From Laspinema palackyanum D2c (GTDB lineage Bacteria > Cyanobacteriota > Cyanobacteriia > Cyanobacteriales > Laspinemataceae): a stretch of DNA of 64,000 bases. A model generated the notes under the pieces. That model was given only the letters and a program-made list of their open reading frames with translations, ran no database searches and was not told the DNA's origin. The DNA is taken from contig NZ_JAMXFD010000004.1 in assembly GCF_025370875.1 (NCBI RefSeq), positions 1 to 64,000 on the forward strand. Direction: 5' to 3'. Position numbers and translations under genes: made by a program. This document shows positions 1 through 64,000 of the stretch, piece by piece (within the stretch, counting starts at the first letter, position 1; every line of letters starts with the position of its first letter).

Positions 1-82
1 GTTTGAAAACTTTAGGTTGAGAAGCCTATTAAATTGGATGTTTACTTAAGTTTTAGCATACCCAGTACGGGAGAACCTGAAT

Positions 83-3000
83 TTGCTGGTATTTTATGGT
101 AGTGATCGCCTCCGCTGGGGACTCGGAAAAGCGATCGCACAGCAACTCAAACCGCAGATTCCTTGCATCTATATAGATGGAGTGGAAATTCGCCGTCGGA
201 ACCCTGCCACCGATGAACAAGCATTAATTGATTTAAGGCATCAGTTGGGAAAAGCGAAAGAGGATTTCAGTTCCTTTGATTTTGCCTTAGTCTATTATTT
301 GTCCCAGAAATCTCCCCATCTGAATATCACTCCCTCTCAATATGCCAAGGGAATGGATCGCGCCGATCGCCTGAGCACGGGTGCAGATTTAGCATCGGCA
401 TTTGCTGGCATTGAATTAGAGAAACTGTTGCAGCAAATGGGAATGCCGGAAGTTGGCGCAACCATGCAGCAGTTATTACCGTATTTCTTGGAGGAATTGC
501 AGGAAATCGGCAGGAATTTGATGCCGTCGATCACCTTTTTGATGAAATTAAACTGGTTTTTCCTCAAAAATGCGGATGCATGGCGGTGGTGGAAAGAAGT
601 TGGATGTCGGGAGTTGCAACCCCTGAAAGATTTTGTCAGTTTCTATCAAGTTGTCGGATATTTACCCAAATTATTGGCGAGGGGGTTGCGTCAGTATTGC
701 GATCGCCTGAAGAAACCGCTGGTGATTCTGATAGATGACTATGAGGCATTGGCGGATCAGTCTCCGCATCCGGAGTGGTTGGAAACCCTGATTTCGGAAC
801 CGAATCCTTGGGTGTTGTGGGTAGTTGTAGCAAGGCGACTGCCGCAGTGGATGGAGGCGGGGGAGAGAATTCCGATATTGCCGCTAACCGAGGCAGAAAG
901 TCAGGAAGTGTTAACCACTGCGGGAATTACCGGCGATCGCCTGTTGTCAACCATCACCGAAATTTGCCAGGGAACACCTTATTATATGCATCTGTGTGTG
1001 AAGCGGTGGCAGAAAATCCAGCAGAGGCGATCGCCGCAGGTGGAAGATTTTGCCGGGAAACCGGAGGAATTTCTCACCACAGAAGCAGCAACCTGGGACC
1101 CCGGGGAACTGCGAATGCTGCAAATCTTGGCAATTCCCCGGGAGTGGGATGCGGCAAGGTTCGATCGCCTGATGCAACAGCAGCATCTGGAAAGTTGGCG
1201 GGGACGATTTGCCCAAGTGATTGCCTCTCCTTATATAGAAGAAGTGGCAGAGGGGACATGGCGGTTACATCCCCTGATGCGGCAGTATTTGCTAGAAACC
1301 CAACCCACGACGCAACGGCAAACCCTGCATCAGGGATTATATGAGGAGTTGCGGCAGGAGTATCTCCAGGCGCAAACCCCGCAAGCGGCAATCTTGGCGC
1401 TGGATCAGGCATTGGATCACGCAATAGACAGCAGTCACTCCTCCGAGGCGACTGCCTGGGTATTGGCGCAGATGCCGATTCACCAGCAACAGTCTCAACA
1501 TTCGGAAGTTGTCGAGATGCTGCGATCGCGGGTGAAACGTCTGGGGGAACCCGTCACCGCAACCACTGCCAAGGCACAGATGCTGCTGGGGTATTCCTTA
1601 GTGGAGTTGGGAGAAACGGAGAAAGCGCTAAAGGAATTAGAAACCGCCAAGGCGCAGTATGCGGCAGTGGGATTAGGGGACAGTGTAGAAGCGGCGCGAG
1701 TGGAGTATGAATTGGCGGGGGTGTATCTTGCCTGCGATCGCACCTTTGATGCCAAGAATGCGGCAATGCGATCGCGGCAGTTGCGCCAACAGCAGTTAGG
1801 GAAGGATGCGCCAGAGGTGGCAGAGGTCCTCAACCGCCTAGCGGCGATCGCCTCCGACTGTGGGGAATATGGAGAGGCAGTGAAATTGAGCGATCGCGCC
1901 TTAGAAATCCTCAACTCCCAACCCCAACCCAACCCCATCCAACTGGCAAGAGTCAAGAAAACCGCCGCATTATTAAAAATTTACAACAACCAACTCGATG
2001 ATGCAGCACAACTCTGCCAAGAAGCGCGACAGTTAGCAATAGAAGTCGGAGGAGAAAATCATGCGATCGCCATCCAGAGTCTGATGATGTTAGCGTGGAT
2101 TCATTCTCGCATGGGACCCCGTTTATATCGGAAGTCTTTGGGAGAATATCAAGAAGCGCTAACTGCGGCAGAGGAGGTATTTGGTCCCAGTCATTTCCAA
2201 ACTTTAGATGTCTTAGAAGCAATGGCGGAGTTATGTCGAAAAATGGGACAGCATCAAGCAGCAGATGAGTATGCCGAACGTCATAATGCTTATGTCAAAG
2301 TTGGAGAGTCAGAAGTAACACCGGAATTGGCGCTGCGATTGAATATTATTGCTCGTACATTTTACGATAAAGGAGAATATGGCAAAGCAGAACCGTTATT
2401 AAAACAAGCGCTAAATATTGACCGCACACTCCTCGGAGATGAGCATCTGGATACTGCTTTCAGTCTCAATAATTTGGCTTTAGTGTACAATTCCCAGGGA
2501 CGGTATGCCGAGGCGGAACCGCTTTACCTGCAAGCACTGAATATTAAATCTGAAATCCTTGATGATGAGCATCCGGATACTTCTACCACTCTCAATAATT
2601 TGGCAGAATTGTACAAATCCCAGGGACGGTATGCCGAGGCGGAACCGCTTTACCTGCAAGCACTGAATATTTCTCTCAAAGCCCTTGGAAATGAGCATCC
2701 AGATACTGCTACCAGTCTCAATAATTTGGGAACATTGTACGATTTCCAGGGAAGGTATGGCGAGGCGGAACTGCTTTACCTGCAAGCGCTGAATATTTGT
2801 TGTAAAGTTCTCGGAAATGAGCATCTACATACTGCTAAAAGTCTCAATAATTTGGCAGTATTGTACCGTTCTCAGGGAAAGTATGGCGAAGCGGAACCGC
2901 TTTTTCTGCAAGCGCTGAATATTTGTTTTAAAGTCCTCGGTGATGAGCATCCGGATACTGCTTTGAGTCTCAATAATTTGGCAGCATTGTACGAATCCCA

Positions 3001-3136
3001 GGGACGGTATGACAAGGCGGAACCGCTTTACCAGCAAGCGCTGAATATTCGCCGCAAATTCCTTGGTGATGAGCATCCGGATACCAAGACAACAGTAGAA
3101 AACCTTCAGATGTTGCGGGATAAGCGCAATTCCTAA
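83..3136 (+). CDS. NACHT/NB-ARC-like ATPase fold protein with C-terminal kinesin-light-chain TPR repeats
   Basis: The 1017-residue product resembles the cyanobacterial STAND-type signalling ATPases that use TPR repeats as a sensor. It begins inside the first strand of the P-loop (LVFYG), where relatives carry a full upstream region. The usual GVGGIGKTT loop reads RLRWGLGKA here, so the Thr/Ser of Walker A is lost. A Walker B-like LVILIDDYE lies at about residues 213-221, followed by a helical/winged-helix stretch. Six 42-residue TPR units (A-EPLYLQALNI...DEHPDTA..LNNLA.LY) fill about residues 760-1010. The start is TTG at 83 with GGGAGA eight bases upstream; the frame is open back to a stop at 47-49. 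Nucleotide binding is probably impaired. Family assignment is good; function is unknown. Confidence 0.75.
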   Translation: MLVFYGSDRLRWGLGKAIAQQLKPQIPCIYIDGVEIRRRNPATDEQALIDLRHQLGKAKEDFSSFDFALVYYLSQKSPHLNITPSQYAKGMDRADRLSTGADLASAFAGIELEKLLQQMGMPEVGATMQQLLPYFLEELQEIGRNLMPSITFLMKLNWFFLKNADAWRWWKEVGCRELQPLKDFVSFYQVVGYLPKLLARGLRQYCDRLKKPLVILIDDYEALADQSPHPEWLETLISEPNPWVLWVVVARRLPQWMEAGERIPILPLTEAESQEVLTTAGITGDRLLSTITEICQGTPYYMHLCVKRWQKIQQRRSPQVEDFAGKPEEFLTTEAATWDPGELRMLQILAIPREWDAARFDRLMQQQHLESWRGRFAQVIASPYIEEVAEGTWRLHPLMRQYLLETQPTTQRQTLHQGLYEELRQEYLQAQTPQAAILALDQALDHAIDSSHSSEATAWVLAQMPIHQQQSQHSEVVEMLRSRVKRLGEPVTATTAKAQMLLGYSLVELGETEKALKELETAKAQYAAVGLGDSVEAARVEYELAGVYLACDRTFDAKNAAMRSRQLRQQQLGKDAPEVAEVLNRLAAIASDCGEYGEAVKLSDRALEILNSQPQPNPIQLARVKKTAALLKIYNNQLDDAAQLCQEARQLAIEVGGENHAIAIQSLMMLAWIHSRMGPRLYRKSLGEYQEALTAAEEVFGPSHFQTLDVLEAMAELCRKMGQHQAADEYAERHNAYVKVGESEVTPELALRLNIIARTFYDKGEYGKAEPLLKQALNIDRTLLGDEHLDTAFSLNNLALVYNSQGRYAEAEPLYLQALNIKSEILDDEHPDTSTTLNNLAELYKSQGRYAEAEPLYLQALNISLKALGNEHPDTATSLNNLGTLYDFQGRYGEAELLYLQALNICCKVLGNEHLHTAKSLNNLAVLYRSQGKYGEAEPLFLQALNICFKVLGDEHPDTALSLNNLAALYESQGRYDKAEPLYQQALNIRRKFLGDEHPDTKTTVENLQMLRDKRNS
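2377..3110 (+). repeat. 126-bp in-gene tandem repeat encoding TPR units
   Basis: Six copies with an exact 126-bp period; the GAGCATC landmark recurs at 2441, 2567, 2693, 2819, 2945 and 3071. Near-identity at the DNA level suggests recent unit duplication or gene conversion. Confidence 0.9.
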
Positions 3137-3401
3137 TTTGAGGGAATCATTGTTCGGTTTGTCCAGAAAAATGCGGCAGCAATTAACCCCAATGGTGCGG
3201 CAATTCATCCTGTAAGGTGCGTCAATGCAACATAGAGGATGCCGAACTCATGAGGTACAGATAGCGATGGGGAGTGCGTTTGCGGAACGTATCGCCAAAC
3301 CCCGTCGCCGAATCTCTGGCAAATTGCGACAACCGCAGGAGGTTAAAACCCCCTGCTAATAGCTAAAGTCGGATAAATCCGACTGATAGCTGAAGGGTTG
3401 A
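3137..3401. other. Intergenic region with diverged palindromic repeat
   Basis: No coding region is seen. The right part (about 3340-3400) holds a diverged copy of the two-palindrome repeat common in this window (AGTCGG...CCGACT next to a G-run/C-run palindrome). Confidence 0.5.
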
Positions 3402-4170
3402 TAACTGGCTGAAACCGTAGCTAAAATCAGCCGGTTGTTGATAAAAATGCCTTTTTTTGGCCGCACCTTCTCCCACAATAACAATCTACCAAAAATTCCA
3501 AACCTTGTCAACAGGTTTCCGCAAATTTGTACAAACCCTGATTCCCCCATCCCATCCCAAAAACCCACCCATTAAACATCATCCCCCCAGTCGGTTTTAA
3601 CCGACTTTAGCTATTAGCGGGGGTTTTATCCCCCGCCGGTTGTCGCAACTGATAGCTCAAAATTTGCTAACTGGCTGAAACCGTAGCTAAAATCAGCCGG
3701 GTGTTGATGAAAATGCCTTTTTTTGGCCGCACCTTCTCCCACAATAACAATCTACCAAAAATCCCAAACCTTGTCAACAGGTTTCCGCAAATTTGTACAA
3801 ACCCTGATTCCCCCATCCCATCCCAAAAACCCACCCATTAAACATCATCCCCCCAGTCGGTTTTAACCGACTTTAGCTATTAGGCGGGGGTTTAAACCCC
3901 CGCCGGTTGTCGCAACTGATAGCTCAAAATTTGCTAACTGGCTGAAACCGTAGCTAAAATCAGCCGGGTGTTGATGAAAATGCCTTTTTTTGGCCGCACC
4001 TTCTCCCACAATAACAATCTACCAAAAATCCCAAACCTTGTCAACAGGTTTCCGCAAATTTGTACAAACCCTGATTCCCCCATCCCATCCCAAAAACCCA
4101 CCCATTAAACATCATCTCTCCAGTCGGTTTTAACCGACTTTAGCTATTAGGCGGGGGTTTAAACCCCCGC
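3402..4170. repeat. Three tandem copies of a 266/267-bp noncoding repeat
   Basis: Copies start at 3402, 3668 and 3935 (TAACTGGCTGAAACCG). Each runs through a T-rich stretch, a long C/A-rich segment and then two palindromes: a GTCGGTTTTAACCGAC-type one and a GCGGGGGTTT...CCCCCGC-type one. The copies are nearly identical, which indicates recent amplification. No open frame is conserved among them. Confidence 0.9.
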
Positions 4171-4171
4171 C

Positions 4172-4199
4172 GTAGGGGCGCTTCGCGAAGCGCCCCTAC
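4172..4199. repeat. Perfect 28-bp palindrome (TAGGGGC family)
   Basis: GTAGGGGCGCTTCG is followed directly by its exact reverse complement. Relatives occur at 17381-17408 and 28320-28341. It lies just beyond the 3' end of hisH and could also act as a terminator. Confidence 0.85.
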
Positions 4200-4218
4200 A
4201 GTCGGTTTTTCACTCAGT

Positions 4219-4863
4219 TTAATGAGACATTGCCACCGATCGCATTTCGATTTGTTGGACAAAGTTCGCTAACATTTGCAACCCGGCAGTAGAAGATTTC
4301 TCCGGGTGAAATTGGACGGCAACCAGGTTATCCCGGGCGATCGCAGCAGTGACGGTTTGACTGCCATGAGTTACAGTAGCAGCAGTCACCGTAGAATCGA
4401 TGGGGTCAACATAATAAGAATGGACAAAATACAACCAAGGTTGATCCTGCAACTGTTGCCACAACGGAACCTCCGGTTGTGTCAATTCCAGACGATTCCA
4501 CCCGATATGAGGAATGGTTAAACCGGGTTCGGATTTAAAGCGACGGACTACCCCGGGAATAATGCCTAAACCGGGTTCTTTTCCTTCTTCACTGCTGTCA
4601 AACAGGATTTGCAACCCGAGACAAACCCCTAAAAAGGGTTTTCCCGAGGCGATCGCATCCTTAACCGGGGAGACTAAATCTAGCGATCGCAAATGTTGGA
4701 TTGCCGGATCAAAGGACCCGACCCCGGGCAACAAAACCGCATCTGCCTGTTCAATTTCCCCAGGCACATCGGTGATTTTGGCTGTGGCCCCTGCATTCTC
4801 CAATCCCTTACAGACTGAGTGCAGATTGCCCATATCATAGTCGATGACCGCGATTACCGGCAT
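4219..4863 (-). CDS. hisH: Imidazole glycerol phosphate synthase glutaminase subunit HisH
   Basis: HisH hydrolyses glutamine and feeds ammonia to HisF, which makes imidazole glycerol phosphate and AICAR in histidine biosynthesis in the cytoplasm. The 214-residue protein has the full class I glutaminase triad: nucleophile Cys81 in GVCLGLQ, and His186 and Glu188 in FHPEKS. An oxyanion-type PGVGSF motif lies near residue 46. Length is normal for the family and the ATG start at 4863 fits. No other his gene is adjacent, as is usual in cyanobacteria, where these genes are scattered. The divergent gene starts about 65 bp away, so the promoters share a short region. Confidence 0.95.
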   Translation of the reverse strand: MPVIAVIDYDMGNLHSVCKGLENAGATAKITDVPGEIEQADAVLLPGVGSFDPAIQHLRSLDLVSPVKDAIASGKPFLGVCLGLQILFDSSEEGKEPGLGIIPGVVRRFKSEPGLTIPHIGWNRLELTQPEVPLWQQLQDQPWLYFVHSYYVDPIDSTVTAATVTHGSQTVTAAIARDNLVAVQFHPEKSSTAGLQMLANFVQQIEMRSVAMSH

Positions 4864-4928
4864 TGCCTTTTTCCTTAAAATACTTGACTGAGGCTCTTTT
4901 GATTATAAAGGGTAACGGACCCATTGCC

Positions 4929-5450
4929 ATGACTCAAACCATCCTCCTAACCTCCTTTGATATTTGGATGTCCCATCACCAAACCAACTCCTCCGATGAG
5001 TTATTGGAGAAAGTGTCCCAGGTGAGTGGGATTCCCCATGATCTGCACTTCCTGCGGAAATTACCCGTCGATTTTCAAGAGGCCCCCAAACAGGCGATCG
5101 CCAAAATCAACGAACTGCAACCGGATCTTGTGGTATGTTGCGGCATGGCAGAATCCAGGCAAAAACTCACCGTAGAAAAACAGGCGAGATGTGGCAAAGA
5201 GGCGATCGTCACCCCCTTAAACCTTCCCCTCCTCATCCAAGATTTAAAACTCACAGAAATCAGCGAAGATGCGGGACAATTTGTCTGCGAATCCCTCTAT
5301 TATGCTGTTCTGTCTCATCTCCATCGCCACCCCAAAAAAATTCCTACCCTCTTCGTCCATGTCCCCATCCTCACCCCCACCAATTCCCAACCCATTCTCG
5401 ACGATTTTCTCCATCTCCTCAATCGTCTAACCCAGTCCAATCTCCATTAA
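4929..5450 (+). CDS. Pyroglutamyl-peptidase I-like (peptidase family C15) protein
   Basis: This 173-residue protein resembles the C15 cysteine peptidases that remove N-terminal pyroglutamate. The opening LLTSFDIW matches the family's LVTGFEPF strand. A Cys sits in GQFVCESLYY, where the family has its nucleophile. A His sits in LFVHVPIL, where the catalytic His is found. The region of the catalytic Glu (GMAESRQKLTVEKQA) is recognisable but diverged, so activity is uncertain. I chose ATG 4929 because the family begins at MTQTILLTSF; an in-frame TTG at 4863 would overlap the hisH start codon. It is divergent from hisH, with no functional link evident. Confidence 0.7.
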   Translation: MTQTILLTSFDIWMSHHQTNSSDELLEKVSQVSGIPHDLHFLRKLPVDFQEAPKQAIAKINELQPDLVVCCGMAESRQKLTVEKQARCGKEAIVTPLNLPLLIQDLKLTEISEDAGQFVCESLYYAVLSHLHRHPKKIPTLFVHVPILTPTNSQPILDDFLHLLNRLTQSNLH

Positions 5451-5467
5451 ATGTCACTCTTCGATTT

Positions 5468-5558
5468 GTTCGTAGTAACGACTTCAGTCGTTCTCTTCAT
5501 GTTCGTAGTAACGACTTCAGTCGTTCTCTTCATGTTCGTAGTAACGACTTCAGTCGTT
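5468..5558. repeat. Three direct copies of a 33-bp repeat
   Basis: Copies start at 5468, 5501 and 5534. The core GTAGTAACGACTTCAGTCGTT contains the small palindrome AACGACT/AGTCGTT. It is the same core that ends the 170-bp elements at 8461, 30347 and 43525. The rest of 5451-5758 has no recognisable gene. Confidence 0.85.
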
Positions 5559-5758
5559 ATGGTATTGGGTTAAACCCACCAGATAGACAAATGTCTGGGT
5601 TTGTTGAAAAACCAAAAGCCCGTTTTAAAATCCCTTAACCCTATATCCCCCTAGTCCTGTAGTAGTTTCGAGAACCGATATCCCGTAATCTAAACCGGGC
5701 AGGTTCATAAAAATTAATAGTCTGCGGGTATTCTATTCACTCCATTTATCCTAAAGTA

Positions 5759-7216
5759 GTGGACAGCGTTAGAGAGCAGACCGTGCGATTTGACACATAC
5801 GATCCAGGCGATTTTTACGATGAACTGTTTATCGAGAAGGGAAAACCTCGCCCCCAGGCGAATCCCTTGATAGACAGAATCAATTCCCTATCCGATGGAG
5901 AACTTCTCCAGCGACAACAGGCGGCACAAAGCGCCATGTTTAAACTGGGGATCACCTTCACCGTTTATGGAGATAGCGAAGGCAATGAGCGGATTTTTCC
6001 ATTTGACATCATCCCCCGCATTGTAGCAGCGAACGAATGGGCAACTCTCAATCGTGGACTGAAACAGAGAATTGAAGCATTAAATCTATTTATTGCTGAT
6101 ATTTATGGGGATCAGAAAATCATAAAAGATGGGATAATTCCCATCGAATTGGTTCACTCGGCGAAAGGATTTCTCAAACCTTGCATTGGGTTAAAACCGC
6201 CCAAGGGAATTTGGTGTCATATCACCGGCACCGATTTAGTTCGAGAAAAAGATGGACAGTGGTATGTTTTAGAAGATAATATGCGATGTCCTTCGGGGGT
6301 GTCCTACGTCCTAGAAAACCGTCGGGTAATGAAAAGTACATTCCCCCAAGTTTTTAGAACGATGGATATTCAACCCGTTGATGAATATCCCAGTCATCTG
6401 TTAGAGACATTACTCAATCTGGCCCCGGATAATTTGCCGAATCCCAATGTGGTAGTCATTACCCCAGGGATTTACAATTCCGCCTACTTTGAACATTCGT
6501 TCCTCGCCCAGCAAATGGGGGTGGAACTGGTGGAAGGGAAAGATTTAGTCGTCGCCGATGGTTACTTGCAAATGCGGACGACGAAGGGTTTAAAGCGTGT
6601 TGATGTAGTCTATCGTCGCATTGATGATGATTTTATCGACCCGCTGGCGTTTCGTTCTGATTCTTTGTTAGGTGTACCCGGTTTGATGGATGTTTATCGA
6701 TCGGGTCGATTGGGGATTGCCAATGCTTTGGGAACGGGTGTTGCTGATGATAAAGCAATTTATGCTTATGTCCCGGAGATGATTCGGTATTATCTGGGAG
6801 AAGACCAAATTATTCCCAATGTCCCGACTTTTTTATGTGGAAATCCCCAGCATTTAGATCATGTCTTGGCTAATTTGGATAAATTAGTCGTCAAGGCAGC
6901 GAATGAATCGGGGGGATATGGGATGTTAATTGGCACTCAGGCGACGGCAGAACAACGAGAGGACTTTGCCGATCGCATTCGGGCCAATCCCCGCAATTAT
7001 ATCGCCCAACCCACCCTCTGTCTGTCTCGGGTTCCCACATTAATTGAGAGTCATATTGAAGGCTGTCACGTCGATTTGAGACCCTATATCCTCTATGGAA
7101 AAGATATCTATGTTAACCCCGGTGGATTAACTCGGGTGGCCTTAAAACGAGGGTCTTTAGTGGTTAACTCTTCCCAAGGTGGGGGGAGTAAAGATACTTG
7201 GGTCGTGACGGAATAA
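5759..7216 (+). CDS. Circularly permuted ATP-grasp type 2 protein (DUF404/DUF407, COG2308)
   Basis: The 485-residue product matches the circularly permuted ATP-grasp family, which is predicted to form amide/peptide bonds with ATP. Visible hallmarks are the N-terminal [11 protein letters not shown] segment, the [17 protein letters not shown] block, [11 protein letters not shown] and the C-terminal [20 protein letters not shown] block followed by a Gly-rich [11 protein letters not shown]. The start is taken as GTG 5759; GTG 5783 (VRFDTYDPG) is equally possible and neither has a strong ribosome-binding site. It is followed by the alpha-E gene and then by a convergent Anbu gene, the known Anbu gene neighbourhood. 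The substrate is unknown. Confidence 0.9.
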
Positions 7217-7369
7217 ACGACGGGGTTAAGCGTCAGGATTGAGGGGTGAGAGGGAGGGACATTCCTGACAGCCAACCGAGGCATGATTGGCATTTAGCCC
7301 GGGTATTCAAACAGGACTCTGTGAGGGTAAATTCCTCTCAATTCTCAATTCTCAACTCTAAAAATTCTC

Positions 7370-8398
7370 ATGCTTAGTCGCGTTGCAAATTCAATTTACT
7401 GGCTGAATCGTTATGTAGAACGGGCGGAAAATATTGCCCGTTTTATTGATGTTAATCTCAATTTAATTCTGGATTCTCCCACCGGAATGACCCAACAATG
7501 GGAGCCCTTGGTGAAAATCACCGGGGATGCACCCCTGTTTCAAGAACGATATGGGGAAGTGCTGCCGGAAAATGTGATTCAATTTCTGGCTTTTGATCGC
7601 GATTATCCCAATTCGATTTTATCCTGTTTGCAAATTGCCCGGGAAAATGCGCGATCGGTCCGAGAAGTGATTTCTTCGGAAATGTGGGAACAGGTGAATG
7701 CCTTTTATATGATGGTAAAAGAGGCCGCACCTAAACAAAATTTAGCCTCTCTCCATGATTTTTTTACCCAGGTTAAGTTGGCAAGTCACTTGTTTTCAGG
7801 CATCATGGATGCGACGATGACCCACAATGAAGGGTGGCATTTCGGACAAATTGGCCGACTGTTGGAACGAGCGGATAAAACTTCTCGCATTTTGGATGTT
7901 AAGTATTATATTTTGCTGCCGTCGGTGCATGATGTGGGAACGACTCTGGATGAGATTCAATGGATGTCGTTATTGCGATCGGCGAGTGCTTATGAGATGT
8001 ATCGGAAGCGCGAGCATCGGATTAATCCGACTCTAGTGGCGGAATTTTTGATTTTAGACCGAGAGTTTCCGCGCTCAATCCGGTTTTGCTTTTTGAATGC
8101 CGAGCGATCGCTCCATGAAATTACCGGCACTCCGGTGGGAACTTGGAGAGACCCCGCAGAACGGGCTTTAGGTCGGTTGCGATCGCAGTTAGAATATATG
8201 ACCATTGCCGATATCTTTGAGACGGGTTTGCATGAGTTTATCAATACTCTCCAAGAGCAACTCAATGGCGTGGGTCAGAGTATTTTTAATGCTTATTTTG
8301 CCCTTGAACCGATGGTAGAGGCAGTGGAAGAAATTAAACCGATTTCTTCACTTCAAACTCAGACTCAAACTCAAACTCAGACTGCGATCGGCTCTTGA
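7370..8398 (+). CDS. Alpha-E domain protein (DUF403)
   Basis: This 342-residue, mostly helical protein opens with MLSRVANSIYWLNRYVERAE, the signature of the alpha-E family that accompanies circularly permuted ATP-grasp proteins. It lies 153 bp downstream of the ATP-grasp gene on the same strand and the two probably act together. The biochemical role is unproven; the family is predicted to take part in a peptide-tagging or peptide-synthesis pathway with Anbu and a transglutaminase. The 3' end carries a short run of ACTCAG/ACTCAA units (about 8356-8384) that encodes a QTQTQTQT tail, a likely slippage-prone microsatellite. Confidence 0.9.
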   Translation: MLSRVANSIYWLNRYVERAENIARFIDVNLNLILDSPTGMTQQWEPLVKITGDAPLFQERYGEVLPENVIQFLAFDRDYPNSILSCLQIARENARSVREVISSEMWEQVNAFYMMVKEAAPKQNLASLHDFFTQVKLASHLFSGIMDATMTHNEGWHFGQIGRLLERADKTSRILDVKYYILLPSVHDVGTTLDEIQWMSLLRSASAYEMYRKREHRINPTLVAEFLILDREFPRSIRFCFLNAERSLHEITGTPVGTWRDPAERALGRLRSQLEYMTIADIFETGLHEFINTLQEQLNGVGQSIFNAYFALEPMVEAVEEIKPISSLQTQTQTQTQTAIGS

Positions 8399-8460
8399 TT
8401 GTTGGAAGATTACTCTCGTGTCATGGCTGAAGCCGTTACTACAAACGTTCTGTCTTCTTG

Positions 8461-8632
8461 TTTGTAGTAACGACTTCAGTCGTTTCTTCCTCGTGACTTG
8501 GCATCGGCCATAACACGAGTAATCGGAGGGTCTAGGACCTGCTTGGTTGGAGACTGGTGGCAGGGCCTCAGATGGGCGTGACTTGGCTAATGCCAAGTCA
8601 CGCGGTAACGACTGAAGTCGTTACTACGAACG
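8461..8632. mobile_element. MITE-like element, copy A
   Basis: The 172-bp element is bounded by inverted copies of the GTAGTAACGACTTCAGTCGTT core (8461-8484 and 8607-8632). Inside are an imperfect hairpin (CTCGTG...CACGAG) and a perfect 12-bp-stem hairpin, GCGTGACTTGGC (8576-8587) with GCCAAGTCACGC (8592-8603). There is no coding capacity. Copies B (30347-30503) and C (43525-43693) share this layout. A partial fragment lies just upstream at about 8410-8450. Confidence 0.75.
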
Positions 8633-8649
8633 TTCTGTTCTAATTGAAT

Positions 8650-9417
8650 TTAATCAATTAAAATATCTTCTTTTACATCATCTTCATAATATTCCCATTC
8701 CACATCGGGCATATCATCAAAAGCTTGTTTGACGTAGCTTTCCCATAACTTTCTAATTTTAGCCAAATAAGGATCACCGAGTCTCAATCTCAAGCGATGG
8801 CGGATGGTGAAGGAATCCGTATGATACATGACAATATCAATGGGTGGTCCTACAGAAATATTAGATTTCATGGTAGAATCAATGGAGAGTAAGGCACATT
8901 TTGCCGCAGCTTCTAACGGGGTATTTGCTGTTAAGGTGCGGTCTAGGAGGGGTTTGCCATATTTGGTTTCTCCAATTTGGAGAAAGGGGGTTTCTTTGGT
9001 GGCGTGAATGAAATTTCCCTGACTGTAAATTAAATACAGATTGGGTTCTTCCCCCGAAATTTGACCGCCCAGTAATATACTGCATTTAAAATCGATGCGA
9101 TCGCGTTCTAGGAAAGGTCGGTCCTGTTCTTGAATCGCTCGGATTTTGTTGCCAATATAACGAGCCACTTCTGCCAAACTGGGAAGGGTGTGAAGATTGA
9201 CCTCTTCTTGATGTTTAATATCTTTCTCTAAGGCAGCGATCGCCCCTTGGGTGATGGAGAGATTTCCCGAGGTACATAACAAAATGGTTCGCTCTCCCGG
9301 TACGGAAAAATCAAACAATTTTTGATAGGTTGAAATATGATCAACTCCGGCATTGGTGCGCGAGTCAGCGGCGATCACTAAACCAAAACGGGTGAGGATA
9401 CCCAGGCAATATGTCAT
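8650..9417 (-). CDS. Anbu: proteasome-related Ntn-hydrolase peptidase (COG3484)
   Basis: Anbu is the bacterial ancestral beta-subunit homologue of HslV and the proteasome; it assembles into a helical or ring-like particle. After removal of the initiator Met, the 255-residue product begins with Thr (TYCLGILTRFGLVIAADSRT), the expected catalytic N-terminal nucleophile. The downstream GLVIAADSRTNAG and LLCTSGNLSITQ blocks are typical. It is encoded convergently to the ATP-grasp and alpha-E genes. The transglutaminase-like gene usually found in this cluster is not in the window. Native substrates are unknown for the family. Confidence 0.9.
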   Translation of the reverse strand: MTYCLGILTRFGLVIAADSRTNAGVDHISTYQKLFDFSVPGERTILLCTSGNLSITQGAIAALEKDIKHQEEVNLHTLPSLAEVARYIGNKIRAIQEQDRPFLERDRIDFKCSILLGGQISGEEPNLYLIYSQGNFIHATKETPFLQIGETKYGKPLLDRTLTANTPLEAAAKCALLSIDSTMKSNISVGPPIDIVMYHTDSFTIRHRLRLRLGDPYLAKIRKLWESYVKQAFDDMPDVEWEYYEDDVKEDILID

Positions 9418-9679
9418 AAGTGAGTTCTGTTGATGGGTTCTATGGACTGTTTAGATCTTATCCCTCGACTTGCCGCTCTTCGCATCAAATTTTAGAGTTG
9501 ACAGCGATCGGGTGAAGCCGGTTGCAGTATTGCTCGGGTAGGGGGTTAACCCTATTGGGGGGGACAGCCCCCTGGTGGAATACTCAAAAATCGCTGAAAA
9601 TAGATCTCAGACTGAAAGTGTTTGACATCTTTAGAGTAAATCCCTCCATGCATCCCCCGGAGGGATTTTATTTTTCACC

Positions 9680-11110
9680 CTACTCATAAATACTGCCATC
9701 GGGGAGGATTGCGCCATCGAGTTGCGCTTGCGTTTCTCCTTCCCCAAAGTTAGCGCCGATGAGGTTGGCGTTGGTGAGGTTGGCATGAGTGAGGTTAGCC
9801 GATTCTAGGTTGGCACCGGCGAGATTAGCACCGGCGAGGTTGGCTCCCATTAATTGGGTTTGCTGTAAGTTTGCCTGGGATAGGTTGGTTTCGATCAGGG
9901 TGGCGCTGTTGAGATTGAGCGCCCTTAAATCTAATCCACTCAAGTCTGATCCGCTGAGGTTTGCGCCACTGAGATAAACATTTCTAAACAGGGTATTGCG
10001 GAGGTTGATGCCGCGCAAGTCGGCACCGGCAAGATTGGCACCGTCTAAGTCGGCTTCATTCAGGTTGGCACCGCTGAGGTTGGCACCGGCGAGGTTAGCT
10101 TCCCGTAAGTCGGCACCGCGTAAGTCGGCTTGACTGAGGTTGGCTTCTTGGAGGTCCCCTCCGGCAAAATTGGCTTGGGTGAGGCTACAGCCGATGAGAA
10201 TGGCTCCTCGTAAGTCGATGTTGGCAGCGGGTTCGCTGCCGATCGCCGGGTTGGGATAGCCGGAATAGGCGATCGCTGCCTCTCCCCGGAGTGTTAGCGC
10301 TTGATTCGCTGGAAATGCCAGGGGTGAGCCCGTTTCAGGGTCTAGTTTCTGATAGGGATTTCCCCAAGTGGGTAAGGCGTTGGGTGCGGCGGCGCTGGTA
10401 TGGGAACCCGGCGATGCCTCAATGACGGGAAGGTTCGGATTCGGTTCGCTATAGGCGGCAGGGACACCCCAGGCATTCGGCACCATCGGCATTTGAGGAG
10501 GGACGGGGACGATTTCGCTGCCTTCTCGTCGGGGTTCGAGTTTCTCGATCGCCTCGCCGAGATGGGAAATCTGTTCCGAGAGTTGAGCAATCTCCTCGGG
10601 GAGGCGACTGCTGCCTGCGGTTGTCGCTTTTTCTGGCAAGTCCCCTTCCGTGGCGGTGAGGGTATCGCGCAATTCCTCGATGGGAGGTTCCAGATGCTTG
10701 CTAATGCGCGATAACGCCACATCCAATACCATTAACTGCTGTTCTAGGTTGAGGATGGGTGAGAGCAAACGTTCCATCTGCTCCTTCTCAGGTTTTTCCA
10801 GGAGGTTCTCATTCAGGTGGGAGATTTCTTCGCTGAGTTCCCCAACTCGATTGGCGATCGCCACTTGAAACTCATCTATACTCTGATCCACTTCCGTGAT
10901 GGCATTGCTGAGTCGTTGCTGCGTGATCAGGTGCAATCGGTGGCGATAGACTAAATTTAGCCATGCGGAGAGAAATAAGACGACTGCTGCATAACTGAGT
11001 CTTCCCAGAACCAATGCAGCAACCAAACCCGCAACTGATCCAGCCAGGGAAATATATTCAGCAATTTTAATCCAACCCTCGTTGTTTGGTTGCATGGAGT
11101 TTGGTTGCAT
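9680..11110 (-). CDS. Membrane-anchored coiled-coil protein with C-terminal pentapeptide repeats
   Basis: The product (about 476 residues) has two close hydrophobic segments near residues 21-55, a long Glu/Gln/Leu-rich coiled-coil region (about 65-195), a Pro-rich linker, and roughly 180 C-terminal residues of A(D/N)LxG pentapeptide repeats, which fold as a right-handed beta helix. I chose ATG 11110 rather than TTG 11182 because the earlier start lies inside the terminator hairpin at 11164-11193; ATG 11095 is also possible. A 15-bp tandem duplication (TTTGGTTGCATGGAG) covers the two candidate ATGs. It is the last gene of the minus-strand run that begins at 15178. Function is unknown; a membrane scaffold is a reasonable guess. 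Confidence 0.75.
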   Translation of the reverse strand: MQPNSMQPNNEGWIKIAEYISLAGSVAGLVAALVLGRLSYAAVVLFLSAWLNLVYRHRLHLITQQRLSNAITEVDQSIDEFQVAIANRVGELSEEISHLNENLLEKPEKEQMERLLSPILNLEQQLMVLDVALSRISKHLEPPIEELRDTLTATEGDLPEKATTAGSSRLPEEIAQLSEQISHLGEAIEKLEPRREGSEIVPVPPQMPMVPNAWGVPAAYSEPNPNLPVIEASPGSHTSAAAPNALPTWGNPYQKLDPETGSPLAFPANQALTLRGEAAIAYSGYPNPAIGSEPAANIDLRGAILIGCSLTQANFAGGDLQEANLSQADLRGADLREANLAGANLSGANLNEADLDGANLAGADLRGINLRNTLFRNVYLSGANLSGSDLSGLDLRALNLNSATLIETNLSQANLQQTQLMGANLAGANLAGANLESANLTHANLTNANLIGANFGEGETQAQLDGAILPDGSIYE

Positions 11111-11163
11111 GGAGCCTCGGTTCTCAACGTTTGATGAGGATTTACCCGTCTTAAATACAGAAA

Positions 11164-11193
11164 ACAAGGGACAATCAATCAATTGTCCCTTGT
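11164..11193 (-). terminator. Intrinsic terminator downstream of the 11215-12312 gene
   Basis: The perfect inverted repeat ACAAGGGACAAT / ATTGTCCCTTGT (11164-11175 and 11182-11193) has a 6-base loop. Read on the minus strand it is followed by a short T-rich stretch. It separates the coiled-coil gene from the pentapeptide gene and argues against a start at 11182. Confidence 0.7.
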
Positions 11194-11214
11194 TAAAATA
11201 ACACTAAAATTCAA

Positions 11215-12312
11215 TTATTTGCTTTTTGGCAGATTTTTCGCTTGTTCCACGGCAATTTCCCGCAAGGCTTGGAAGGAATTGGCATTGGATGTCCCTTCGA
11301 TCGCCTTGACTGCCAAATCTTGTACCTGTTTGAGGGCCGATTCCAGTTGTTTGGTGAGGGTTTTGATGCGTTCTTCTTGGTTGTTGATGCTCACTTCTAA
11401 TGCACTGATTTGCAGTTGATAGGAGCGTTGCAGTCCTTCTACTTCTTTGCTTCGCAGATCTGAGGCGATTTTGGCTTGATAGTTGCCGATATTTCGACCA
11501 CTGTCTTTGCCATTCTTGATGTTAGTTTCCAATTCTTTCGGATGTGCCTCGACTTTGGCTTTGGCTTCGGCATAGTATTTTTCCCGTTCGGCGATCGCAT
11601 TTTCCCGTTCAGTCCATTCTTGTTCCTGGGTTTGGCGGATTTCTGCCAGTTCTTGATACAAGCCTTTTTGGGTTTGCGCGTATTCTTCCTGAGCCAGATG
11701 GCGATCGCGTTCTAAACTATAGCGATATTCCTCTGCATCCCGCTGTTGCTGTTTCTGGCGAGTAGTATTGCGTTCTTTAATCTCACGTTGATGGGTTTCT
11801 TGTTCTTTCTCCCAGGTTTTCTTGAGAGTTTGGATTTGTTGCTCTAAGGTATCCTGGCGATCGGTGATTTCCCCTTGAAAGGTTTTAGCGCGCTCTTGAT
11901 AAGTTTGGACTAACCCTTCTAACGTCTCCTCGGAAACTTCCAAATCATGTAAATTTTGAAGGTCTTCCACCTCCTGATTCACCGATTTGTCCAGTTCATG
12001 AAGTTTAGCCGCTTCCCCAGTCAGTCGTTCGGACAAATCACTGACCGCACCCCCAAATCCGAATTGCAACAATTGCAGACTTTCAATGGTCTGATTAATT
12101 TTCTGTTGAGCCGTTGGTGTGGTATTCATAGGGGTTTTTACTTCGGGAGAATTGACTTCTTTAACCGCTGAAATGGTACTTTTGGCCGCTGCTTGTTTTT
12201 CTTTAGCGAGTTGCTTAACTTGAGCCTCTAGTCCTGAGTTTTCCTTTTCTAATTCCTCAAAAGCTTCCATGATTTCCGCTTTAGTGCTTTTAGAGGTAAT
12301 TTTTTTCGCCAT
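11215..12312 (-). CDS. Long coiled-coil protein, paralogue of the 12426-13424 product
   Basis: The 365-residue acidic, Glu/Gln/Lys-rich protein is almost entirely predicted coiled coil between about residues 75 and 335. It has no membrane segment and no recognised catalytic motif. It shares a layout with the next upstream gene: a short N-terminal tail, a region of the form QFGFGGAVSDLSERL..E.AKL.EL, a central helical rod containing WTERE, and a C-terminal block ..QLESALKQVQDLAVKA. The matching block of the neighbour ends AAMRQAQDLAMRA. The N-terminal part (EAFEELEKENSGLEAQVKQLAKEK) looks like a small leucine-zipper region. Function is unknown; tandem paralogues of this type could form a hetero-oligomeric filament or scaffold. 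Confidence 0.75.
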   Translation of the reverse strand: MAKKITSKSTKAEIMEAFEELEKENSGLEAQVKQLAKEKQAAAKSTISAVKEVNSPEVKTPMNTTPTAQQKINQTIESLQLLQFGFGGAVSDLSERLTGEAAKLHELDKSVNQEVEDLQNLHDLEVSEETLEGLVQTYQERAKTFQGEITDRQDTLEQQIQTLKKTWEKEQETHQREIKERNTTRQKQQQRDAEEYRYSLERDRHLAQEEYAQTQKGLYQELAEIRQTQEQEWTERENAIAEREKYYAEAKAKVEAHPKELETNIKNGKDSGRNIGNYQAKIASDLRSKEVEGLQRSYQLQISALEVSINNQEERIKTLTKQLESALKQVQDLAVKAIEGTSNANSFQALREIAVEQAKNLPKSK

Positions 12313-12425
12313 CAGAATTCTCCAAAAAATGTGCAGGGTTTAAATCTGTATTAGCCTGCGGAGGCAGGCTTTGTCCGTATAGCCCCACCCTTGAGGGTGC
12401 GGGGGTCAGGTTAACAAATTAACTA

Positions 12426-13424
12426 TTATTTAGAGCCAGAACTCATATTTGATGAGGTTTGAAAGGCTCGCATTGCTAAATCTTGAGCTTGTCGCATCGC
12501 CGCTTGTAGCTGGGCGTTAATATCAGCAATTTGTTGAGTTTGACGTTCAATATTGCTGTTGAGAGATTGCAGGGTTAAATCATACCCTTGCTTCGTGCCT
12601 TCCCACTCTTTCTCGAACAGGTCAGATTTGACCTTGGCTTCGCGTTTCACTTCAGCGATCGCCTCTTCTTTTGCCTTAATATAAGCTTGTTTCAATTCTT
12701 CCTCAAATCCAGCAATCTTCTCCTGATTGGCTGCAAATTCGGCTTGATGTTCCGTCAAATATTTCTCTCGTTCCGTCCAGTTCTTTTGTTTTTCCCGAGC
12801 AATTTCTTTCAACTCGCGTTCTTGTTGCCGCTTCCGTTCTTCATATTCATCAGTTTCTAATTCTTGAATCCGCAGCCGTTCATAGTCATAATCTGCCGCT
12901 TCCTGTTCTCGTTCTTTGGTGAGGGCTTCATCTTGCTCTTGCACCAAACTGTCAAATTCTTGTTGTTCTTTTTGCCATGCTTTACGCTTTTGCGCCTGGT
13001 CCGTTTCAATAGTTTCTTGTTGTAAAGCCGCCTGATGATCCAGCAGTGCTAACTTTTCTTGGTGTTCTTGGGTGAGAATGTGCAGCGCATCAGCAACCAC
13101 TCGAATTTGACGTAATTCTTCGAGGCGATCGGTTTGAATAACAATCGCCCGTTTGAGTTCATCCAGTTTAGCAGTTTCGGTACTCAGTTTCTCCGCCAGT
13201 TGGGTGACAATACTCCCAAAATCGAGTTGCAGATCCGCTAATCCTTTAACAATCGTATCAACGGTGTAAGTCGAGGCAACGGCGAGGAGTTCTTTATTTT
13301 TATCCTTTTCCGCTTCCTCCTCTTTCGTAGCAACTTTAGAGGCAGTTCCTTGGCGATTGGCTAGAAGTTGTTGAAATTGGGCTAAAATTTGAGATTTACT
13401 GTCTTTAACCGGGGTTTGGGACAT
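12426..13424 (-). CDS. Long coiled-coil protein, paralogue of the 11215-12312 product
   Basis: The 332-residue product is highly charged and nearly all helical rod (about residues 60-315). The start is ATG 13424 (MSQTPVKDSKS), which has a strong AGGAGG seven bases upstream; an in-frame start at 13478 lacks such a site. The N-terminal QILAQFQQLLANRQGTASK is followed by LADLQLDFGSIVTQLAEKL, which aligns by eye with the LLQFGFGGAVSDLSERL stretch of the downstream paralogue. The Ser-rich tail ends SSNMSSGSK. It belongs to the same minus-strand group of unknown genes. I do not recognise a named family. Confidence 0.75.
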   Translation of the reverse strand: MSQTPVKDSKSQILAQFQQLLANRQGTASKVATKEEEAEKDKNKELLAVASTYTVDTIVKGLADLQLDFGSIVTQLAEKLSTETAKLDELKRAIVIQTDRLEELRQIRVVADALHILTQEHQEKLALLDHQAALQQETIETDQAQKRKAWQKEQQEFDSLVQEQDEALTKEREQEAADYDYERLRIQELETDEYEERKRQQERELKEIAREKQKNWTEREKYLTEHQAEFAANQEKIAGFEEELKQAYIKAKEEAIAEVKREAKVKSDLFEKEWEGTKQGYDLTLQSLNSNIERQTQQIADINAQLQAAMRQAQDLAMRAFQTSSNMSSGSK

Positions 13425-13479
13425 GAATTTTCCTCCTATTTCTAATAGTTTAGATGCGAAAATGTTGACCATCATCACC

Positions 13480-13662
13480 CGGCGGGGGATAAATCCCCCG
13501 CCTCATAGCTAAAGTCGGTTAAAAACCGACTAAAAATATCATCCTATACTATAAGACTATAAGACTTTCAGTCGGTTTCAACCGACTTTAGCTGTTAGAC
13601 GGGGGTTTTAACCCCCGTCGGTTGTTGCTGTTAGGGTTTTAACCCCCGTCGGTTGTTTACCC
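13480..13662. repeat. Two-palindrome repeats (GTCGGTT..AACCGAC and GGCGGGGG..CCCCCGCC)
   Basis: Copies of the two-palindrome repeat fill the gap between the coiled-coil gene and the small gene at 13664. The same repeat type occurs at 3402-4170, 38282-38590 and 62826-63058. Confidence 0.8.
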
Positions 13663-13663
13663 T

Positions 13664-14038
13664 TTACTCTAGCGGGCGGTTGGAGAGAAGCTGGAGAATG
13701 GCATTACAGCGATCGCAACGGTTGCCTTGCCAGCAAAAACACTCATCCACCACCTGCAAAAGCATCGCTCTCATTTGGCGATTTTGCTTTAATAAGGCAG
13801 CATAATTCTGCTGAACCGAAGTAACCACAAGATGCAAATGTTGAAAATCTTCACTGAGGAGTTGTAAATCATTTAACGTATCGGTGCGAATCTCCTCAAT
13901 CGTAGTCAGATTTCCCTTCAACTGATTTTCCCAGACAGACTGGCGGGTGAGTTTGGCAATTTTTTTCATGAATTTATCTAAAACCCGGTGAAAGGAGAGA
14001 TGCTTCACGCATCTCTCCGTTGTTTTATCCGACTCCAT
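13664..14038 (-). CDS. Small unknown protein with C-terminal Cys cluster
   Basis: The product has 124 residues, or 101 if it starts at ATG 13969 (MKKIAKLTRQ). It is helical, with a likely coiled coil in the middle, and ends with four closely spaced Cys residues (CFCWQGNRCDRC), a possible zinc or redox site. In favour of the long form, its ATG overlaps the stop codon of the upstream gene as TAATG (14036-14040), which suggests translational coupling. Against it, a perfect 10-bp hairpin (GGAGAGATGC / GCATCTCTCC, 13994-14018) lies in this first part and looks like an inserted repeat. No family is recognised. Confidence 0.55.
   Translation of the reverse strand: MESDKTTERCVKHLSFHRVLDKFMKKIAKLTRQSVWENQLKGNLTTIEEIRTDTLNDLQLLSEDFQHLHLVVTSVQQNYAALLKQNRQMRAMLLQVVDECFCWQGNRCDRCNAILQLLSNRPLE
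13994..14018. repeat. Perfect 10-bp-stem hairpin at the start of the 13664-14038 gene
   Basis: GGAGAGATGC (13994-14003) and GCATCTCTCC (14009-14018) flank a 5-base loop. It could be an attenuator or terminator between coupled genes, or a mobile palindrome captured in the reading frame. Confidence 0.7.
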
Positions 14039-14724
14039 TAACCATTAGCAAGCGCAGGTTCCCGCATTACTTCATGAGAAACTGCCGCAGGCAATGCCAT
14101 ATCTCCCGAAGTTGGACCATCCAAATGTGCCGCCATCAAACAAGCAATTTCAGCCGGAGGCAAATTATCCAAACAAATCATTTCTCGGGTTCCTTCCAAG
14201 TCAATCATCCGACTCAGATTTTGGGGGTCAGACAAAACGATCGCCGCTTGTTCCACCATCTCCCAATCGGACCGTTCAATCCAGTCCCATTTTAGGCTAT
14301 AATAATTAATCGGTTTAATCACCCCATTCTCATCAGGCTTTTGTCCAGAATGCTTGATAAAATCTGGCACAAATACCCCTTCTGCGGGTTCAACTCCTCG
14401 CGCTTGAACTGAGGCAACTAACCGATTAAAATCACTGAGACTTCGGCCCTTAACATAAGTAACCATCACCACATCATGGGGCAATTCTCCCCCTTCAGCC
14501 ACAAACCAAATTTGTCCCCATAAGGTATTTTTGGTCTGCCCCAAGCTGCCAAAAAACTTGCTAAACTTGAGGATAGTCATCGCTAATTTTGACCCATATT
14601 CCTCATCTCCAATCGTCCACTTTCCTGCCTGACAATTGTTTTTAGCAGAAATGGGTAATTCGGGAACAACAATGGCATTTTCGGGCTTGGTTCCAAATAC
14701 GGAAATTGTTGCTTTCTTAGACAT
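14038..14724 (-). CDS. Unknown protein, about 228 residues, in XRE-linked cluster
   Basis: I chose ATG 14724 (MSKKATISVFG) because AGGAG lies eight bases upstream; in-frame starts at 14784 and 14814 have no clear site. The sequence looks like a beta-rich globular domain in the first 150 residues, with the blocks LWGQIWFVAEGG, VVMVTYVKGRSLSDFNRLV and YYSLKWDWIER, then a helical C-terminal part. There is no signal peptide or membrane segment and no catalytic motif I can name. It sits between two small unknown genes in the same direction, with TAATG coupling to the next. Phage- or element-related origin is possible but not shown. Confidence 0.65.
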   Translation of the reverse strand: MSKKATISVFGTKPENAIVVPELPISAKNNCQAGKWTIGDEEYGSKLAMTILKFSKFFGSLGQTKNTLWGQIWFVAEGGELPHDVVMVTYVKGRSLSDFNRLVASVQARGVEPAEGVFVPDFIKHSGQKPDENGVIKPINYYSLKWDWIERSDWEMVEQAAIVLSDPQNLSRMIDLEGTREMICLDNLPPAEIACLMAAHLDGPTSGDMALPAAVSHEVMREPALANG

Positions 14725-14818
14725 GGTTTCTACTCCTGTAGGGTTGTGTAAAACTGCTGAATTCTCTGTTTTATCTTTAGCCATTTTGAGTAACCTATCC
14801 CCCATGATTTCCACGGGA

Positions 14819-15178
14819 TTATCGAATCACTGGACGAGGGGTAACTGGGGCGGAATTTGGATATTTGTAACCCGGTTCTTCTCCGGGTCGGGACTCAGTT
14901 TTAGCCGCCTCCGGGTGGGGATATCGTTCTACCCAAGGGTTGCCATTGGTCCCTCGAACCGACTCCGAAGAGGAGATGCCTTGGGTACTTTGCAAAACCG
15001 CCAGCAGATTTTGTAACAGTTCGATGTGGGCTGGGGTAAAATGGATGGTGAACCCCGAACCATCTCGGGCATAACCCGGACAAATGAGGGAGGCGGCACC
15101 TTGGTCTTCATGTTTGGCAATATAAAGCCAGTCCCCGTCTTCGAGCTTATAGTGAGTATCAGTCCAGGTTTTGAGCAT
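14819..15178 (-). CDS. Unknown small protein, first gene of the minus-strand cluster
   Basis: The start is ATG 15178 (MLKTWTDTHYKLEDGDW), which has AGGAG about nine bases upstream; the frame extends to 15208 without a better site. The 119-residue product has a compact N-terminal domain (about 75 residues with WLYIAKHEDQGAASLICPGYARDGSGFTI-like strands, then a helix HIELLQNLLAVLQS) and a disordered, Pro/Glu-rich tail. It is the first gene after the divergent promoter region shared with the XRE regulator. Function is unknown. Confidence 0.6.
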   Translation of the reverse strand: MLKTWTDTHYKLEDGDWLYIAKHEDQGAASLICPGYARDGSGFTIHFTPAHIELLQNLLAVLQSTQGISSSESVRGTNGNPWVERYPHPEAAKTESRPGEEPGYKYPNSAPVTPRPVIR

Positions 15179-15379
15179 CGTTCCTCTCCTGTCTTGTTTG
15201 TGTGGCACCCTCCCTTATGGCGCTCTCGATTGGCCCAAACCCGTCTGGTACCCGACCCGAGCTTTTACTAGGTCTAGCGTCTCAGCCGGAAAAAGGTGGG
15301 ACTGCTACAGTGCCCCTAGCGCCTGCTTTGTTGATGTTTTGTTCAACTAAACCTAGTTTAACGCGGCTTGATTTTTTCG

Positions 15380-15420
15380 TCAACCTAAAAGTTGATTTTT
15401 TTTTCAAAGTCGCCTACAAT
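15380..15420 (+). promoter_or_regulatory. Promoter of the XRE/ImmA operon with overlapping inverted repeat
   Basis: TTGATT (15392-15397) and TACAAT (15415-15420) are separated by 17 bases, a good sigma-70-type pair, with transcription expected near 15427. The small inverted repeat TCAAC-N6-GTTGA (15380-15395) overlaps the -35 box and is a candidate operator for autoregulation by the XRE protein. Confidence 0.55.
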
Positions 15421-15445
15421 GCAGATGTAGTGGGAATTTAAAGAC

Positions 15446-15787
15446 GTGGAACAGAGTTTTGGTAAACTAATTCGTCAAGCACGCAAGGACAAGGGATATA
15501 GCCAACGGGAGCTTGCCAAGCTTCTGGATGTCGATTTCACCTACTTGTCCAAGCTGGAAAACGATCGCGCAGACTATGCACCTAAAGAGGAAGTGATTCG
15601 GTCTTTGGCGCGGAATCTGGATTTGGATGAGGAGGAGTCTATCGTCCTCGCCGGTCGTCTTCCGCAACGGTACGAGGATTTTCTCAAGCAAAATTATAAA
15701 GCGATGCCTGCACTGTTGCGGCGGATGCGAGAAAATCCTGATTTTGCAGAGAAGGTGTTTCAGCAGGTGGCAAGCGAGGGGGAATAA
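15446..15787 (+). CDS. XRE-family helix-turn-helix regulator
   Basis: The 113-residue protein has a Cro/CI-type HTH in its first 65 residues (FGKLIRQARKDKGYSQRELA, then DFTYLSKLEND). It is a DNA-binding regulator, probably a repressor. The start is GTG 15446. The ImmA/IrrE-type peptidase gene begins two bases after its stop, so the two are cotranscribed. In known XRE/ImmA pairs the peptidase cleaves the repressor to release its targets. The most likely targets are its own promoter and the divergent unknown operon 15178-9680. Confidence 0.9.
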   Translation: MEQSFGKLIRQARKDKGYSQRELAKLLDVDFTYLSKLENDRADYAPKEEVIRSLARNLDLDEEESIVLAGRLPQRYEDFLKQNYKAMPALLRRMRENPDFAEKVFQQVASEGE

Positions 15788-15789
15788 TC

Positions 15790-16470
15790 TTGAGTATTTT
15801 TAAGCCGTATCGCTATTATCGCAAAGAAGCGATTGAGTATCGGGCAAATAATGTACTCAGGCGAATGGCACAGCGAGGGGACCAATTTGCTCCTTGCTGG
15901 CCGTTTGACGTGACTTTGGTTGCGGATTTTTTTGACCTCGGGGTAATTTGGGAACGGATTCCACCGGATGAACAAGGGGCGATCGCGGCGAGGATTCTCC
16001 CCCTGCAACGCTGTATCGAGATTAATGAAGAGATTCTCGATAAACCCCAGGGATTCCTGGAATCCACCCTGGCGCATGAAATCGGCCATTGGGTGCTGCA
16101 TATTAATCATGAGGCGACGACGGAAACGGCCGATCGCCTGCTTACAGACCTCTCCCTAGCAACCGATGAACCCTTTGTCTGCCGGGGAAGTCGGGAAGTG
16201 AACAGTCCCCTGAATCATGCCTCGGTATTAGAGTCTATGGAGTGGCAGGCACAGTATTTTGCGGGTTGCCTGCTGATGCCGAGGCGGATTTTAGAAGAGA
16301 AACGCCAAGGACGGGATTTAACCTATTGGTCTCACTTATATGAAATGCGAGAAGAATTGGGGGTGAGTATCTCTAATTTGGTGAATCGCCTTCAAGATTT
16401 AGAGTGGATTTACTTGGATAAGAAAACTCGCAAGCGGGACATTTATCCAGGAAAGGCACTGGTTTCGTGA
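15790..16470 (+). CDS. ImmA/IrrE-family zinc metallo-endopeptidase
   Basis: The 226-residue product has the zinc motif HEIGHWVLH at about residues 97-105, in the context ESTLAHEIGHW. Members of this family cleave partner XRE repressors. The start is TTG 15790 with GAGGGGGA about eight bases upstream, located at the end of the XRE gene. An EWQAQYFAGCLLMPRR-type helix follows, typical of the family, where the Glu/Gln-rich helix supplies the third ligand region. It ends before a hairpin terminator at 16488. The pair is typical of mobile-element and stress control modules. Confidence 0.9.
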   Translation: MSIFKPYRYYRKEAIEYRANNVLRRMAQRGDQFAPCWPFDVTLVADFFDLGVIWERIPPDEQGAIAARILPLQRCIEINEEILDKPQGFLESTLAHEIGHWVLHINHEATTETADRLLTDLSLATDEPFVCRGSREVNSPLNHASVLESMEWQAQYFAGCLLMPRRILEEKRQGRDLTYWSHLYEMREELGVSISNLVNRLQDLEWIYLDKKTRKRDIYPGKALVS

Positions 16471-16487
16471 ATGGGGTTCAGAGTGAC

Positions 16488-16525
16488 AAGCGATCGCAGT
16501 TTCCCAGGGTGGGAGGCGATCGCTT
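16488..16525. terminator. HIP1-containing bidirectional terminator hairpin
   Basis: AAGCGATCGC (16488-16497) pairs with GCGATCGCTT (16516-16525), followed by T residues on the plus strand. It lies between the convergent ends of the ImmA gene and the peptidoglycan-binding gene. Confidence 0.65.
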
Positions 16526-16532
16526 TTCGGTT

Positions 16533-17453
16533 TTAATACAGAGAAAGCAACAAGATACTTTGGGTTTGAGGACCGGCAATTCCATCGGCATGGATCAGGC
16601 GATCGCGTTGCAACTCCATCACCCCTGCCTCAGTGAGTTGACCATAATAGCCGGTAATCGGTCCTACATAGTATCCTAAGTTCCGTAAATTTTCCTGGAG
16701 AGCAACTACCGCAGAACCCTGGGACCCGGGACGCAGGGTTTCTCTGGCGAGAGGCACCGGATCCGGTGTTTTTGTAAGTTTTAACCGGGTTTTGGTACTG
16801 GCAACACCATCGATGGGGATATGGTAATCCTGTTGTAAGTGCATCACCGCATCTTCCGTCAATGTGCCATAGTAGCCGGTAACAGGACCTTGAAAATAAC
16901 CGGCAGCCATTAATTCTTGCTGTAATTGTACCACCTGTTCCCCGCGATCGCCTCGTTGCAGCGCCCCACTGCCGGGATTATAGATGGGGCGATCGCCGGT
17001 TATGGGGGTGGAATGGGGAGTCGGCGAAGCGGGACGAGGAGTCAAAGGTTTTTGCCCTTGATAACAACCGATTTGAGCAATTGTTAAGGCATTAATTGCA
17101 CCATCACCCACCCCAGCACTTTCCAGTTCCCATTTTAAGACCGCTTGTTCCGTCATCGGTCCATAAAAACCAGAAACAGGTCCGTGAAAATAACCCGTTG
17201 CCTTCAACATCTGCTGAACACAAGTGACGAGGGGTCCACTATCTCCCCGTCCCAGTCCTTGTGGGGTAATCAGATGGGACGCGACTGCCTCTTGCATGAG
17301 ACTGAATAGGGAGAGACTCAGGGCGATCGTTACCCTGTAACGGTAAAAACTTACACAATCTTTAAGATTAAACCCGAAATGTAGGGGCGATTCGGGAATC
17401 GCCTCTACAGATTCGAGGGCCAAAACCGTCTGTAAATAAGCTAAATTTTCCAT
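16533..17453 (-). CDS. Protein with three peptidoglycan-binding (PG_binding_1) repeats
   Basis: The 306-residue product starts MENLAYLQTVLA, a conserved cytoplasmic N-terminus in cyanobacterial relatives. It then has a hydrophobic segment (about residues 42-58) that probably serves as a signal or anchor. Three PG_binding_1 domains follow at about 67-130, 160-225 and 235-305, each with the pattern RG..G..V..LQ..L...GY..GP..G.YG..TE.AV. It should bind cell-wall peptidoglycan in the periplasm. Residues about 16-25 are encoded by a TAGGGGC-type palindrome (17381-17408) that has inserted in frame between the conserved N-terminus and the hydrophobic segment. Confidence 0.85.
   Translation of the reverse strand: MENLAYLQTVLALESVEAIPESPLHFGFNLKDCVSFYRYRVTIALSLSLFSLMQEAVASHLITPQGLGRGDSGPLVTCVQQMLKATGYFHGPVSGFYGPMTEQAVLKWELESAGVGDGAINALTIAQIGCYQGQKPLTPRPASPTPHSTPITGDRPIYNPGSGALQRGDRGEQVVQLQQELMAAGYFQGPVTGYYGTLTEDAVMHLQQDYHIPIDGVASTKTRLKLTKTPDPVPLARETLRPGSQGSAVVALQENLRNLGYYVGPITGYYGQLTEAGVMELQRDRLIHADGIAGPQTQSILLLSLY
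17381..17408. repeat. TAGGGGC-family palindrome inside a coding sequence
   Basis: GTAGGGGCGATTCG is followed by an almost exact reverse complement (two mismatches). It matches the family at 4172 and 28320 but here lies inside the peptidoglycan-binding gene and keeps its frame open. Confidence 0.8.
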
Positions 17454-17771
17454 GATAGTTATTCCGGTTAATATCTCTAAAAGTTGAAACCGTTATCAAG
17501 TTTTGCAACGGGAGTTTAAAGCCTTGTCCAACTCTAGTCAAGGCGAGTTCCTGGGAAATAGCGGAACTATAGGTCAAAGTAGGGTCCTTAATAGGATTGG
17601 ACCGCTTATTGAATTGCCCCACTATCACTTTAGCCTGATTATCCTGTAGAATCATCACCGGGGTTTGGAAATTCACCCGGGGTGGATAGACCTAACCCAC
17701 CCGGCGGGAAGAAAACCCGAAGAAGAGGGTAAATTTAACCTCCCTGCATTTGACTTAATTTAGAATTTAAT
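17454..17771. other. Intergenic region, divergent promoters expected
   Basis: The region lies between divergent genes. I see only a CCCGGGGTGG/CCACCCGG-type imperfect inverted repeat near 17676-17708 and no gene I would support. Confidence 0.4.
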
Positions 17772-18851
17772 TTGAGGAGGATGGGGTTGAAACAATTTTT
17801 GATTGATGCTTTTAAAATCTGTCGATTCACTCAAACCATAATCCCCCCTTGTTCTGGAAAAACAATCAAGGCAATCGCCCTAGTATTGAGTTTGAGTGGG
17901 CAATCCTGTTGGTGGGAACCCAGTCCTAAACCGGATCCGGTATTTCAGATTACCTCGACTGCAAATATTAACTATCAACCCTTGCAAGCTTTGCTGAGGA
18001 ATCAAGAGTGGAAATCTGCCGATCGCGAAACGTTTCAGATTTTATTAAAAATTAGCCAACGAGAAGAGGAAGGGTGGTTAAGTCAAGCCGATGTAGAACA
18101 ACTGGATTGTGAGGATTTGCACAGTTTAGCGAAACTATGGAATTACTACAGCGATAATCGGTTTGGCTTCATCCGGCAGCAGCAGATTTGGGAATCAGTC
18201 GGTGGCGTTGTCGGAAATTATACCCCAGAAATTGCCGAAAAATTTGGAGATCGCGTTGGCTGGCGCAGGCAGGGTCAGTGGCGGACCTACGAGAAACTTA
18301 ACTTCTCTAAATCGGCTCCCGAGGGCCACTTACCGGCTACAACTGGGAATGGGGTAAGTGGTGGAGTTTGGAACGGTGTCGCATCCATTACCCATCGCTT
18401 GAAATACTGCGGGATGATTGATGCCTTGCAGCTGAATCAATGGGCTACAGCAGACTGGAAAACCTTAGAGGTCCTAGAACCCTATCGAGCAGATACCCGA
18501 AGCGCTACAGCTTCTCTATTAATCTCAGAAATTCCCTGTTCTGAACTCCAAGAGATTGATCGCCTCTGGCTCAAATATTCTAATAAACGCTTTGGTTTCA
18601 GTATCCAGAAACCGATATTAAAAGCAACGGGTAATAAGCCCGAAGAATTACACTGGGAGCGTTATGCAGACTTTGAAAGAGCAGTGGGTTGGTCTTCTAC
18701 CCATCCTCATGAGGAGATCTACAATGGGGGAGACCCTCTCACGATTCCTTTGGGACATTTTCCCTATCGCATCGGCTACAGCTATGAAACATTTGGTTCG
18801 GGTTTTCACCGGACTTGGCGACTCTCCCTCAACCCTGATTGTGGGTTTTAG
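17772..18851 (+). CDS. Protein with two GUN4 domains
   Basis: GUN4 domains bind porphyrins and stimulate magnesium chelatase in chlorophyll synthesis; many cyanobacterial GUN4-domain proteins have other regulatory roles. Here the product has a short basic/hydrophobic N-terminus, then two GUN4 units at about residues 58-195 and 215-355. Unit one shows the hallmarks W.SADRETFQILLKI, L..LW..YS..RFGF and the FGDRVGWR block; unit two is shorter. GAGGAGG (17774-17780) is placed best for TTG 17787 or overlaps ATG 17781, so the start is uncertain by a few codons. After the TAG stop the same frame stays open for 63 codons (separate entry). Confidence 0.85.
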   Translation: MRRMGLKQFLIDAFKICRFTQTIIPPCSGKTIKAIALVLSLSGQSCWWEPSPKPDPVFQITSTANINYQPLQALLRNQEWKSADRETFQILLKISQREEEGWLSQADVEQLDCEDLHSLAKLWNYYSDNRFGFIRQQQIWESVGGVVGNYTPEIAEKFGDRVGWRRQGQWRTYEKLNFSKSAPEGHLPATTGNGVSGGVWNGVASITHRLKYCGMIDALQLNQWATADWKTLEVLEPYRADTRSATASLLISEIPCSELQEIDRLWLKYSNKRFGFSIQKPILKATGNKPEELHWERYADFERAVGWSSTHPHEEIYNGGDPLTIPLGHFPYRIGYSYETFGSGFHRTWRLSLNPDCGF

Positions 18852-19043
18852 AACCTGTTTTTTTGTAGGCAATGGGGGAAGCTATCGGAAGTTCACCCTG
18901 TGCTGGATCCGGTGAATCCCGACTCCGAGGGACCCATTGAGATTCCGGCATCCTTGCGGGAAAAACTACAAGGGTCCACTCCAAAAGACTCCTCACTGGA
19001 TGAGATAAAAACGCCAGAGGAACTGCAATTGGAAGATTTCTAG
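18852..19043 (+). pseudogene. Open in-frame extension after the GUN4 stop codon
   Basis: The reading frame of the GUN4 gene continues after its TAG for 63 sense codons to a second TAG (19041-19043). The translation (..SEVHPVLDPVNPDSEG..IPASLREKLQ..LDEIKTPEELQLEDF) looks like an acidic, protein-like tail rather than random sequence. It may be a C-terminal extension cut off by a nonsense mutation, a readthrough product, or the remnant of another gene. Confidence 0.35.
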
Positions 19044-19106
19044 AACAAATCTGGCGATCGCCCTCCCCAGCCTAGGGAACGATAAAGTAAGGATTTAATC
19101 CGAGAG

Positions 19107-20741
<1,635 letters not shown>

Positions 20742-21046
20742 ATTTATCGGGTGGTCTTCTTTGAGGAAGGGCAAGATATAGATTTCTGCCAAGATTCTGA
20801 AGAGACCCCCCTAACCCCCCCTTGCCAAGGGGGGGACTAGAATGCTGCTTCTAAAAGAGACCCTTGCCAAGGGGGGGGATTAGAATGCTTCAAGACGTCT
20901 GATTTAATCAGAATATCCAGGATGAAAGGGTAAGGATAAACAACAATAAAGACAGGAAAAATTACATCCCTCTTCCTGTTCTCCCCCATCCTCCCTATCT
21001 CCCCCCTCTCCCTCGCCTCCCTCCTCTCGCCGTTCACCTAAACCCT
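20742..21046. repeat. CCCCCCTTGCCAAGGGGGG repeats and pyrimidine-rich tract
   Basis: Two copies of a C7-TTGCCAA-G7 type hairpin repeat lie at about 20814-20836 and 20860-20880, each followed by TAGAATGCTTC-like sequence; they may terminate ahcY transcription. The stretch 20979-21040 is a strongly pyrimidine-rich CT tract just before exoD. Confidence 0.75.
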
Positions 21047-21670
21047 GTGGCTCGACTTTCTGTTGAATTGCATCGCTATTTTTTTGAAGAAGAACGTTCT
21101 GAAGGCGTAATTTTAGCGGATATTATCCTGCTGGCTGGAGAACGCATTTTTGGATTTTTGTTTGTATTCTTGGCGTTACCTTCAGCCTTACCCGTACCTG
21201 CGCCAGGATACTCGACTCCATTTGGAATTGTTATTTGTATCCTGGCGGTTCAGCTAATTGCTGGCGCTCAACGTCCTTGGATGCCTAAGCGAGTGATGAA
21301 TCACCCGATCGCCTTGTCAAAGGTCCAAGGCATTTTAAAAGCCGGGATTCCCTGGTTGGAAAAAATTGAGTTGCTCTCTCGTCCCCGGTTGACCTATATC
21401 TGCAAAAGTTTACCGGGTCGAGTGGTCATTGGCAGTGCGATCGCCCTGATGGCAATTTCCATGATGATTCCCATCCCCGGGACCAATACCTTACCAGCGA
21501 TGGGCATTTTCGTGACCGGCTTTGGCTTACTTGATGACGATGGAGCCATTACCCTGGCTGGGTTAGTGCTTTGTGTGATGGGATTTATTCTCTCGGCTTC
21601 TATTTTGATGGCTCTTTGGTTTGGGGGTTCCAGCTTGCTGGACATCATCCAAAACTGGCGGGCACAGTAA
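21047..21670 (+). CDS. ExoD-family membrane protein
   Basis: The 207-residue protein matches the exopolysaccharide synthesis ExoD family. An amphipathic N-terminal region is followed by four to five hydrophobic segments; a paired ALPSALPVPAPGYSTPFG motif and a later MMIPIPGTNTLPAMG motif are the duplicated family signature. The biochemical role is not established; family mutants affect exopolysaccharide production and alkaline growth in rhizobia. The start is GTG 21047 with no strong ribosome-binding site. A strong terminator follows at 21697. Confidence 0.88.
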   Translation: MARLSVELHRYFFEEERSEGVILADIILLAGERIFGFLFVFLALPSALPVPAPGYSTPFGIVICILAVQLIAGAQRPWMPKRVMNHPIALSKVQGILKAGIPWLEKIELLSRPRLTYICKSLPGRVVIGSAIALMAISMMIPIPGTNTLPAMGIFVTGFGLLDDDGAITLAGLVLCVMGFILSASILMALWFGGSSLLDIIQNWRAQ

Positions 21671-21696
21671 CTCAGTTTAATTCAAAATTGGAATGG

Positions 21697-21735
21697 GAGG
21701 GACGCCCGCTTAATCGGTGTCCCTCTCTTTTTTTT
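21697..21735 (+). terminator. Rho-independent terminator of exoD
   Basis: GAGGGACGCC (21697-21706) pairs with GGTGTCCCTC (21716-21725), with one G-U pair, and is followed by a T-rich tract of about ten bases. Confidence 0.85.
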
Positions 21736-22218
21736 ATTGGAAGTAAGTCTATTTACTTATTTCCTGAAATTTTAGATAGACAATGGCTTGTTCACCCAGA
21801 CATTTTGAATGGCATCAGAATTTATCCTTAAGCACAAACACTTATTAATTGACAACAATTGGGGTGTTCCTGTACCCGACCCCTCCTAAACTTAAGAATT
21901 TTTCCAGATTGTTGTCAACTGAGTCTTGTTAAAATCCCTAGAACAACCCTGTGGCAATGCTTCTCGGGATAAAGTGGCTGCCTCAATCCCCATGAAAATT
22001 AGAACAGATTGGGTCACTCACCGCCTAAAACCCCTGATATTCGTGGGTTTCGAGGCTGTAAATTCCCCCTTGACACCTACCCTAAGATAGATTCAAAAAG
22101 CGAGTTTTGAAGAAATTTTATTTTTCTGTCAATTTTGTAACAAATTTTGTCTTTTTTACCAAACCTTGACCAAAAAAGGTTAGTCTAAATAAAAATACAA
22201 GCATATAAGGAGAATTTT
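21736..22218. other. Gene-free region upstream of the 22219 gene
   Basis: No gene is supported. TTGACA occurs at 22070 and TTGACC at 22166, each without a convincing -10 at 17 bases. AAGGAG at 22207-22212 is the ribosome-binding site of the next gene. The AT-rich 110 bp before the gene probably hold its promoter. Confidence 0.4.
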
Positions 22219-22521
22219 ATGGTTGCTGTCACAATTGGATTTGACAAGGACTTAGAACAAGAAGAAGCGGTGGTTTTTCACCCTGGACAGCAGGTACAGT
22301 TCAAGGACCGGCCCGGAGTTGTTGATACCATTGCTGCCTATGACCCCATGATGGTCCCCCCGATTTGGTTAGAAAACGACCCCCAGCCGAGATATCCTGA
22401 AGAGTTAAGAATTGTAAAGCAAACGGCCCTAAGCATGGGTTCAGTGCGGGTATCCGCGAACTCGAATGTGCACTATGTAGATTTTTGGGGACGCTTCAGA
22501 TTAGTTAGCAAAAGTTCTTAA
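22219..22521 (+). CDS. Small cyanobacterial protein of unknown function, SH3-like
   Basis: The 100-residue product has a good AAGGAG site six bases before its ATG. The first half reads like a small SH3/KOW-type beta barrel (VVFHPGQQVQFKDRPGVVDTI), followed by PPIWLENDPQPRYPEELRIV, which has the feel of a conserved motif, and a beta-rich end. It lacks a signal peptide. I do not recognise a named family and NdhS does not fit. A HIP1 terminator follows. Confidence 0.65.
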   Translation: MVAVTIGFDKDLEQEEAVVFHPGQQVQFKDRPGVVDTIAAYDPMMVPPIWLENDPQPRYPEELRIVKQTALSMGSVRVSANSNVHYVDFWGRFRLVSKSS

Positions 22522-22545
22522 AATCCTGTGATTATAAAAATAAAC

Positions 22546-22583
22546 AAGCGATCGCTGCTCAGAACAAAGGGCGATCGCTTTTA
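22546..22583 (+). terminator. HIP1-based terminator hairpin
   Basis: AAGCGATCGC (22546-22555) pairs with GCGATCGCTT (22571-22580), followed by a short T run. Same design as the one at 16488. Confidence 0.65.
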
Positions 22584-22628
22584 GTTTGTAGACCCCCTGT
22601 GAATCAGATAAACACCCTCAACACCCCA

Positions 22629-22700
22629 CCAGGCGACAATCGGATCGAGTTGATCCACTTCTTTTCCAGTATCAAACGGCATCAAACTCCCACGCTGGTG
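22629..22700 (-). pseudogene. Relic of a MacB-like permease 3' end
   Basis: On the minus strand the translation gives GSLMPFDTGKEVDQLDPIVAWWG. It joins two conserved pieces of the intact permease at 24239-25456 (GSLTPFDAG and AQLDPIVALRGA) with the 32 residues between them missing. The DNA also matches in two blocks (CAGGCGACAATCGGATC and TCAAACGGC-TCAAACTCCCA). It is a decayed duplicate, now just upstream of the methyltransferase gene. Confidence 0.65.
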
Positions 22701-22721
22701 CGATTTCGATAGGTTATATTC

Positions 22722-22727
22722 TATAAT
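22722..22727 (+). promoter_or_regulatory. -10 box of the methyltransferase gene
   Basis: TATAAT lies 34 bases before the GTG start. The -35 region is weak (TGCGAT at 17 bases). Confidence 0.35.
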
Positions 22728-22761
22728 GGTTAAAACTCAATTCCATTCAATTTAAAGATTA

Positions 22762-23748
22762 GTGACTGATTCAATTAAATTTATTGACTTATTTGCTGGA
22801 ATTGGAGGATTCCGTCTTGCCTTTGAAAAAGCAGGCTATCATTGTGTTTACTCCTGTGAAATTAATGAAGCTTGCCAGAAAGTTTATTATCAAAATTTTG
22901 GGGATGTACCCGAAAAAGACATTACTACTTTAGATATTCAAAATATTCCCAATCATGCTGTTTTAACAGCGGGTTTTCCTTGTCAGCCTTTTAGTATATC
23001 CGGAAAACGTAATGGCTTTAAGGACACGCGAGGAACCCTATTTTTTCATTTATGCAAAATTATTGAAATAAAAAAACCTCAAGTGATTGTCTTGGAAAAT
23101 GTTAAGCATCTCCTGCATCTTGACCAAGGCCAGGTTTTAGAGACGATTCTTTATTCCTTAGAAGACTTAGGATATTGTGTCAGTTATAATTTATTGAATT
23201 CTAAAGATTTCCAATTGCCCCAAAATCGAGAGCGGGTGATTATTATTGGCACTTTAAATCAACAATTTAATTTTGATTTAATTACGCCAAAACTTTCTCC
23301 TCCTAGTCTTGAACAATTCTTAGATAAGGAAGGACCGTTTGAATATTTAAAGCCTGAAGAATACACGCTAATCGACAATCCTAAACCCCAAATTTCAGGT
23401 TTAATTTTTGTCGGATATCGTAATAAAAATATTTGGAAAACCGGGATTAGACCGAATACAGAACATCTGTCGAGAGTTCATAGACAACCGAATCGGATTT
23501 ATTCTGTTAAAGGGGTTCATCCGACTTTACCCTCTCAGGAAACATCAGGCCGCTTTTTTATCTATATCCCTGAAGAAAATGCTGTGCGGAAATTAACTCT
23601 GAATGAATGTTATAGAATTATGGGGTTTCCCGATAATTTCACAAGACATTCTAGTATTGGAGAATGCTATAAACAGATTGGTAATTCCGTTTGTATTTCA
23701 ATGATTCATGAATTAGCTGTTCAAATTAAACAGCAAAATTTATTATAA
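22762..23748 (+). CDS. DNA (cytosine-5) methyltransferase, HhaI-like, solitary
   Basis: The 328-residue enzyme transfers a methyl group from S-adenosylmethionine to cytosine C5. Motif I is FAGIGG (residues 11-16), motif IV PCQPFS with catalytic Cys74, motif VI ENV (112-114), motif VIII QNRER (154-158) and motif X GNSV near 308. The overall sequence and size resemble M.HhaI; the target-recognition region between VIII and IX is short, so the recognition site cannot be read from sequence. No endonuclease gene is adjacent, so it is an orphan methylase or a relic of a restriction system. The gene is clearly more AT-rich than its neighbours, which suggests transfer. Start GTG 22762. Confidence 0.92.
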   Translation: MTDSIKFIDLFAGIGGFRLAFEKAGYHCVYSCEINEACQKVYYQNFGDVPEKDITTLDIQNIPNHAVLTAGFPCQPFSISGKRNGFKDTRGTLFFHLCKIIEIKKPQVIVLENVKHLLHLDQGQVLETILYSLEDLGYCVSYNLLNSKDFQLPQNRERVIIIGTLNQQFNFDLITPKLSPPSLEQFLDKEGPFEYLKPEEYTLIDNPKPQISGLIFVGYRNKNIWKTGIRPNTEHLSRVHRQPNRIYSVKGVHPTLPSQETSGRFFIYIPEENAVRKLTLNECYRIMGFPDNFTRHSSIGECYKQIGNSVCISMIHELAVQIKQQNLL

Positions 23749-23833
23749 GAATAGCCTCGATTGAAATCCACAATGTCAAACATTTCGCAAAATAAAAGTT
23801 AACAACGCCCTGGGGTAATCCAAGGAGGTTAAT

Positions 23834-24093
23834 GCCCGGAAACGACTGAAGTCGTTACTACGAACGAAGAAATTTATCTGCTGTTTGTAGTAACGACTTC
23901 AGTCGTTCTCTTTTGTTCATAATAATGACTTCAGTCGTTTCTTTCTCCTTTTATGTGCCGATCGCCCGGAAACGACTGAAGTTGTTACTACGAACGAAGA
24001 AATTTATCTGCTGTTTGTAGTAACGACTTCAGTCGTTCTCTTTTGTTCATAATAATGACTTCAGTCGTTTCTTTCTCCTTTTATGTGCCGATC
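23834..24093. repeat. Two tandem copies of a 130-bp unit containing inverted repeat cores
   Basis: Copies start at 23834 and 23964. Each has an outward AACGACTGAAGTCGTTACTACGAACG, then TTTGTAGTAACGACTTCAGTCG and a third degenerate core, ending ATGTGCCGATCGCCCG. The rest of 23749-24238 has AAACCCGGTTTC-like repeats near 24150-24215 and no gene. Confidence 0.85.
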
Positions 24094-24238
24094 GCCCGTC
24101 CGTGTTGGCAGAGTCTAGGGCATCCGTACAGTATTAAATCAGCTAGAACAAGAAACCCGGTTCCTTCACCAAATCTTTTACTAATCACCAATATTTTGGT
24201 TAAGAAACCTGGTTTCTAACCTTTACTCTACCGCCATT

Positions 24239-25456
24239 CTAGGCACCGCGCAAGGCGACAATCGGATCAAGTTGGGCAGCTTTTTTGGCGGGAATCACCC
24301 CAAAGAATAATCCGGTTGCACCAGATACTCCAGTTGCTAAGGCGATCGCCATCATAGAAATCCCCGCATCAAACGGCGTCAAACTCCCAATCAGAAAAAT
24401 TCCCCCAACTCCCACAAATATTCCGATTAAACCCCCGGCAACGGATAAAATCACTGCCTCAATCACAAACTGCATTAAAATATCCTGCTGAGACGCCCCG
24501 ATCGCCTTTCTTAATCCAATTTCCTTCGTCCGTTCCGTCACCGACACCAACATAATATTCATAATTCCAATTCCCCCGACAAACAGGGAAATACTGGCGA
24601 TCGCTGCCAACAACATGGTCAAGGCCCCCGTAATCGCCCCCATCGTCGCCTGCAAATCCTTTTGATTGCGAACCGTAAAATCATCTTCATCAATAATCTG
24701 ATGTCGCAGGCGCAGCAAATTCTCAATTTGGAACTGCGCCGCACTCATACTTTCCTCATTCTCCACCGCCACCGAAATAAAATTAATTCTCGTCCCATAA
24801 GGTGAACTATTCCCCGTAATTCGATTCGCCATCGTCGTCAACGGCACCAACACCACATCGTCCTGATTTTGCCCAAAGGTAGAACCCTTGGGTTGCATCA
24901 CCCCAATCACAGAAAACGATACATTTTTAATCCGGATTTGTTTCCCGATCGGGTCCGTATTTCCAAATAAGGTTTCCGCCACATCTGCACCCAATGCCAC
25001 CACCTGTTCATTGCGCCTCAAATCCAAGTTAGTAATAAATCGACCTTGCGCTACATCAAAACTCCGAACCGTCAAAAACTCCGGCGTTACCCCCGCAACC
25101 GTTGTGGATTGATTGGCATTGCCGTAGGTAATCCGTTGCATTCCCGTGATTTGGGGCGCAACCTCCTTCAGGGAAGGAACTTGAGAGGCGATCGCTTCCG
25201 CATCCGCCAACACCAACGTCTGAGGAGGACTCACCGGACGAGTTTGAGCCTTTGGACTTCCCGGCACAATAAATAACAAATTCGTTCCCAAAGATTCCAC
25301 CTGCTGACCCACAAAATTCTGAGCCCCCTCACCCATCCCAATCGTCGCAATCACCGAGGCATTACCAATAATAATCCCTAGCATCGTTAGACTGCTTCGC
25401 ATCTTATTAGCAACCAAGGTTTTGGATGCCATCTTTACGCTTTCTAAGAAATTCAT
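24239..25456 (-). CDS. MacB-like ABC transporter permease (FtsX family)
   Basis: The 405-residue inner-membrane protein has the MacB layout: an N-terminal membrane helix (SSLTMLGIIIGNASVIATIGMG), a large periplasmic domain (about residues 50-270) and three C-terminal helices with MNIMLVSVTERTKEIGLRKAIGA, the FtsX signature. It would form a tripartite efflux pump with the adjacent membrane fusion protein and an ATPase. No ATPase gene lies in the window, so that partner must be elsewhere. It is the last gene of the MarR-MFP-permease set. Confidence 0.92.
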   Translation of the reverse strand: MNFLESVKMASKTLVANKMRSSLTMLGIIIGNASVIATIGMGEGAQNFVGQQVESLGTNLLFIVPGSPKAQTRPVSPPQTLVLADAEAIASQVPSLKEVAPQITGMQRITYGNANQSTTVAGVTPEFLTVRSFDVAQGRFITNLDLRRNEQVVALGADVAETLFGNTDPIGKQIRIKNVSFSVIGVMQPKGSTFGQNQDDVVLVPLTTMANRITGNSSPYGTRINFISVAVENEESMSAAQFQIENLLRLRHQIIDEDDFTVRNQKDLQATMGAITGALTMLLAAIASISLFVGGIGIMNIMLVSVTERTKEIGLRKAIGASQQDILMQFVIEAVILSVAGGLIGIFVGVGGIFLIGSLTPFDAGISMMAIALATGVSGATGLFFGVIPAKKAAQLDPIVALRGA

Positions 25457-25544
25457 AGTTTTAGGAGTAGGAAGATTCTGGAGATGGGGAGGATGGGGCA
25501 GATGGGGGAAATAGGTGATATACCTCGTTATACCTCGTTACAGG

Positions 25545-25578
25545 GCAGAGCCATGTAACGCCCCGTTGGAGGCTCTGC
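25545..25578. repeat. GCAGAGCC/GGCTCTGC inverted repeat
   Basis: Eight-base arms with an 18-base loop between the permease and the membrane fusion gene; likely a small interspersed repeat or an mRNA processing hairpin. Confidence 0.5.
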
Positions 25579-25638
25579 TTCCTGTCCCGTACTAGGCGTT
25601 AAACTGCCAATTGTCCGGATCACGACAGAGCTACTCCC

Positions 25639-27624
25639 TTACTTTAAAATATCCTCCAACTTTTGCCCTTCCGGAAGACCAATAAACACGCGATCGCCTG
25701 GATTCAACCCCTCCAGAATTTGAATTTGATTTCCCAAAGTTGGTCCGATCGTCACCGACCGAAATTCCGCTTTCCCTTCAGCATTGGGAATCAAAACCCC
25801 AGTTTCCCCTCGATTAGTAACGATCGCCACCGTCGGGACCACCAAGGCATTATCCAATTGCTCCCCTAAAAACGTCACATCCACATTCATTCCTGATTGC
25901 AACGTCTCCGTCCCAGATTCCAAATCCACTCGCACCTCAAACAAGGTCACATCCTGTTGCCGAATCGCTTCAGGAGCAATTAAATTCACCTTTCCTTGGA
26001 ACTGTTCATCGGGATAGGCATCCGCCCGAATTTCCACCTGTTGACCCGAACGAATCCGACTGATATCCGCTTCCGGGACTTGGGCTAAAATTTCTAACCC
26101 TCTCGCCAGGGCCACAATCGAGGTGGATGTCGCACTTCCCGCACTTGATGCCGCTGTGGTTGGGGCGACAAATGAGCCTTCTGTGGCATATCGCTGGGTA
26201 ATCTGACCGGCGAAGGGGGCGCGAATGATAGTATCTTCCACCTGCACTTCTACGGCTTTCAGTTGCGCTTCCGCTTCTCGCACTTCCGCTTCCACCCGCA
26301 GGAGTTCTTCGGGTCTGGCACCGCTTTGTTGCACCGATAAGGCTTGCTGCGCTTCCATCACTTCCGCTTCGGCGCGGGTGATTTCTTCCGGTCTAGCACC
26401 GCTTTCTTGGAGGTCCACCCCTTGTCGCGCTTCGGCAACTTCGGCTTCAGCACGGGTGATTTCTTCCGGTCTGGCCCCGATTTCTTGCATTTCCAAGGCA
26501 AGACGCGCTTCGGCAACTTCGGCTTCGGCGCGGGTGATTTCTTCCGGTCTGGCCCCACTGGCTTGCAGTTCTAAGGCTTGACGGGCTTCGGTGACTTGAG
26601 CTTCGGCTTCGATAATTGCTTCTTGGCGAGAGCGAATCAGTTGTTCTAACCGTTGTTGCGATCGCTCTAAACTGGTTTGTGCCCGACGGTTTTCGGTCAC
26701 CACTTCATCAAAGCGATCGCGAGAAATTGCCCCCTCATTCACCAATTCCTGATTCCGGCGCACCCGTTCTGCCGTCAGAGACAAGGTTGCCTCAGCTTCT
26801 TCAATTTGAGTTTCCGCTTGAGCAATCTCATCTTGCCGACTCCCGGAACGCAGTGCATCTAACCGCGCTTGTGCTTGGGTGAGTCTCGCCCGCGCTTGCG
26901 CCACTTCCTGGGAGCGATTTCCGGCCCGCAGTTGCGCCAGTCCGGCTTCGGCTTGAGCCAGTCTCGCCCGCGCTTGAGCGACTTCTTGGGAGCGATTTCC
27001 GGCCTGGAGTTGGTCGAGTCGGGCTTCGGCTTGGGCCAGTCTCGCCCGCGCTTGGAGTATCTCCTGGGGCCGATTTCCGGCGCGTAGTTGGTCGAGTCGC
27101 GCTTCGGCTTGAGCCAGTCTCGCCCGCGCTTGGGCTATCTCCTGGGGCCGATTTCCGGCGCGCAGTTGAGCGAGTCGAGCTTGGGCTTGTTCTAATCGCG
27201 CTGTAGCTTGGAGTCGTTGGGCTTCTACGTCCTGACTTTCCATGCGGGCGATGATAGCACCAGCTTCTACTTGGTCCCCTTGTTCGACATATAATTGAGC
27301 AATCCGGCCAGTGCTTTTGGGGGAGAGGTTGACACTCTGAATCGGTCGGACAGTGCCACTGGCTTGGATGCGGACGGTCAGGGTTTGGGTGTCTACGGGG
27401 ACAGTTATTTCGGCGATCGCATCGGTGCGCGGTTGGGCGTTTTGGTAGGTTCTATAGGCAAAGGTGCTGACGCCTAATAATCCAGCGGCGATCAGCGCAA
27501 TAATCACCCGTTTGTACCGCCGTTTCCCCTCGGGTTTAAAGTCCGGTTTAGGGGGAGGTAACGGGGGTTTTTTATGGTTATTTTGAGATTCAGTAACTTG
27601 CTCTATACTAGATGGCCGTTGCAT
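25639..27624 (-). CDS. HlyD/MacA-type membrane fusion protein with expanded coiled coil
   Basis: The 661-residue protein has a cytoplasmic Pro-rich start, one membrane helix near residues 38-56, and biotinyl-lipoyl halves on either side of a very long helical hairpin, then a beta-barrel C-terminus. The hairpin is made of two internal repeat series: five units of about 27 residues (QARARLAQAEARLDQLRAGN) and four of about 25 residues (ITRAEAEVAEAR...SGARPEE). It should bridge the permease to an outer-membrane channel. It lies about 180 bp upstream of the permease gene, same strand. The expansion lengthens the periplasmic rod compared with usual MacA proteins of about 370-400 residues. Confidence 0.9.
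   Translation of the reverse strand: MQRPSSIEQVTESQNNHKKPPLPPPKPDFKPEGKRRYKRVIIALIAAGLLGVSTFAYRTYQNAQPRTDAIAEITVPVDTQTLTVRIQASGTVRPIQSVNLSPKSTGRIAQLYVEQGDQVEAGAIIARMESQDVEAQRLQATARLEQAQARLAQLRAGNRPQEIAQARARLAQAEARLDQLRAGNRPQEILQARARLAQAEARLDQLQAGNRSQEVAQARARLAQAEAGLAQLRAGNRSQEVAQARARLTQAQARLDALRSGSRQDEIAQAETQIEEAEATLSLTAERVRRNQELVNEGAISRDRFDEVVTENRRAQTSLERSQQRLEQLIRSRQEAIIEAEAQVTEARQALELQASGARPEEITRAEAEVAEARLALEMQEIGARPEEITRAEAEVAEARQGVDLQESGARPEEITRAEAEVMEAQQALSVQQSGARPEELLRVEAEVREAEAQLKAVEVQVEDTIIRAPFAGQITQRYATEGSFVAPTTAASSAGSATSTSIVALARGLEILAQVPEADISRIRSGQQVEIRADAYPDEQFQGKVNLIAPEAIRQQDVTLFEVRVDLESGTETLQSGMNVDVTFLGEQLDNALVVPTVAIVTNRGETGVLIPNAEGKAEFRSVTIGPTLGNQIQILEGLNPGDRVFIGLPEGQKLEDILK
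26230..27190 (-). repeat. In-gene repeats encoding the coiled-coil hairpin
   Basis: About 75-bp and 81-bp units recur in two blocks within the membrane fusion gene (for example TCTTCCGGTCTGGCCCC and GAGCGATTTCCGGCC variants), which indicates amplification by unequal recombination. Confidence 0.8.
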
Positions 27625-27726
27625 TGGGGTACTCCTGTTTCCCGATGGAGAGGTGCCGGGATTAATGATGTTTTTAAAAAATTTAGGCTGACAGATGGAT
27701 GGAGGATTGAGGGGGCGATCGCAGGG

Positions 27727-28218
27727 TTAAGGCTGCTTCACCTCTCGTTCCCGTTCCCAGCGTTGGACTAACCGAGGCAGTTCTCCTTCAAAAAAAGCGT
27801 GAAAATTTCGCATTTCCTCCAGTCGTTGCCGACGTTCGTCTGGTTCTCCTTCCAGTAACCCCAGTCCCCGTTCAGCTATTTCGCGCACCGCTTTAATTTG
27901 GGCGGTTTTTTGTTGAATTAATTCGGTCCAAGCACCTAATTTGATACAAAAATAATCTCGGCGATCGCCCGGTAAACTGATGCGATCGACGATTCCCGCT
28001 TGAATCAACAACCGAGACATGGTGCTAATTGACCCTTTAGAAGCCTGTAACGCTTCCGCCAGTTGACTCAAGGACTGATGCGGAGGGTCTGCAATCAACA
28101 ACCACCCGAGAATTCGTCCCGCCATCCTCGGCATCCCGCTCAGTTCAAACAATAGGCCCACTTCTTCCACAAAGCGCCTCAGTTCAAACTGTTGCGCCTC
28201 TTTATCGACTCTGGACAT
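27727..28218 (-). CDS. GbsR/MarR-type transcriptional regulator
   Basis: The 163-residue protein has a winged helix-turn-helix (residues about 30-95) with ASKGSISTMSRLLIQAGIVDR as recognition helix, followed by the wing sequence PGDRRDYF and a C-terminal helical dimerisation region, the GbsR/MarR pattern. It is the first gene of the minus-strand set with the membrane fusion protein and permease, so it probably controls this efflux unit, likely in response to a small ligand. Confidence 0.88.
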   Translation of the reverse strand: MSRVDKEAQQFELRRFVEEVGLLFELSGMPRMAGRILGWLLIADPPHQSLSQLAEALQASKGSISTMSRLLIQAGIVDRISLPGDRRDYFCIKLGAWTELIQQKTAQIKAVREIAERGLGLLEGEPDERRQRLEEMRNFHAFFEGELPRLVQRWEREREVKQP

Positions 28219-28239
28219 ACTTGCCCTAGATGAATTGCT

Positions 28240-28497
28240 TTATTCACAATTGTAGCAAAGTTTTGACTGTTTAGTAAAGACTGAACGAAATGAATTTTTA
28301 CAGCAGCCACCCCTCTGTAGGGGCCATTCGCGAATGGCCCCCAATCTAATCAGGGAGAGGTCAGAAAAACTTGATAAAATTTTTGATAACCGCTCAATTT
28401 TGTACAGTTTAAGAGTCTTCCGTTGTTGTTTAGGCTGTTCTAAAAAAATAATTTCTACCGTATCTCCCGCATGAAAAGGCAAACCTGTTAATTCCAA
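28240..28497 (-). pseudogene. Fragment of a small antitoxin-like gene
   Basis: The frame reads LTGLPFHAGDTVEIIFLEQPKQ, matching the N-terminal motif (LPFHAG..VEVI.L) of small cyanobacterial antitoxin-like proteins. It lacks a proper start (a stop lies directly before it), has no normal C-terminus, and runs into the TAGGGGC-type palindrome at 28320. Probably a relic. Confidence 0.35.
28320..28341. repeat. TAGGGGC-family perfect palindrome
   Basis: GGGGCCATTCG is followed by its exact reverse complement. Third member of the family seen in this window. The rest of 28342-28618 holds no supported gene. Confidence 0.8.
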
Positions 28498-28618
28498 TCA
28501 ACCATCTTTACTGAATGCAATCGTGAGTTTGTGAGCATTTTGTGAGCATTTATTGATGTAGTTTTAAATAATTAATAACGGTAAATTATCAATTATCAAT
28601 TATCAATTATCAATGACC

Positions 28619-30223
28619 CTAATTCACAAAAGAAGTGGCATCTAAATAGTCAATGCGGGCGAGGGGACTGAGGGCGGATAAGACTTGAGTGCCATAGCTG
28701 CGGTAGAGGACGCGACTATCCAAAAGGGCGACGATGCCTTGGCGTTGCCGAACGGGTGCAGTCGCCCGTTGGAGTTCTCGCAAGGCTGTTGGTAACAGAT
28801 ACAATCTAAACCAGTCTTGCCGTTCGCGTTTGTAGTGAGCAACACGACCCGCAACTAAAGGATTTTCTAGAGACGGAATCGGCAAAGTGGCGATCGCCAG
28901 CAACTTGGGTGCGGGTAATGTGCCTTGATGTTCTCGCCAAAACTCCCAACCCGTAATTAAAATACTCTGTTCATCGACTTGAGTCTTCTCCACCTGCACC
29001 CGAGATCCAAACTCTGCCGCCAAAATTGACCCTAAGCGGGGTTTGAGAGGCATATCTCCGACTAAGATGACAATCGGTCCGGGAGTGGTTGCCGCAATAC
29101 ACAGAAGGGTTCTAAGTTGTTCTAATAATGCGGGTTCAAACTGAGGGGTATTCGGCATGGGAATCCCCTCGGGTAAATAGAGTTGAATCATCTCATTTTG
29201 GCGATCGGGAGAGAATTTCAGGGTGGTAACATCTCCCAATCCCAATTGCTGGCGATAAATTGGCGCTGAGGTTTCTAAATCTAACGCCCCCCCAATCAAC
29301 ACAACCGGCTGCTGGTCCCAGATGGGCGCTAAGGCTGAAGCTACTTCCACCGGGGTTGCAGATAGGGTAAATTGGCCTAACTGTCGGTCAATGGCGGCCC
29401 AAAGGAGTCGATTCCCGCTATGAAACTGCTGCCAAAAGTGAATCCAGCGATCGGGCAGTTCTGGGGATGGAGGATGACTGGAGACGGTGGTAGTCCCGTT
29501 GCGCTGTTGCAGGGTGTGATAGAGCCCCTGTAAGATTCCTTCTTCCTCCGACTCCAGCATTGAACATCCGTAGGGGTTGGCGGGATGTTGGAACAAGGCA
29601 CGAGTCAGTTGCACTCTGACATCGCGAATGATGGCAGCACAATTGGGACGGGAGACCATCAATTGATTCCAGTCCCAAGATTGGAGGGTGATGCTGAGTT
29701 GCTCACTGGCCCAGGATTCTAGGTCATCGGCCCCGTCAATAATCGTGGGAATTCCTGGGGGGATTTGGGTGCGATCGCCCAGAACATCTTCCAACCACAA
29801 TCTCGGGGAAATAATCAGCAATCCTTGAAAATCCGCACCGGGCCACCGCCAACCCCCCGAGGCCCCATCGGTAACCGTGCGAATGGTCTTATTTGTCTCA
29901 ATCCACTGCTGCATCTGGGGGATTTCCACCAACAGTAACCGCTGTTGAATTGCTTCTGGGGCGACTAAAATCGCGGGTCCGGGCCAAATCAGGATCGGGG
30001 TCAAGTAACTGAGGCGATGTCCGCCATGAGCGCCCACTGATGGGATGCCGGTTTGAATCACCGCACTCCGACCCACCCGAAACGCACGGGCCACTAACCG
30101 CGCCATCGACAAATGATGCGGCCAATAGGGTTCACCTTGCGATCGCAGGAATGCTCTGAGTTGTTGGTGGACTTCTAATTCAATCACAACAGGACGATAT
30201 CGGATCGGCATTAATCCGGACAA
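28619..30223 (-). CDS. DinG-like helicase homologue with degenerate Walker motifs
   Basis: The 534-residue product keeps the C-terminal helicase signature of DinG/XPD-type enzymes (NPLVAGRVAHYKRERQDWFRLYLLPTALRELQRA..R...GIVALLDSRVLYRSYG) and the spacing of the N-terminal half. Where DinG has the Walker A loop GTGTGKT, this protein reads PSVGAHGGHRLSYL, with no GK(T/S). Where it should have DEAH, it reads IIDGADDLES. No Fe-S Cys cluster is visible. It is therefore probably inactive as an ATPase and may be a structural or regulatory homologue. The start MSGLMPIRYRP has a second in-frame ATG four codons later. Confidence 0.75.
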   Translation of the reverse strand: MSGLMPIRYRPVVIELEVHQQLRAFLRSQGEPYWPHHLSMARLVARAFRVGRSAVIQTGIPSVGAHGGHRLSYLTPILIWPGPAILVAPEAIQQRLLLVEIPQMQQWIETNKTIRTVTDGASGGWRWPGADFQGLLIISPRLWLEDVLGDRTQIPPGIPTIIDGADDLESWASEQLSITLQSWDWNQLMVSRPNCAAIIRDVRVQLTRALFQHPANPYGCSMLESEEEGILQGLYHTLQQRNGTTTVSSHPPSPELPDRWIHFWQQFHSGNRLLWAAIDRQLGQFTLSATPVEVASALAPIWDQQPVVLIGGALDLETSAPIYRQQLGLGDVTTLKFSPDRQNEMIQLYLPEGIPMPNTPQFEPALLEQLRTLLCIAATTPGPIVILVGDMPLKPRLGSILAAEFGSRVQVEKTQVDEQSILITGWEFWREHQGTLPAPKLLAIATLPIPSLENPLVAGRVAHYKRERQDWFRLYLLPTALRELQRATAPVRQRQGIVALLDSRVLYRSYGTQVLSALSPLARIDYLDATSFVN

Positions 30224-30253
30224 GATGTAATCGTGAGGTGGGATGGGGAGGTT

Positions 30254-30346
30254 GTTCGTAGTAACGACTTCAGTCGTTATCCATGTTCGTAGTAACGACT
30301 TCAGTCGTTATCCATGTTTGTAGTAACGACTTCAGTCGTTATCCAT
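30254..30346. repeat. Three direct copies of a 31-bp repeat
   Basis: Copies start at 30254, 30285 and 30316 and lead directly into the left end of the element at 30347. Core GTAGTAACGACTTCAGTCGTT. Confidence 0.85.
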
Positions 30347-30503
30347 GTTCGTAGTAACGACTTCAGTCGTATCATGGCTGAAGCCGTGAGACGGACCATG
30401 AGCGGCTTAAGCGCCTGTAAAGGAACTGGAAGATCGGGACAGGGGTGCGTTACTTGGCGTAAAGCCAAGTAACGCGGAAACGACTGAAGTCGTTACTACA
30501 AAC
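30347..30503. mobile_element. MITE-like element, copy B
   Basis: About 157 bp bounded by inverted cores (30347-30370 and 30478-30503). The internal perfect hairpin is GCGTTACTTGGC (30447-30458) with GCCAAGTAACGC (30464-30475). Compared with copies A and C, one stem base pair is G-C there and T-A here, a compensatory change that supports selection on, or copying of, the folded form. Confidence 0.75.
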
Positions 30504-30586
30504 GAAGAGTACGACTGAAGTCGTGACGTTGAACGGGGAACTTCATCTCCCCCATTCCCCCATCCAAGCTAGAGCCTCAATATAGC

Positions 30587-30611
30587 GTAGGGTGGGCATT
30601 GCCCACCCTAC
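30587..30611 (-). terminator. Inverted repeat, possible terminator of the lipoprotein gene
   Basis: GTAGGGTGGGCA / TGCCCACCCTAC with a 1-base centre lies 13 bases beyond the stop of the minus-strand gene at 30624. No T tract follows, so it may instead be an interspersed palindrome. Confidence 0.5.
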
Positions 30612-30623
30612 AGATAGCTAAAT

Positions 30624-31496
30624 TTAACGGCGGCGTCTTGTGCCACCGCCTGAGCGACGGGGGGCCGATCGCGTGGGAGAGGAGGAACCCCCACTGCCAA
30701 AACTGCCACGACGAGGAGTAGAACTGCCGGATGAGTTGGAGGCAGGGCGTTGTAGGTTGCTGCCACCCACACCGGACCCAGTAGGCCGAGAGTTCGTGCT
30801 TCCCGTGGCGGGACGATTGACATTACTGGGATTCGACCGAACTCGACCCGTTGTCCGCAATGAGTTCTGGCGATTTTTAACCGCTGGGGGTGGAGATTGG
30901 TAGCGGTTGCTATATTGCTGGACCGCTTGCTGATATGAGTTGCCATACCCGCCATAACCCGTCATGACTACCCCAGGTTGATACATCGGGGGAACGTAAT
31001 AGCGGGGGGTAAACAGCGCATTGGCAACCATTTGTCCGGCGATCGCACCGGCAAAGGGAGTCCAGAAGCTAGATTGCTGGCGAACAATTACCGTTTCCGG
31101 TTGGCCGGTTTGCGGGTTGGGTTGGGTTTCGGTTACCGCGTGAATATATTCAATTTTGAAGTCTTCGGTCAAATGCAGGGAAGCTTGACCGGACTCCACC
31201 TGAAGGTAACTTTTTTGACCGGCAGAAATTTCTTCGGGAGTTAAACTCGCCATTGGCAAGTCATCGGTGTTATAGACCGAGGGGGATGCATTGAGCAGAA
31301 ACAGGCTATATTCCCCGTTGGCATCGTTATAGCTGGCCTGCTGGACGGGATAGCGACCGTCAGCCATTCTTGTTGGGGTAACGGAGGTGCTGGGGTTGGA
31401 TCCGCTGGAGGAAGACGAACCTGTGCTGGTGCTACAGGCGGTGGTGGTCCAACAGAGCATGAATACCATTAAGACTGGGATTAGTTTGCGGAACAT
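30624..31496 (-). CDS. Lipoprotein with Ser/Gly/Arg-rich C-terminus
   Basis: The 290-residue protein has a signal peptide with a lipobox-like WTTTAC (Cys at about residue 21), so it is probably lipidated and exported. A Ser/Thr linker follows, then a domain of about 100 residues (DGRYPVQQASYNDANGEYSLFLLN...), a short Gly/Tyr-rich part with one hydrophobic stretch (WTPFAGAIAGQMVANALF), and a low-complexity Ser/Gly/Arg tail ending GGGTRRRR. I cannot name a family. The basic tail could bind nucleic acid or anionic polymers outside the cell. Confidence 0.75.
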   Translation of the reverse strand: MFRKLIPVLMVFMLCWTTTACSTSTGSSSSSGSNPSTSVTPTRMADGRYPVQQASYNDANGEYSLFLLNASPSVYNTDDLPMASLTPEEISAGQKSYLQVESGQASLHLTEDFKIEYIHAVTETQPNPQTGQPETVIVRQQSSFWTPFAGAIAGQMVANALFTPRYYVPPMYQPGVVMTGYGGYGNSYQQAVQQYSNRYQSPPPAVKNRQNSLRTTGRVRSNPSNVNRPATGSTNSRPTGSGVGGSNLQRPASNSSGSSTPRRGSFGSGGSSSPTRSAPRRSGGGTRRRR

Positions 31497-31611
31497 GGCG
31501 GAGGTACTGCATGAAATTGATTCAAGTCAAGATTCACCGGACCGAGTTGCTCAGTCCGGTTGCTCTTTTCTTGATTGTAAGAGAAGACTATTTTGGATGA
31601 CAGGTGGGGTT

Positions 31612-32199
31612 TTACAGAGGGATGAGTTCGGGAAAATACTCAAGGATTTGGTCTTCGGTGAGTTCTTCCCCGATCGCCGCCGGTGAAAAGTGGATTTGAA
31701 TGCCACGGAGTCGCTCTTGGTAATGCAGGGCGATCGCGGCTTTCAGACCCGCTTGTAACGCTGCCACATTAGAGAGGTCGGTTTCCAGTTCCGGGACTTC
31801 TCCCTCTGCCGCTAAGGTGATCATGACGACGACATTGCGAGTCACCGGGAGAGATAAGGTTTCTTCGGCAGAATCTGCTAACCGGACTTCACTGCCATAT
31901 CGAGCAGCCGAGTCGGTAAATAGCTCGGTCCAATAGTCCCCTGCTTCCCCTTCGTCCCAGACCACATCCCCTTCATTGGCGGCAGACTTCCAATAGTCAT
32001 CGTACCGCAAGAGACTTTCGGTGATTTCTACCAGGGCCTCCCCGAGGGTTTCCAGGTCTCCATCGCTATCGAGAACGGGTCGGATGCCTTGGTTGAGTAC
32101 ACCCAACAGGGGAGCCACGTCATTCCCGGCGAGATGGAGAAAGATTCGGGAGACGACAAACCGGGAACGGCCCATCATTTTTTTAAAGCGATCGCGCAT
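31612..32199 (-). CDS. DUF1517-family protein
   Basis: The 195-residue protein matches the cyanobacterial/plastid DUF1517 family in its second half: PVTRNVVVMITLAAEGEVPEL, then a helix AALQAGLKAAIALH, then GIQIHFSPA and a DQILEYFPEL end. Unlike many members it lacks an N-terminal membrane segment, so it is probably cytoplasmic. The ATG start MRDRFKKMMG fits. It is separated by 115 bp from the lipoprotein gene on the same strand. Function of the family is unknown. Confidence 0.8.
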   Translation of the reverse strand: MRDRFKKMMGRSRFVVSRIFLHLAGNDVAPLLGVLNQGIRPVLDSDGDLETLGEALVEITESLLRYDDYWKSAANEGDVVWDEGEAGDYWTELFTDSAARYGSEVRLADSAEETLSLPVTRNVVVMITLAAEGEVPELETDLSNVAALQAGLKAAIALHYQERLRGIQIHFSPAAIGEELTEDQILEYFPELIPL

Positions 32200-32318
32200 A
32201 AGTCTCGATTGGCAAATAAACTCAGAAAAGTAGGGTGTAAAAACTCGACTCCCTTCCGGTTGTCAGGTTTTTTCTTAAAAATTATATACCCATTCTATTT
32301 TACGAAAAAAACGAGCGA

Positions 32319-33881
32319 TTAACTATCGAGATAGTAAAATCCATCAATAAATTCCACTAAATGATTAATGCTGGGTAAAGCAAATTTGGTGGCTTTCATC
32401 GTGGTTCCTGTGGCGGTTTTGACCGAACCCGACGGCCCGATGTTGCGTTTTCCAAAACTGCCATCATAATAGACTTGAAGACTTTGGTCGCTGGAATTAG
32501 TCAGCAACACTTGGGTGGGGGATTCAAAAAAGTTGTAGGTGTCGCTGGGGGTGAGGGTAACCGGAGGGATTTGAAGGTCATTGACCCCATGAATGGTTTG
32601 ACTGAGGGCGGTACTCAGTTGTTTAATTTGTTTAATCGCCTCCATGCTGTGACTGTTAATCGCATAGGCTTGCAGCATTTTCATTAAGGTGATGATATTT
32701 TTCTGAGTAGAGATGGCATTTTTAAAGGGGATAATGCCAATATAAGCGATGGGAAAAATATCGCGATCGCTATCAATTTTAAAAACCAATTCGGTGCGAC
32801 GGTAGCCTACATTAATACTGGGAGGATGAGGCATCATTTCCCCTTGACTGGCAATTTGATGGTAAACCTGAGCTAAGGTTTGATTGGCCTCATGAGTTAA
32901 GGGAGCATCAATGATAATCCGAACCGTTGGGGGGGTTTGATTAAAAAATTTTTTAGCTTCTTCGGCGGAAAAGCGATAGATTTGAGTGCGATCGCCATGA
33001 GGACTCAAGTCAACCCACTCGCAAGTAATCCCTTCAGTTTTGAGGTTGTAGCGGGAAACGCCGTAGAGTTTTGCGCCGGTGAGAGTCGCGCCACTGAGGT
33101 CCGCACCCACCCACTCCACCCGGATTAAATTAGATTGGGTCAAATCCGCATGGACGAAACTGGAATTAATCAGGTTTGCGTTACTTAAGTCCCCTCCAAG
33201 CAAGTTAGCTCCGCTGAGTTTTGCCTCACTTAAGTCAGCCCATCGCAGATTGGCTCCACTTAAATCCGCCCAACGGAGATTGGCCCCACTGAGATTGGCC
33301 CCACTGAGATTGACCCGACTGAGGTTCGCGTGGCGGAGTTCTGCCTCGGTCAGGTCGGAGCCACTGAGTTCGGACCGGCTCAGGTCCGTCCCGCTTAATG
33401 TTGCCCGTTCCAGATTGGAGCTTGTCAGGTTCGTTCCCCGCATATCGGCTTCACTTAAGTTAGAACCACTCAAGTTCACTTGTCGGAGTTTGGCCTCTCG
33501 TAAATCGGCTCCGCTGAGGTTAGCCTCGCTTAAGTTGGCTCGACTGAGTTCAGCGCGGACTAATTCGGCGCGAATCAAAGCCGCTTGAATCAACTCCGCA
33601 CCGCTGAGGTTAGCGCGGACCAGATTTGCGACATTGAGAATGGCACCATTGAGCTTGGCCTTACTGAGATTGGCCCCACTCATGCGAGCCACATTAAGTT
33701 TTGCGCCGGTGAGGTCCGCCTCACTGAGATTAGCTCCGCTGAGATTTGCAATACTGAGGGTGGCGTTACTGAAGTTTGCGCCACTGAGATTGGCTCGACT
33801 GAGATTAATTTCGGTCAGATCCATCCCAGAAAAGTCTCTTTCTCCTGCTGCATATTTTTTGATAATATCCTCGGCTTGCAT
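32319..33881 (-). CDS. Pentapeptide-repeat protein with unknown C-terminal domain (copy 1)
   Basis: The 520-residue product starts with a short helical cap (MQAEDIIKKYAAGERDFSGM), followed by about 250 residues of A(N/D)LSG-type pentapeptides that should form a right-handed quadrilateral beta helix. A C-terminal region of about 230 residues follows and is not pentapeptide; its conserved features with copy 2 are EWVDLSPHGDRTQIYRF, an alpha/beta stretch with PPTVRIIIDA, and LLTNSSDQSLQVYYDGSFGKR. No membrane segment or catalytic motif is visible. Copy 2 lies 127 bp upstream. Confidence 0.85.
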   Translation of the reverse strand: MQAEDIIKKYAAGERDFSGMDLTEINLSRANLSGANFSNATLSIANLSGANLSEADLTGAKLNVARMSGANLSKAKLNGAILNVANLVRANLSGAELIQAALIRAELVRAELSRANLSEANLSGADLREAKLRQVNLSGSNLSEADMRGTNLTSSNLERATLSGTDLSRSELSGSDLTEAELRHANLSRVNLSGANLSGANLRWADLSGANLRWADLSEAKLSGANLLGGDLSNANLINSSFVHADLTQSNLIRVEWVGADLSGATLTGAKLYGVSRYNLKTEGITCEWVDLSPHGDRTQIYRFSAEEAKKFFNQTPPTVRIIIDAPLTHEANQTLAQVYHQIASQGEMMPHPPSINVGYRRTELVFKIDSDRDIFPIAYIGIIPFKNAISTQKNIITLMKMLQAYAINSHSMEAIKQIKQLSTALSQTIHGVNDLQIPPVTLTPSDTYNFFESPTQVLLTNSSDQSLQVYYDGSFGKRNIGPSGSVKTATGTTMKATKFALPSINHLVEFIDGFYYLDS

Positions 33882-34008
33882 AGATGGTATTCCTGTGAAG
33901 AAAGTGTTGATGGGTTAGTGGGGTACGCGCTCAGGGGATCCTGGAGGCCAAAATTAGGAAAAAAAGGAGAGGAAAGAGGGTAGACAATAGAGAATGGAGG
34001 AAGATATT

Positions 34009-35547
34009 TTATTTCTGAGAGATGGCATTCGAGGAAAAGTGCAAGCCTTTGATAAAATTAACCAGCAAGTTGACTGGGGGTAGAGAAAAATTTGGACTAG
34101 AAACAACGGGTCCAGTAGGCACTCCGTTGTTGCCGAGGGCGATATTAACCAGCCGTTTCCCAAAATGGGGATTGTGATGGACATCTAAGGTGCGATCGCC
34201 GGAATTAGTCAACACCGTTTGCGTGGGAGATTGGAAGAACTTTCCCCGTTGCACAATTCGAGAAAAAGTCTGGGAGTTTTTAATTTCCTTGACCTTTTCT
34301 CGGGCATCATTGAGTAACCCAGAAATTTCTTCTGATTCAATCATATCCACTAAATGTTCCAGATTTTCTTGGGTCACCCCGGCATCTTTAAAGGGGAGAA
34401 TTGCCACATAAGCTGTAGAGAACAATAACAGATCATTGCCGATTTTAAAGCTGAGTTTGGTGCGCCGGGAACTCACTTCAATATTGGGCGGTTCGATTAA
34501 GTCAGGATAGCGATGGGCGATTTGATGGTAGGCCAAGGCTAAGGCTAAATGAGCATCTTGGTCGAGGGCCGCATCAATCAGCAGGTCCACCGTGGGTAGA
34601 GTTTGATGAAAAAAGGTTTCCGAGGTTTCTGGGGTAAAGCGGTAGACTTGAGTGCGATCGCCATTGGGACTCAGATCCAGCCACTCGCAGATAATCCCTT
34701 CCGTTTTCAAACCAAACCGAGACACCCCATGCAGTTTGGCTCCGGTTAAGGTTGCACCGGAAATATCTGCTCCCGTCCAGTCCACTTGGATCATATTGGC
34801 GTAGGTCAAATCCGCATACACCAAACTCGCATCCAATAAATTGGCTTGACTCAAGTCTGCACCTCGGAGGTTAGCGCCGCTCAATTTAGCGCCACTGAGG
34901 TCCGCACCTCGCAAGTTCGCCTCACTTAAATCAGCCCAGCGCAAATTAGCTCCAGAAAGGTCTACTCCCATGAGCTTGGTATGAGACAGATCCGCTTGGC
35001 GCAACTCACAATTTCTGAGGTTGGCTCCACTGAGGTCCGCACCACTGAGGTTCGTCTCTCTTAAATTAGCCTGTTCCAGATTAGCCCCCATTAAAGAGGC
35101 TCCTCTCATGTCCGCTTCACTGACATTAGCGCTGACTAGATAGGCTTGTCGGAGTTTTGCTTCGCGGAGGTTGGCCCCATTGAGGTCCGCTTGGGTGAGG
35201 TTCGCACCGCTGAGTTCGGCACGCATGAGTTCGGCACGGATCAACGAGGCTTGAATTAACAGGGTTCCGCGTAGATCCGCCCGAACTAAGTTGGCAACAT
35301 TGAGGTCCGCTCCATTGAGATTGGCTCCACTCAGGTGAGCGCTGTTAAGTTTCGCAACATTGAGCTTGGCATGGCTGAGATTGGCTCCAGTGAGGTCAGC
35401 ACCGCTAAGATTGGCAATACTCAGGTTGGACCCACTTAGGTTGACTTCGCTAAGATTAACTTGACTGAGATTGACTTCAGTCAGCATAACCCCAGGAAAG
35501 TCTCTGGCACCAGCTAGATATTTTTTGATTAGTTCTTCAGCTTCCAT
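34009..35547 (-). CDS. Pentapeptide-repeat protein with unknown C-terminal domain (copy 2)
   Basis: The 512-residue paralogue of the 32319-33881 product has the same three parts: cap (MEAEELIKKYLAGARDFPGV), pentapeptide region (about residues 20-272) and the C-terminal domain with EWLDLSPNGDRTQVYRF, LPTVDLLIDAALDQDAH and LTNSGDRTLDVHHNPHFGKR. The two genes are a tandem duplication that has diverged to roughly half identity by eye. The C-terminal domain is the part that could tell what they do; I recognise no family. Confidence 0.85.
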   Translation of the reverse strand: MEAEELIKKYLAGARDFPGVMLTEVNLSQVNLSEVNLSGSNLSIANLSGADLTGANLSHAKLNVAKLNSAHLSGANLNGADLNVANLVRADLRGTLLIQASLIRAELMRAELSGANLTQADLNGANLREAKLRQAYLVSANVSEADMRGASLMGANLEQANLRETNLSGADLSGANLRNCELRQADLSHTKLMGVDLSGANLRWADLSEANLRGADLSGAKLSGANLRGADLSQANLLDASLVYADLTYANMIQVDWTGADISGATLTGAKLHGVSRFGLKTEGIICEWLDLSPNGDRTQVYRFTPETSETFFHQTLPTVDLLIDAALDQDAHLALALAYHQIAHRYPDLIEPPNIEVSSRRTKLSFKIGNDLLLFSTAYVAILPFKDAGVTQENLEHLVDMIESEEISGLLNDAREKVKEIKNSQTFSRIVQRGKFFQSPTQTVLTNSGDRTLDVHHNPHFGKRLVNIALGNNGVPTGPVVSSPNFSLPPVNLLVNFIKGLHFSSNAISQK

Positions 35548-36166
35548 CGGGGCACCCTGAGAACAGCGGGACTTTACGGAGATAGCAGGCTTGCATTACC
35601 ATCCTAGCGGAAGAGCGATCGCCATATAGGAAAGTCCCCGCTTGTGGTACTGCTGAGTCGTTGGGAATCGTTCCCGGGATTGAAAACCACGGGAGGGATT
35701 GTTCCATGCAATTGCTAAGGGTTAGGCGATCGCCATCCATCACAAAATCACCAAACGCACCAAGGGGGATAACTTCCACCAGAACACCGGGAGATCGACT
35801 CACTCTAACATTTTCTGACCCTCAATCTTCCTAATTTTTCCCAGGGCGATCGACAAGGTTAACCCCCATCGGTTATCGGGGCCTTCCACTAACGGTCAAC
35901 TAACTGTTGAAGAAGGAAAAGATGAAACCGGCGACAAGTCAAAACAAGTAGGAATTGCTGGGTACCGATTTTTAAAGTGCCAATAGGTGAATTATTCCCC
36001 GTTAGGGGCAAGGCGCTCGCCCACTGCAACTTGGATGAGTTTTAGCAGTTTCCCTTGTCACGGACTGGAGTAATTTGGTTCCCCTCGGGTCTGGGGAATG
36101 GCGATGGGATTCGCAAGGAGCCAACTGGGGTCATAATAAATCGGAATTAGGTATTTAAAAGAGCCG
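35548..36166. other. Gene-free region upstream of tyrA
   Basis: About 620 bp between divergent genes. No supported gene; no clear promoter pair. It contains several HIP1-like GCGATCGC octamers (for example near 35616 and 35728). Confidence 0.45.
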
Positions 36167-37033
36167 ATGAACGTTGGAATTGTGGGTCTGGGTTTAATTG
36201 GAGGTTCCTTGGCGTTGGATTTGCGATCGCAGGGTCACCGCATTTTAGGGGTGTCCCGTCGCCCACAAACTTGCCAGGAAGCGGTAACGCGCCAAATCGT
36301 GGATGAGGCAGATGTAGAGATGACCCTGATGGCAAACGCCGAAGTGGTATTTATATGCACGCCGATCGCGGCGATCGCTTGGACCGTAGAACGACTTATC
36401 CCCCATCTCAACCCTACCGCTATCATAACGGATGTGGGGTCCGTGAAAATGCCTGTGGTCGAAGCGGTTACTCCCTTATGGGCGAACTTTGTCCCAGCGC
36501 ATCCAATGGCGGGGACGGCAGAAAGCGGACTGGATGCGGCAGTGCCTGATTTATTTGTCGGACGTTCTTATGTGATTACTCCCACAGAGGATACCCCTGC
36601 TGCCGCAGTAGAAACCGTTACCGAGTTGGCACGTTCTCTGGGGTCCCAGGTCTACATAAGCAGCCCTGAAGACCATGATTGTGCCGTTGCTTGGATTTCT
36701 CATTTGCCGGTGTTCGTTTCCGCCAGTTTAATATCCGCCTGTCTGGGGGAACCTGTGGGGAATCGCCTGAAATTAGCCCAACAGATTGCCAGTAGTGGCT
36801 TTCGGGATACCAGCCGAGTCGGTGGGGGTAATCCCGAGTTAGGGGCGATGATGGCGCAGTACAACCGAAAGGAAGTGTTGCGATCGCTCTATGCTTATCG
36901 GGAGCAACTGGACCAGTTCATCGGGGCGATCGAGACCGAAGACTGGAATGCCTTGACCCAGGCCCTAGAACAGACCCAACACCATCGTCCGTTCTTTGTG
37001 GGAACCCCAGACAGCCAGAAGCATTCGCCATAA
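36167..37033 (+). CDS. tyrA: Prephenate/arogenate dehydrogenase
   Basis: TyrA oxidatively decarboxylates prephenate or arogenate in tyrosine biosynthesis; cyanobacterial enzymes are usually arogenate-specific and NADP-dependent. The 288-residue protein opens with the Rossmann motif GLGLIGGSLALDL, with SRRP at the end of strand 2, compatible with NADP. Later come TDVGSVK, the catalytic-region HPMAGTAESG and the DHDCAVAWISHLP block, then GFRDTSR. Length is normal. The ATG at 36167 fits the family start MNVGIVGLG. Substrate preference is inferred from the taxon. Confidence 0.93.
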   Translation: MNVGIVGLGLIGGSLALDLRSQGHRILGVSRRPQTCQEAVTRQIVDEADVEMTLMANAEVVFICTPIAAIAWTVERLIPHLNPTAIITDVGSVKMPVVEAVTPLWANFVPAHPMAGTAESGLDAAVPDLFVGRSYVITPTEDTPAAAVETVTELARSLGSQVYISSPEDHDCAVAWISHLPVFVSASLISACLGEPVGNRLKLAQQIASSGFRDTSRVGGGNPELGAMMAQYNRKEVLRSLYAYREQLDQFIGAIETEDWNALTQALEQTQHHRPFFVGTPDSQKHSP

Positions 37034-37107
37034 CTAGACTCAGGTTCAAACCTAGACCGTTAAGGACCCGAGTGCAGTGGAAATTCCCGGTTCTTTCTTT
37101 GAGGGAG

Positions 37108-37138
37108 TTGTCTCAGAATGGCTGAAAATCGGTACAAT
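37108..37138 (+). promoter_or_regulatory. Candidate promoter upstream of the structured element
   Basis: TTGTCT (37108-37113) and TACAAT (37133-37138) are 19 bases apart. Transcription would start near 37145, about 45 bases before the predicted structure. Confidence 0.4.
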
Positions 37139-37188
37139 AGGAAAAAGAAGCTACCTAATTATTCGAGTTGATTAAAGCGTCCAGGCAC

Positions 37189-37269
37189 CAAGTTAGGGGT
37201 CAGTTACCCAAGTCAGTCCCGCGAACTGACCCGAACGGGCCAGCCTTGAGGCCCAACCTGCCTAACTTG
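37189..37269 (+). ncRNA. Candidate structured RNA with a three-way junction
   Basis: An outer stem CAAGTTAGG (37189-37197) / CCTAACTTG (37261-37269) encloses two hairpins: GGTCAGTT/AACTGACC (37198-37205 with 37224-37231) and GGGCC/GGCCC (37237-37241 with 37250-37254). The stems nest without conflict. It lies in the 676-bp gap between tyrA and the DUF6679 gene. A 64-codon frame (37168-37362) also crosses it; I think the RNA is more likely but cannot exclude a small protein. It could be an sRNA or part of a leader. No known family is recognised. Confidence 0.4.
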
Positions 37270-37709
37270 AGCGAGTTCCTAACGGGGCGATCGCAACAGG
37301 ATGGGGAGAGACGGCAACCATACCAGCCCCTAAAAACCGTCGGACGATCCTTCAATCCTTAGTTAAAATCCCCTTGTCCACCTAACTTTTGTTCGCACCC
37401 TGTTCAGAATCCCAGCTTTTGTCCATTTCTCGCTACGATATCCCCCCTCGGCGAGGGCGACATTTAATTTGGATTGGTACATTGCGAGCAATATTGACGG
37501 GTTTTCAAGCTACACTGTCAAATTAAATCGGTAGCCATCAACCCCGAGGTGGAACAGTTCAACTCAAGCCATGCATTATGGAAACAATCGGAACCCCATC
37601 CCGGTCCCACCTTCACTTTGGGGAACTGGTGCGATCGCCGGGGCATTCTCGCTTTGGTGAGAAATACGATTTAGCAATTGAAAAATTATTTGCTCAGGAG
37701 AAGCCACCT

Positions 37710-38021
37710 ATGCTACACCGCAAGATTTATCAATTCTGTTGCGATGGTCGTGAAGTCAGTATTTTCTTGCGGGATCAGCAACGTTGGATTGACGGTGTTC
37801 GCATTCTTGACATCGAAGGAGATTTAGTCACGATCCGCTATGAAACCGATGAAGAAGATGAACTCTCTTCCTGGGAAGAGATGTTTCGCCTCGAAAGCAT
37901 CGGTGCCGTTAGCCAAAAAATTGCCTGCGTTTCGCGAGGTAATGTGGAGCCTTTGGTATCAGATGACTGTCCCGAAGCCGAACAAATTCCCAAACGCTCT
38001 CCCGACTTGAATCAAGAATAA
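37710..38021 (+). CDS. Small conserved cyanobacterial protein (DUF6679-like)
   Basis: I chose ATG 37710 (MLHRKIYQFCCDGREVSIFLRDQQRW), which gives 103 residues, because AGGAG precedes it at nine bases and cyanobacterial relatives begin there. The frame opens further upstream to 37578 without a ribosome-binding site. The protein contains RWIDGVRILDIEGDLVTIRYETDEEDE and ends with an acidic tail (VSDDCPEAEQI). No catalytic motif or membrane segment is visible. DUF6679 is recalled, not searched. Function unknown. Confidence 0.75.
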   Translation: MLHRKIYQFCCDGREVSIFLRDQQRWIDGVRILDIEGDLVTIRYETDEEDELSSWEEMFRLESIGAVSQKIACVSRGNVEPLVSDDCPEAEQIPKRSPDLNQE

Positions 38022-38221
38022 TGGAAAAAGTCGGTTTTGCCTTGAATCCTACAGTGTTTCCAGGTCAACCGGCGATCGCTTATGTTCAGAAGTACAATAA
38101 ACCGGGTTTCTGTACAACCAGAATTGAAGTCAGACCCATTAACGGGTAGGAAACCGGGTTTTTTCTCCCCTCCCCTCTGCTCAACTGAGGCGATCGTTAA
38201 AAACCCTTAGAACAACAAATC

Positions 38222-38270
38222 CAAAATCATAGCCTTGAGTGCCACTGCGGTACTTAAGGCTATGATTTTG
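38222..38270. repeat. 22-bp-stem hairpin
   Basis: Arms 38222-38243 and 38249-38270 pair fully if two G-U pairs are allowed, around a 5-base loop (ACTGC). No T tract follows, so a MITE-like hairpin is as likely as a terminator. Confidence 0.7.
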
Positions 38271-38281
38271 TAGTAGTGGCG

Positions 38282-38590
38282 ACACCCGGCGGGGGTTTAA
38301 ACCCCCGCCTAACAGCTAAAGTCGGTTAAAAACCGACTAAAAACACTACGGCATCAGACTTCCAGTGGGTTTCAACTGACATCTTGCACCAGGCGACACC
38401 CGGCGGGGGTTTAAACCCCCGCCTAACAGAATCAAGTCGGTTGAAACCGACTGAAAACACCAGGGGATAAGACTTGCAGTCGGTTTTTAACCGACTTTAG
38501 CTATTAGGCGGGGGATTTATCCCCCGCAGGTTGTGGCTTAAGTTGTTAGTCCGCCAACGTTTAAACCCCCGCCGGTTGTTGCAACTTTTT
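38282..38590. repeat. Array of two-palindrome repeats
   Basis: Several copies of the GGCGGGGG-TTTAAA-CCCCCGCC and AGTCGGTT-AACCGACT palindromes in alternating order; they fill the gap before the MBL gene. Same family as at 3402-4170 and 62826-63058. Confidence 0.85.
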
Positions 38591-38631
38591 TCAAGAGTAA
38601 ATTAGGTCTTTAACAACCGGATGCAATAGCC

Positions 38632-40311
38632 TTATGCATCAGGCGGCGCGACAGGTGGAACCAGCGCCGCTTCAAACGCGGGACAATAACCATCGGGAGT
38701 CACCTTAAACCCAAACAAAGGGGAAACCTGATTCCAACAACGCTGTCCTCGATAATACCGACAGTTTCCGCAACATTCTATATTCGCGCTGACCCGGGCG
38801 GCACTCCCTTGAGAAAGCAATTCTCGTTGAGAAACCCCACGCACCACTAATTCCTCACCCTGCCAACGCGCTTCAATTAATCCAGTATCTGAAAACTTCT
38901 GCCACCGGGGATCCAAGGCCAAAGTTTGGGACAGAGAAAGGGTAACGCTGCTTTGATGTTCCGTGAGTTCTCCCGGATAAATTTCCGCCGGGGTAGCTGG
39001 TTGCAAAATTGTCTCCCCGATCGGGAGTTCTACGAGATTCCCCGCTTCTGGAGTATGTAAATGATAACGGTTGCGGAGTTCATCTAAGTTGGTTAAGTCC
39101 GCTAGATAGGCAGGGGAACCGTGGATAAAGACGACGTGCTGGGGATGTAAGTTATGAATGAGTTGAGTGGTGCTATTGCCGTCACAATGTTGGGCGAGGA
39201 GATAGGTTTCTAGGGTAAAGCGGGACTTGGGGAGATGGGCAAATAACGAATCTGGGTTATAGCGCTGAGGTTGTCCAGGATATTCGGGAAGCAAAATCAA
39301 CCAGGGTTGGCGATCGCCTCCCTCAAAATTTTTAAGATTGCTATTTAATTCCGTAAGCAGGACACAAGGACCGTTTGCCAGTTCCGAATGGTGTTCGGGG
39401 AATAAGCGACGCACCCTCGGACGGATTCGTTCGTCCCAAAATAGGGGTTGATGGCGGGCAAAGTTTTGGACTGAGGCGGGGAGTTGAGGGAGGAGTTCTA
39501 AATAAATATCACAAGCATCGGCAACGGTTCCCTCGACCCAAATATCCAAGTCTCGCCCGGTGAATTGGTGATGACTCCGTAGAAGCATCAGGATTTCTTG
39601 ACCTAAACCAACCGTAGGGGTAGGAAGCAGGACGGATTGACCCTGGGCGATCGCCCGTTCGATGCGTTCAGCGAGTTGGTTTTCCTGCGATCGGCGATGA
39701 GGAAACCGCGAGGTCCCATAACTGCCTTCGACAATCAGCACATCTGGATCTAATCCCCTCAGTTCATCTAAGGGCAATCCTTCCACTAAGCGAGAATTGG
39801 AGAGGAAAAAATCTCCGGTATAAAGCAGGGTATAGGGTCGGGGCGGTTGAGGCGATCGCCCGGAGGGGGTGGGGGTATAGCTCAATAAAATAGCCGCTGC
39901 CCCTGGGAGATGTCCAGCGGGAAATAATTCAGCGGTCAATCCATCCAGAAATTCAACCGGGGTGCGCCAGGGTAAGGCTTGACAAAATCTTAAGCGATCG
40001 CGTTCTCCCTCGGGCCAGTTCAGGGGAAGTAGTTCCGTGGTGACTTCGCTGGCATAAATCGGTAATTGGGGAAAGGCTTGATGCAGGGACCATAAACCCC
40101 GGGCATGATCAGCATGAGCATGAGAAACCAGCACTAAATCTGCCGGTAAGGAGCCAGGGCCACTGCCTTTGTTCTCCAAACCCGCTTGCAAGGGTGAGAT
40201 ATCTCTGATGCCACAGTCGAGGAGGATGCGATAGGGTCCCATCCGCACCTGTAAGGAGACTCCCTCATCTCCATGACCGACACTATAGGGTAAACATTCA
40301 AGCTGATCCAT
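38632..40311 (-). CDS. MBL-fold/beta-CASP hydrolase with C-terminal Cys motif
   Basis: The 559-residue protein has the metallo-beta-lactamase metal motif SHAHADHARG (His64, His66, Asp68, His69), later YTGDFFL, and EGSYGTSRFPHRR, where the beta-CASP cap of RNA-processing enzymes begins. HVVFIHGSP near residue 395 fits the RNA-metabolising MBL C-terminal motif. After this come about 140 extra residues ending in IECCGNCRYYRGQRCWNQVSPLFGFKV and a final YCPAFEA, five or six Cys that could bind zinc or an Fe-S cluster. A role in RNA processing is an inference from the family. Start ATG 40311. Confidence 0.85.
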   Translation of the reverse strand: MDQLECLPYSVGHGDEGVSLQVRMGPYRILLDCGIRDISPLQAGLENKGSGPGSLPADLVLVSHAHADHARGLWSLHQAFPQLPIYASEVTTELLPLNWPEGERDRLRFCQALPWRTPVEFLDGLTAELFPAGHLPGAAAILLSYTPTPSGRSPQPPRPYTLLYTGDFFLSNSRLVEGLPLDELRGLDPDVLIVEGSYGTSRFPHRRSQENQLAERIERAIAQGQSVLLPTPTVGLGQEILMLLRSHHQFTGRDLDIWVEGTVADACDIYLELLPQLPASVQNFARHQPLFWDERIRPRVRRLFPEHHSELANGPCVLLTELNSNLKNFEGGDRQPWLILLPEYPGQPQRYNPDSLFAHLPKSRFTLETYLLAQHCDGNSTTQLIHNLHPQHVVFIHGSPAYLADLTNLDELRNRYHLHTPEAGNLVELPIGETILQPATPAEIYPGELTEHQSSVTLSLSQTLALDPRWQKFSDTGLIEARWQGEELVVRGVSQRELLSQGSAARVSANIECCGNCRYYRGQRCWNQVSPLFGFKVTPDGYCPAFEAALVPPVAPPDA

Positions 40312-41280
40312 TTACGCTGAGCATACCTGAACATCGCGACTCAAGTCTGGAATGATAGCGGATGAAGGGGTTGGGATTCTTCTACCCCAGGTACTCTGTC
40401 CCAAGCGGTTGCCGTTCCATGCGGGGGATACCGGAATCTTTGGGACCTTTCTCGGGTTGGATGGATCGAGGCGATCGCCCTGACCCATTTTGCCGGTCAA
40501 TCCTTCCGGACCTTGCAACCTTACAGCATCTTGTTTCCTGCCCGGTTTTGGCTTGCTTTTAGAATAAATTCTCATAATGGAAAACCCAGATGAGGCAAGT
40601 GCTTTGCTCACCGGGCTAGGGGATAAGGCTAGATTCTGTTCTATCGAGATAGATCTGTTACTCAGGGGAATCGCCTCCTGGAAGCAATTGAATTTCTGGA
40701 TGTTCATCCACTGACCGAATTCGATGACTTAGATTTGATGCTACCAAGGAAGGGGATCATCCTCAAATCCTTTTTTGCTCCCCTCCTTAGCTAATGGGGT
40801 CTCTCCATCAGGTTTTCCCGGGACAGAGGGGGCAACCGGGAGGCGATCGCTCCCTTTGCCCTCCATCGGTCAGGGTTTTGTCAAGAAATCCTATCCTAGG
40901 GCATCGGTACAGTAGAGATGAAAAACTGGGTTGCTTGACTCAATCTCTCGGAAAAAAGCAATTTTCTTAGGGACAGAACCCGCTTTGGGGTCCCCTTGAT
41001 CTGATCTCTCCCGGGAAGGCCCAGACCAGTGAAACTGAAAGATTAAGTAAAGTTTGGCAACAAAAGTGAGCAACCGGCTATGAAATCAAGTTAATATTCA
41101 ACAGGGTTGCTATCAGACCCTCATCCTTCTCGGCACGAAGACTCGCAACGGGCCGGTTTCTTTCGATGGCAACGGGGAATGAAATCATCGGCTTAACCGG
41201 GATGCTTTGCATGAGGAAGGGGGATTTCCCACTGGATCCGTTAGCTCAATTGAAATTCTAGCATTTCTACTTTCTTTACT
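40312..41280. other. Long gene-free region with a compound hairpin
   Basis: No supported gene in 969 bp. A compound hairpin at 40826-40863 has outer arms GAGGGGGCAA / TTGCCCTC and an inner stem GGGAG-GCGATCG-CTCCC that carries HIP1. A 131-codon minus frame (40312-40707) has no protein-like character. Confidence 0.45.
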
Positions 41281-41493
41281 ATGGGTGAAGCAAAACGTCG
41301 CAAGTCAACGCTCGGAGATCAGTATGGCAAAGAGCCCAGAATCGTGCCTTGGTTGCCGATTACTAAAAGTCAATCAGAACAGTTTGTGAAGTGGACCGTC
41401 CAAGGAAGTTGGCTAGGGATTGGGTTTTTGATTGTAGCTTGGTTAACCGTTCGCTTCATTGGCCCTGCAATGGGTTGGTGGGAAGTGAACTAA
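41281..41493 (+). CDS. DUF2839-family small membrane protein
   Basis: The 70-residue product begins with the hallmark MGEAKRRK, continues RIVPWLPITKSQSEQFVKWT, and ends with one membrane helix (WLGIGFLIVAWLTVRFIGPAMGWW). This is the cyanobacterial DUF2839 pattern. It should sit in the thylakoid or plasma membrane with the N-terminus in the cytoplasm. The ribosome-binding site is weak. Function unknown. Confidence 0.85.
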   Translation: MGEAKRRKSTLGDQYGKEPRIVPWLPITKSQSEQFVKWTVQGSWLGIGFLIVAWLTVRFIGPAMGWWEVN

Positions 41494-41987
41494 ATTGGCC
41501 TTTTTAAGCTAATTCAGGGGCGATGTAACGCTGAATTTCTTTACCGAGTGGCATTCTGGGATGCCGATTGGTATCGAGGCTAACGGGGTCCTTACCCCGC
41601 TTAGACAATCCAAGTATTGACAATCTCTCAAACAATTTTCTAATCACTCTGATAAGAATTTCCTATTCTTATGGGCGATCGTCGTAGGCTAACCAGCCTC
41701 CATAGGTTTTAGGGAATTGGGGGTCAATCTAGACAGGGAAAAGCACTCCGGAAACCCCCGGAATTCTCTTGAATCTATGACCTATCCAACTATCAAGTGT
41801 CGTCACGGATACCTCCTGTGAACGATGAATCACGTTAACTTAGTGGCATCCCTTCCGTGGGACGTTTACAATTGGACTACCATTGGACAGGTGAAGCCCT
41901 AGATATTATATCGACTCCAGGAGGAGGTCAAATCTAAAAAAAACATTAAAAAGTTCTAAAATGTGGTGTGGTGATAGGAGAAAGTAA
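41494..41987. other. Gene-free region upstream of the DUF1815 gene
   Basis: No gene is seen. TTGACA occurs at 41617 without a good -10 at 17 bases. A small inverted repeat AAGAAT-TTCCT-ATTCTT lies near 41655-41672. Confidence 0.4.
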
Positions 41988-42350
41988 GTGTTTATCAGAC
42001 TCGCCGAACAGCACCGTCAATTTGTCAAGGATCTGGTCATGAACCTACAGGCCCTAGCGATCGTGCTAGAGCGTCGGGGTTACCTGGCATCTTGCTATAC
42101 CTGCGGGGGCCAAATGAATAGCGCCTCCTTTATGGTGAGCCTAGGAGAAGATCACTTGATTCGGTTTTTGGTGTCGGATTATGGGATTACCTGGACAGAA
42201 ATGCGCGACGATCGCGAATTAATGAAATTAGAGGGCGCAGAAGCGATCGCCCAGCTTCAGGAACTCGCCAACCTGGTCAAATGTCAGATGAAAGCTATTC
42301 CAGACCAGCCCGATCTGGCAGTGGAAGACGTCAATGAGCAACTCGTGTAG
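41988..42350 (+). CDS. DUF1815-family protein
   Basis: This 120-residue cyanobacteria-specific protein starts with GTG 41988, preceded by TAGGAG at seven bases. It matches DUF1815: MFIRLAEQHRQFVKDLVMNLQAL, RRGYLASCYTCGGQMNSASFMVSLGEDH, and DYGITWTEMRDDRELMKLEGAEAI. No membrane segment. The two Cys in SCYTCGG are possible metal or redox residues. Function unknown. Confidence 0.88.
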   Translation: MFIRLAEQHRQFVKDLVMNLQALAIVLERRGYLASCYTCGGQMNSASFMVSLGEDHLIRFLVSDYGITWTEMRDDRELMKLEGAEAIAQLQELANLVKCQMKAIPDQPDLAVEDVNEQLV

Positions 42351-42579
42351 CAACACGGGTCTGAGGCTCGCCCTTGAAGGGAACCCGATATCTCAATCTC
42401 CTGGTGGTCGATCAGGAGAACATCGGGTTTACGATAAGAGAGCGGGCTAATTTTTTTGGGGCTGAAAAATGTTAGGCTGAAAGAACGGAACGACAAACGC
42501 CACGGTAACGAGCGCTCCTGGGGTTTATCTGGCTTCAATTGGCGTTTCGGGATCCACACAGCCAGCTTGCAAAAAAAAT

Positions 42580-43494
42580 ATGACTGCCCTAGAAGCTAAT
42601 TGGGAACATCATTATATTGAAACGAACCGGATCCGCTTGCACTGTGTCTCTCAAGGAGAAGGAGAACTCGTTCTCCTGTTGCACGGATTTCCGGAGTTTT
42701 GGTATTCCTGGCGCTATCAAATCCCAGCGCTTTCTCGATATTTTAAAGTAGTCGTCCCGGATCTGCGCGGCTATAACGATTCGGATAAGCCAGACAGTGG
42801 CTACGATCTGGATACGTTAAGTGCAGATATCAAAGGTTTAATTGAAAGTTTAGGATATGTCAAGGCCCATATCGTGGGTCATGATTGGGGAGGGGCGATC
42901 GCCTGGCATCTGGCTGAACGTTTTCCCAATTGCTTGGATCGCTTGGCAATTTTGAATGCACCCCACCCCCAACAATGGTTACAGGCAATGGGGAGCAACG
43001 TAGATCAACTACGCCGCAGTTGGTATGTCCTGGCATTTCAGGTTCCAGGAGTCCCGGAGTGGCTGATCCAGCAGAACTTAAAGGATTTTGTTAAAAAGGT
43101 ATTCCAGGAACAAGCAATCCGCAAAGGGGCGTTTACATCGGAACTGACTAAGATTTATCAGGAAGCATTAGAAAAACCTGGAGTCCTCTCTTCGGCGATT
43201 AATTATTATCGACAACTGATGTCTCCCTTGAATTGGGTCCAGAATTTGGGGCGATCGCCTCATTATGTCACCGCACCCACCCTGGTATTGTGGGGGGAAG
43301 AAGATTCGTTTTTGAGCAATAAGTTAACCGATGGATTCGATCGGTTAATTAAAGCGCCGTTTCAACTCAAGTTAGTTCCCCACTGCGGTCACTGGATCCA
43401 GCAGGAAGTCCCCCATCTCGTGAATCGAGAATTGCTCTCCTTCTTGCGCGCAACATCCCATCGGGGACGGTTGATTAAGAAGGGGGAAGAATGA
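42580..43494 (+). CDS. Alpha/beta hydrolase, epoxide-hydrolase-like
   Basis: The 304-residue enzyme has the oxyanion motif HGFPEFW (35-41), DLRGYNDSDKP, and the nucleophile elbow GHDWGG with Asp102 as nucleophile, which is the pattern of epoxide hydrolases and haloalkane dehalogenases. A second acid (GEEDSFL) and His (HCGHWIQQE) complete the triad. A helical cap (about 140-225) covers the site. Substrate is unknown; an epoxide is most likely given the sequence HGFPE. The ATG has a poor ribosome-binding site (A-rich). It stands alone, followed by a MITE-like element. Confidence 0.88.
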   Translation: MTALEANWEHHYIETNRIRLHCVSQGEGELVLLLHGFPEFWYSWRYQIPALSRYFKVVVPDLRGYNDSDKPDSGYDLDTLSADIKGLIESLGYVKAHIVGHDWGGAIAWHLAERFPNCLDRLAILNAPHPQQWLQAMGSNVDQLRRSWYVLAFQVPGVPEWLIQQNLKDFVKKVFQEQAIRKGAFTSELTKIYQEALEKPGVLSSAINYYRQLMSPLNWVQNLGRSPHYVTAPTLVLWGEEDSFLSNKLTDGFDRLIKAPFQLKLVPHCGHWIQQEVPHLVNRELLSFLRATSHRGRLIKKGEE

Positions 43495-43524
43495 TTGGGG
43501 GAGTATGGGGGAGATTGGGTCCAT

Positions 43525-43693
43525 GTTTGTAGTAACGACTTCAGTCGTTGCTCTCGTGTGATGGCTGTCGCCATCACACGAGCAATCCGAGGGTCTAGCA
43601 CCTGCTTCGGAACTGGAGGACGAGCCTAAGCTGAGGGCGTGACTTGGCTTTATGCCAAGTCACGCGGTAACGACTGAAGTCGTTACTACAAAC
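43525..43693. mobile_element. MITE-like element, copy C
   Basis: The 169-bp element has inverted cores at 43525-43549 and 43669-43693. Internal hairpin one is CTCGTGTGATGGC / GCCATCACACGAG (43553-43565 with 43570-43582); hairpin two is GCGTGACTTGGC / GCCAAGTCACGC (43637-43648 with 43654-43665). Same plan as copies A and B. A 4-copy CTCCCCTAT-like microsatellite follows at about 43749-43780. Confidence 0.8.
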
Positions 43694-43780
43694 AAAAGAG
43701 GAGAACGACTTCAGTCGGGACGTTGAACATCCCCCCATCCTTCCCATCTCCCCTATCTCCCCTATCTCCCCTATCTCCCC

Positions 43781-44599
43781 ATGCACAGTTTCATCCCACC
43801 TGAGCGTTTTTTTCCCTATCTGAGTTGGACGGATATCGCGGCGATGCCCGATAAAGGGAATGTTGTAATCATTCAACCCTTGGGGGCGATCGAACAACAT
43901 GGTCCTCATTTGCCTGTGATTGTCGATAGTGCGATTAGTATGGCGGTTTTAGGAAAAGCTTTAGAACAATTAAGTCCTGAGATTCCAGCCTATGCTTTGC
44001 CGCCTTTATATTATGGAAAATCTAATGAGCATGGGAATTTTCCGGGGACGATTAGCTTAAGTATTCAGACCCTTTTATCGACCTTAATGGAGATTGGGGA
44101 GAGCCTTTATCGGGCAGGATTTAGAAAATTAGTTTTCATGAATTCTCATGGCGGTCAACCGCAAGTGGTGGAAATCGCGGCTCAGGATTTAACGGCAAAG
44201 TATCCAGATTTGATGGTCTTTCCACTATTTACTTGGCGAGTTCCCAATGAAAGTAAAGCGCTCATTTCGGAAAAAGAGCGGAGGTTGGGAATGCACGCGG
44301 GGGATGCAGAAACGAGCTTAATGTTAGCAGTTTTGCCCGACTGGGTGAAGATGGAAAAAGCCGTGGAGGAATATCCCCCGGAACGTCCAGAAGGGAGTTT
44401 GTTAGGAACTAAAGGACCATTAACTTTTGCCTGGTTAACCCATCATATTAGTAACAGTGGGGTGGTCGGGGATGGGACTGCGGCGACGAAAGAGAAGGGC
44501 GATCGCATTTGGGAATCCTTAGCCCAGGGTTGGGTGCGCGTGATTCAAGAGGTGTATGAATTTCGCTCTCCAGGAGGGCTTCATTCTAACTGTGGGTGA
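43781..44599 (+). CDS. Creatininase-family amidohydrolase
   Basis: The 272-residue enzyme shows the family's metal ligands: Glu and His in GAIEQHGPHLP, Asp in VIVDS, His in NEHGNFPG and Glu in HAGDAETS. Members hydrolyse cyclic amides such as creatinine, or act in riboflavin/F420 or mycofactocin pathways. Nothing nearby points to a substrate, so the native reaction is open. The ATG start follows directly after a CT-rich tract with no Shine-Dalgarno site. Length is typical. Confidence 0.88.
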   Translation: MHSFIPPERFFPYLSWTDIAAMPDKGNVVIIQPLGAIEQHGPHLPVIVDSAISMAVLGKALEQLSPEIPAYALPPLYYGKSNEHGNFPGTISLSIQTLLSTLMEIGESLYRAGFRKLVFMNSHGGQPQVVEIAAQDLTAKYPDLMVFPLFTWRVPNESKALISEKERRLGMHAGDAETSLMLAVLPDWVKMEKAVEEYPPERPEGSLLGTKGPLTFAWLTHHISNSGVVGDGTAATKEKGDRIWESLAQGWVRVIQEVYEFRSPGGLHSNCG

Positions 44600-44949
44600 A
44601 TGCATAAGTGAAACCCTCGTCAAATCCGCCTAACTTGTTCTCAAAATCTCTAAACTCCGAATAGATTCGCCTACAGAAATCCTCAATACCCCCTTAACAA
44701 GGCCCGTGGGTTTTTTAGGGATGGGCCAGAGATGGACTAACTGGAGTTTTTGAAAGGCTTGACTTGAACAAAAAGTGATGTTCGAGAGTACCTCTAAGGG
44801 TGGCTTTGATGCGGGTCAGATGGCAGCCGATAAAACAGATAAAGACAAAAAAGTTTGTCTATTGTTCCCTTCTTATAATTTTTAAAATAAAGATGGACAG
44901 TTGGCCCAGTATAAGTCAAAATCAATGGGCGGACTTTTAGAGGAGAATT
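44600..44949. other. Gene-free region with a -10-like box
   Basis: TATAAT at 44874-44879 may serve the 44950 gene, but no good -35 lies at 16-18 bases. AGGAG at 44941-44945 is the ribosome-binding site of that gene. Nothing else is supported. Confidence 0.4.
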
Positions 44950-45453
44950 ATGCGGATTTTGCTGGGTGGACTATTAGCCAGCTTTGTATTATGGGCATTT
45001 CCAGTATGGGGACAAATCTCGGATTCCCAAGTAGTGGCGCTGGTGGAAGCGCTGCGCTTGGTTACATCCAATTCATCGGGGAGGGATGATGGACTTGAGA
45101 GTGCCTGGAATATCAAACCGGCAAATATTAGAAGGTGGTCAAGGCTCTGTATTGGGGAGGAATTAACCCCGGAACAATTTAATTCCGATCGCATGAAGGC
45201 TCAAAATATTTTAGTGTGCGTGATGGAGGACGTATTGCGGGCGGAGTATCCACTCAGTGGGGACGATGAAGAAATCGCTGTGCGTCGTGCGGCGGCTTGG
45301 TGGGTGTCCGGTGATGGGAACTTGTACGATCGCGGTGAGTTTGATGACTATACTCAGCAGGTCCTTGAACTCTATCAAAATCTTCGTGCCCAGCCCAGTG
45401 ATTTTCTCCCCACTCGCACTGCTAAAACCCTCAAAGCGAGCAACGGTTTCTGA
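44950..45453 (+). CDS. Exported protein of unknown function
   Basis: The 167-residue product has a signal peptide (MRILLGGLLASFVLWAFPVWGQ) with likely cleavage after the Gly-Gln region. The mature part is helical, with two Cys (LCIGEEL and ILVCVMEDVL) that could form a disulfide in the periplasm. AAWWVSGDGNLYDRGEFDDYTQQVLELY is a distinctive block. AGGAG lies five bases from the ATG. I do not recognise the family. Confidence 0.7.
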   Translation: MRILLGGLLASFVLWAFPVWGQISDSQVVALVEALRLVTSNSSGRDDGLESAWNIKPANIRRWSRLCIGEELTPEQFNSDRMKAQNILVCVMEDVLRAEYPLSGDDEEIAVRRAAAWWVSGDGNLYDRGEFDDYTQQVLELYQNLRAQPSDFLPTRTAKTLKASNGF

Positions 45454-45594
45454 CCAGGATCGCCGATCGCCCGAACTCCTCACACACCTAAAACCGCGAT
45501 CCGAAACAGAACCCCTGCGGGAAGAGGGTCCCTCTTAGTCCCTCCCTCAAACAACACCGCTGAAAACTTAGCCCCTCAACCCCAATCTACAACG

Positions 45595-48003
45595 CTATGA
45601 ACTGAGTACCCAACTCGGCAAACAGTTTAGAACTTCCTCACTCTGGACTTCGAGGGGTTGTTTGAGGGGAATGATGATGGCGAATTCTGTGCCTTTTCCG
45701 GGTTCTGAAAAACAGAGCAGCTGTCCCCCATGCTTTTCGACAACGATCTGGTAACTAATCGACAATCCCAGTCCAGTCCCTTTACCCACAGGTTTGGTGG
45801 TAAAGAATGGGTCAAAGAGTTGCTTTTGTAAGTCTTCTGGGATGCCGTACCCATTATCCCGAATCCGAATCATCACGAAGGAGGGACGGGGGATTGTTCC
45901 CGGTATCGCTGCACAAACATCGGAGGGGTGGGGGGTGATGCCAGGGCAGGATTTGAAAGCCTTGTAGCGATCGCCCCGAGATAAATCCCTGCCTTGCTCC
46001 AGATTTGGCGTTCCCAGGCTCCTGCGGGCGATCGCCCGTTTCCAGTCTCCTGTGATCAGTTCGGTCCTAATCTCTATTTTCCCCACTGTGTCCGGCCCTT
46101 CTTCCACCGCATCGATCGCATTACTGAGGATATTCATAAACACTTGATTAAGAGAAGACGCATAGCATTCTATCGGGGGCAGCTCATTATACTCTTTGAC
46201 AATTTCGATGGGAAATGCTCCCGAGCTAGACTTTAAGCGATGTTGTAAAATCAATAGGGTACTGTCAATCCCTTCATGAATATCTACAGGTTTCATCTGC
46301 GCTTCATCAAGTCGAGAAAAATTTCGCAGACTCTGCACAATTTCGTGAATCCGTTCGGTTCCCACCAGCATTGAAGAGAGCAAACTGGGAAAATCTGACC
46401 GGATAAAGTCGAGTTCGATCGCTTCGATTCGTTTGAGAATGGCTGGGTTAGGCTCCGGGTAATGCTCTTGATACAAATCAATCAAACTGAGTAAAGCGTC
46501 GCTATATTGGTGGGCATATTCCAGATTGCCATGAATAAAGTTAACCGGGTTATTCACCTCATGGGCAATCCCCGCTACCATCTGCCCAAGACCGGACATT
46601 TTTTCACTTTGAATCAATTGGGTTTGAGTATATTGCAGTTCTTCCAGGGTGCATTGGAGTTGTTGGGCTTGGGTTTGAGCTTCTAGGGCAACCGTCTGAC
46701 TGGTTTCATACATTTCAGCGTGTTCGATCGCGATCGCCAGTTGATTCGCCACCGCCTCCAACAGTTCCACCTCGCGATCGCTCCAAGGTCGCATGATGCC
46801 ACAACTCCCGGCGGCGATCGCCCCGATTGCTCCCGATCGCGTCTGGATCGGTAAAGCCACAATCGAATTCAATCCTCCCTGCACACAAAACTCGCGCATT
46901 TGAGAATCTCTGGCATTCTCCACTTGATCAACTCTGACCGTTTCTCGGCCAATCAACTGTTCCCCCAAAGAACCAATGTCGTCAGCACAATAGTACCCCA
47001 ACAAACTCACACATCTTGCCGTGCGGGCTTCTTTGACCACTTCCCAGGCTGGAAGTGCGGCATGGGGACGATACCACATAAAAAAGCAGCGATCGATATC
47101 CAGAAGACTCCGGATCTCGCTCACTGCCGTCTCTAAAATCGTCTCTAAATCTAGGGAGTACCGAATCTGACTCGCTAACCGGAACAATAATGCCTCCCGG
47201 CGACTTTCTTCTAACTGCGATTCGTGGAGGATGGCATTTTCTAGGGCTGAGGCAGCTTGAGACGCCAGCATGGTTAACAATTTCAAATCCCCAGCAGCAT
47301 AACTATGAGCTTCCAAGGTACTTACCGAAATTGCCCCAATGACGCGATCATTCGTCCTTAGGGGAACCGCCATCAGGGATTTTACCGGGATTTCATCCGC
47401 AGCTTTTCTGGGGTCGTGACTAACTTCGTTCACAATTTCTCCCATTCCCGAGGCAATCACTTGACCGACAATCCCCTCTCCTACCTTGAGGAAGGCGAAT
47501 TCCTCTCCCTGTTGTCCAAACTGGGCCAAGGTTTCCAGTTCTCCCGTACTCGAATTGAGTAATCGGATCGATCCCCTACTGGACTTGAGCAGCCTCTGGG
47601 CTTCATCCAGCACGACTTTAGCCACTTCCTTGATATCCAAGCAAGCGGTTAATTTTTGAGAAATATTGTACAGCAGGGTAATTTCTCGATATTTATCTAA
47701 CGCTTCATGAGCCAGTTGCTTTTTCTCTTGCTCTTTTTTCGCCAAATACCCCAGTAACTTCCCGACTGATTCGGCTTCCTCCCCTCCTCGCACCCAGCCC
47801 AAGACTTCCCCAGATAGCTCAATCGGATAGCTTTCTACTTGTTCCTCCCTGGGGGTGCCCAGGAGGATCTGCCCTGCTGAATCCCAGATCGTGCAGGCTT
47901 GAGATTGAATCGCGCTCAACAGTGGGGTCAAAATCTCTCTAACCTCCGGCTTCACCAAAAGCCGCCTGAGATTAATTTTAAAAATTTGAGTGCTTCCTTT
48001 CAT
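45595..48003 (-). CDS. Sensor histidine kinase with two GAF domains
   Basis: The 802-residue cytoplasmic kinase has an N-terminal region of unknown type (1-100), GAF 1 (about 115-265), GAF 2 (about 275-430), a coiled linker, and a HisKA domain with phospho-acceptor His481 in GIAHEVNNP. The ATPase domain has N-box LSNAIDAVEE, G1 DNGYGIP and G2 GTGLGLSI. A basic loop of about 45 residues (GDWKRAIARRSLG...) is inserted between N-box and G1, longer than usual. GAF 2 has Cys residues (RCFFMW, RCVSLLGYYC) but no clear bilin-binding consensus that I can assert. There is no response regulator next to it. Confidence 0.92.
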   Translation of the reverse strand: MKGSTQIFKINLRRLLVKPEVREILTPLLSAIQSQACTIWDSAGQILLGTPREEQVESYPIELSGEVLGWVRGGEEAESVGKLLGYLAKKEQEKKQLAHEALDKYREITLLYNISQKLTACLDIKEVAKVVLDEAQRLLKSSRGSIRLLNSSTGELETLAQFGQQGEEFAFLKVGEGIVGQVIASGMGEIVNEVSHDPRKAADEIPVKSLMAVPLRTNDRVIGAISVSTLEAHSYAAGDLKLLTMLASQAASALENAILHESQLEESRREALLFRLASQIRYSLDLETILETAVSEIRSLLDIDRCFFMWYRPHAALPAWEVVKEARTARCVSLLGYYCADDIGSLGEQLIGRETVRVDQVENARDSQMREFCVQGGLNSIVALPIQTRSGAIGAIAAGSCGIMRPWSDREVELLEAVANQLAIAIEHAEMYETSQTVALEAQTQAQQLQCTLEELQYTQTQLIQSEKMSGLGQMVAGIAHEVNNPVNFIHGNLEYAHQYSDALLSLIDLYQEHYPEPNPAILKRIEAIELDFIRSDFPSLLSSMLVGTERIHEIVQSLRNFSRLDEAQMKPVDIHEGIDSTLLILQHRLKSSSGAFPIEIVKEYNELPPIECYASSLNQVFMNILSNAIDAVEEGPDTVGKIEIRTELITGDWKRAIARRSLGTPNLEQGRDLSRGDRYKAFKSCPGITPHPSDVCAAIPGTIPRPSFVMIRIRDNGYGIPEDLQKQLFDPFFTTKPVGKGTGLGLSISYQIVVEKHGGQLLCFSEPGKGTEFAIIIPLKQPLEVQSEEVLNCLPSWVLSS

Positions 48004-48872
48004 CTGCGTTCCCTCTAGCTATCTAATTTTATAAAAGATTGGACGCTTATTATTGTATTGATCTGATTCCCTAAAAATTTATTTCACTCTCTGAAGGAAA
48101 ATCTTTTTCCTCCCCTAGCTTTCCCCTGCCCTTGAGGAAGCCGTCTATTTTTCGTGGATCCTGATGCTCGACGTTGTAGCTCGCTTTCGGTTCGGCCTCA
48201 TTGGATATCTATTTCTTAGACCTTCCATCTTGGCATCTACCATGAGGTAGAGATGTCTCATGAGTTAGTCCACCCCTACTCTCCCTAAAGTGCGGAGGGG
48301 GATTTTTTATGTTCTTTCTCGACCTGGGATCGCAGGCTTTTAAGGTTCTAACTAGAGAGTTAACTTTTTAACCGGATCACGCTTGAAAACCCCCTCTATT
48401 TTTTTGAATTTTATCTCCCGATCGCCCCACTTTGCTCAGAATGCCCAATCCTGATTGTGCTTATACACTAACCTGGGTTTAAAAAAAGTGCCAACGGTTG
48501 AATTACCGAGATTTTTTGAAAAACCCTCCGTATAAATACGGAAGGGGGAGGCCAGAGGATACGGAGAGTTATGGACCAAAGAAACCTCAAAGGTAAATAG
48601 AATCGGGGGTTTTCCGATAAAAGCGATAGAGAGTGAGGATAAACCCGTTAAAACTTTACGGAGTAAGGGGAGGGCAAAATATAAATCATTCAAACGTTCA
48701 ACGTCCCCCCTTGACGGGGTTTCTTTAAAAATGACTCCATCAAGGAGTCACTACGAACGTTTTGGAGGTTTTATTTTTTTGGAGTTCCCTAAGTCGTATT
48801 TTTTTATACAAACCAAGATAAAATGGACCAAAAGTTCACTGTAAACAGAATCAAGGAACAAGGCTCAATCCC
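48004..48872. other. Long gene-free region with a repeat near its right end
   Basis: No gene is supported in 869 bp. Near 48710-48765 there is a repeat with GACTCCATCAAGGAGTC, related to the 61-bp array at 63811. An 85-codon minus frame (48436-48693) has no recognisable features. Confidence 0.45.
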
Positions 48873-49358
48873 ATGAACCCACAGTATAAACAATTTCAAA
48901 TTCGGTCCTGGCAACCGGGCGATCGCACCGATGCAGCAGCAGTCATTGAGTCAGTTTTAGCAGAATACGGCCTAAATTGGGACCCCCTGGAGGCCGATCG
49001 CGATGTTCTGGAAGTTGAAACAGCTTATCACAATACTGGAGGTGAATTCTGGATTATAGCACAATCTGATAAAATTGTGGGGACAGCCGGATACTATCCA
49101 GTTCCCCGTGGGAACAATGCCGTAGAAATTCGCAAAATGTACTTGTTACCCGAGGTGCGAGGTCAAGGTTTAGGAACATTTATCCTCAAACAACTCGAAG
49201 ATGCGATCGCCACCCGCCATTTCTCGGAAATCTGGATAGAAACCGCCAGCGTTCTCACCGAAGCGGTGCAACTCTACGAACGCAACGGCTATCAACCCGC
49301 AACCGGCGTGGAAACCGCTAGGTGCGATCGCATCTATGTCAAGCACCTTCCAGCATAA
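48873..49358 (+). CDS. GNAT-family N-acetyltransferase
   Basis: The 161-residue protein has the GNAT core: the beta4 strand FWIIAQSDKIVGTAGYYPV, and the acetyl-CoA pyrophosphate loop VRGQGLGTFI (motif A), then YERNGY near the end. Substrate is unknown. Its stop overlaps the end of the convergent truncated flavoprotein gene by 25 bp. Confidence 0.9.
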   Translation: MNPQYKQFQIRSWQPGDRTDAAAVIESVLAEYGLNWDPLEADRDVLEVETAYHNTGGEFWIIAQSDKIVGTAGYYPVPRGNNAVEIRKMYLLPEVRGQGLGTFILKQLEDAIATRHFSEIWIETASVLTEAVQLYERNGYQPATGVETARCDRIYVKHLPA

Positions 49359-50173
49359 CGCAAACCGGGAAACGATTTTCTCACACTGGCCTTGGTTAAC
49401 GCCGGTTGGATGCGATCGCTCGCCATCCTCGCCCCGGATAAATTCCGCGCCACCGGACCCACCTGCAACGCCGCCAACCCACCCATAATAAACAATTCAC
49501 AACCGGGCCAGCGTAAATGCTCATCCAGAACCGGCAATCCGTTGACAATCGGAATCGGATGTGCTATCATACCTTGATTAAATAAGGGATCGGTGGTTAC
49601 ATCTACCTTTGTCCCCGTCGCTAACCCAATGCGATCGCAGGTATAGCTTGTCCCATCATTGCAAACAATCTGCCATTCTCCCAAGTTCCAACCCGCCCGC
49701 ACCACCTGACATTCCTCCTGAATCGTCAAGTTACCATTGCGACGTTCTCGGCGCAAGCGAGTCCCCACCTCCGGCGTCATTGACCCCCCATCCCGCGCCT
49801 GTTGGATCAACTGCCAACGCCGACCCCAGTCTGATTCTGCCGTAAATCCCTTCAAATATTTAGGACCCAACCAACCGGGTTCGGCATCAAACAGTTTTTC
49901 TTGGAGTCGCCGCTTAATCATCAGGGTGACCTTGGCCCCCCGGGATATGGCCCCAGTTGCCAGATGTCCACTGGTTAACCCACCGCCAATGATCAAGATG
50001 CGATCGCCCTTTAACTGCAACTGCCGTAAATCCACAGACTGAGAATGACAGAGGCGATCGCCCGGGTAGTCCGTCTCAATCTGCTGCACCCAGTCCGGAA
50101 CAAAGGGCCTGCCTCCCCCCTTTGCCATCACCACTCGTCGCGCTATCACCGGAGAGTCTCCCTCTCTCTCTAA
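49334..50173 (-). pseudogene. C-terminal part of an FAD/NAD(P)-binding protein, truncated by an IS
   Basis: The remaining 280 residues read like the second half of a flavoprotein of the lysine N6-hydroxylase/monooxygenase type: RVVMAKGGGRPFVPDW, a second Rossmann motif ILIIGGGLTSGHLA, CDRIGLATGT and a C-terminal LFIMGGLAALQVGPVARNLSG. The N-terminal FAD-binding half is missing: the sequence joins the IS end at about 50173. A frame stays open into the IS to 50326, so a chimeric protein could be made. The missing half is not on the other side of the IS, so DNA was lost or rearranged. Confidence 0.75.
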
Positions 50174-51501
50174 GGGATTTCCAGAAAATAAATTCTGCAA
50201 CGCCGTGATAAAATAAGCATTAACCCCCTGCGCAAGGAGAACGCAGATGGAATTAACAGATTCGGTGAAAAATTTATTAATTGAGACAGCAAAGCAATTG
50301 AAAGGAGCCGCGAGACGTCGTTTCATGGCTCTGACGGTTAAGGACTTAGGCTTTGGGGGTCAGAGTCGAGCTAACAAAGAACTGGGATGGGATAGGGATA
50401 CAGTAAGGAAAGGAGTACGGGAACTAGAGACCGGCATAACTTGTGTAGATAATTATAAAGGCCGAGGTCGCAAAAAATCTGAAAAACATTTGCCGCATCT
50501 ATTAATAGATATTCAATCGATAGTAGATAGTCAAAGTCAAACGGACCCTACATTTAAAAGTAGCCGCTTATATACCCGATTGAGCGCAGAATTCGTAAGA
50601 AAGCAACTAATTGTCCAAAAAAACTATAGGTCAGAAGAGTTGCCCACGACAGAAACCATTCGACGGAAACTTAACCACTTAGGTTATTACCCGCAAAAAG
50701 TGAAAAAAAGTAAACCTCAAAAAAAAATTCCCGAAACCGATGAAATTTTTGAGCAGATGGAAGTGATTAATCAAGAAGCTTTACTCTCTCCTACCACGTT
50801 AGAAATCTCAATGGACGGCAAAGCTGCAGTTAACATTGGGCCTTTTTCCCGAAAAGGAAAAACTCGCGTCCCAACGTTCGCTTGCGATCATGATTTTAAT
50901 TCAAACAGTAAAGTCATACCTTATGGGATTTTTTTTACCTCAGTCAGATGACTTATTTTTATATTTTATAGAATCCCAAGTGACTAGAGAAAAGCATAGT
51001 TGATATTTTAGAACAGTGGTGGCAAGAGTTTGGCTCCAAGTTTGAGGGATGTAGGACTCTGCTAATCAAACAAGATAATGGGCCAGAGAATCATTCACGA
51101 AGAACTCAATTTATGAACCGCATTGTCGAGTTTGTCGAAACTTATACAATCAACGTGCGTATGGCATACTATCCGCCCTATCACAGTAAATATAATCCAG
51201 TTGAGCGGACTTGGGTCCTGTTAGAAAATCATTGGAATGGCACCATTCTTGAGGATATCAAAACCGCTTTACAGTGGGCAAAACCCATGACTTGGAAAGG
51301 CAATAATCCCGTGGTAAAACTCGTAAATAAGACATCTCAAACAGGAGTCAAGTTAACTTGTAAAGCAATGGAAAAGCTAGAAACCAAGCTCACTCGTTTT
51401 ATAAACATAGAGCCAGAAAATCAGTACAACTTGGGTAAATGGTTTGTAGACATCTTCTATAATGCCCGTGAACTTTGCAGGTTTTATTTTGTGGAACTCC
51501 C
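50174..51501 (+). mobile_element. ISAzo13-family-like insertion sequence, defective
   Basis: The 1328-bp element has 27-bp terminal inverted repeats at 50174-50200 and 51475-51501 that match at 23 positions (ends GGGA.TTCCA). The flanks differ (CTCTAA left, GAATAC right), so no clear target duplication remains. It carries one transposase reading frame broken twice. The left end sits in a flavoprotein gene and the right end 49 bp before the GMPVTIITG start region of the CobW gene. Confidence 0.75.
50247..51500 (+). pseudogene. Transposase of ISAzo13 type, two frameshifts
   Basis: Part one (50247-50951) covers the N-terminal HTH and the first catalytic Asp (SMDGKAAV). Part three (from about 51002) has the second Asp (KQDNGPENHSRRTQF) and the catalytic Glu (YNPVERTWVLLENHWNG). 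Reading through requires a +1 shift at an 8-T run (50929-50936 area) and another near 50995. The T run resembles a slippery site, so the first shift could be programmed; the second looks like a lesion. Confidence 0.75.
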
Positions 51502-51550
51502 GAATACAACATCCAACCCAGTCTCTGAATTATATTTACCCAAACGAGGA

Positions 51551-52573
51551 ATGCCCGTCACGATTATTACGGGCTTTTTGGGCAGTGGTAAAACTACTCT
51601 GCTGAATCAAATTCTCAAGAATAAGCAGGATTTAAAAGTGGCGGTTCTCGTCAATGAGTTTGGGGATATTAATATTGATTCCCAACTTTTGGTTTCCCTG
51701 GACCAGGATATGGTGGAGTTGAGCAATGGCTGTATTTGCTGCACGATTAATGATGGTTTGTTTGATGCTGTCTACCGCATCCTAGAACGGCAAGATAAAA
51801 TTGATTATTGGGTGATAGAAACTACGGGCATTGCCGACCCTTTGCCGATTATCCTCACCTTTGTGGGAAGTGAGTTACGAGACCTGACTCGACTGGATTC
51901 GGTCTTAACCTTGGTGGATACTTCCACTTTTACCCCAGAGCATTTTGACAGTGAAGCGGCTTTAAAACAAGTCGCTTTTGGGGATATTGTGCTGTTAAAC
52001 AAAACGGATTTAACTCCCCCTGAAAAAATTGAGGAATTAGAATCTTACATTCGCACAGTGAAAGTCGGGGCGAGAATGTTGCGATCGCAATATGGAGAAG
52101 TACCATTACCCTTGATTTTGGATGTGGAATTGACGGAACCAGGAGCCTATCAAGAGTATGAATCAGCGCCAGAGGAACATGAGCATCATGAGCATCATAA
52201 CCATCATGACCATGAGCATCATGAACATCATGAGCATGAGCATGAACATCATCACCATGAGCATCATCACCATCATTCTGACCATTTACAAAATGATGGG
52301 TTTATCTCCGTCTCATTTCAGAGCGATCGCCCCTTTGCCGTCAAGAAATTTGAAACCTTTTTAACGGAAAAAGTCTCAAACTCTGTATTTCGAGCCAAAG
52401 GCATTTTATGGTTTGCAGAAAGTGAAGCCCGCCATGTCTTTCAACTGAGCGGCCCTCGCTACGATTTGAACCAAGAGGATTGGCTAGAACCTCCTAAAAA
52501 TCAACTGGTTTTAATCGGACGCAATTTAGACCCAGACCAACTTAAAGCAGAGTTAACCGCTTGCTTGGTCTAA
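51551..52573 (+). CDS. CobW/COG0523-family GTPase metallochaperone, His-rich
   Basis: The product binds GTP and probably delivers a metal ion (zinc or cobalt). It shows Walker A GFLGSGKTT, the metal motif GCICCTI (CxCC), NKTD and the COG0523 C-terminal domain. A His-rich loop of more than 30 residues (nt 52177-52283) could store metal. The ATG at 51551 (MPVTIITG) gives 340 residues but lacks a well-spaced ribosome-binding site. Upstream residues NPVSELYLPKRG look native and the frame is open back into the IS transposase, so the original start was probably displaced by the IS; GTG 51491, inside the IS end, is another possible start. Confidence 0.88.
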   Translation: MPVTIITGFLGSGKTTLLNQILKNKQDLKVAVLVNEFGDINIDSQLLVSLDQDMVELSNGCICCTINDGLFDAVYRILERQDKIDYWVIETTGIADPLPIILTFVGSELRDLTRLDSVLTLVDTSTFTPEHFDSEAALKQVAFGDIVLLNKTDLTPPEKIEELESYIRTVKVGARMLRSQYGEVPLPLILDVELTEPGAYQEYESAPEEHEHHEHHNHHDHEHHEHHEHEHEHHHHEHHHHHSDHLQNDGFISVSFQSDRPFAVKKFETFLTEKVSNSVFRAKGILWFAESEARHVFQLSGPRYDLNQEDWLEPPKNQLVLIGRNLDPDQLKAELTACLV

Positions 52574-52682
52574 TTTTAGGAAAAAAATATTAAGGAACTG
52601 TTGTTGATTCTCGAAAAAATAACGCCCCAATTCTTAAATAAAACCGGCTTGTTATAGAAGGGTGTCGGACTCAAGGGACTAG

Positions 52683-52739
52683 AGGAGTGGGAGCATCTTG
52701 CTCCCTTGTTGTAGTAGGGAGCAAGATGCTCCCACTCCT
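52683..52739. repeat. Perfect 24-bp-stem hairpin
   Basis: Arms 52683-52706 and 52716-52739 are exact reverse complements around a 9-base loop. It contains GGGAGCATCTTGCTCCC as a nested palindrome. It could be a terminator for the CobW gene (no T tract) or an interspersed palindrome. Confidence 0.8.
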
Positions 52740-52821
52740 AGGAAAAAGTCTCGAATTTTTGCCCCGGTTCGCTATACTCAAAAAATAGTCTGAACATCAG
52801 ACCAAATCTTGGAGGGAACCG

Positions 52822-53644
52822 ATGACAGAAAGCCTGGACCCCTATATTGTTCCACCTGCCTTTCCCGACCATACGCAATTACCCGAGTCCGATGGTACAT
52901 TTGTTCATAACTTTTATGCCCATCCCCAAAGCATTCTCCTCACGGATTCGATTGGTCCAGTATTAGAAAGAATCCATCCCGATGGAGAATATGCGATCGG
53001 ACAAGACTGCGGCATTTACTGGCGAGAAACTGAACCTCCAGAACAAGGCGCAGAGGCACCGGATTGGTTTTACGTTCCGAATGTTCCGCCCAAATTAGAC
53101 GGTGAAATTCGCCGGTCCTATGTGTATTGGAGAGAATATGTCTCCCCCTTAATTGCTCTCGAATTTGCCTCGGGGACTGGGGAGGAAGAACGCGATCGCA
53201 CCCCACTCAACAGAAGCGCAGATGCACCCCGACAAAAACCCGGTAAGTTTTGGGTGTATGAAAAAATCATCAAAATTCCTTTATTTACTGAGGGGGTACT
53301 TGTATCAAAAACTAGAACCGAACGAGCGCGGACATTATCCCATCCCCGAATTAGGCATAGAATTGGGACTGTGGCAAGGCAGTTACCAAAATCAAACTCA
53401 ACTCTGGTTAAGGTGGTGGGATGAAGAAGGAAATTTGTTGCTGACTGGAGCAGAACGCGCAGAACTTGCACAGCAACGAGAAGAATCTGAACGCCAACGA
53501 GCGGAATCTGAACGCCAACGAGCCGATCGCGCCGAGCGTTCCCAACGAGAATCTATCCCCCGTTTGTTAGGCATGGGTTTGACTCCAGAACAGGTGGCCG
53601 AAGCCCTGAATTTGACCTTAGAACAAGTCCGGGAAATGAGTTAA
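52822..53644 (+). pseudogene. Uma2-family endonuclease-like gene, frameshifted
   Basis: Frame one (52822-53424) gives the Uma2 fold start with DWFYVPNVPP, SPLIALEFASG and KFWVYEKIIKIP. From about 53290 the family sequence continues in another frame as YQKLEPNERGHYPIPELGIELGLWQG and RWWDEEG, followed by a coiled AERAELAQQREESERQRAE tail and ending QVREMS at 53644. About 20 residues that should lie between the parts are missing, so a deletion caused the shift. GGAGGG precedes the ATG. Uma2 genes are very abundant in cyanobacteria, and broken copies are common. Confidence 0.75.
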
Positions 53645-53672
53645 AAGTAAATCATTTTATTCATAAATTGAG

Positions 53673-53705
53673 AGTGCGTTTTATTAAAATAAACGCACTT
53701 TCTTC
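53673..53705 (+). terminator. Terminator-like hairpin
   Basis: AGTGCGTTT (53673-53681) pairs with AAACGCACT (53691-53699), followed by TTCTTCTG. Confidence 0.6.
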
Positions 53706-53762
53706 TGTATTTGGGATATAATAGCCACAAACAAATGACCAGCAACCAATCACAAAAAACAA

Positions 53763-54641
53763 ATGACAAATCTAACTGAAATTGGCGGAACGGTACAAGA
53801 GTATCTGTGGAAGTATGACAACCAGGCGATCGCCGTTGCTTATGAAACCCGAGGACAGGGGATGCCTCTGTTATTACTGCCCGCTTTCAGTACCGTGTCC
53901 AGTCGCGATGAGATGCGGGGGATGGCGGAACGGTTGTGCGATCGCTTTGAAGTCGTGGCACTCGATTGGCCCGGATTTGGAGACTCGGACCGCCCGGGGG
54001 TACAGTATGGACCAGAATTTTACCATCTGTTTCTGGCGGATTTCGTGAGTTCTGTCTTCCCGGGACCCGTCGCCATTGTGGCAGCAGGACATGGGGCCGG
54101 ATATGCTATGAAGTTGGCAAAAACCCACCCCGAACGGGTTTCTAAGGTAGTGTTAGTAGCTCCCACTTGGCTGGGACCCCTGCGGATTATGGGGGTGCCG
54201 GAACCTGTAAGGGATTTTGTGAGAGAAACTGTGCGGACTCCGGGAATTGGTGAGTTTCTTTACGATTTGAATACTCACCCGGCATTTTTGGAATTTATGT
54301 ATAAACAGCACGTTTTTGTGGATCCGGCCAAGTTGACCCCGGAATTCATTGCTCAAAAGCGCGACAGCACCCAACACCCTGGCGGCAGATTTGCCCCGGT
54401 TGCCTTTGTCACGGGGACTCTGGACCCGGCAGGCGATCGCCAGGAAATATTAGCCCAATTTCAGCCCTTACTTGTGCCGGTGAAGGTGATTATTGGCACC
54501 TTGGCCCCCTCGGGTTCCCAGTCGGTGATGGAGGCAGTCGCCCAATTGCCTGGGGTGGAATCGGCGCGGGTGGCCGGTTCTCTGGGAATGCATGAAGAAT
54601 TTCCGACTGCGGTTGTTGAGGCAGTCGGTGACTTTTTATAA
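53763..54641 (+). CDS. Alpha/beta hydrolase fold protein lacking the nucleophile
   Basis: The 292-residue protein has the fold's strands and loops (LLLLPAFSTVSSRDEM, VVALDWPGFGDSDRP, KVVLVAPTWLGP, HEEFP at the His region). The nucleophile elbow, normally GxSxG, reads GHGAG (109-113) with Gly111 in place of Ser. It is therefore probably not a classical hydrolase; it may be a cofactor-independent or non-catalytic homologue, or a ligand-binding protein. Similar Ser-less members are known in plants and cyanobacteria. Start ATG 53763. Confidence 0.75.
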   Translation: MTNLTEIGGTVQEYLWKYDNQAIAVAYETRGQGMPLLLLPAFSTVSSRDEMRGMAERLCDRFEVVALDWPGFGDSDRPGVQYGPEFYHLFLADFVSSVFPGPVAIVAAGHGAGYAMKLAKTHPERVSKVVLVAPTWLGPLRIMGVPEPVRDFVRETVRTPGIGEFLYDLNTHPAFLEFMYKQHVFVDPAKLTPEFIAQKRDSTQHPGGRFAPVAFVTGTLDPAGDRQEILAQFQPLLVPVKVIIGTLAPSGSQSVMEAVAQLPGVESARVAGSLGMHEEFPTAVVEAVGDFL

Positions 54642-54662
54642 TCGCCTGGGGTGGGGGATGGA

Positions 54663-54716
54663 CCCGAGCGTATAGAGTCGAGTCTATACCCGATTTTATA
54701 CGTTCGGGTTTATTTT
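54663..54716 (+). terminator. Terminator of the 53763 gene
   Basis: CCCGAGCGTATA (54663-54674) pairs with TATACGTTCGGG (54697-54708), one G-U pair, followed by TTTATTTT. The rest of 54717-55136 is gene-free; a small palindrome AACAACC-C-GGTTGTT lies near 54965-54980. Confidence 0.7.
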
Positions 54717-55136
54717 AATCTACAAAGTTAATAATTATTAGCGGGATCCGGTTCCCGGTGTTCTATGTCCAATCCTTGACATTCCGGTTTGTGGTCACGA
54801 AACCGACTCCCCATCGGCTAATTCCAACGCCTATAACTCCGGATTGCCCTGGGTTTGACTGGATTTAACTCTCAACAAGGTTAAATATTGTTACAAGAAT
54901 TTTTTTCAGGATGAAAACCGTGATATAAACGATAACTATGAAGTGGAGTTATTCCCACTTCAACAACCCGGTTGTTGTGTAACTCGGGGAATTTCGTCAA
55001 AATTGGAGCGTATAGAGATGCTTTAATGCAGTCTAGGAGCTTAAATCAAGCGGTAGTGGCTGCCTAACGATCCGGCCAAAGGATGAACAGCCAGCTACTG
55101 ATTTGTTGTTTTAGATACAGCGTTTATTTTTTAAAT

Positions 55137-55172
55137 GAGAATAAGGTAGGATTTTCCTATCTCGTTATTAAT
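55137..55172 (+). promoter_or_regulatory. Candidate Fur-type operator before feoA
   Basis: An imperfect AT-rich palindrome centred on GGTAGGA-TTT-TCCTATC lies about 40 bp upstream of feoA. About 10 of 15 positions pair. Iron control of feo genes by Fur is established in other bacteria; the site itself is only a resemblance. Confidence 0.3.
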
Positions 55173-55200
55173 AAAGATTCTCAATAGATAGAGGTAGACC

Positions 55201-55845
55201 ATGAAAGGACTCGGGATGTTGCACAAGGCACAGGGATATCGGAATCCAAAGGATACCTGGTTTAGTTATTTTGGGGGCGCGACTCAACCCCACCGAACCG
55301 AGGAGATTTCCCCACCTTGCAATCCCCAAGATGGAACGGGGGATAGTCCTTTATCCCTTGCCCAAGCGGGCGATCGCCTGCGAGTCACGCAAATTACTGG
55401 GGGGAGTTCCCTGAAAACCTATCTGGAAGAAATGGGAGTGAGACAGGGGACAGAATTCCTCGTCATCGATCGCAGTGGCAGTGGATCAGCGATTGTCATG
55501 ATGGCCGATTGCCAGATTGGGCTAGGGGCTGGGATGACCGGAAATATCCTTTGTGTGGATTCAACCCAGGGTTACCGAGAGCGCCAGAACCTGCCCAAAA
55601 AAGGGTTAAAAACCCGGTTGCGCGAGATTGCGATCGGTGCCAAAGGGCGAATTATCGGCTATGAATCCACAAATCGCAGCTATAAGCGCCGACTGCTTTC
55701 GATGGGATTAACCCCAGGAACCGAGTTTAAAATTATTCGCCACGCACCCCTAGGCGACCCCACGGAAATCAAGGTACGCGGATTTAGCCTGACCCTGCGG
55801 AAAGACGAAGCCGATGCACTCTGTATAGAAAAGGTAGACCGATGA
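55201..55845 (+). CDS. feoA: FeoA-type protein with two FeoA domains
   Basis: FeoA proteins are small SH3-like partners of FeoB in ferrous iron uptake. This 214-residue version has two such domains: about 55-120 (GDRLRVTQITGG...GVRQGTEFLVI) and about 138-212 (RLLSMGLTPGTEFKIIRHAPLGDPTEIKVRG), the second being the better match. The N-terminal 50 residues look disordered. The last four bases overlap the feoB start (ATGA), so the genes are translationally coupled. Confidence 0.92.
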   Translation: MKGLGMLHKAQGYRNPKDTWFSYFGGATQPHRTEEISPPCNPQDGTGDSPLSLAQAGDRLRVTQITGGSSLKTYLEEMGVRQGTEFLVIDRSGSGSAIVMMADCQIGLGAGMTGNILCVDSTQGYRERQNLPKKGLKTRLREIAIGAKGRIIGYESTNRSYKRRLLSMGLTPGTEFKIIRHAPLGDPTEIKVRGFSLTLRKDEADALCIEKVDR

Positions 55846-58157
55846 AGTACCCCATTATTGGCCTGTTAGGGAACCCGAACTGCGGAAAAACTTGTCTGTT
55901 CAATGCTTTGACCGGATCCAACCAGCGCGTCGGCAACTGGCCGGGAGTCACGGTGGATCGCAAAGATGGCACTTATCGCGACGGGAATCGTGAGATTACC
56001 GTGGTGGATCTGCCTGGGGTATATTGCCTAGATGCGGAAGATGATGAAACGGGACTGGATGAACTGGTGGCCCGGGATTATCTGTTGTCCGGGGAAGCGA
56101 CGGCGATCGTTAATATTGTAGATGCCTCGAATTTAGAGCGAAATTTGTATCTGACAACGCAATTAATCGAGATGCGTCTGCCGATGGTGATCGCCTTGAA
56201 TATGATGGATGTGGCAAAAGAACGGGGGATGAATATTGATCCCGTGCTCTTGTCAGAACGCTTAGGCTGTCCGGTGATACCGATTGTCGCGACCAAAAAG
56301 GAAGGGTTGAGTGCCTTGGGGGATGCGATCGCCCAACAAGTAGACCGTCCCACCCTGCCTCAAGCTTACGTCCCCTATCCAGCGATTCTGGAACAAGCCT
56401 TTTTAGACATTGAAACCGCGATCGCCGACCGGAAAATCACCGTTGCACCGCGATGGGCCGCCCTCAAACTGTTGGAATACGACGATCGCGGCGCATCGGT
56501 TTCCACGGATACCGAACTGGACCGGATCATTGTCACCTACCGGCGCAAAATTCATCAGGTTCTGGAGGAAGACCTGGATATTATTATTGCTGACAGTCGG
56601 TATAGTTACATTCACCAAATTACCCAAGGAGTCACCGAACGCCAGGGAGAAGTGAGTGCAAGTATGACCGAAAAACTTGATCGCATTGTCCTGGATCGCT
56701 GGTTAGGGATTCCCATCTTTTTAGGGGTGATGTATCTGATGTTTTTGTTTACCATCAACATCAGCAGCGCCTTTATTGACTTTTTTGAGATTCTCACTGG
56801 GGCTATCTTTGTGGACGGATTGGGCCGATTCCTAGCCAATATTGGTACTCCAGGATGGTTGGTGGCCCTGCTGGCCGATGGCGCAGGAGGCGGGATTCAA
56901 ACGGTTTCCACCTTTATTCCCGTGATTGGATTCTTGTTTTTGTTCCTGTCGGTTTTGGAAGATTCTGGATATATGGCCCGGGCCGCCTTTGTTATGGATC
57001 GGTTCATGCGATTTGTGGGACTGCCAGGGAAATCCTTTGTGCCGATGTTGGTGGGATTTGGCTGTAATGTGCCGGGGATCATGTCCAGTCGCACCTTGGA
57101 AAATCCGCGCGATCGCCTCCTCACCATCGCCATGAATCCCTTTATGTCCTGTGGGGCTAGATTACCTGTGTATGCCTTATTTGCCGCTGCCTTTTTCCCC
57201 GTCGCCGGTCAAAATATTGTCTTCGGATTATATATTATTGGCGTACTCGCTGCGGTGGTGACGGGGTTAGTGTTGAAGCAGACCCTGTTGCAGGGAAAAC
57301 CCTCCACCTTTGTTATGGAACTCCCTCCCTATCACCTGCCCAGCTTGCGCGGGGTGGCGATTCATACCTGGGACCGCCTCCAAGGGTTTATCTTGAAAGC
57401 GGGTCAAATTATCATCATTATGGTGATGGTTCTGGGGTTGTTAAATTCCGTGGGGGTTGACGGGTCATTTGGGAACCAAGACAGCGATCGCTCAATTTTG
57501 AGTGTCACCAGTCAAGCGATTACCCCAGTCCTCTCCCCGATGGGAATCCAGCGCGAAAACTGGCCCGCTACCGTGGGGATTTTTACCGGGGTTTTTGCGA
57601 AAGAGGCGTTAGTGGGGACTTTGGATTCTTTGTATAGTAACATGGCGCGACAACGGGCGACTGGGCAGGATGAAGCAACGGCAGAGGAATTTGACTTTTG
57701 GGGACAAGTCCAAGAAGCATTTGCCTCAATTCCGGCCAATTTAGCCAAAGTTCCGGCAGCGTTGCTTGATCCCCTCGGTTTAAATATCCAAGACTCCTTG
57801 GACCGTGAGGAGAGGGGCGCACAAACGGGAATTGTCGCGGGTACGTTTGGGGAAATGAACGCGCGTTTTCAGGGCCAAGCCAGTGCTTTTGCTTATCTGT
57901 TGTTCGTTCTTTTATATTCTCCCTGTGTTTCTGCCATTGCGGCGATTCATCGCGAAACCAGTCTGCGATGGACCTTGTTTGTGGCCTTCTGGTGCACTGG
58001 GTTGGCTTATGGTAGTGCGGTGATGTTCTATCAAGTGGCAACATTCTCACAACACGCGATCGCCTCCCTCTTGTGGATTGTGGGGGTGGTGCTATTTGCT
58101 GTTGCCAGTGTTGTCTTGATGAAACTCTCTCGACCCGTTGTGCCGGTTAAGGGATGA
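55842..58157 (+). CDS. feoB: Ferrous iron transporter FeoB
   Basis: The 771-residue inner-membrane protein imports Fe2+. The N-terminal G domain has G1 GNPNCGKT (10-17), G2 T in GVTVDRKDG, G3 DLPGVY and G4 NMMD. A helical linker is followed by the membrane domain with two Gate motifs: GFGCNVPGIMSSRTLE and, later, YSPCVSAIAAI. Both Gate Cys are present. Length is typical. It overlaps feoA by four bases and is followed by feoC. Confidence 0.97.
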   Translation: MKYPIIGLLGNPNCGKTCLFNALTGSNQRVGNWPGVTVDRKDGTYRDGNREITVVDLPGVYCLDAEDDETGLDELVARDYLLSGEATAIVNIVDASNLERNLYLTTQLIEMRLPMVIALNMMDVAKERGMNIDPVLLSERLGCPVIPIVATKKEGLSALGDAIAQQVDRPTLPQAYVPYPAILEQAFLDIETAIADRKITVAPRWAALKLLEYDDRGASVSTDTELDRIIVTYRRKIHQVLEEDLDIIIADSRYSYIHQITQGVTERQGEVSASMTEKLDRIVLDRWLGIPIFLGVMYLMFLFTINISSAFIDFFEILTGAIFVDGLGRFLANIGTPGWLVALLADGAGGGIQTVSTFIPVIGFLFLFLSVLEDSGYMARAAFVMDRFMRFVGLPGKSFVPMLVGFGCNVPGIMSSRTLENPRDRLLTIAMNPFMSCGARLPVYALFAAAFFPVAGQNIVFGLYIIGVLAAVVTGLVLKQTLLQGKPSTFVMELPPYHLPSLRGVAIHTWDRLQGFILKAGQIIIIMVMVLGLLNSVGVDGSFGNQDSDRSILSVTSQAITPVLSPMGIQRENWPATVGIFTGVFAKEALVGTLDSLYSNMARQRATGQDEATAEEFDFWGQVQEAFASIPANLAKVPAALLDPLGLNIQDSLDREERGAQTGIVAGTFGEMNARFQGQASAFAYLLFVLLYSPCVSAIAAIHRETSLRWTLFVAFWCTGLAYGSAVMFYQVATFSQHAIASLLWIVGVVLFAVASVVLMKLSRPVVPVKG

Positions 58158-58295
58158 AGGCGATCGGCAGCAGAAATAACCGGATGAGCGAGGGTTTAGA
58201 ATTGAGGCAAATCTGTTTACCCCATCCCTTAATTATAATGAACTCGATCACGGTTTTAAAAGGATGCGTTCCCTCTTCCAGATGAGTCAGGAAAG

Positions 58296-58565
58296 ATGAT
58301 ATTAACGGAAATTCAAACCTATTTATCTCAACAGGGTCAAGCCTCCCTGGGACAACTGGAACAGCATTTTCATGTTAGTTCTAATGCCTTGAGTCCCATG
58401 TTAGAGAAACTGATTCGGAAAGGGCGGGTGCAAAAGATAGTTTCCTCGAATCGTTGTGGCAGTTGTGGCAGTTGCGCCCCAGAGACCTTGATTATTTATT
58501 ACTGGGTAAAAGGTGATTGCTTCTCCACTGAACCCCTCTCTCCCGCTTGTCCTCATTCGGGATAA
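58296..58565 (+). CDS. feoC: FeoC-like protein with Cys cluster
   Basis: The 89-residue protein has a winged-helix N-terminal region (ILTEIQTYLSQQGQASLGQLEQHF, with LEKLIRKGRVQKI) and then CGSCGSC, as in FeoC proteins that carry an oxygen-sensitive Fe-S cluster. FeoC either regulates transcription or protects FeoB from proteolysis. A further Cys lies in GDCFS and SPACPHSG. It is 138 bp downstream of feoB, same strand. A strong hairpin follows. Confidence 0.85.
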   Translation: MILTEIQTYLSQQGQASLGQLEQHFHVSSNALSPMLEKLIRKGRVQKIVSSNRCGSCGSCAPETLIIYYWVKGDCFSTEPLSPACPHSG

Positions 58566-58571
58566 AGGAAT

Positions 58572-58617
58572 TTATTGAGAGGGTTTGTCAAGCGGACATG
58601 ACAAACCCTCTCAATAA
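58572..58617. terminator. Perfect 19-bp-stem hairpin after feoC
   Basis: Arms 58572-58590 and 58599-58617 are exact complements around an 8-base loop. It begins six bases after the feoC stop. There is no T tract, but its position suggests transcript end or stabilisation. Confidence 0.7.
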
Positions 58618-58631
58618 ACTCCAGGACCCAC

Positions 58632-58853
58632 AGGACAAGAAACCGGGTTTCTGACCCTTATTTGGTGCGAATTACCAGAAATGCTGCTAAGAAACCCGCT
58701 TTCTAACCATTGCTGTATCACTCAAACTAGGACTACACCTCCAGGACAAGAAACCGGGTTTCTGGCCTAGATTGGGTGTGAATTGCCAGAAATGTTGCTA
58801 AGAAACCCGGTTTCTAACCATTGCTGTATCACCCGACTCGATTGAGTAACCTG
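58632..58853. repeat. Two tandem copies of a 111-bp unit with AAACCCGGTTTC palindromes
   Basis: Copies start at 58632 and 58743; each has GAAACCGGGTTTC near its left end and AGAAACCCG-TTTCT near its right end. Related single copies occur near 24150-24215, 38096-38165 and 60088-60165. The rest of 58854-59095 has no gene. Confidence 0.85.
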
Positions 58854-59095
58854 GCAACGATAAAAAATTACTGGTATTTGTTCTCAATAAACAAAATTGA
58901 GCTGATTTAATGGTATCAGAAAATCGGACAGAAGTGCTGGTATTAAAGTTTTGTTAACAATCCCGAAAACCCTTGCTAAAATCCAGACAAAGTTTTATTC
59001 TAAGACTAAAGAGTTTTATCCAGGGTGAACTTTTAGTCCTCAAGCCATCGGCGATAACGGATTGAAAAATACCCGGGGCTAGGGGAGGAAAGGGA

Positions 59096-60082
59096 ATGGT
59101 CAGTCAAACGGCAACCACTGGAACCGGAACTGTTAAATTAGTTCAGGCAGTTGAGGGCTGTGTGCAATTGCGCGCAGGGGATAGCACGGGTATTCTTTAC
59201 CTGAATCTGCTCGGGCAACAGGTGGGACAAGAACCGGGAATCGTGGCGGTTTCTACGGAGGAAAAAACGGGGGATTTAATTATTGTCTTCAATCCTCATG
59301 TTATTCCCCTGATTCAGGTGATAGAAATGCTGCAAGGGTGGGGAATTTCTGGGATAAAAAGCGACCAGGACCCGGTAAAGCAAGTGGGGAATTTTCTACT
59401 CCATCATCAAGAATTGGAGACATTAGCCCCGATGATTGCCGGGATGTTGGTGACTCAGACGCTGAAACTGCGGGGGGGATGGGCGTTACTGGGGAATGTG
59501 ATAGCGGCGAGTGTGACACGACAGGCGATCGCCCAATTGGAGCAAAACTCCACCGATGCTGCTGTGGTAAGGGTTCCCTCCGTGGCAACTCCGGCAGCAA
59601 CTGCCCCTCAATCAGCGGTGAAAGCGCCATCCGGGATGGGAGTCGAAATCGTTCATGCCATTCCAGGACGAGTGCGGTTGCGCCTGCCCAAAATTGCCCA
59701 GGATAGCACTTGTGCCAGTCGCCTCCAAACTGCGATATCCGCCCAACCCGAAGTTACCGAAATCCGCCTCAATCCTCTCACCGCCTCGATTGTGGTTCAG
59801 TATGAAATTGCTGCCGGATTAGATGAATCCTGGCGATCGCACCTAGTGGAGATGATTCAAGAGGCGATCGCCGATTCCTTACCCCAGGAAACCCCCACCC
59901 TAGAACGCAATTCCCTGGAAGAACCTGACTATCCCGAAGAAACCCCAGGCGTCGCCGAAGTAGAACCTGAGAGGATTCTAGCCCAGGATGCAGACGAGGA
60001 TGCCTTGAATTATTTTAACCCTTGTTTTGCTCGGGCCTTTGTGAATGCCATGATGAATCGGTTTATGGGGGCGTCGGTGTAA
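59096..60082 (+). CDS. HMA-like metal-binding-fold protein linked to the P-type ATPase
   Basis: The 328-residue product has a small N-terminal domain, one hydrophobic stretch (MIAGMLVTQTLKL...GWALLGNVIAAS), and a C-terminal HMA_2-like domain (VEIVHAIPGRVRLRLPKIAQD, then ..VTEIRLNPLTASIVVQYE). The CxxC metal motif of true HMA domains is absent. An almost identical VHAIPGRVRFRVPRL block opens the P-type ATPase encoded next, so the two are probably partners. It starts with ATG 59096 after AGGGGAGGAAAGGG. A repeat of the AAACCCGGTTTC type lies between the two genes. Confidence 0.8.
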   Translation: MVSQTATTGTGTVKLVQAVEGCVQLRAGDSTGILYLNLLGQQVGQEPGIVAVSTEEKTGDLIIVFNPHVIPLIQVIEMLQGWGISGIKSDQDPVKQVGNFLLHHQELETLAPMIAGMLVTQTLKLRGGWALLGNVIAASVTRQAIAQLEQNSTDAAVVRVPSVATPAATAPQSAVKAPSGMGVEIVHAIPGRVRLRLPKIAQDSTCASRLQTAISAQPEVTEIRLNPLTASIVVQYEIAAGLDESWRSHLVEMIQEAIADSLPQETPTLERNSLEEPDYPEETPGVAEVEPERILAQDADEDALNYFNPCFARAFVNAMMNRFMGASV

Positions 60083-60201
60083 TCGCACAGGTTAGAAACC
60101 GGGTTTCTTCACAAAAACTGTGGCAATTCACAACAATTTACGCCAGAAAGCCAGTTTCTTGTCCTGTCGTGCTCGCTGTAATCGCACCTAGGAGAACAAA
60201 A

Positions 60202-62475
60202 ATGAGAGCAGATATAGAAATTTGGAACAAACCAGGCAATCCCCTCGCCGAAGTGACCCAGACTTGGGTTGCTTGTACCTTGGTTCATGCCATCCCCGGA
60301 CGAGTCAGGTTTAGAGTCCCTCGCCTCGCGCGCGATCGCCCCTACGCCGATCGCCTGGAACAAGCAATGGCAAGTCAACCCGGGGTGATACAAGTACGCG
60401 TGAATCTCACTGCTGCCTCCATCGCTATTCATTACCAAACCCAGGGAATGAGCGATGAAAGAATGCGATCGCAATTGGTGAAAGTGATTCAACAAACCGG
60501 GCAACTCCAGCAGTCCCCGGGACGTGAGAGCAACCCCGTCATTCCTGAACTTCCGGCAACGGAACCCGAGAGTCATGATATCATATTGCCTGCCATTGCC
60601 ACCCTATTGGCGATTCTAGGCGGTCCCCTAGGATTGCCGATTCCGCGAACCCTCATGGGGGGAAGCGTTGCCTGGGCTGCTTTACCCGTGGCTAAACGGG
60701 CGATCGCCAGTATTGTAGCCGAACGCCGACTGAATATCGACTGCTTGGATTTGATGGCGATCGCCCTGTCATCCCTGCGCGGAAATTTGCTCACCCCTGC
60801 CTTAGTCATGACCCTGCATGAAGTCGGGGATACCATCCGCGATCGCACCGCCCGGTCCTCTGCCGCCCGCACTGCGGACCTCATGGACACCATCGGACGC
60901 TTTGCCTGGGTGGAACGCCACGGGGAAAAACAGCAAATTCCCGCCACCGACGTGGAAATTGGGGAAACCGTCATAGTCTATCCTGGGGAACAAATTCCCG
61001 TGGATGGGATTGTCTTACAGGGAACCGCCACCATTGATCGCCAGAAACTCACCGGCGAATCCATGCCGATTGTTGCTGAAAAGGGAACTCAGGTTTATGC
61101 CTCCACCCTCCTGCGGTCCGGGGAATTGTATATCCAAGCGGAACGAGTCGGGGCCGCCACCCGGGCAGCAGCGAGTTTGGAATTAGTGAGAAAAGCTCCA
61201 GTCCATGATACTCGCATGGAAAATTACGCCGCCAACATCGCCGATCGCGCTGTCTTACCTGCGGGAATCTGGGCCGCTCTGGTGTGGGCCCTGACTCGGG
61301 ACCCGGGACGGGCGGCAGCGATTCTCACTTTAGACTTTGTGACGGGAATTCGCGTTTCCGTCCCCACCAGCTTTATGGCAGCCCTAACTCATGCCACAAG
61401 ACATGGGATTTTAATCCGCAGTGGACGCGCCTTGGAACAATTAGCCGAAGTCGATACGGTGGTATTTGACAAAACCGGCACCCTCACTCAAGGGAATCTG
61501 TCTGTAGTTCGGATTACCACCGCATCGGAAGCAATTTCCGAGGAGGAAGTGCTAGAACTGGCTGCGGCAGCGGAACAACGGATTTCTCACCCGGTAGCTG
61601 AGGCGATTGTGGCGGAGGCTCAGAACCGGGGAGTGAGACTCTTGTCTCGGGGAGAATGGCACTATGAGGTGGGTTTGGGCATTCAGGCGGAGATTGAAGG
61701 GCGCAGGGTGTTAGTCGGTAGCGATCGCTTCTTGCGCCAGTCTGGAGTGACGGTGGACTGTCTGACGGATCAGGAACGGCGATGCGATCGGGGATTGGAC
61801 TGTGAGCAATCAGATTGTGCGCTCAATGTCAACTGTTCTTTAATTTACGTTGCTTGTGAGGGCAAATTCCAAGGCGTCATCGAATATGCGGACCCCCTGC
61901 GCCGGGAAACGCCCACAGTGATTCAACGGTTGCAGTCAGAATATCACATTCAGGTGCAGATGCTCACCGGAGATGAACGTCCCCGCGCCCTTGCTGTTGC
62001 CGAAAAACTGGGGATTCCCGCCTGTCATACCCATGCCGAAGCCTTTCCCGAACAAAAAGCCGCCCTCGTGCGTGAATTACATGAATCGGGGAAAACCGTT
62101 GCCTTTGTGGGGGATGGGTTAAATGATTCCGTTGCCTTAGCTTATGCGGATCTGTCCGTGTCCTTTGCCAACGGATCCGATGTAGCCCGAGAAACCGCTG
62201 ATGTGGTGTTGATGGAGAACAATTTATCTGGGTTGCTAGATGCGATCGCGATCGCCAAGGAAACCCAGCATATTATACAGCAAAATACCACCTTAGTAGT
62301 CGGACCGAATTTAGCCGCCTTGGTTTTAGCATCCACCTTCGGACTGCACCCCTTAGCTGCCACCGTCGTACACAACGGTTCAGCGATCGCCGCTGGATTA
62401 AACGGGTTACGTCCTCTGATGCACAGAGATCCCCCGCGATCGGCATCAGAAAAGACCGAACCCAATCGGAATTAA
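60202..62475 (+). CDS. P1B-like heavy-metal P-type ATPase without CPx motif
   Basis: The ATG at 60202 (MRADIEIWNKPG) has AGGAGA eight bases upstream and gives 757 residues; the frame runs on to 60022 but overlaps the previous gene. The N-terminal VHAIPGRVRFRVPRL domain is HMA-like without CxxC. P-type hallmarks are GESMPI, DKTGTLTQ (phosphorylated Asp423) and GDGLNDSVALAYADL. In membrane helix 6, the CPC/SPC-type metal motif is replaced by DFVTGIRVSVPTS (about 378-390), so the ion is unusual or unknown. A Cys-rich insert (C..GLDCEQSDC..NVNC, about 528-550) lies in the nucleotide domain. Clustered with feoABC. Confidence 0.88.
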   Translation: MRADIEIWNKPGNPLAEVTQTWVACTLVHAIPGRVRFRVPRLARDRPYADRLEQAMASQPGVIQVRVNLTAASIAIHYQTQGMSDERMRSQLVKVIQQTGQLQQSPGRESNPVIPELPATEPESHDIILPAIATLLAILGGPLGLPIPRTLMGGSVAWAALPVAKRAIASIVAERRLNIDCLDLMAIALSSLRGNLLTPALVMTLHEVGDTIRDRTARSSAARTADLMDTIGRFAWVERHGEKQQIPATDVEIGETVIVYPGEQIPVDGIVLQGTATIDRQKLTGESMPIVAEKGTQVYASTLLRSGELYIQAERVGAATRAAASLELVRKAPVHDTRMENYAANIADRAVLPAGIWAALVWALTRDPGRAAAILTLDFVTGIRVSVPTSFMAALTHATRHGILIRSGRALEQLAEVDTVVFDKTGTLTQGNLSVVRITTASEAISEEEVLELAAAAEQRISHPVAEAIVAEAQNRGVRLLSRGEWHYEVGLGIQAEIEGRRVLVGSDRFLRQSGVTVDCLTDQERRCDRGLDCEQSDCALNVNCSLIYVACEGKFQGVIEYADPLRRETPTVIQRLQSEYHIQVQMLTGDERPRALAVAEKLGIPACHTHAEAFPEQKAALVRELHESGKTVAFVGDGLNDSVALAYADLSVSFANGSDVARETADVVLMENNLSGLLDAIAIAKETQHIIQQNTTLVVGPNLAALVLASTFGLHPLAATVVHNGSAIAAGLNGLRPLMHRDPPRSASEKTEPNRN

Positions 62476-62506
62476 TACCCCTTACCCTTACTGGAGGAAT
62501 TGTATC

Positions 62507-62824
62507 ATGGGACTCATTCATTGGAAACAAGCCGGAATCCAACAACATCTCACGGAAATGATGGAAGCGGGAAAAGGAGGACGAGCGATCGCCTTGGGAA
62601 TCGGTGCAGTAGTCCTTGCGCCCATTTTATTACCTGCGATCGGCAAAGTCGCTAAACCCATCGCCAAAGCGACCCTAAAAAATGGCATTACCCTCTATGA
62701 AAAAGGCAAAGTTGCTGTTGCGGAAGCCAACGAAGTCTGGGAAGATATTTTAGCAGAAGCTAAAGCCGAAGCAATGGCTCAATCCCATCAAATGCCCAAC
62801 TCTGAACCGCCCAATAAAGGATAA
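62507..62824 (+). CDS. DUF5132-family membrane protein
   Basis: The 105-residue protein has an N-terminal amphipathic region, one hydrophobic segment (AIALGIGAVVLAPILLPAIG) and a helical tail (KNGITLYEKGKVAVAEANEVWEDI) typical of DUF5132, found beside cyanobacterial P-type ATPases. It lies 31 bp downstream of the ATPase gene and is cotranscribed; TGGAGGAA lies close to its ATG. It could be a small subunit or accessory of that pump. Confidence 0.8.
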   Translation: MGLIHWKQAGIQQHLTEMMEAGKGGRAIALGIGAVVLAPILLPAIGKVAKPIAKATLKNGITLYEKGKVAVAEANEVWEDILAEAKAEAMAQSHQMPNSEPPNKG

Positions 62825-62825
62825 C

Positions 62826-63110
62826 CTCAAATCCGCCGGGGGTTTAAACTAAAGTCGGTTAAAACTGAGATCTTGCACCATTCTCAACACCGCCGGGGGT
62901 TTGAACCTTTTAGCCTCTACGGCGGGGGATAAATCCCCCGCCTCATAGCTAAAGTCGGTTAAAAACCGACTGCAAGTCGGATACAGTGGTGTTTTTAGTC
63001 GGTTTCAACCGACTTGAGCTGTTAGGCGGGGGATTTATCCCCCGCCGGTTGTTGCAACTTCAGTCGTTCTCTTAGTTCGTAGTAACGACTTCAGTCGTTC
63101 TCTTAATTCC
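62826..63110. repeat. Two-palindrome repeats and solo GTAGTAACGACTTCAGTCG core
   Basis: Three to four copies of the GGCGGGGG..CCCCCGCC / GTCGGTT..AACCGAC repeats followed by one complete copy of the 31-33-bp core near 63079-63105. Confidence 0.85.
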
Positions 63111-63140
63111 CCATCACAACCTCAATCATTCCCACCCCCA

Positions 63141-63791
63141 TCAAATCCCACAAAACCCTTTAATTGCCTCCCAAATCTCCGGCATCACATTTCCCAACCC
63201 ATGATCGCTATCCAATTCTACCTGCTTCACCCAAGGACGAGAAGTGACAAATCGACGACTTGCCTCAACCGGAATCACCTCATCTTTAACCCCATGTAAA
63301 ATCAAAGTCGGTAGCTGTCGCTGCAACTGATTCTCAACGTAACCTTGAGCATCTAAGATAAATTGATAACTCAGGGGAATTTCCCGCTTTTCCCCATAAT
63401 GATAAATTGGCAAATACCCCTGTTCTTGCCAAAATTCAAGCCGTTTAGGACCTAAACTCGCCATCCAATGACTCAGGAATTCAAAGGCAGGGGCTAATAA
63501 AACCAGGCGATCGACTTGGGGATATCGTTCCGCTAACCAGGCAGAAGTCAGTCCCCCAAAACTTGAGCCAATTAGGGTAACTGTAGCCGGTTCCGGGGGA
63601 AATTCCCTCGCTACTTGTTCCAGTTGGCGGGTCAGAGTCAGATGGGAAAAATCCCCGTGATTGAGATTGGGAATCGTCAGAGGAATTGATATTTCAGTAA
63701 AGCGACGCCGGAGATAATTTGCCTTGAATGAATCAGGACTTGATGCAAATCCATGTAAATAAATGTAAGTTCGCGGTAATGGTTGAGTCAT
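63141..63791 (-). CDS. YqiA/YcfP-type alpha/beta hydrolase
   Basis: The 216-residue enzyme has the YqiA-type start YLHGFASSPDSFKA, nucleophile elbow GSSFGG (Ser77), acid in HGVKDEVIP and His in DSDHGLG, so the triad is complete. YqiA-like esterases cleave short acyl or CoA esters; the native substrate is unknown. Length is typical. ATG start at 63791. Confidence 0.9.
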   Translation of the reverse strand: MTQPLPRTYIYLHGFASSPDSFKANYLRRRFTEISIPLTIPNLNHGDFSHLTLTRQLEQVAREFPPEPATVTLIGSSFGGLTSAWLAERYPQVDRLVLLAPAFEFLSHWMASLGPKRLEFWQEQGYLPIYHYGEKREIPLSYQFILDAQGYVENQLQRQLPTLILHGVKDEVIPVEASRRFVTSRPWVKQVELDSDHGLGNVMPEIWEAIKGFCGI

Positions 63792-63810
63792 GCTTAAATA
63801 TCCTTTGCAA

Positions 63811-64000
63811 ACGTTCGTAGTGAATCCTTGATGGAGTCATTTTAAGATAACCCCTTCAGGGGTTACTACAAACGTTCGTAGTGAATCCTTGATGGAGTCA
63901 TTTTAAGATAACCCTTGAAGGGGTTACTACAAACGTTCGTAGTGAATCCTTGATGGAGTCATTTTAAGATAACCCCTTCAGGGGTTACTACAAACGTTTG
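63811..64000. repeat. Three tandem copies of a 61-bp unit
   Basis: Units start at 63811, 63872 and 63933 (ACGTTCGTAGTGAATCCTTG). Each contains AACCCCTTCAGGGGTT and GACTCCATCAAGG-type inverted repeats; the window ends inside or just after the third unit, so the array may continue. Confidence 0.9.

Follow-up and report, generated by a model that had tools for sequence, protein, structure and literature searches.

Judging by its gene order, a gene cluster of Laspinema palackyanum D2c is the local copy of the arh locus, the radiation-induced genes of Arthrospira/Limnospira PCC 8005. We have studied it in a stretch of 64,000 nucleotides (contig NZ_JAMXFD010000004.1, positions 1 to 64,000), which we call the window. 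We consider it probable that the locus is a damage-response module of non-heterocystous filamentous cyanobacteria, which would combine a repressor-protease switch, a ssDNA-binding protein (B) and a pair of filament-forming proteins (D and E). The genes are listed in Table 1. Their letters follow the arh order used in 2021; the papers of 2015 run in the opposite order.

Table 1. Genes and candidate operators of the Laspinema arh locus (window positions, corrected gene starts)
Feature	Positions	Strand	Description
F	9680..11110	-	Pentapeptide protein; hydrophobic stretch at the N-terminus, coiled-coil part; ATG 11110; local addition, not core
E (arhE position)	11215..12312	-	Start 12312; coiled-coil protein; alr4505 position in Nostocaceae
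D (arhD position)	12426..13424	-	Start 13424; coiled-coil protein; alr4504 position in Nostocaceae
C (arhC position)	13664..13969	-	101 aa; start 13969; CxC-x5-CxxC tail
B (arhB position)	14038..14724	-	228 aa; start 14724; predicted SSB/gp32-like OB fold
A (arhA position)	14819..15178	-	119 aa; ATG 15178; small protein
Candidate operator O3	15330..15347	.	Just 3' of the A-E -10; 10/10 fixed bases
Candidate operator O2	15367..15384	.	9/10 fixed bases; contains the likely -35 TTGACG of the A-E promoter
Candidate operator O1	15391..15408	.	GTTGA-N8-TCAAC, 9/10 fixed bases; contains the likely -35 of the XRE promoter
XRE repressor (arhR position)	15446..15787	+	113 aa; HTH_3 6.3e-13
ImmA/IrrE-type metalloprotease	15790..16470	+	226 aa; HEIGH intact; Peptidase_M78 3.5e-10

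We take the cluster to be arh because five co-directed genes, A-E, diverge from an XRE gene, both in the window and in Arthrospira sp. PCC 9108, as published for PCC 8005: there arhA-E are _10467-_10471 and arhR is _10466 on the opposite strand (PMC8400943). Gene order and the available text of that paper were compared; the PCC 8005 sequences were not part of the comparison. One difference is that a 2015 paper, in the part consulted, adds an induced PstS-like gene (_10472) after E, where Laspinema has F. For two of the PCC 8005 genes the papers report conservation in cyanobacteria, a likeness of about 48% to their Nostoc 7120 counterparts and SMC-like similarity (PMC4398503, PMC4550399). In the portions of the arh literature searched, there is no mention of an ImmA gene, operators, the fold of B or ZicK/ZacK. 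New here are the predicted OB fold of B, the synteny of D/E with alr4504/alr4505, ImmA and the operators, and the sister switches of Argonaute operons.

The first-pass annotation had proposed an inducible operon, and this agrees with published accounts of the Arthrospira locus, as far as these were accessible. Gamma rays raise the five genes 8.4-29.9-fold in PCC 8005 (PMC8400943), the only strain for which strong induction is published. The protein of _10468, at the position of B, rises 7.1- and 4.3-fold (PMC4398503), and the arh genes stay high throughout recovery (PMC4550399). On the other hand, recA shows no induction in Arthrospira (PMC4550399), which counts against a damage switch.

All genes of the first-pass annotation are present, with XRE and ImmA as described there, and several starts have been corrected. 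A TAATG coupling had been claimed for C. It is unsupported, because the coupled start (14038) precedes by 23 codons the start which the homologues share, and we have rejected it. Purifying selection acts on all eight genes, with dN/dS 0-0.24 in three comparisons of Laspinema type.

The order of the operon opposite the XRE-ImmA pair is kept across the named genome loci. XRE is divergent from B on one contig in 49 of 58 of them; of the remaining nine, six are contig ends and three are additional copies of B. Genes not kept together, or XRE-ImmA neighbours varying at random, had been named as evidence against the unit, and this is not the pattern observed. D-E follow in most loci with a long enough contig. 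In two f20 loci (L135, L136) they lie elsewhere in the genome, and in L102 D and most of E are gone. In these genera the locus has the character of a syntenic core module. A has profile matches in all 49 XRE loci among L090-L147, with a weak AF2 model (pLDDT 63), and the four cysteines of C (77, 79, 85, 88) are invariant in 13/13 aligned sequences. F, a protein with pentapeptide repeats (PF00805, 6.8e-47), is the sole part of the cluster with a clear membrane stretch (hydrophobic N-terminus, KD19 2.24). Among the compared loci it adjoins E only in the nearest family, and one member of this family, L067, lacks it. A-E form the conserved unit, and F is a local addition. The earlier interpretation is therefore kept in part: a conserved inducible operon opposite XRE-ImmA, with a likely filament pair, stands, while the membrane-linked six-gene unit is not supported.

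The region between A and XRE contains an array of three GTTGA-N8-TCAAC palindromes, part of which overlaps the candidate operator of the first-pass annotation (15380-15420). The likely promoter boxes of A-E are TTGACG (in O2) and TAAACT, separated by 17 nt. The palindromes overlap promoter-like boxes of both divergent units, in a scan with loose boxes and no shuffle control. At least two palindromes are found in 49 of 50 XRE-locus regions, which are related to one another, on average 3.1 per region, whereas mononucleotide shuffles give 0.028; this count omits 9 of the 58 named loci, whose contigs do not carry XRE and B together. In the window alone, four matches with one mismatch (2.04 expected) are not significant, since 10 of 100 shuffles reach this number. 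The operators are also conserved in trans: in all five f20 and both f5 genomes D-E are unlinked from XRE, and two operators precede D in 7/7. The Nostocaceae D-E loci, which have no XRE, have no operators either (0/8, at ≥9/10 bases). Genome-wide, 27 of 386 genomes contain the two-operator pattern, 23 of them at XRE and/or D-E loci by position, and a reversed control pattern appears in 3 genomes. No operator is found in L207 and only one in L200. The PCC 9108 locus (L103) is interrupted by an insertion, and its XRE-side promoter box is probably a chance match. Laspinema has further operator pairs elsewhere, some of which recur in 2-3 of 8 genomes (one, for example, in G003, G004 and G006), so a wider regulon may exist in this genus beyond the arh locus.

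XRE is identical in L090-L094 (99% in L063), and an alignment of 17 sequences has 47 invariant columns. Among PADLOC models its best match is the generic HTH_VI (9.8e-11), followed by capH (1e-9), and its match to DdrO is confined to the HTH (E 0.18). The best PADLOC model for ImmA is capP (2.6e-14), and its HEIGH motif is invariant in 17/17 aligned sequences; its comparison with solved IrrE structures gave no usable match and no IrrE row. The window thus presents an HTH repressor adjoining an M78 protease with an intact HExxH. It also has palindromes over the controlled promoter, as in CapH-CapP and IrrE-DdrO switches, where ArhR would bind. By analogy, the best reading is a damage switch like CapP/CapH or IrrE/DdrO, with putative repressor cleavage and ssDNA sensing. 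Like CapH-CapP, the repressor-protease pair by which CBASS and other immune operons respond to DNA damage, it has an HTH repressor and a Zn protease beside the controlled operon, but similarity to XRE/ImmA is low and the targets differ. With IrrE/PprI-DdrO of the Deinococcus radiation response it shares a separate small repressor, an M78 protease and targets with published radiation induction, although XRE matches DdrO in the HTH only and no wide regulon is seen for the arh switch. According to the accessible text of two papers, ssDNA activates PprI/IrrE and CapP (PMC10904395, PMC13373217).

Some lineages retain XRE and D-E without a detected ImmA. In the f13 and f9 lineages (L206, L209, L211) XRE is opposite D-E with no adjoining ImmA, and no relative of ImmA appears in G092, G052 and G105 at E 1e-20. 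ImmA therefore cannot be the sole way to relieve this repressor. In G416 XRE is present, ImmA is broken and no E match is found, while G133 retains XRE-ImmA and operators in the absence of A-E.

One of the small proteins formerly listed as unknowns, B, is predicted to be an OB-fold protein resembling ssDNA-binding proteins, and by its model it may bind ssDNA. The AF2 model has pLDDT 86. VIA-align places it on T4 gp32 (1gpc) with Z 7.6, middling by the scale of this tool, and 3.9 A over 129 residues; a fold that is missing from the VIA list is not thereby disfavoured. In the Foldseek PDB search most rows are SSBs, the best with a weak E of 0.03, while the profile of B against solved structures has no match to SSBs and one meaningless row. 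The zinc site of gp32 is His-Cys3, and bacterial SSBs have an acidic C-terminal tip ending in F. B resembles these proteins in its predicted core, and its viral relatives lie near replication genes, but the window protein lacks both features: in 41 aligned sequences the zinc ligands are absent (one Cys, C31, is invariant and another, C184, nearly so), and its tip is REPALANG, with a terminal F in 12 of 41 relatives.

Relatives of B occur on plasmids and viral contigs; the viral ones are up to 69% identical and lie near RusA-like, DnaB and UvrD genes. ImmR/ImmA-type pairs are known controllers of ICEs and phages. Both facts would fit a remnant of an integrated element, with a CI-like repressor, ImmA and a phage-type ssDNA-binding protein. 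We regard this as very improbable: synteny across genera already disfavours it, purifying selection acts on the locus, and the eight proteins include no match to an integrase or structural-gene family. The tree of B, which leaves out three duplicate loci (L044, L046, L052), also argues against it. In this tree 6 of 8 viral copies fall inside the clade of XRE-locus copies, which suggests host-to-phage capture of B (L081, L082, L084-L086, L088), with a midpoint root, long branches that meet and several unsettled forks. No viral-contig relatives of A, D or E were confirmed. Phage G gp268 is weakly related to E (26% over 55%, E 2e-4), and its genomic context is uninformative.

Sister XRE-ImmA pairs precede genes for Argonaute and a Cas4-like nuclease, and one such locus is found in this Laspinema genome. 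Two of these loci (G341, G380) have the same N8 operator. For the ten Argonaute-type loci, the scan covered four of the long neighbours and three of the nuclease neighbours; size, position and start sequence served to judge the others. In the best tree the nine Argonaute rows do not form a single clade, although one clade is not rejected (p-AU 0.30). These loci could point to an anti-phage or anti-plasmid defence system, whose switch would sense invading DNA and whose products would trap or block it; the viral relatives of B could then mean an arms race. Nevertheless, defence seems unlikely. PADLOC gave no credible match for A-F (best E 0.0035, a coil-type match of F), the locus and its neighbours are kept across genera, D-E persist in Nostocaceae without the switch, and publications name gamma rays as the trigger.

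The paralogues D and E share 29% identity (E 2e-37), and profile matches to E are found in 58 of 386 cyanobacterial genomes. Their heptad signal is above 300/300 shuffles, a result also obtained with the globular XRE. In Nostocaceae, D-E adjoin PhoU-SphS-SphR in 7 of 8 loci (L195 is the exception; Pfam was run on L192 only). ZicK/ZacK, a coiled-coil pair of Anabaena 7120 which forms heteropolymers, are presumably Alr4504/Alr4505. Judged against all4501-4503, as given in the available text of PMC7564538, D/E occupy the alr4504/alr4505 position beside phoU-sphS-sphR. Since they hold this position, D and E are likely to form filaments, by analogy, as the first-pass annotation had suspected. Both pairs are tandem coiled-coil paralogues at the same position, but the Nostocaceae loci have no adjoining XRE and no operators. 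According to the part consulted of PMC7766704, ZicK and ZacK depend on each other, form heteropolymers and have a link to trichome shape. This, together with the synteny, might suggest an operon for cell shape or a trichome cytoskeleton, whose switch merely couples filament architecture to stress. We find this quite unlikely, as it leaves an SSB-like partner and the Argonaute-type sister targets unexplained. In addition, according to the accessible data, one study saw Alr4505 rise 20-fold with BMAA (PMC8147232), and two other conditions raised it 6.67- and 3.57-fold, along with RecA (3.03- and 3.7-fold; PMC7354497); therefore, the Anabaena pair is also linked to stress.

The damage-response module that we favour would work as follows. 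ArhR would sit on the three palindromes, cover the -35 boxes of both divergent promoters and keep arhR-immA and arhA-E low. DNA damage would produce ssDNA, which would activate the adjoining ImmA-type protease; this would cleave ArhR and open both promoters. B would coat the exposed DNA; this would take away the ssDNA signal, so that B could also bring the response to an end. D and E, as a pair of ZicK/ZacK type, would form mixed filaments, with A and the cysteine-tailed C as two small partners. During recovery, the A-E products together would protect damaged chromosomes, compact them or hold them. A bolder version, which we consider rather doubtful, is that B nucleates the D-E heteropolymers on the ssDNA it coats. 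The result would be an induced nucleoprotein scaffold which holds broken chromosomes in place, a response that is distinct from LexA and differs from RecA. The switch family, also found at Argonaute-nuclease operons, would then be one family of ssDNA-sensing regulators for repair and DNA immunity, kept apart by operator spacing (8 vs 9 bp).

In summary, among the genes that radiation induces in Arthrospira, those of arh have stood out most since 2015, and the portions of the literature searched assign them no function. The predicted fold, the orthology, the operators and the adjoining protease give them a testable pathway, composed of a repressor-protease switch, a protein resembling SSB and a filament pair. 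The ZicK/ZacK-type pair gains a regulatory, and possibly DNA-related, context, and Argonaute operons are tied to the same regulator family as arh.

The genes at the locus are listed in the Table below, with the start sites of the cluster genes fixed from homologues. All eight genes A-F, XRE and ImmA are under purifying selection (dN/dS 0 to 0.24 in three close comparisons), and B is 100% identical to B of Laspinema palackyanum D2a.

Features of the locus and its surroundings, window coordinates
Feature	Position	Strand
A	14819-15178	minus
B	14038-14724	minus
C	13664-13969	minus
D	12426-13424	minus
E	11215-12312	minus
F	9680-11110	minus
XRE repressor	15446-15787	plus
ImmA-type protease	15790-16470	plus
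Palindromic repeat, MITE-like	13473-13628	
Proteasome-like protein	8650-9417	

The palindromic repeat lies between C and D and has dozens more copies in the genome (40 of 318 candidates scored). The proteasome-like gene (PF00227, 3.8e-07) adjoins the cluster and has stayed beside it at several of the loci from the nearest family.

A match to B is found in 34 of 148 related genomes. A search of GTDB genomes with B gave 58 named loci, of which 49 present XRE and B divergent on one contig; the other nine are three extra B copies and six contig ends. Going by record titles, hosts include Laspinema, Oscillatoria, Planktothrix, Planktothricoides, Arthrospira, Microcoleus, Tychonema, Kamptonema, Lyngbya, Okeania, Hydrocoleum and Trichodesmium. 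In a set of 67 loci, A is present in every XRE locus; C, D and E appear in 43, 44 and 41 loci (at least 75% coverage). F adjoins E in the nearest family only, some of whose members lack it. Since A-E recur with XRE and F is confined to part of the nearest family, the core unit is XRE-ImmA / A-B-C-D-E, with F outside it. The first-pass annotation had described a six-gene cluster divergent from an XRE-ImmA switch: the observation is sound, as the genes are present and A-E/XRE-ImmA conserved, and its interpretation is half right. Among 386 cyanobacterial genomes, E is matched in 58 and A in just 13.

Judged from its gene order and the published description, this is very probably the arh locus of Arthrospira/Limnospira PCC 8005. 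An Arthrospira locus, L103, has the gene order of the window. In the published passages, arhR (_10466) is an XRE gene opposite in direction to arhA-E (_10467-_10471), which are 8.4- to 29.9-fold up after gamma rays and are assigned no function there (PMC8400943). The product of _10468, in the position of B, is reported 7.1- and 4.3-fold up at protein level; two neighbours of this gene are conserved in Nostoc, and an additional gene, _10472, is induced beyond the arh set (PMC4398503). A further excerpt notes that the set remains high during recovery, that recA is not induced and that there is an SMC-like similarity (PMC4550399). The arh locus is already known; the switch, the fold of B, the orthology of D and E and the link to Argonaute are absent from the published passages drawn on here.

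Three GTTGA-N8-TCAAC palindromes, which we call operators, are found in the gap between XRE and A. Matches in the window alone are not rare (four, compared with an expectation of 2.04; 10 shuffles in 100 have at least four), so the weight of the operators rests on their conservation. In the window and 49 other regions, all mutually related, the mean is 3.1 sites per region, whereas shuffled sequence gives 0.028; two or more sites are present in 49 of the 50. A promoter scan with loose boxes, run without a shuffle control, puts the -35 of an A-E promoter inside an operator in 49 of 50 regions and the -35 of an XRE promoter inside one in all 50, probably by chance in L103. All eight genomes of the genus have operator arrays, the G001 array lying on a contig outside those checked.

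Eight of the loci retrieved have XRE immediately opposite D-E, with A-B-C missing; one or more operators are present in seven of these. Three of the eight (L206, L209 and L211) lack an ImmA next to XRE, and no ImmA relative was found in their genomes at E 1e-20, so such lineages must relieve the repressor by another route. D-E are far from XRE-ImmA-A-B-C in all five f20 genomes, still with two operators ahead of D. Both f5 genomes also have two operators before D, with XRE-ImmA and A elsewhere. Eight Nostocaceae loci contain D-E without XRE: none has an operator at 9/10 bases or better, and there is one 8/10 match. An ImmA relative turned up in just one of these eight genomes, G435, where it lies on a different contig next to a gene of Argonaute size. 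The two-operator pattern is matched in 27 of 386 genomes scanned, by position at XRE and/or D-E loci in 23 and elsewhere in four; the reversed control pattern is matched in three. These distributions are good evidence that XRE acts on the operators, with D-E as its usual targets.

D and most of E have been lost in L102, and all of A-E in G133, whose locus L292 keeps XRE-ImmA and three operators, a natural loss of targets. In four other loci (L138, L139, L140 and L144) B, the arhB orthologue, is split by an insertion of about 2.4-2.6 kb containing a group II intron (Rfam Intron_gpII); its second part restarts at residue 37 in L138-L140. L139 also has 20 tRNA hits within about 2.5 kb downstream of E (L139:11358-13832).

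Sister XRE-ImmA pairs are found ahead of a long Argonaute and a Cas4-like nuclease, with XRE 50-68% and ImmA 44-52% identical to the window pair. PADLOC detects pAgo_II in 4/4 and Aga_Cas4-like in 3/3 of the proteins scanned; six further loci have a similar layout, as judged from gene size, position and start sequence. The second XRE-ImmA pair of this genome (L275, G000:C1:514000-524500) precedes such genes. The N8 operator occurs at two Argonaute-type loci (G341 and G380). Read by eye, the upstream regions of L269, L272, L277 and L278 have GTTGA half-sites with N9 instead of N8 spacing, a difference which possibly insulates paralogous regulators. L273, L274 and L276 encode a 73-94 aa protein with NPDQLCFSIGRPL, upstream of nuclease and Argonaute-sized genes; the L276 copy has no match in Pfam or PADLOC.

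The B model (AlphaFold2, 41 sequences) has a pLDDT of 86. Its best PDB matches by Foldseek are mostly SSBs, at E 0.03 or worse, and VIA-align places T4 gp32 first (Z 7.6, 3.9 A, 129 residues) and RB69 gp32 next (Z 7.4), both in the middling range. Foldseek also matches 23 predicted viral proteins (E 0.001 or better); apart from one DUF5895 protein, their names are uninformative. RusA-like, DnaB and UvrD genes lie near B relatives on viral contigs. This SSB/gp32-like predicted fold and the replication-gene neighbours make it likely that B binds ssDNA. In the tree, the host XRE-locus copies form a clade within which 6/8 viral copies nest, suggesting that viruses captured the gene from hosts. B also has distant relatives, at about 30-36%, in eight places in G036 and on cyanobacterial plasmids (L039-L041).

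In Nostocaceae, D-E come after PhoU, SphS and SphR genes in 7/8 loci (Pfam family names from L192). We take alr4504/alr4505 of Nostoc 7120 to be ZicK and ZacK. According to the published excerpts, these genes follow all4501-all4503 (PMC7564538), the same place that D-E hold. ZicK/ZacK are described there as strictly interdependent heteropolymers (PMC7766704), Alr4505 and Alr4504 as 20-fold and 4.35-fold up with BMAA (PMC8147232), and Alr4505 as up along with RecA in two other conditions (PMC7354497). D and E are both full-length matches to PHROG phrog_29668 (7.3e-17 and 7.8e-11); there are therefore distant D/E relatives in phages, phage G gp268 being one candidate.

CapP and PprI/IrrE are described, in the excerpts available, as ssDNA-activated proteases which destroy their own repressors (PMC10904395, PMC13373217). 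The window pair shares their parts: an ImmA with an intact HEIGH protease motif, an adjacent repressor gene and operators over both promoters. PADLOC gives capP as the best model for ImmA and capH as the second for XRE. Past the operator anatomy, every step is one that we infer. These parts and matches, taken with the gamma-ray induction reported for PCC 8005, are most simply read as follows: DNA damage would produce ssDNA, which would activate ImmA; the XRE repressor, ArhR, would then be lost, releasing the putative ssDNA-binding protein B and the putative filament pair D/E.
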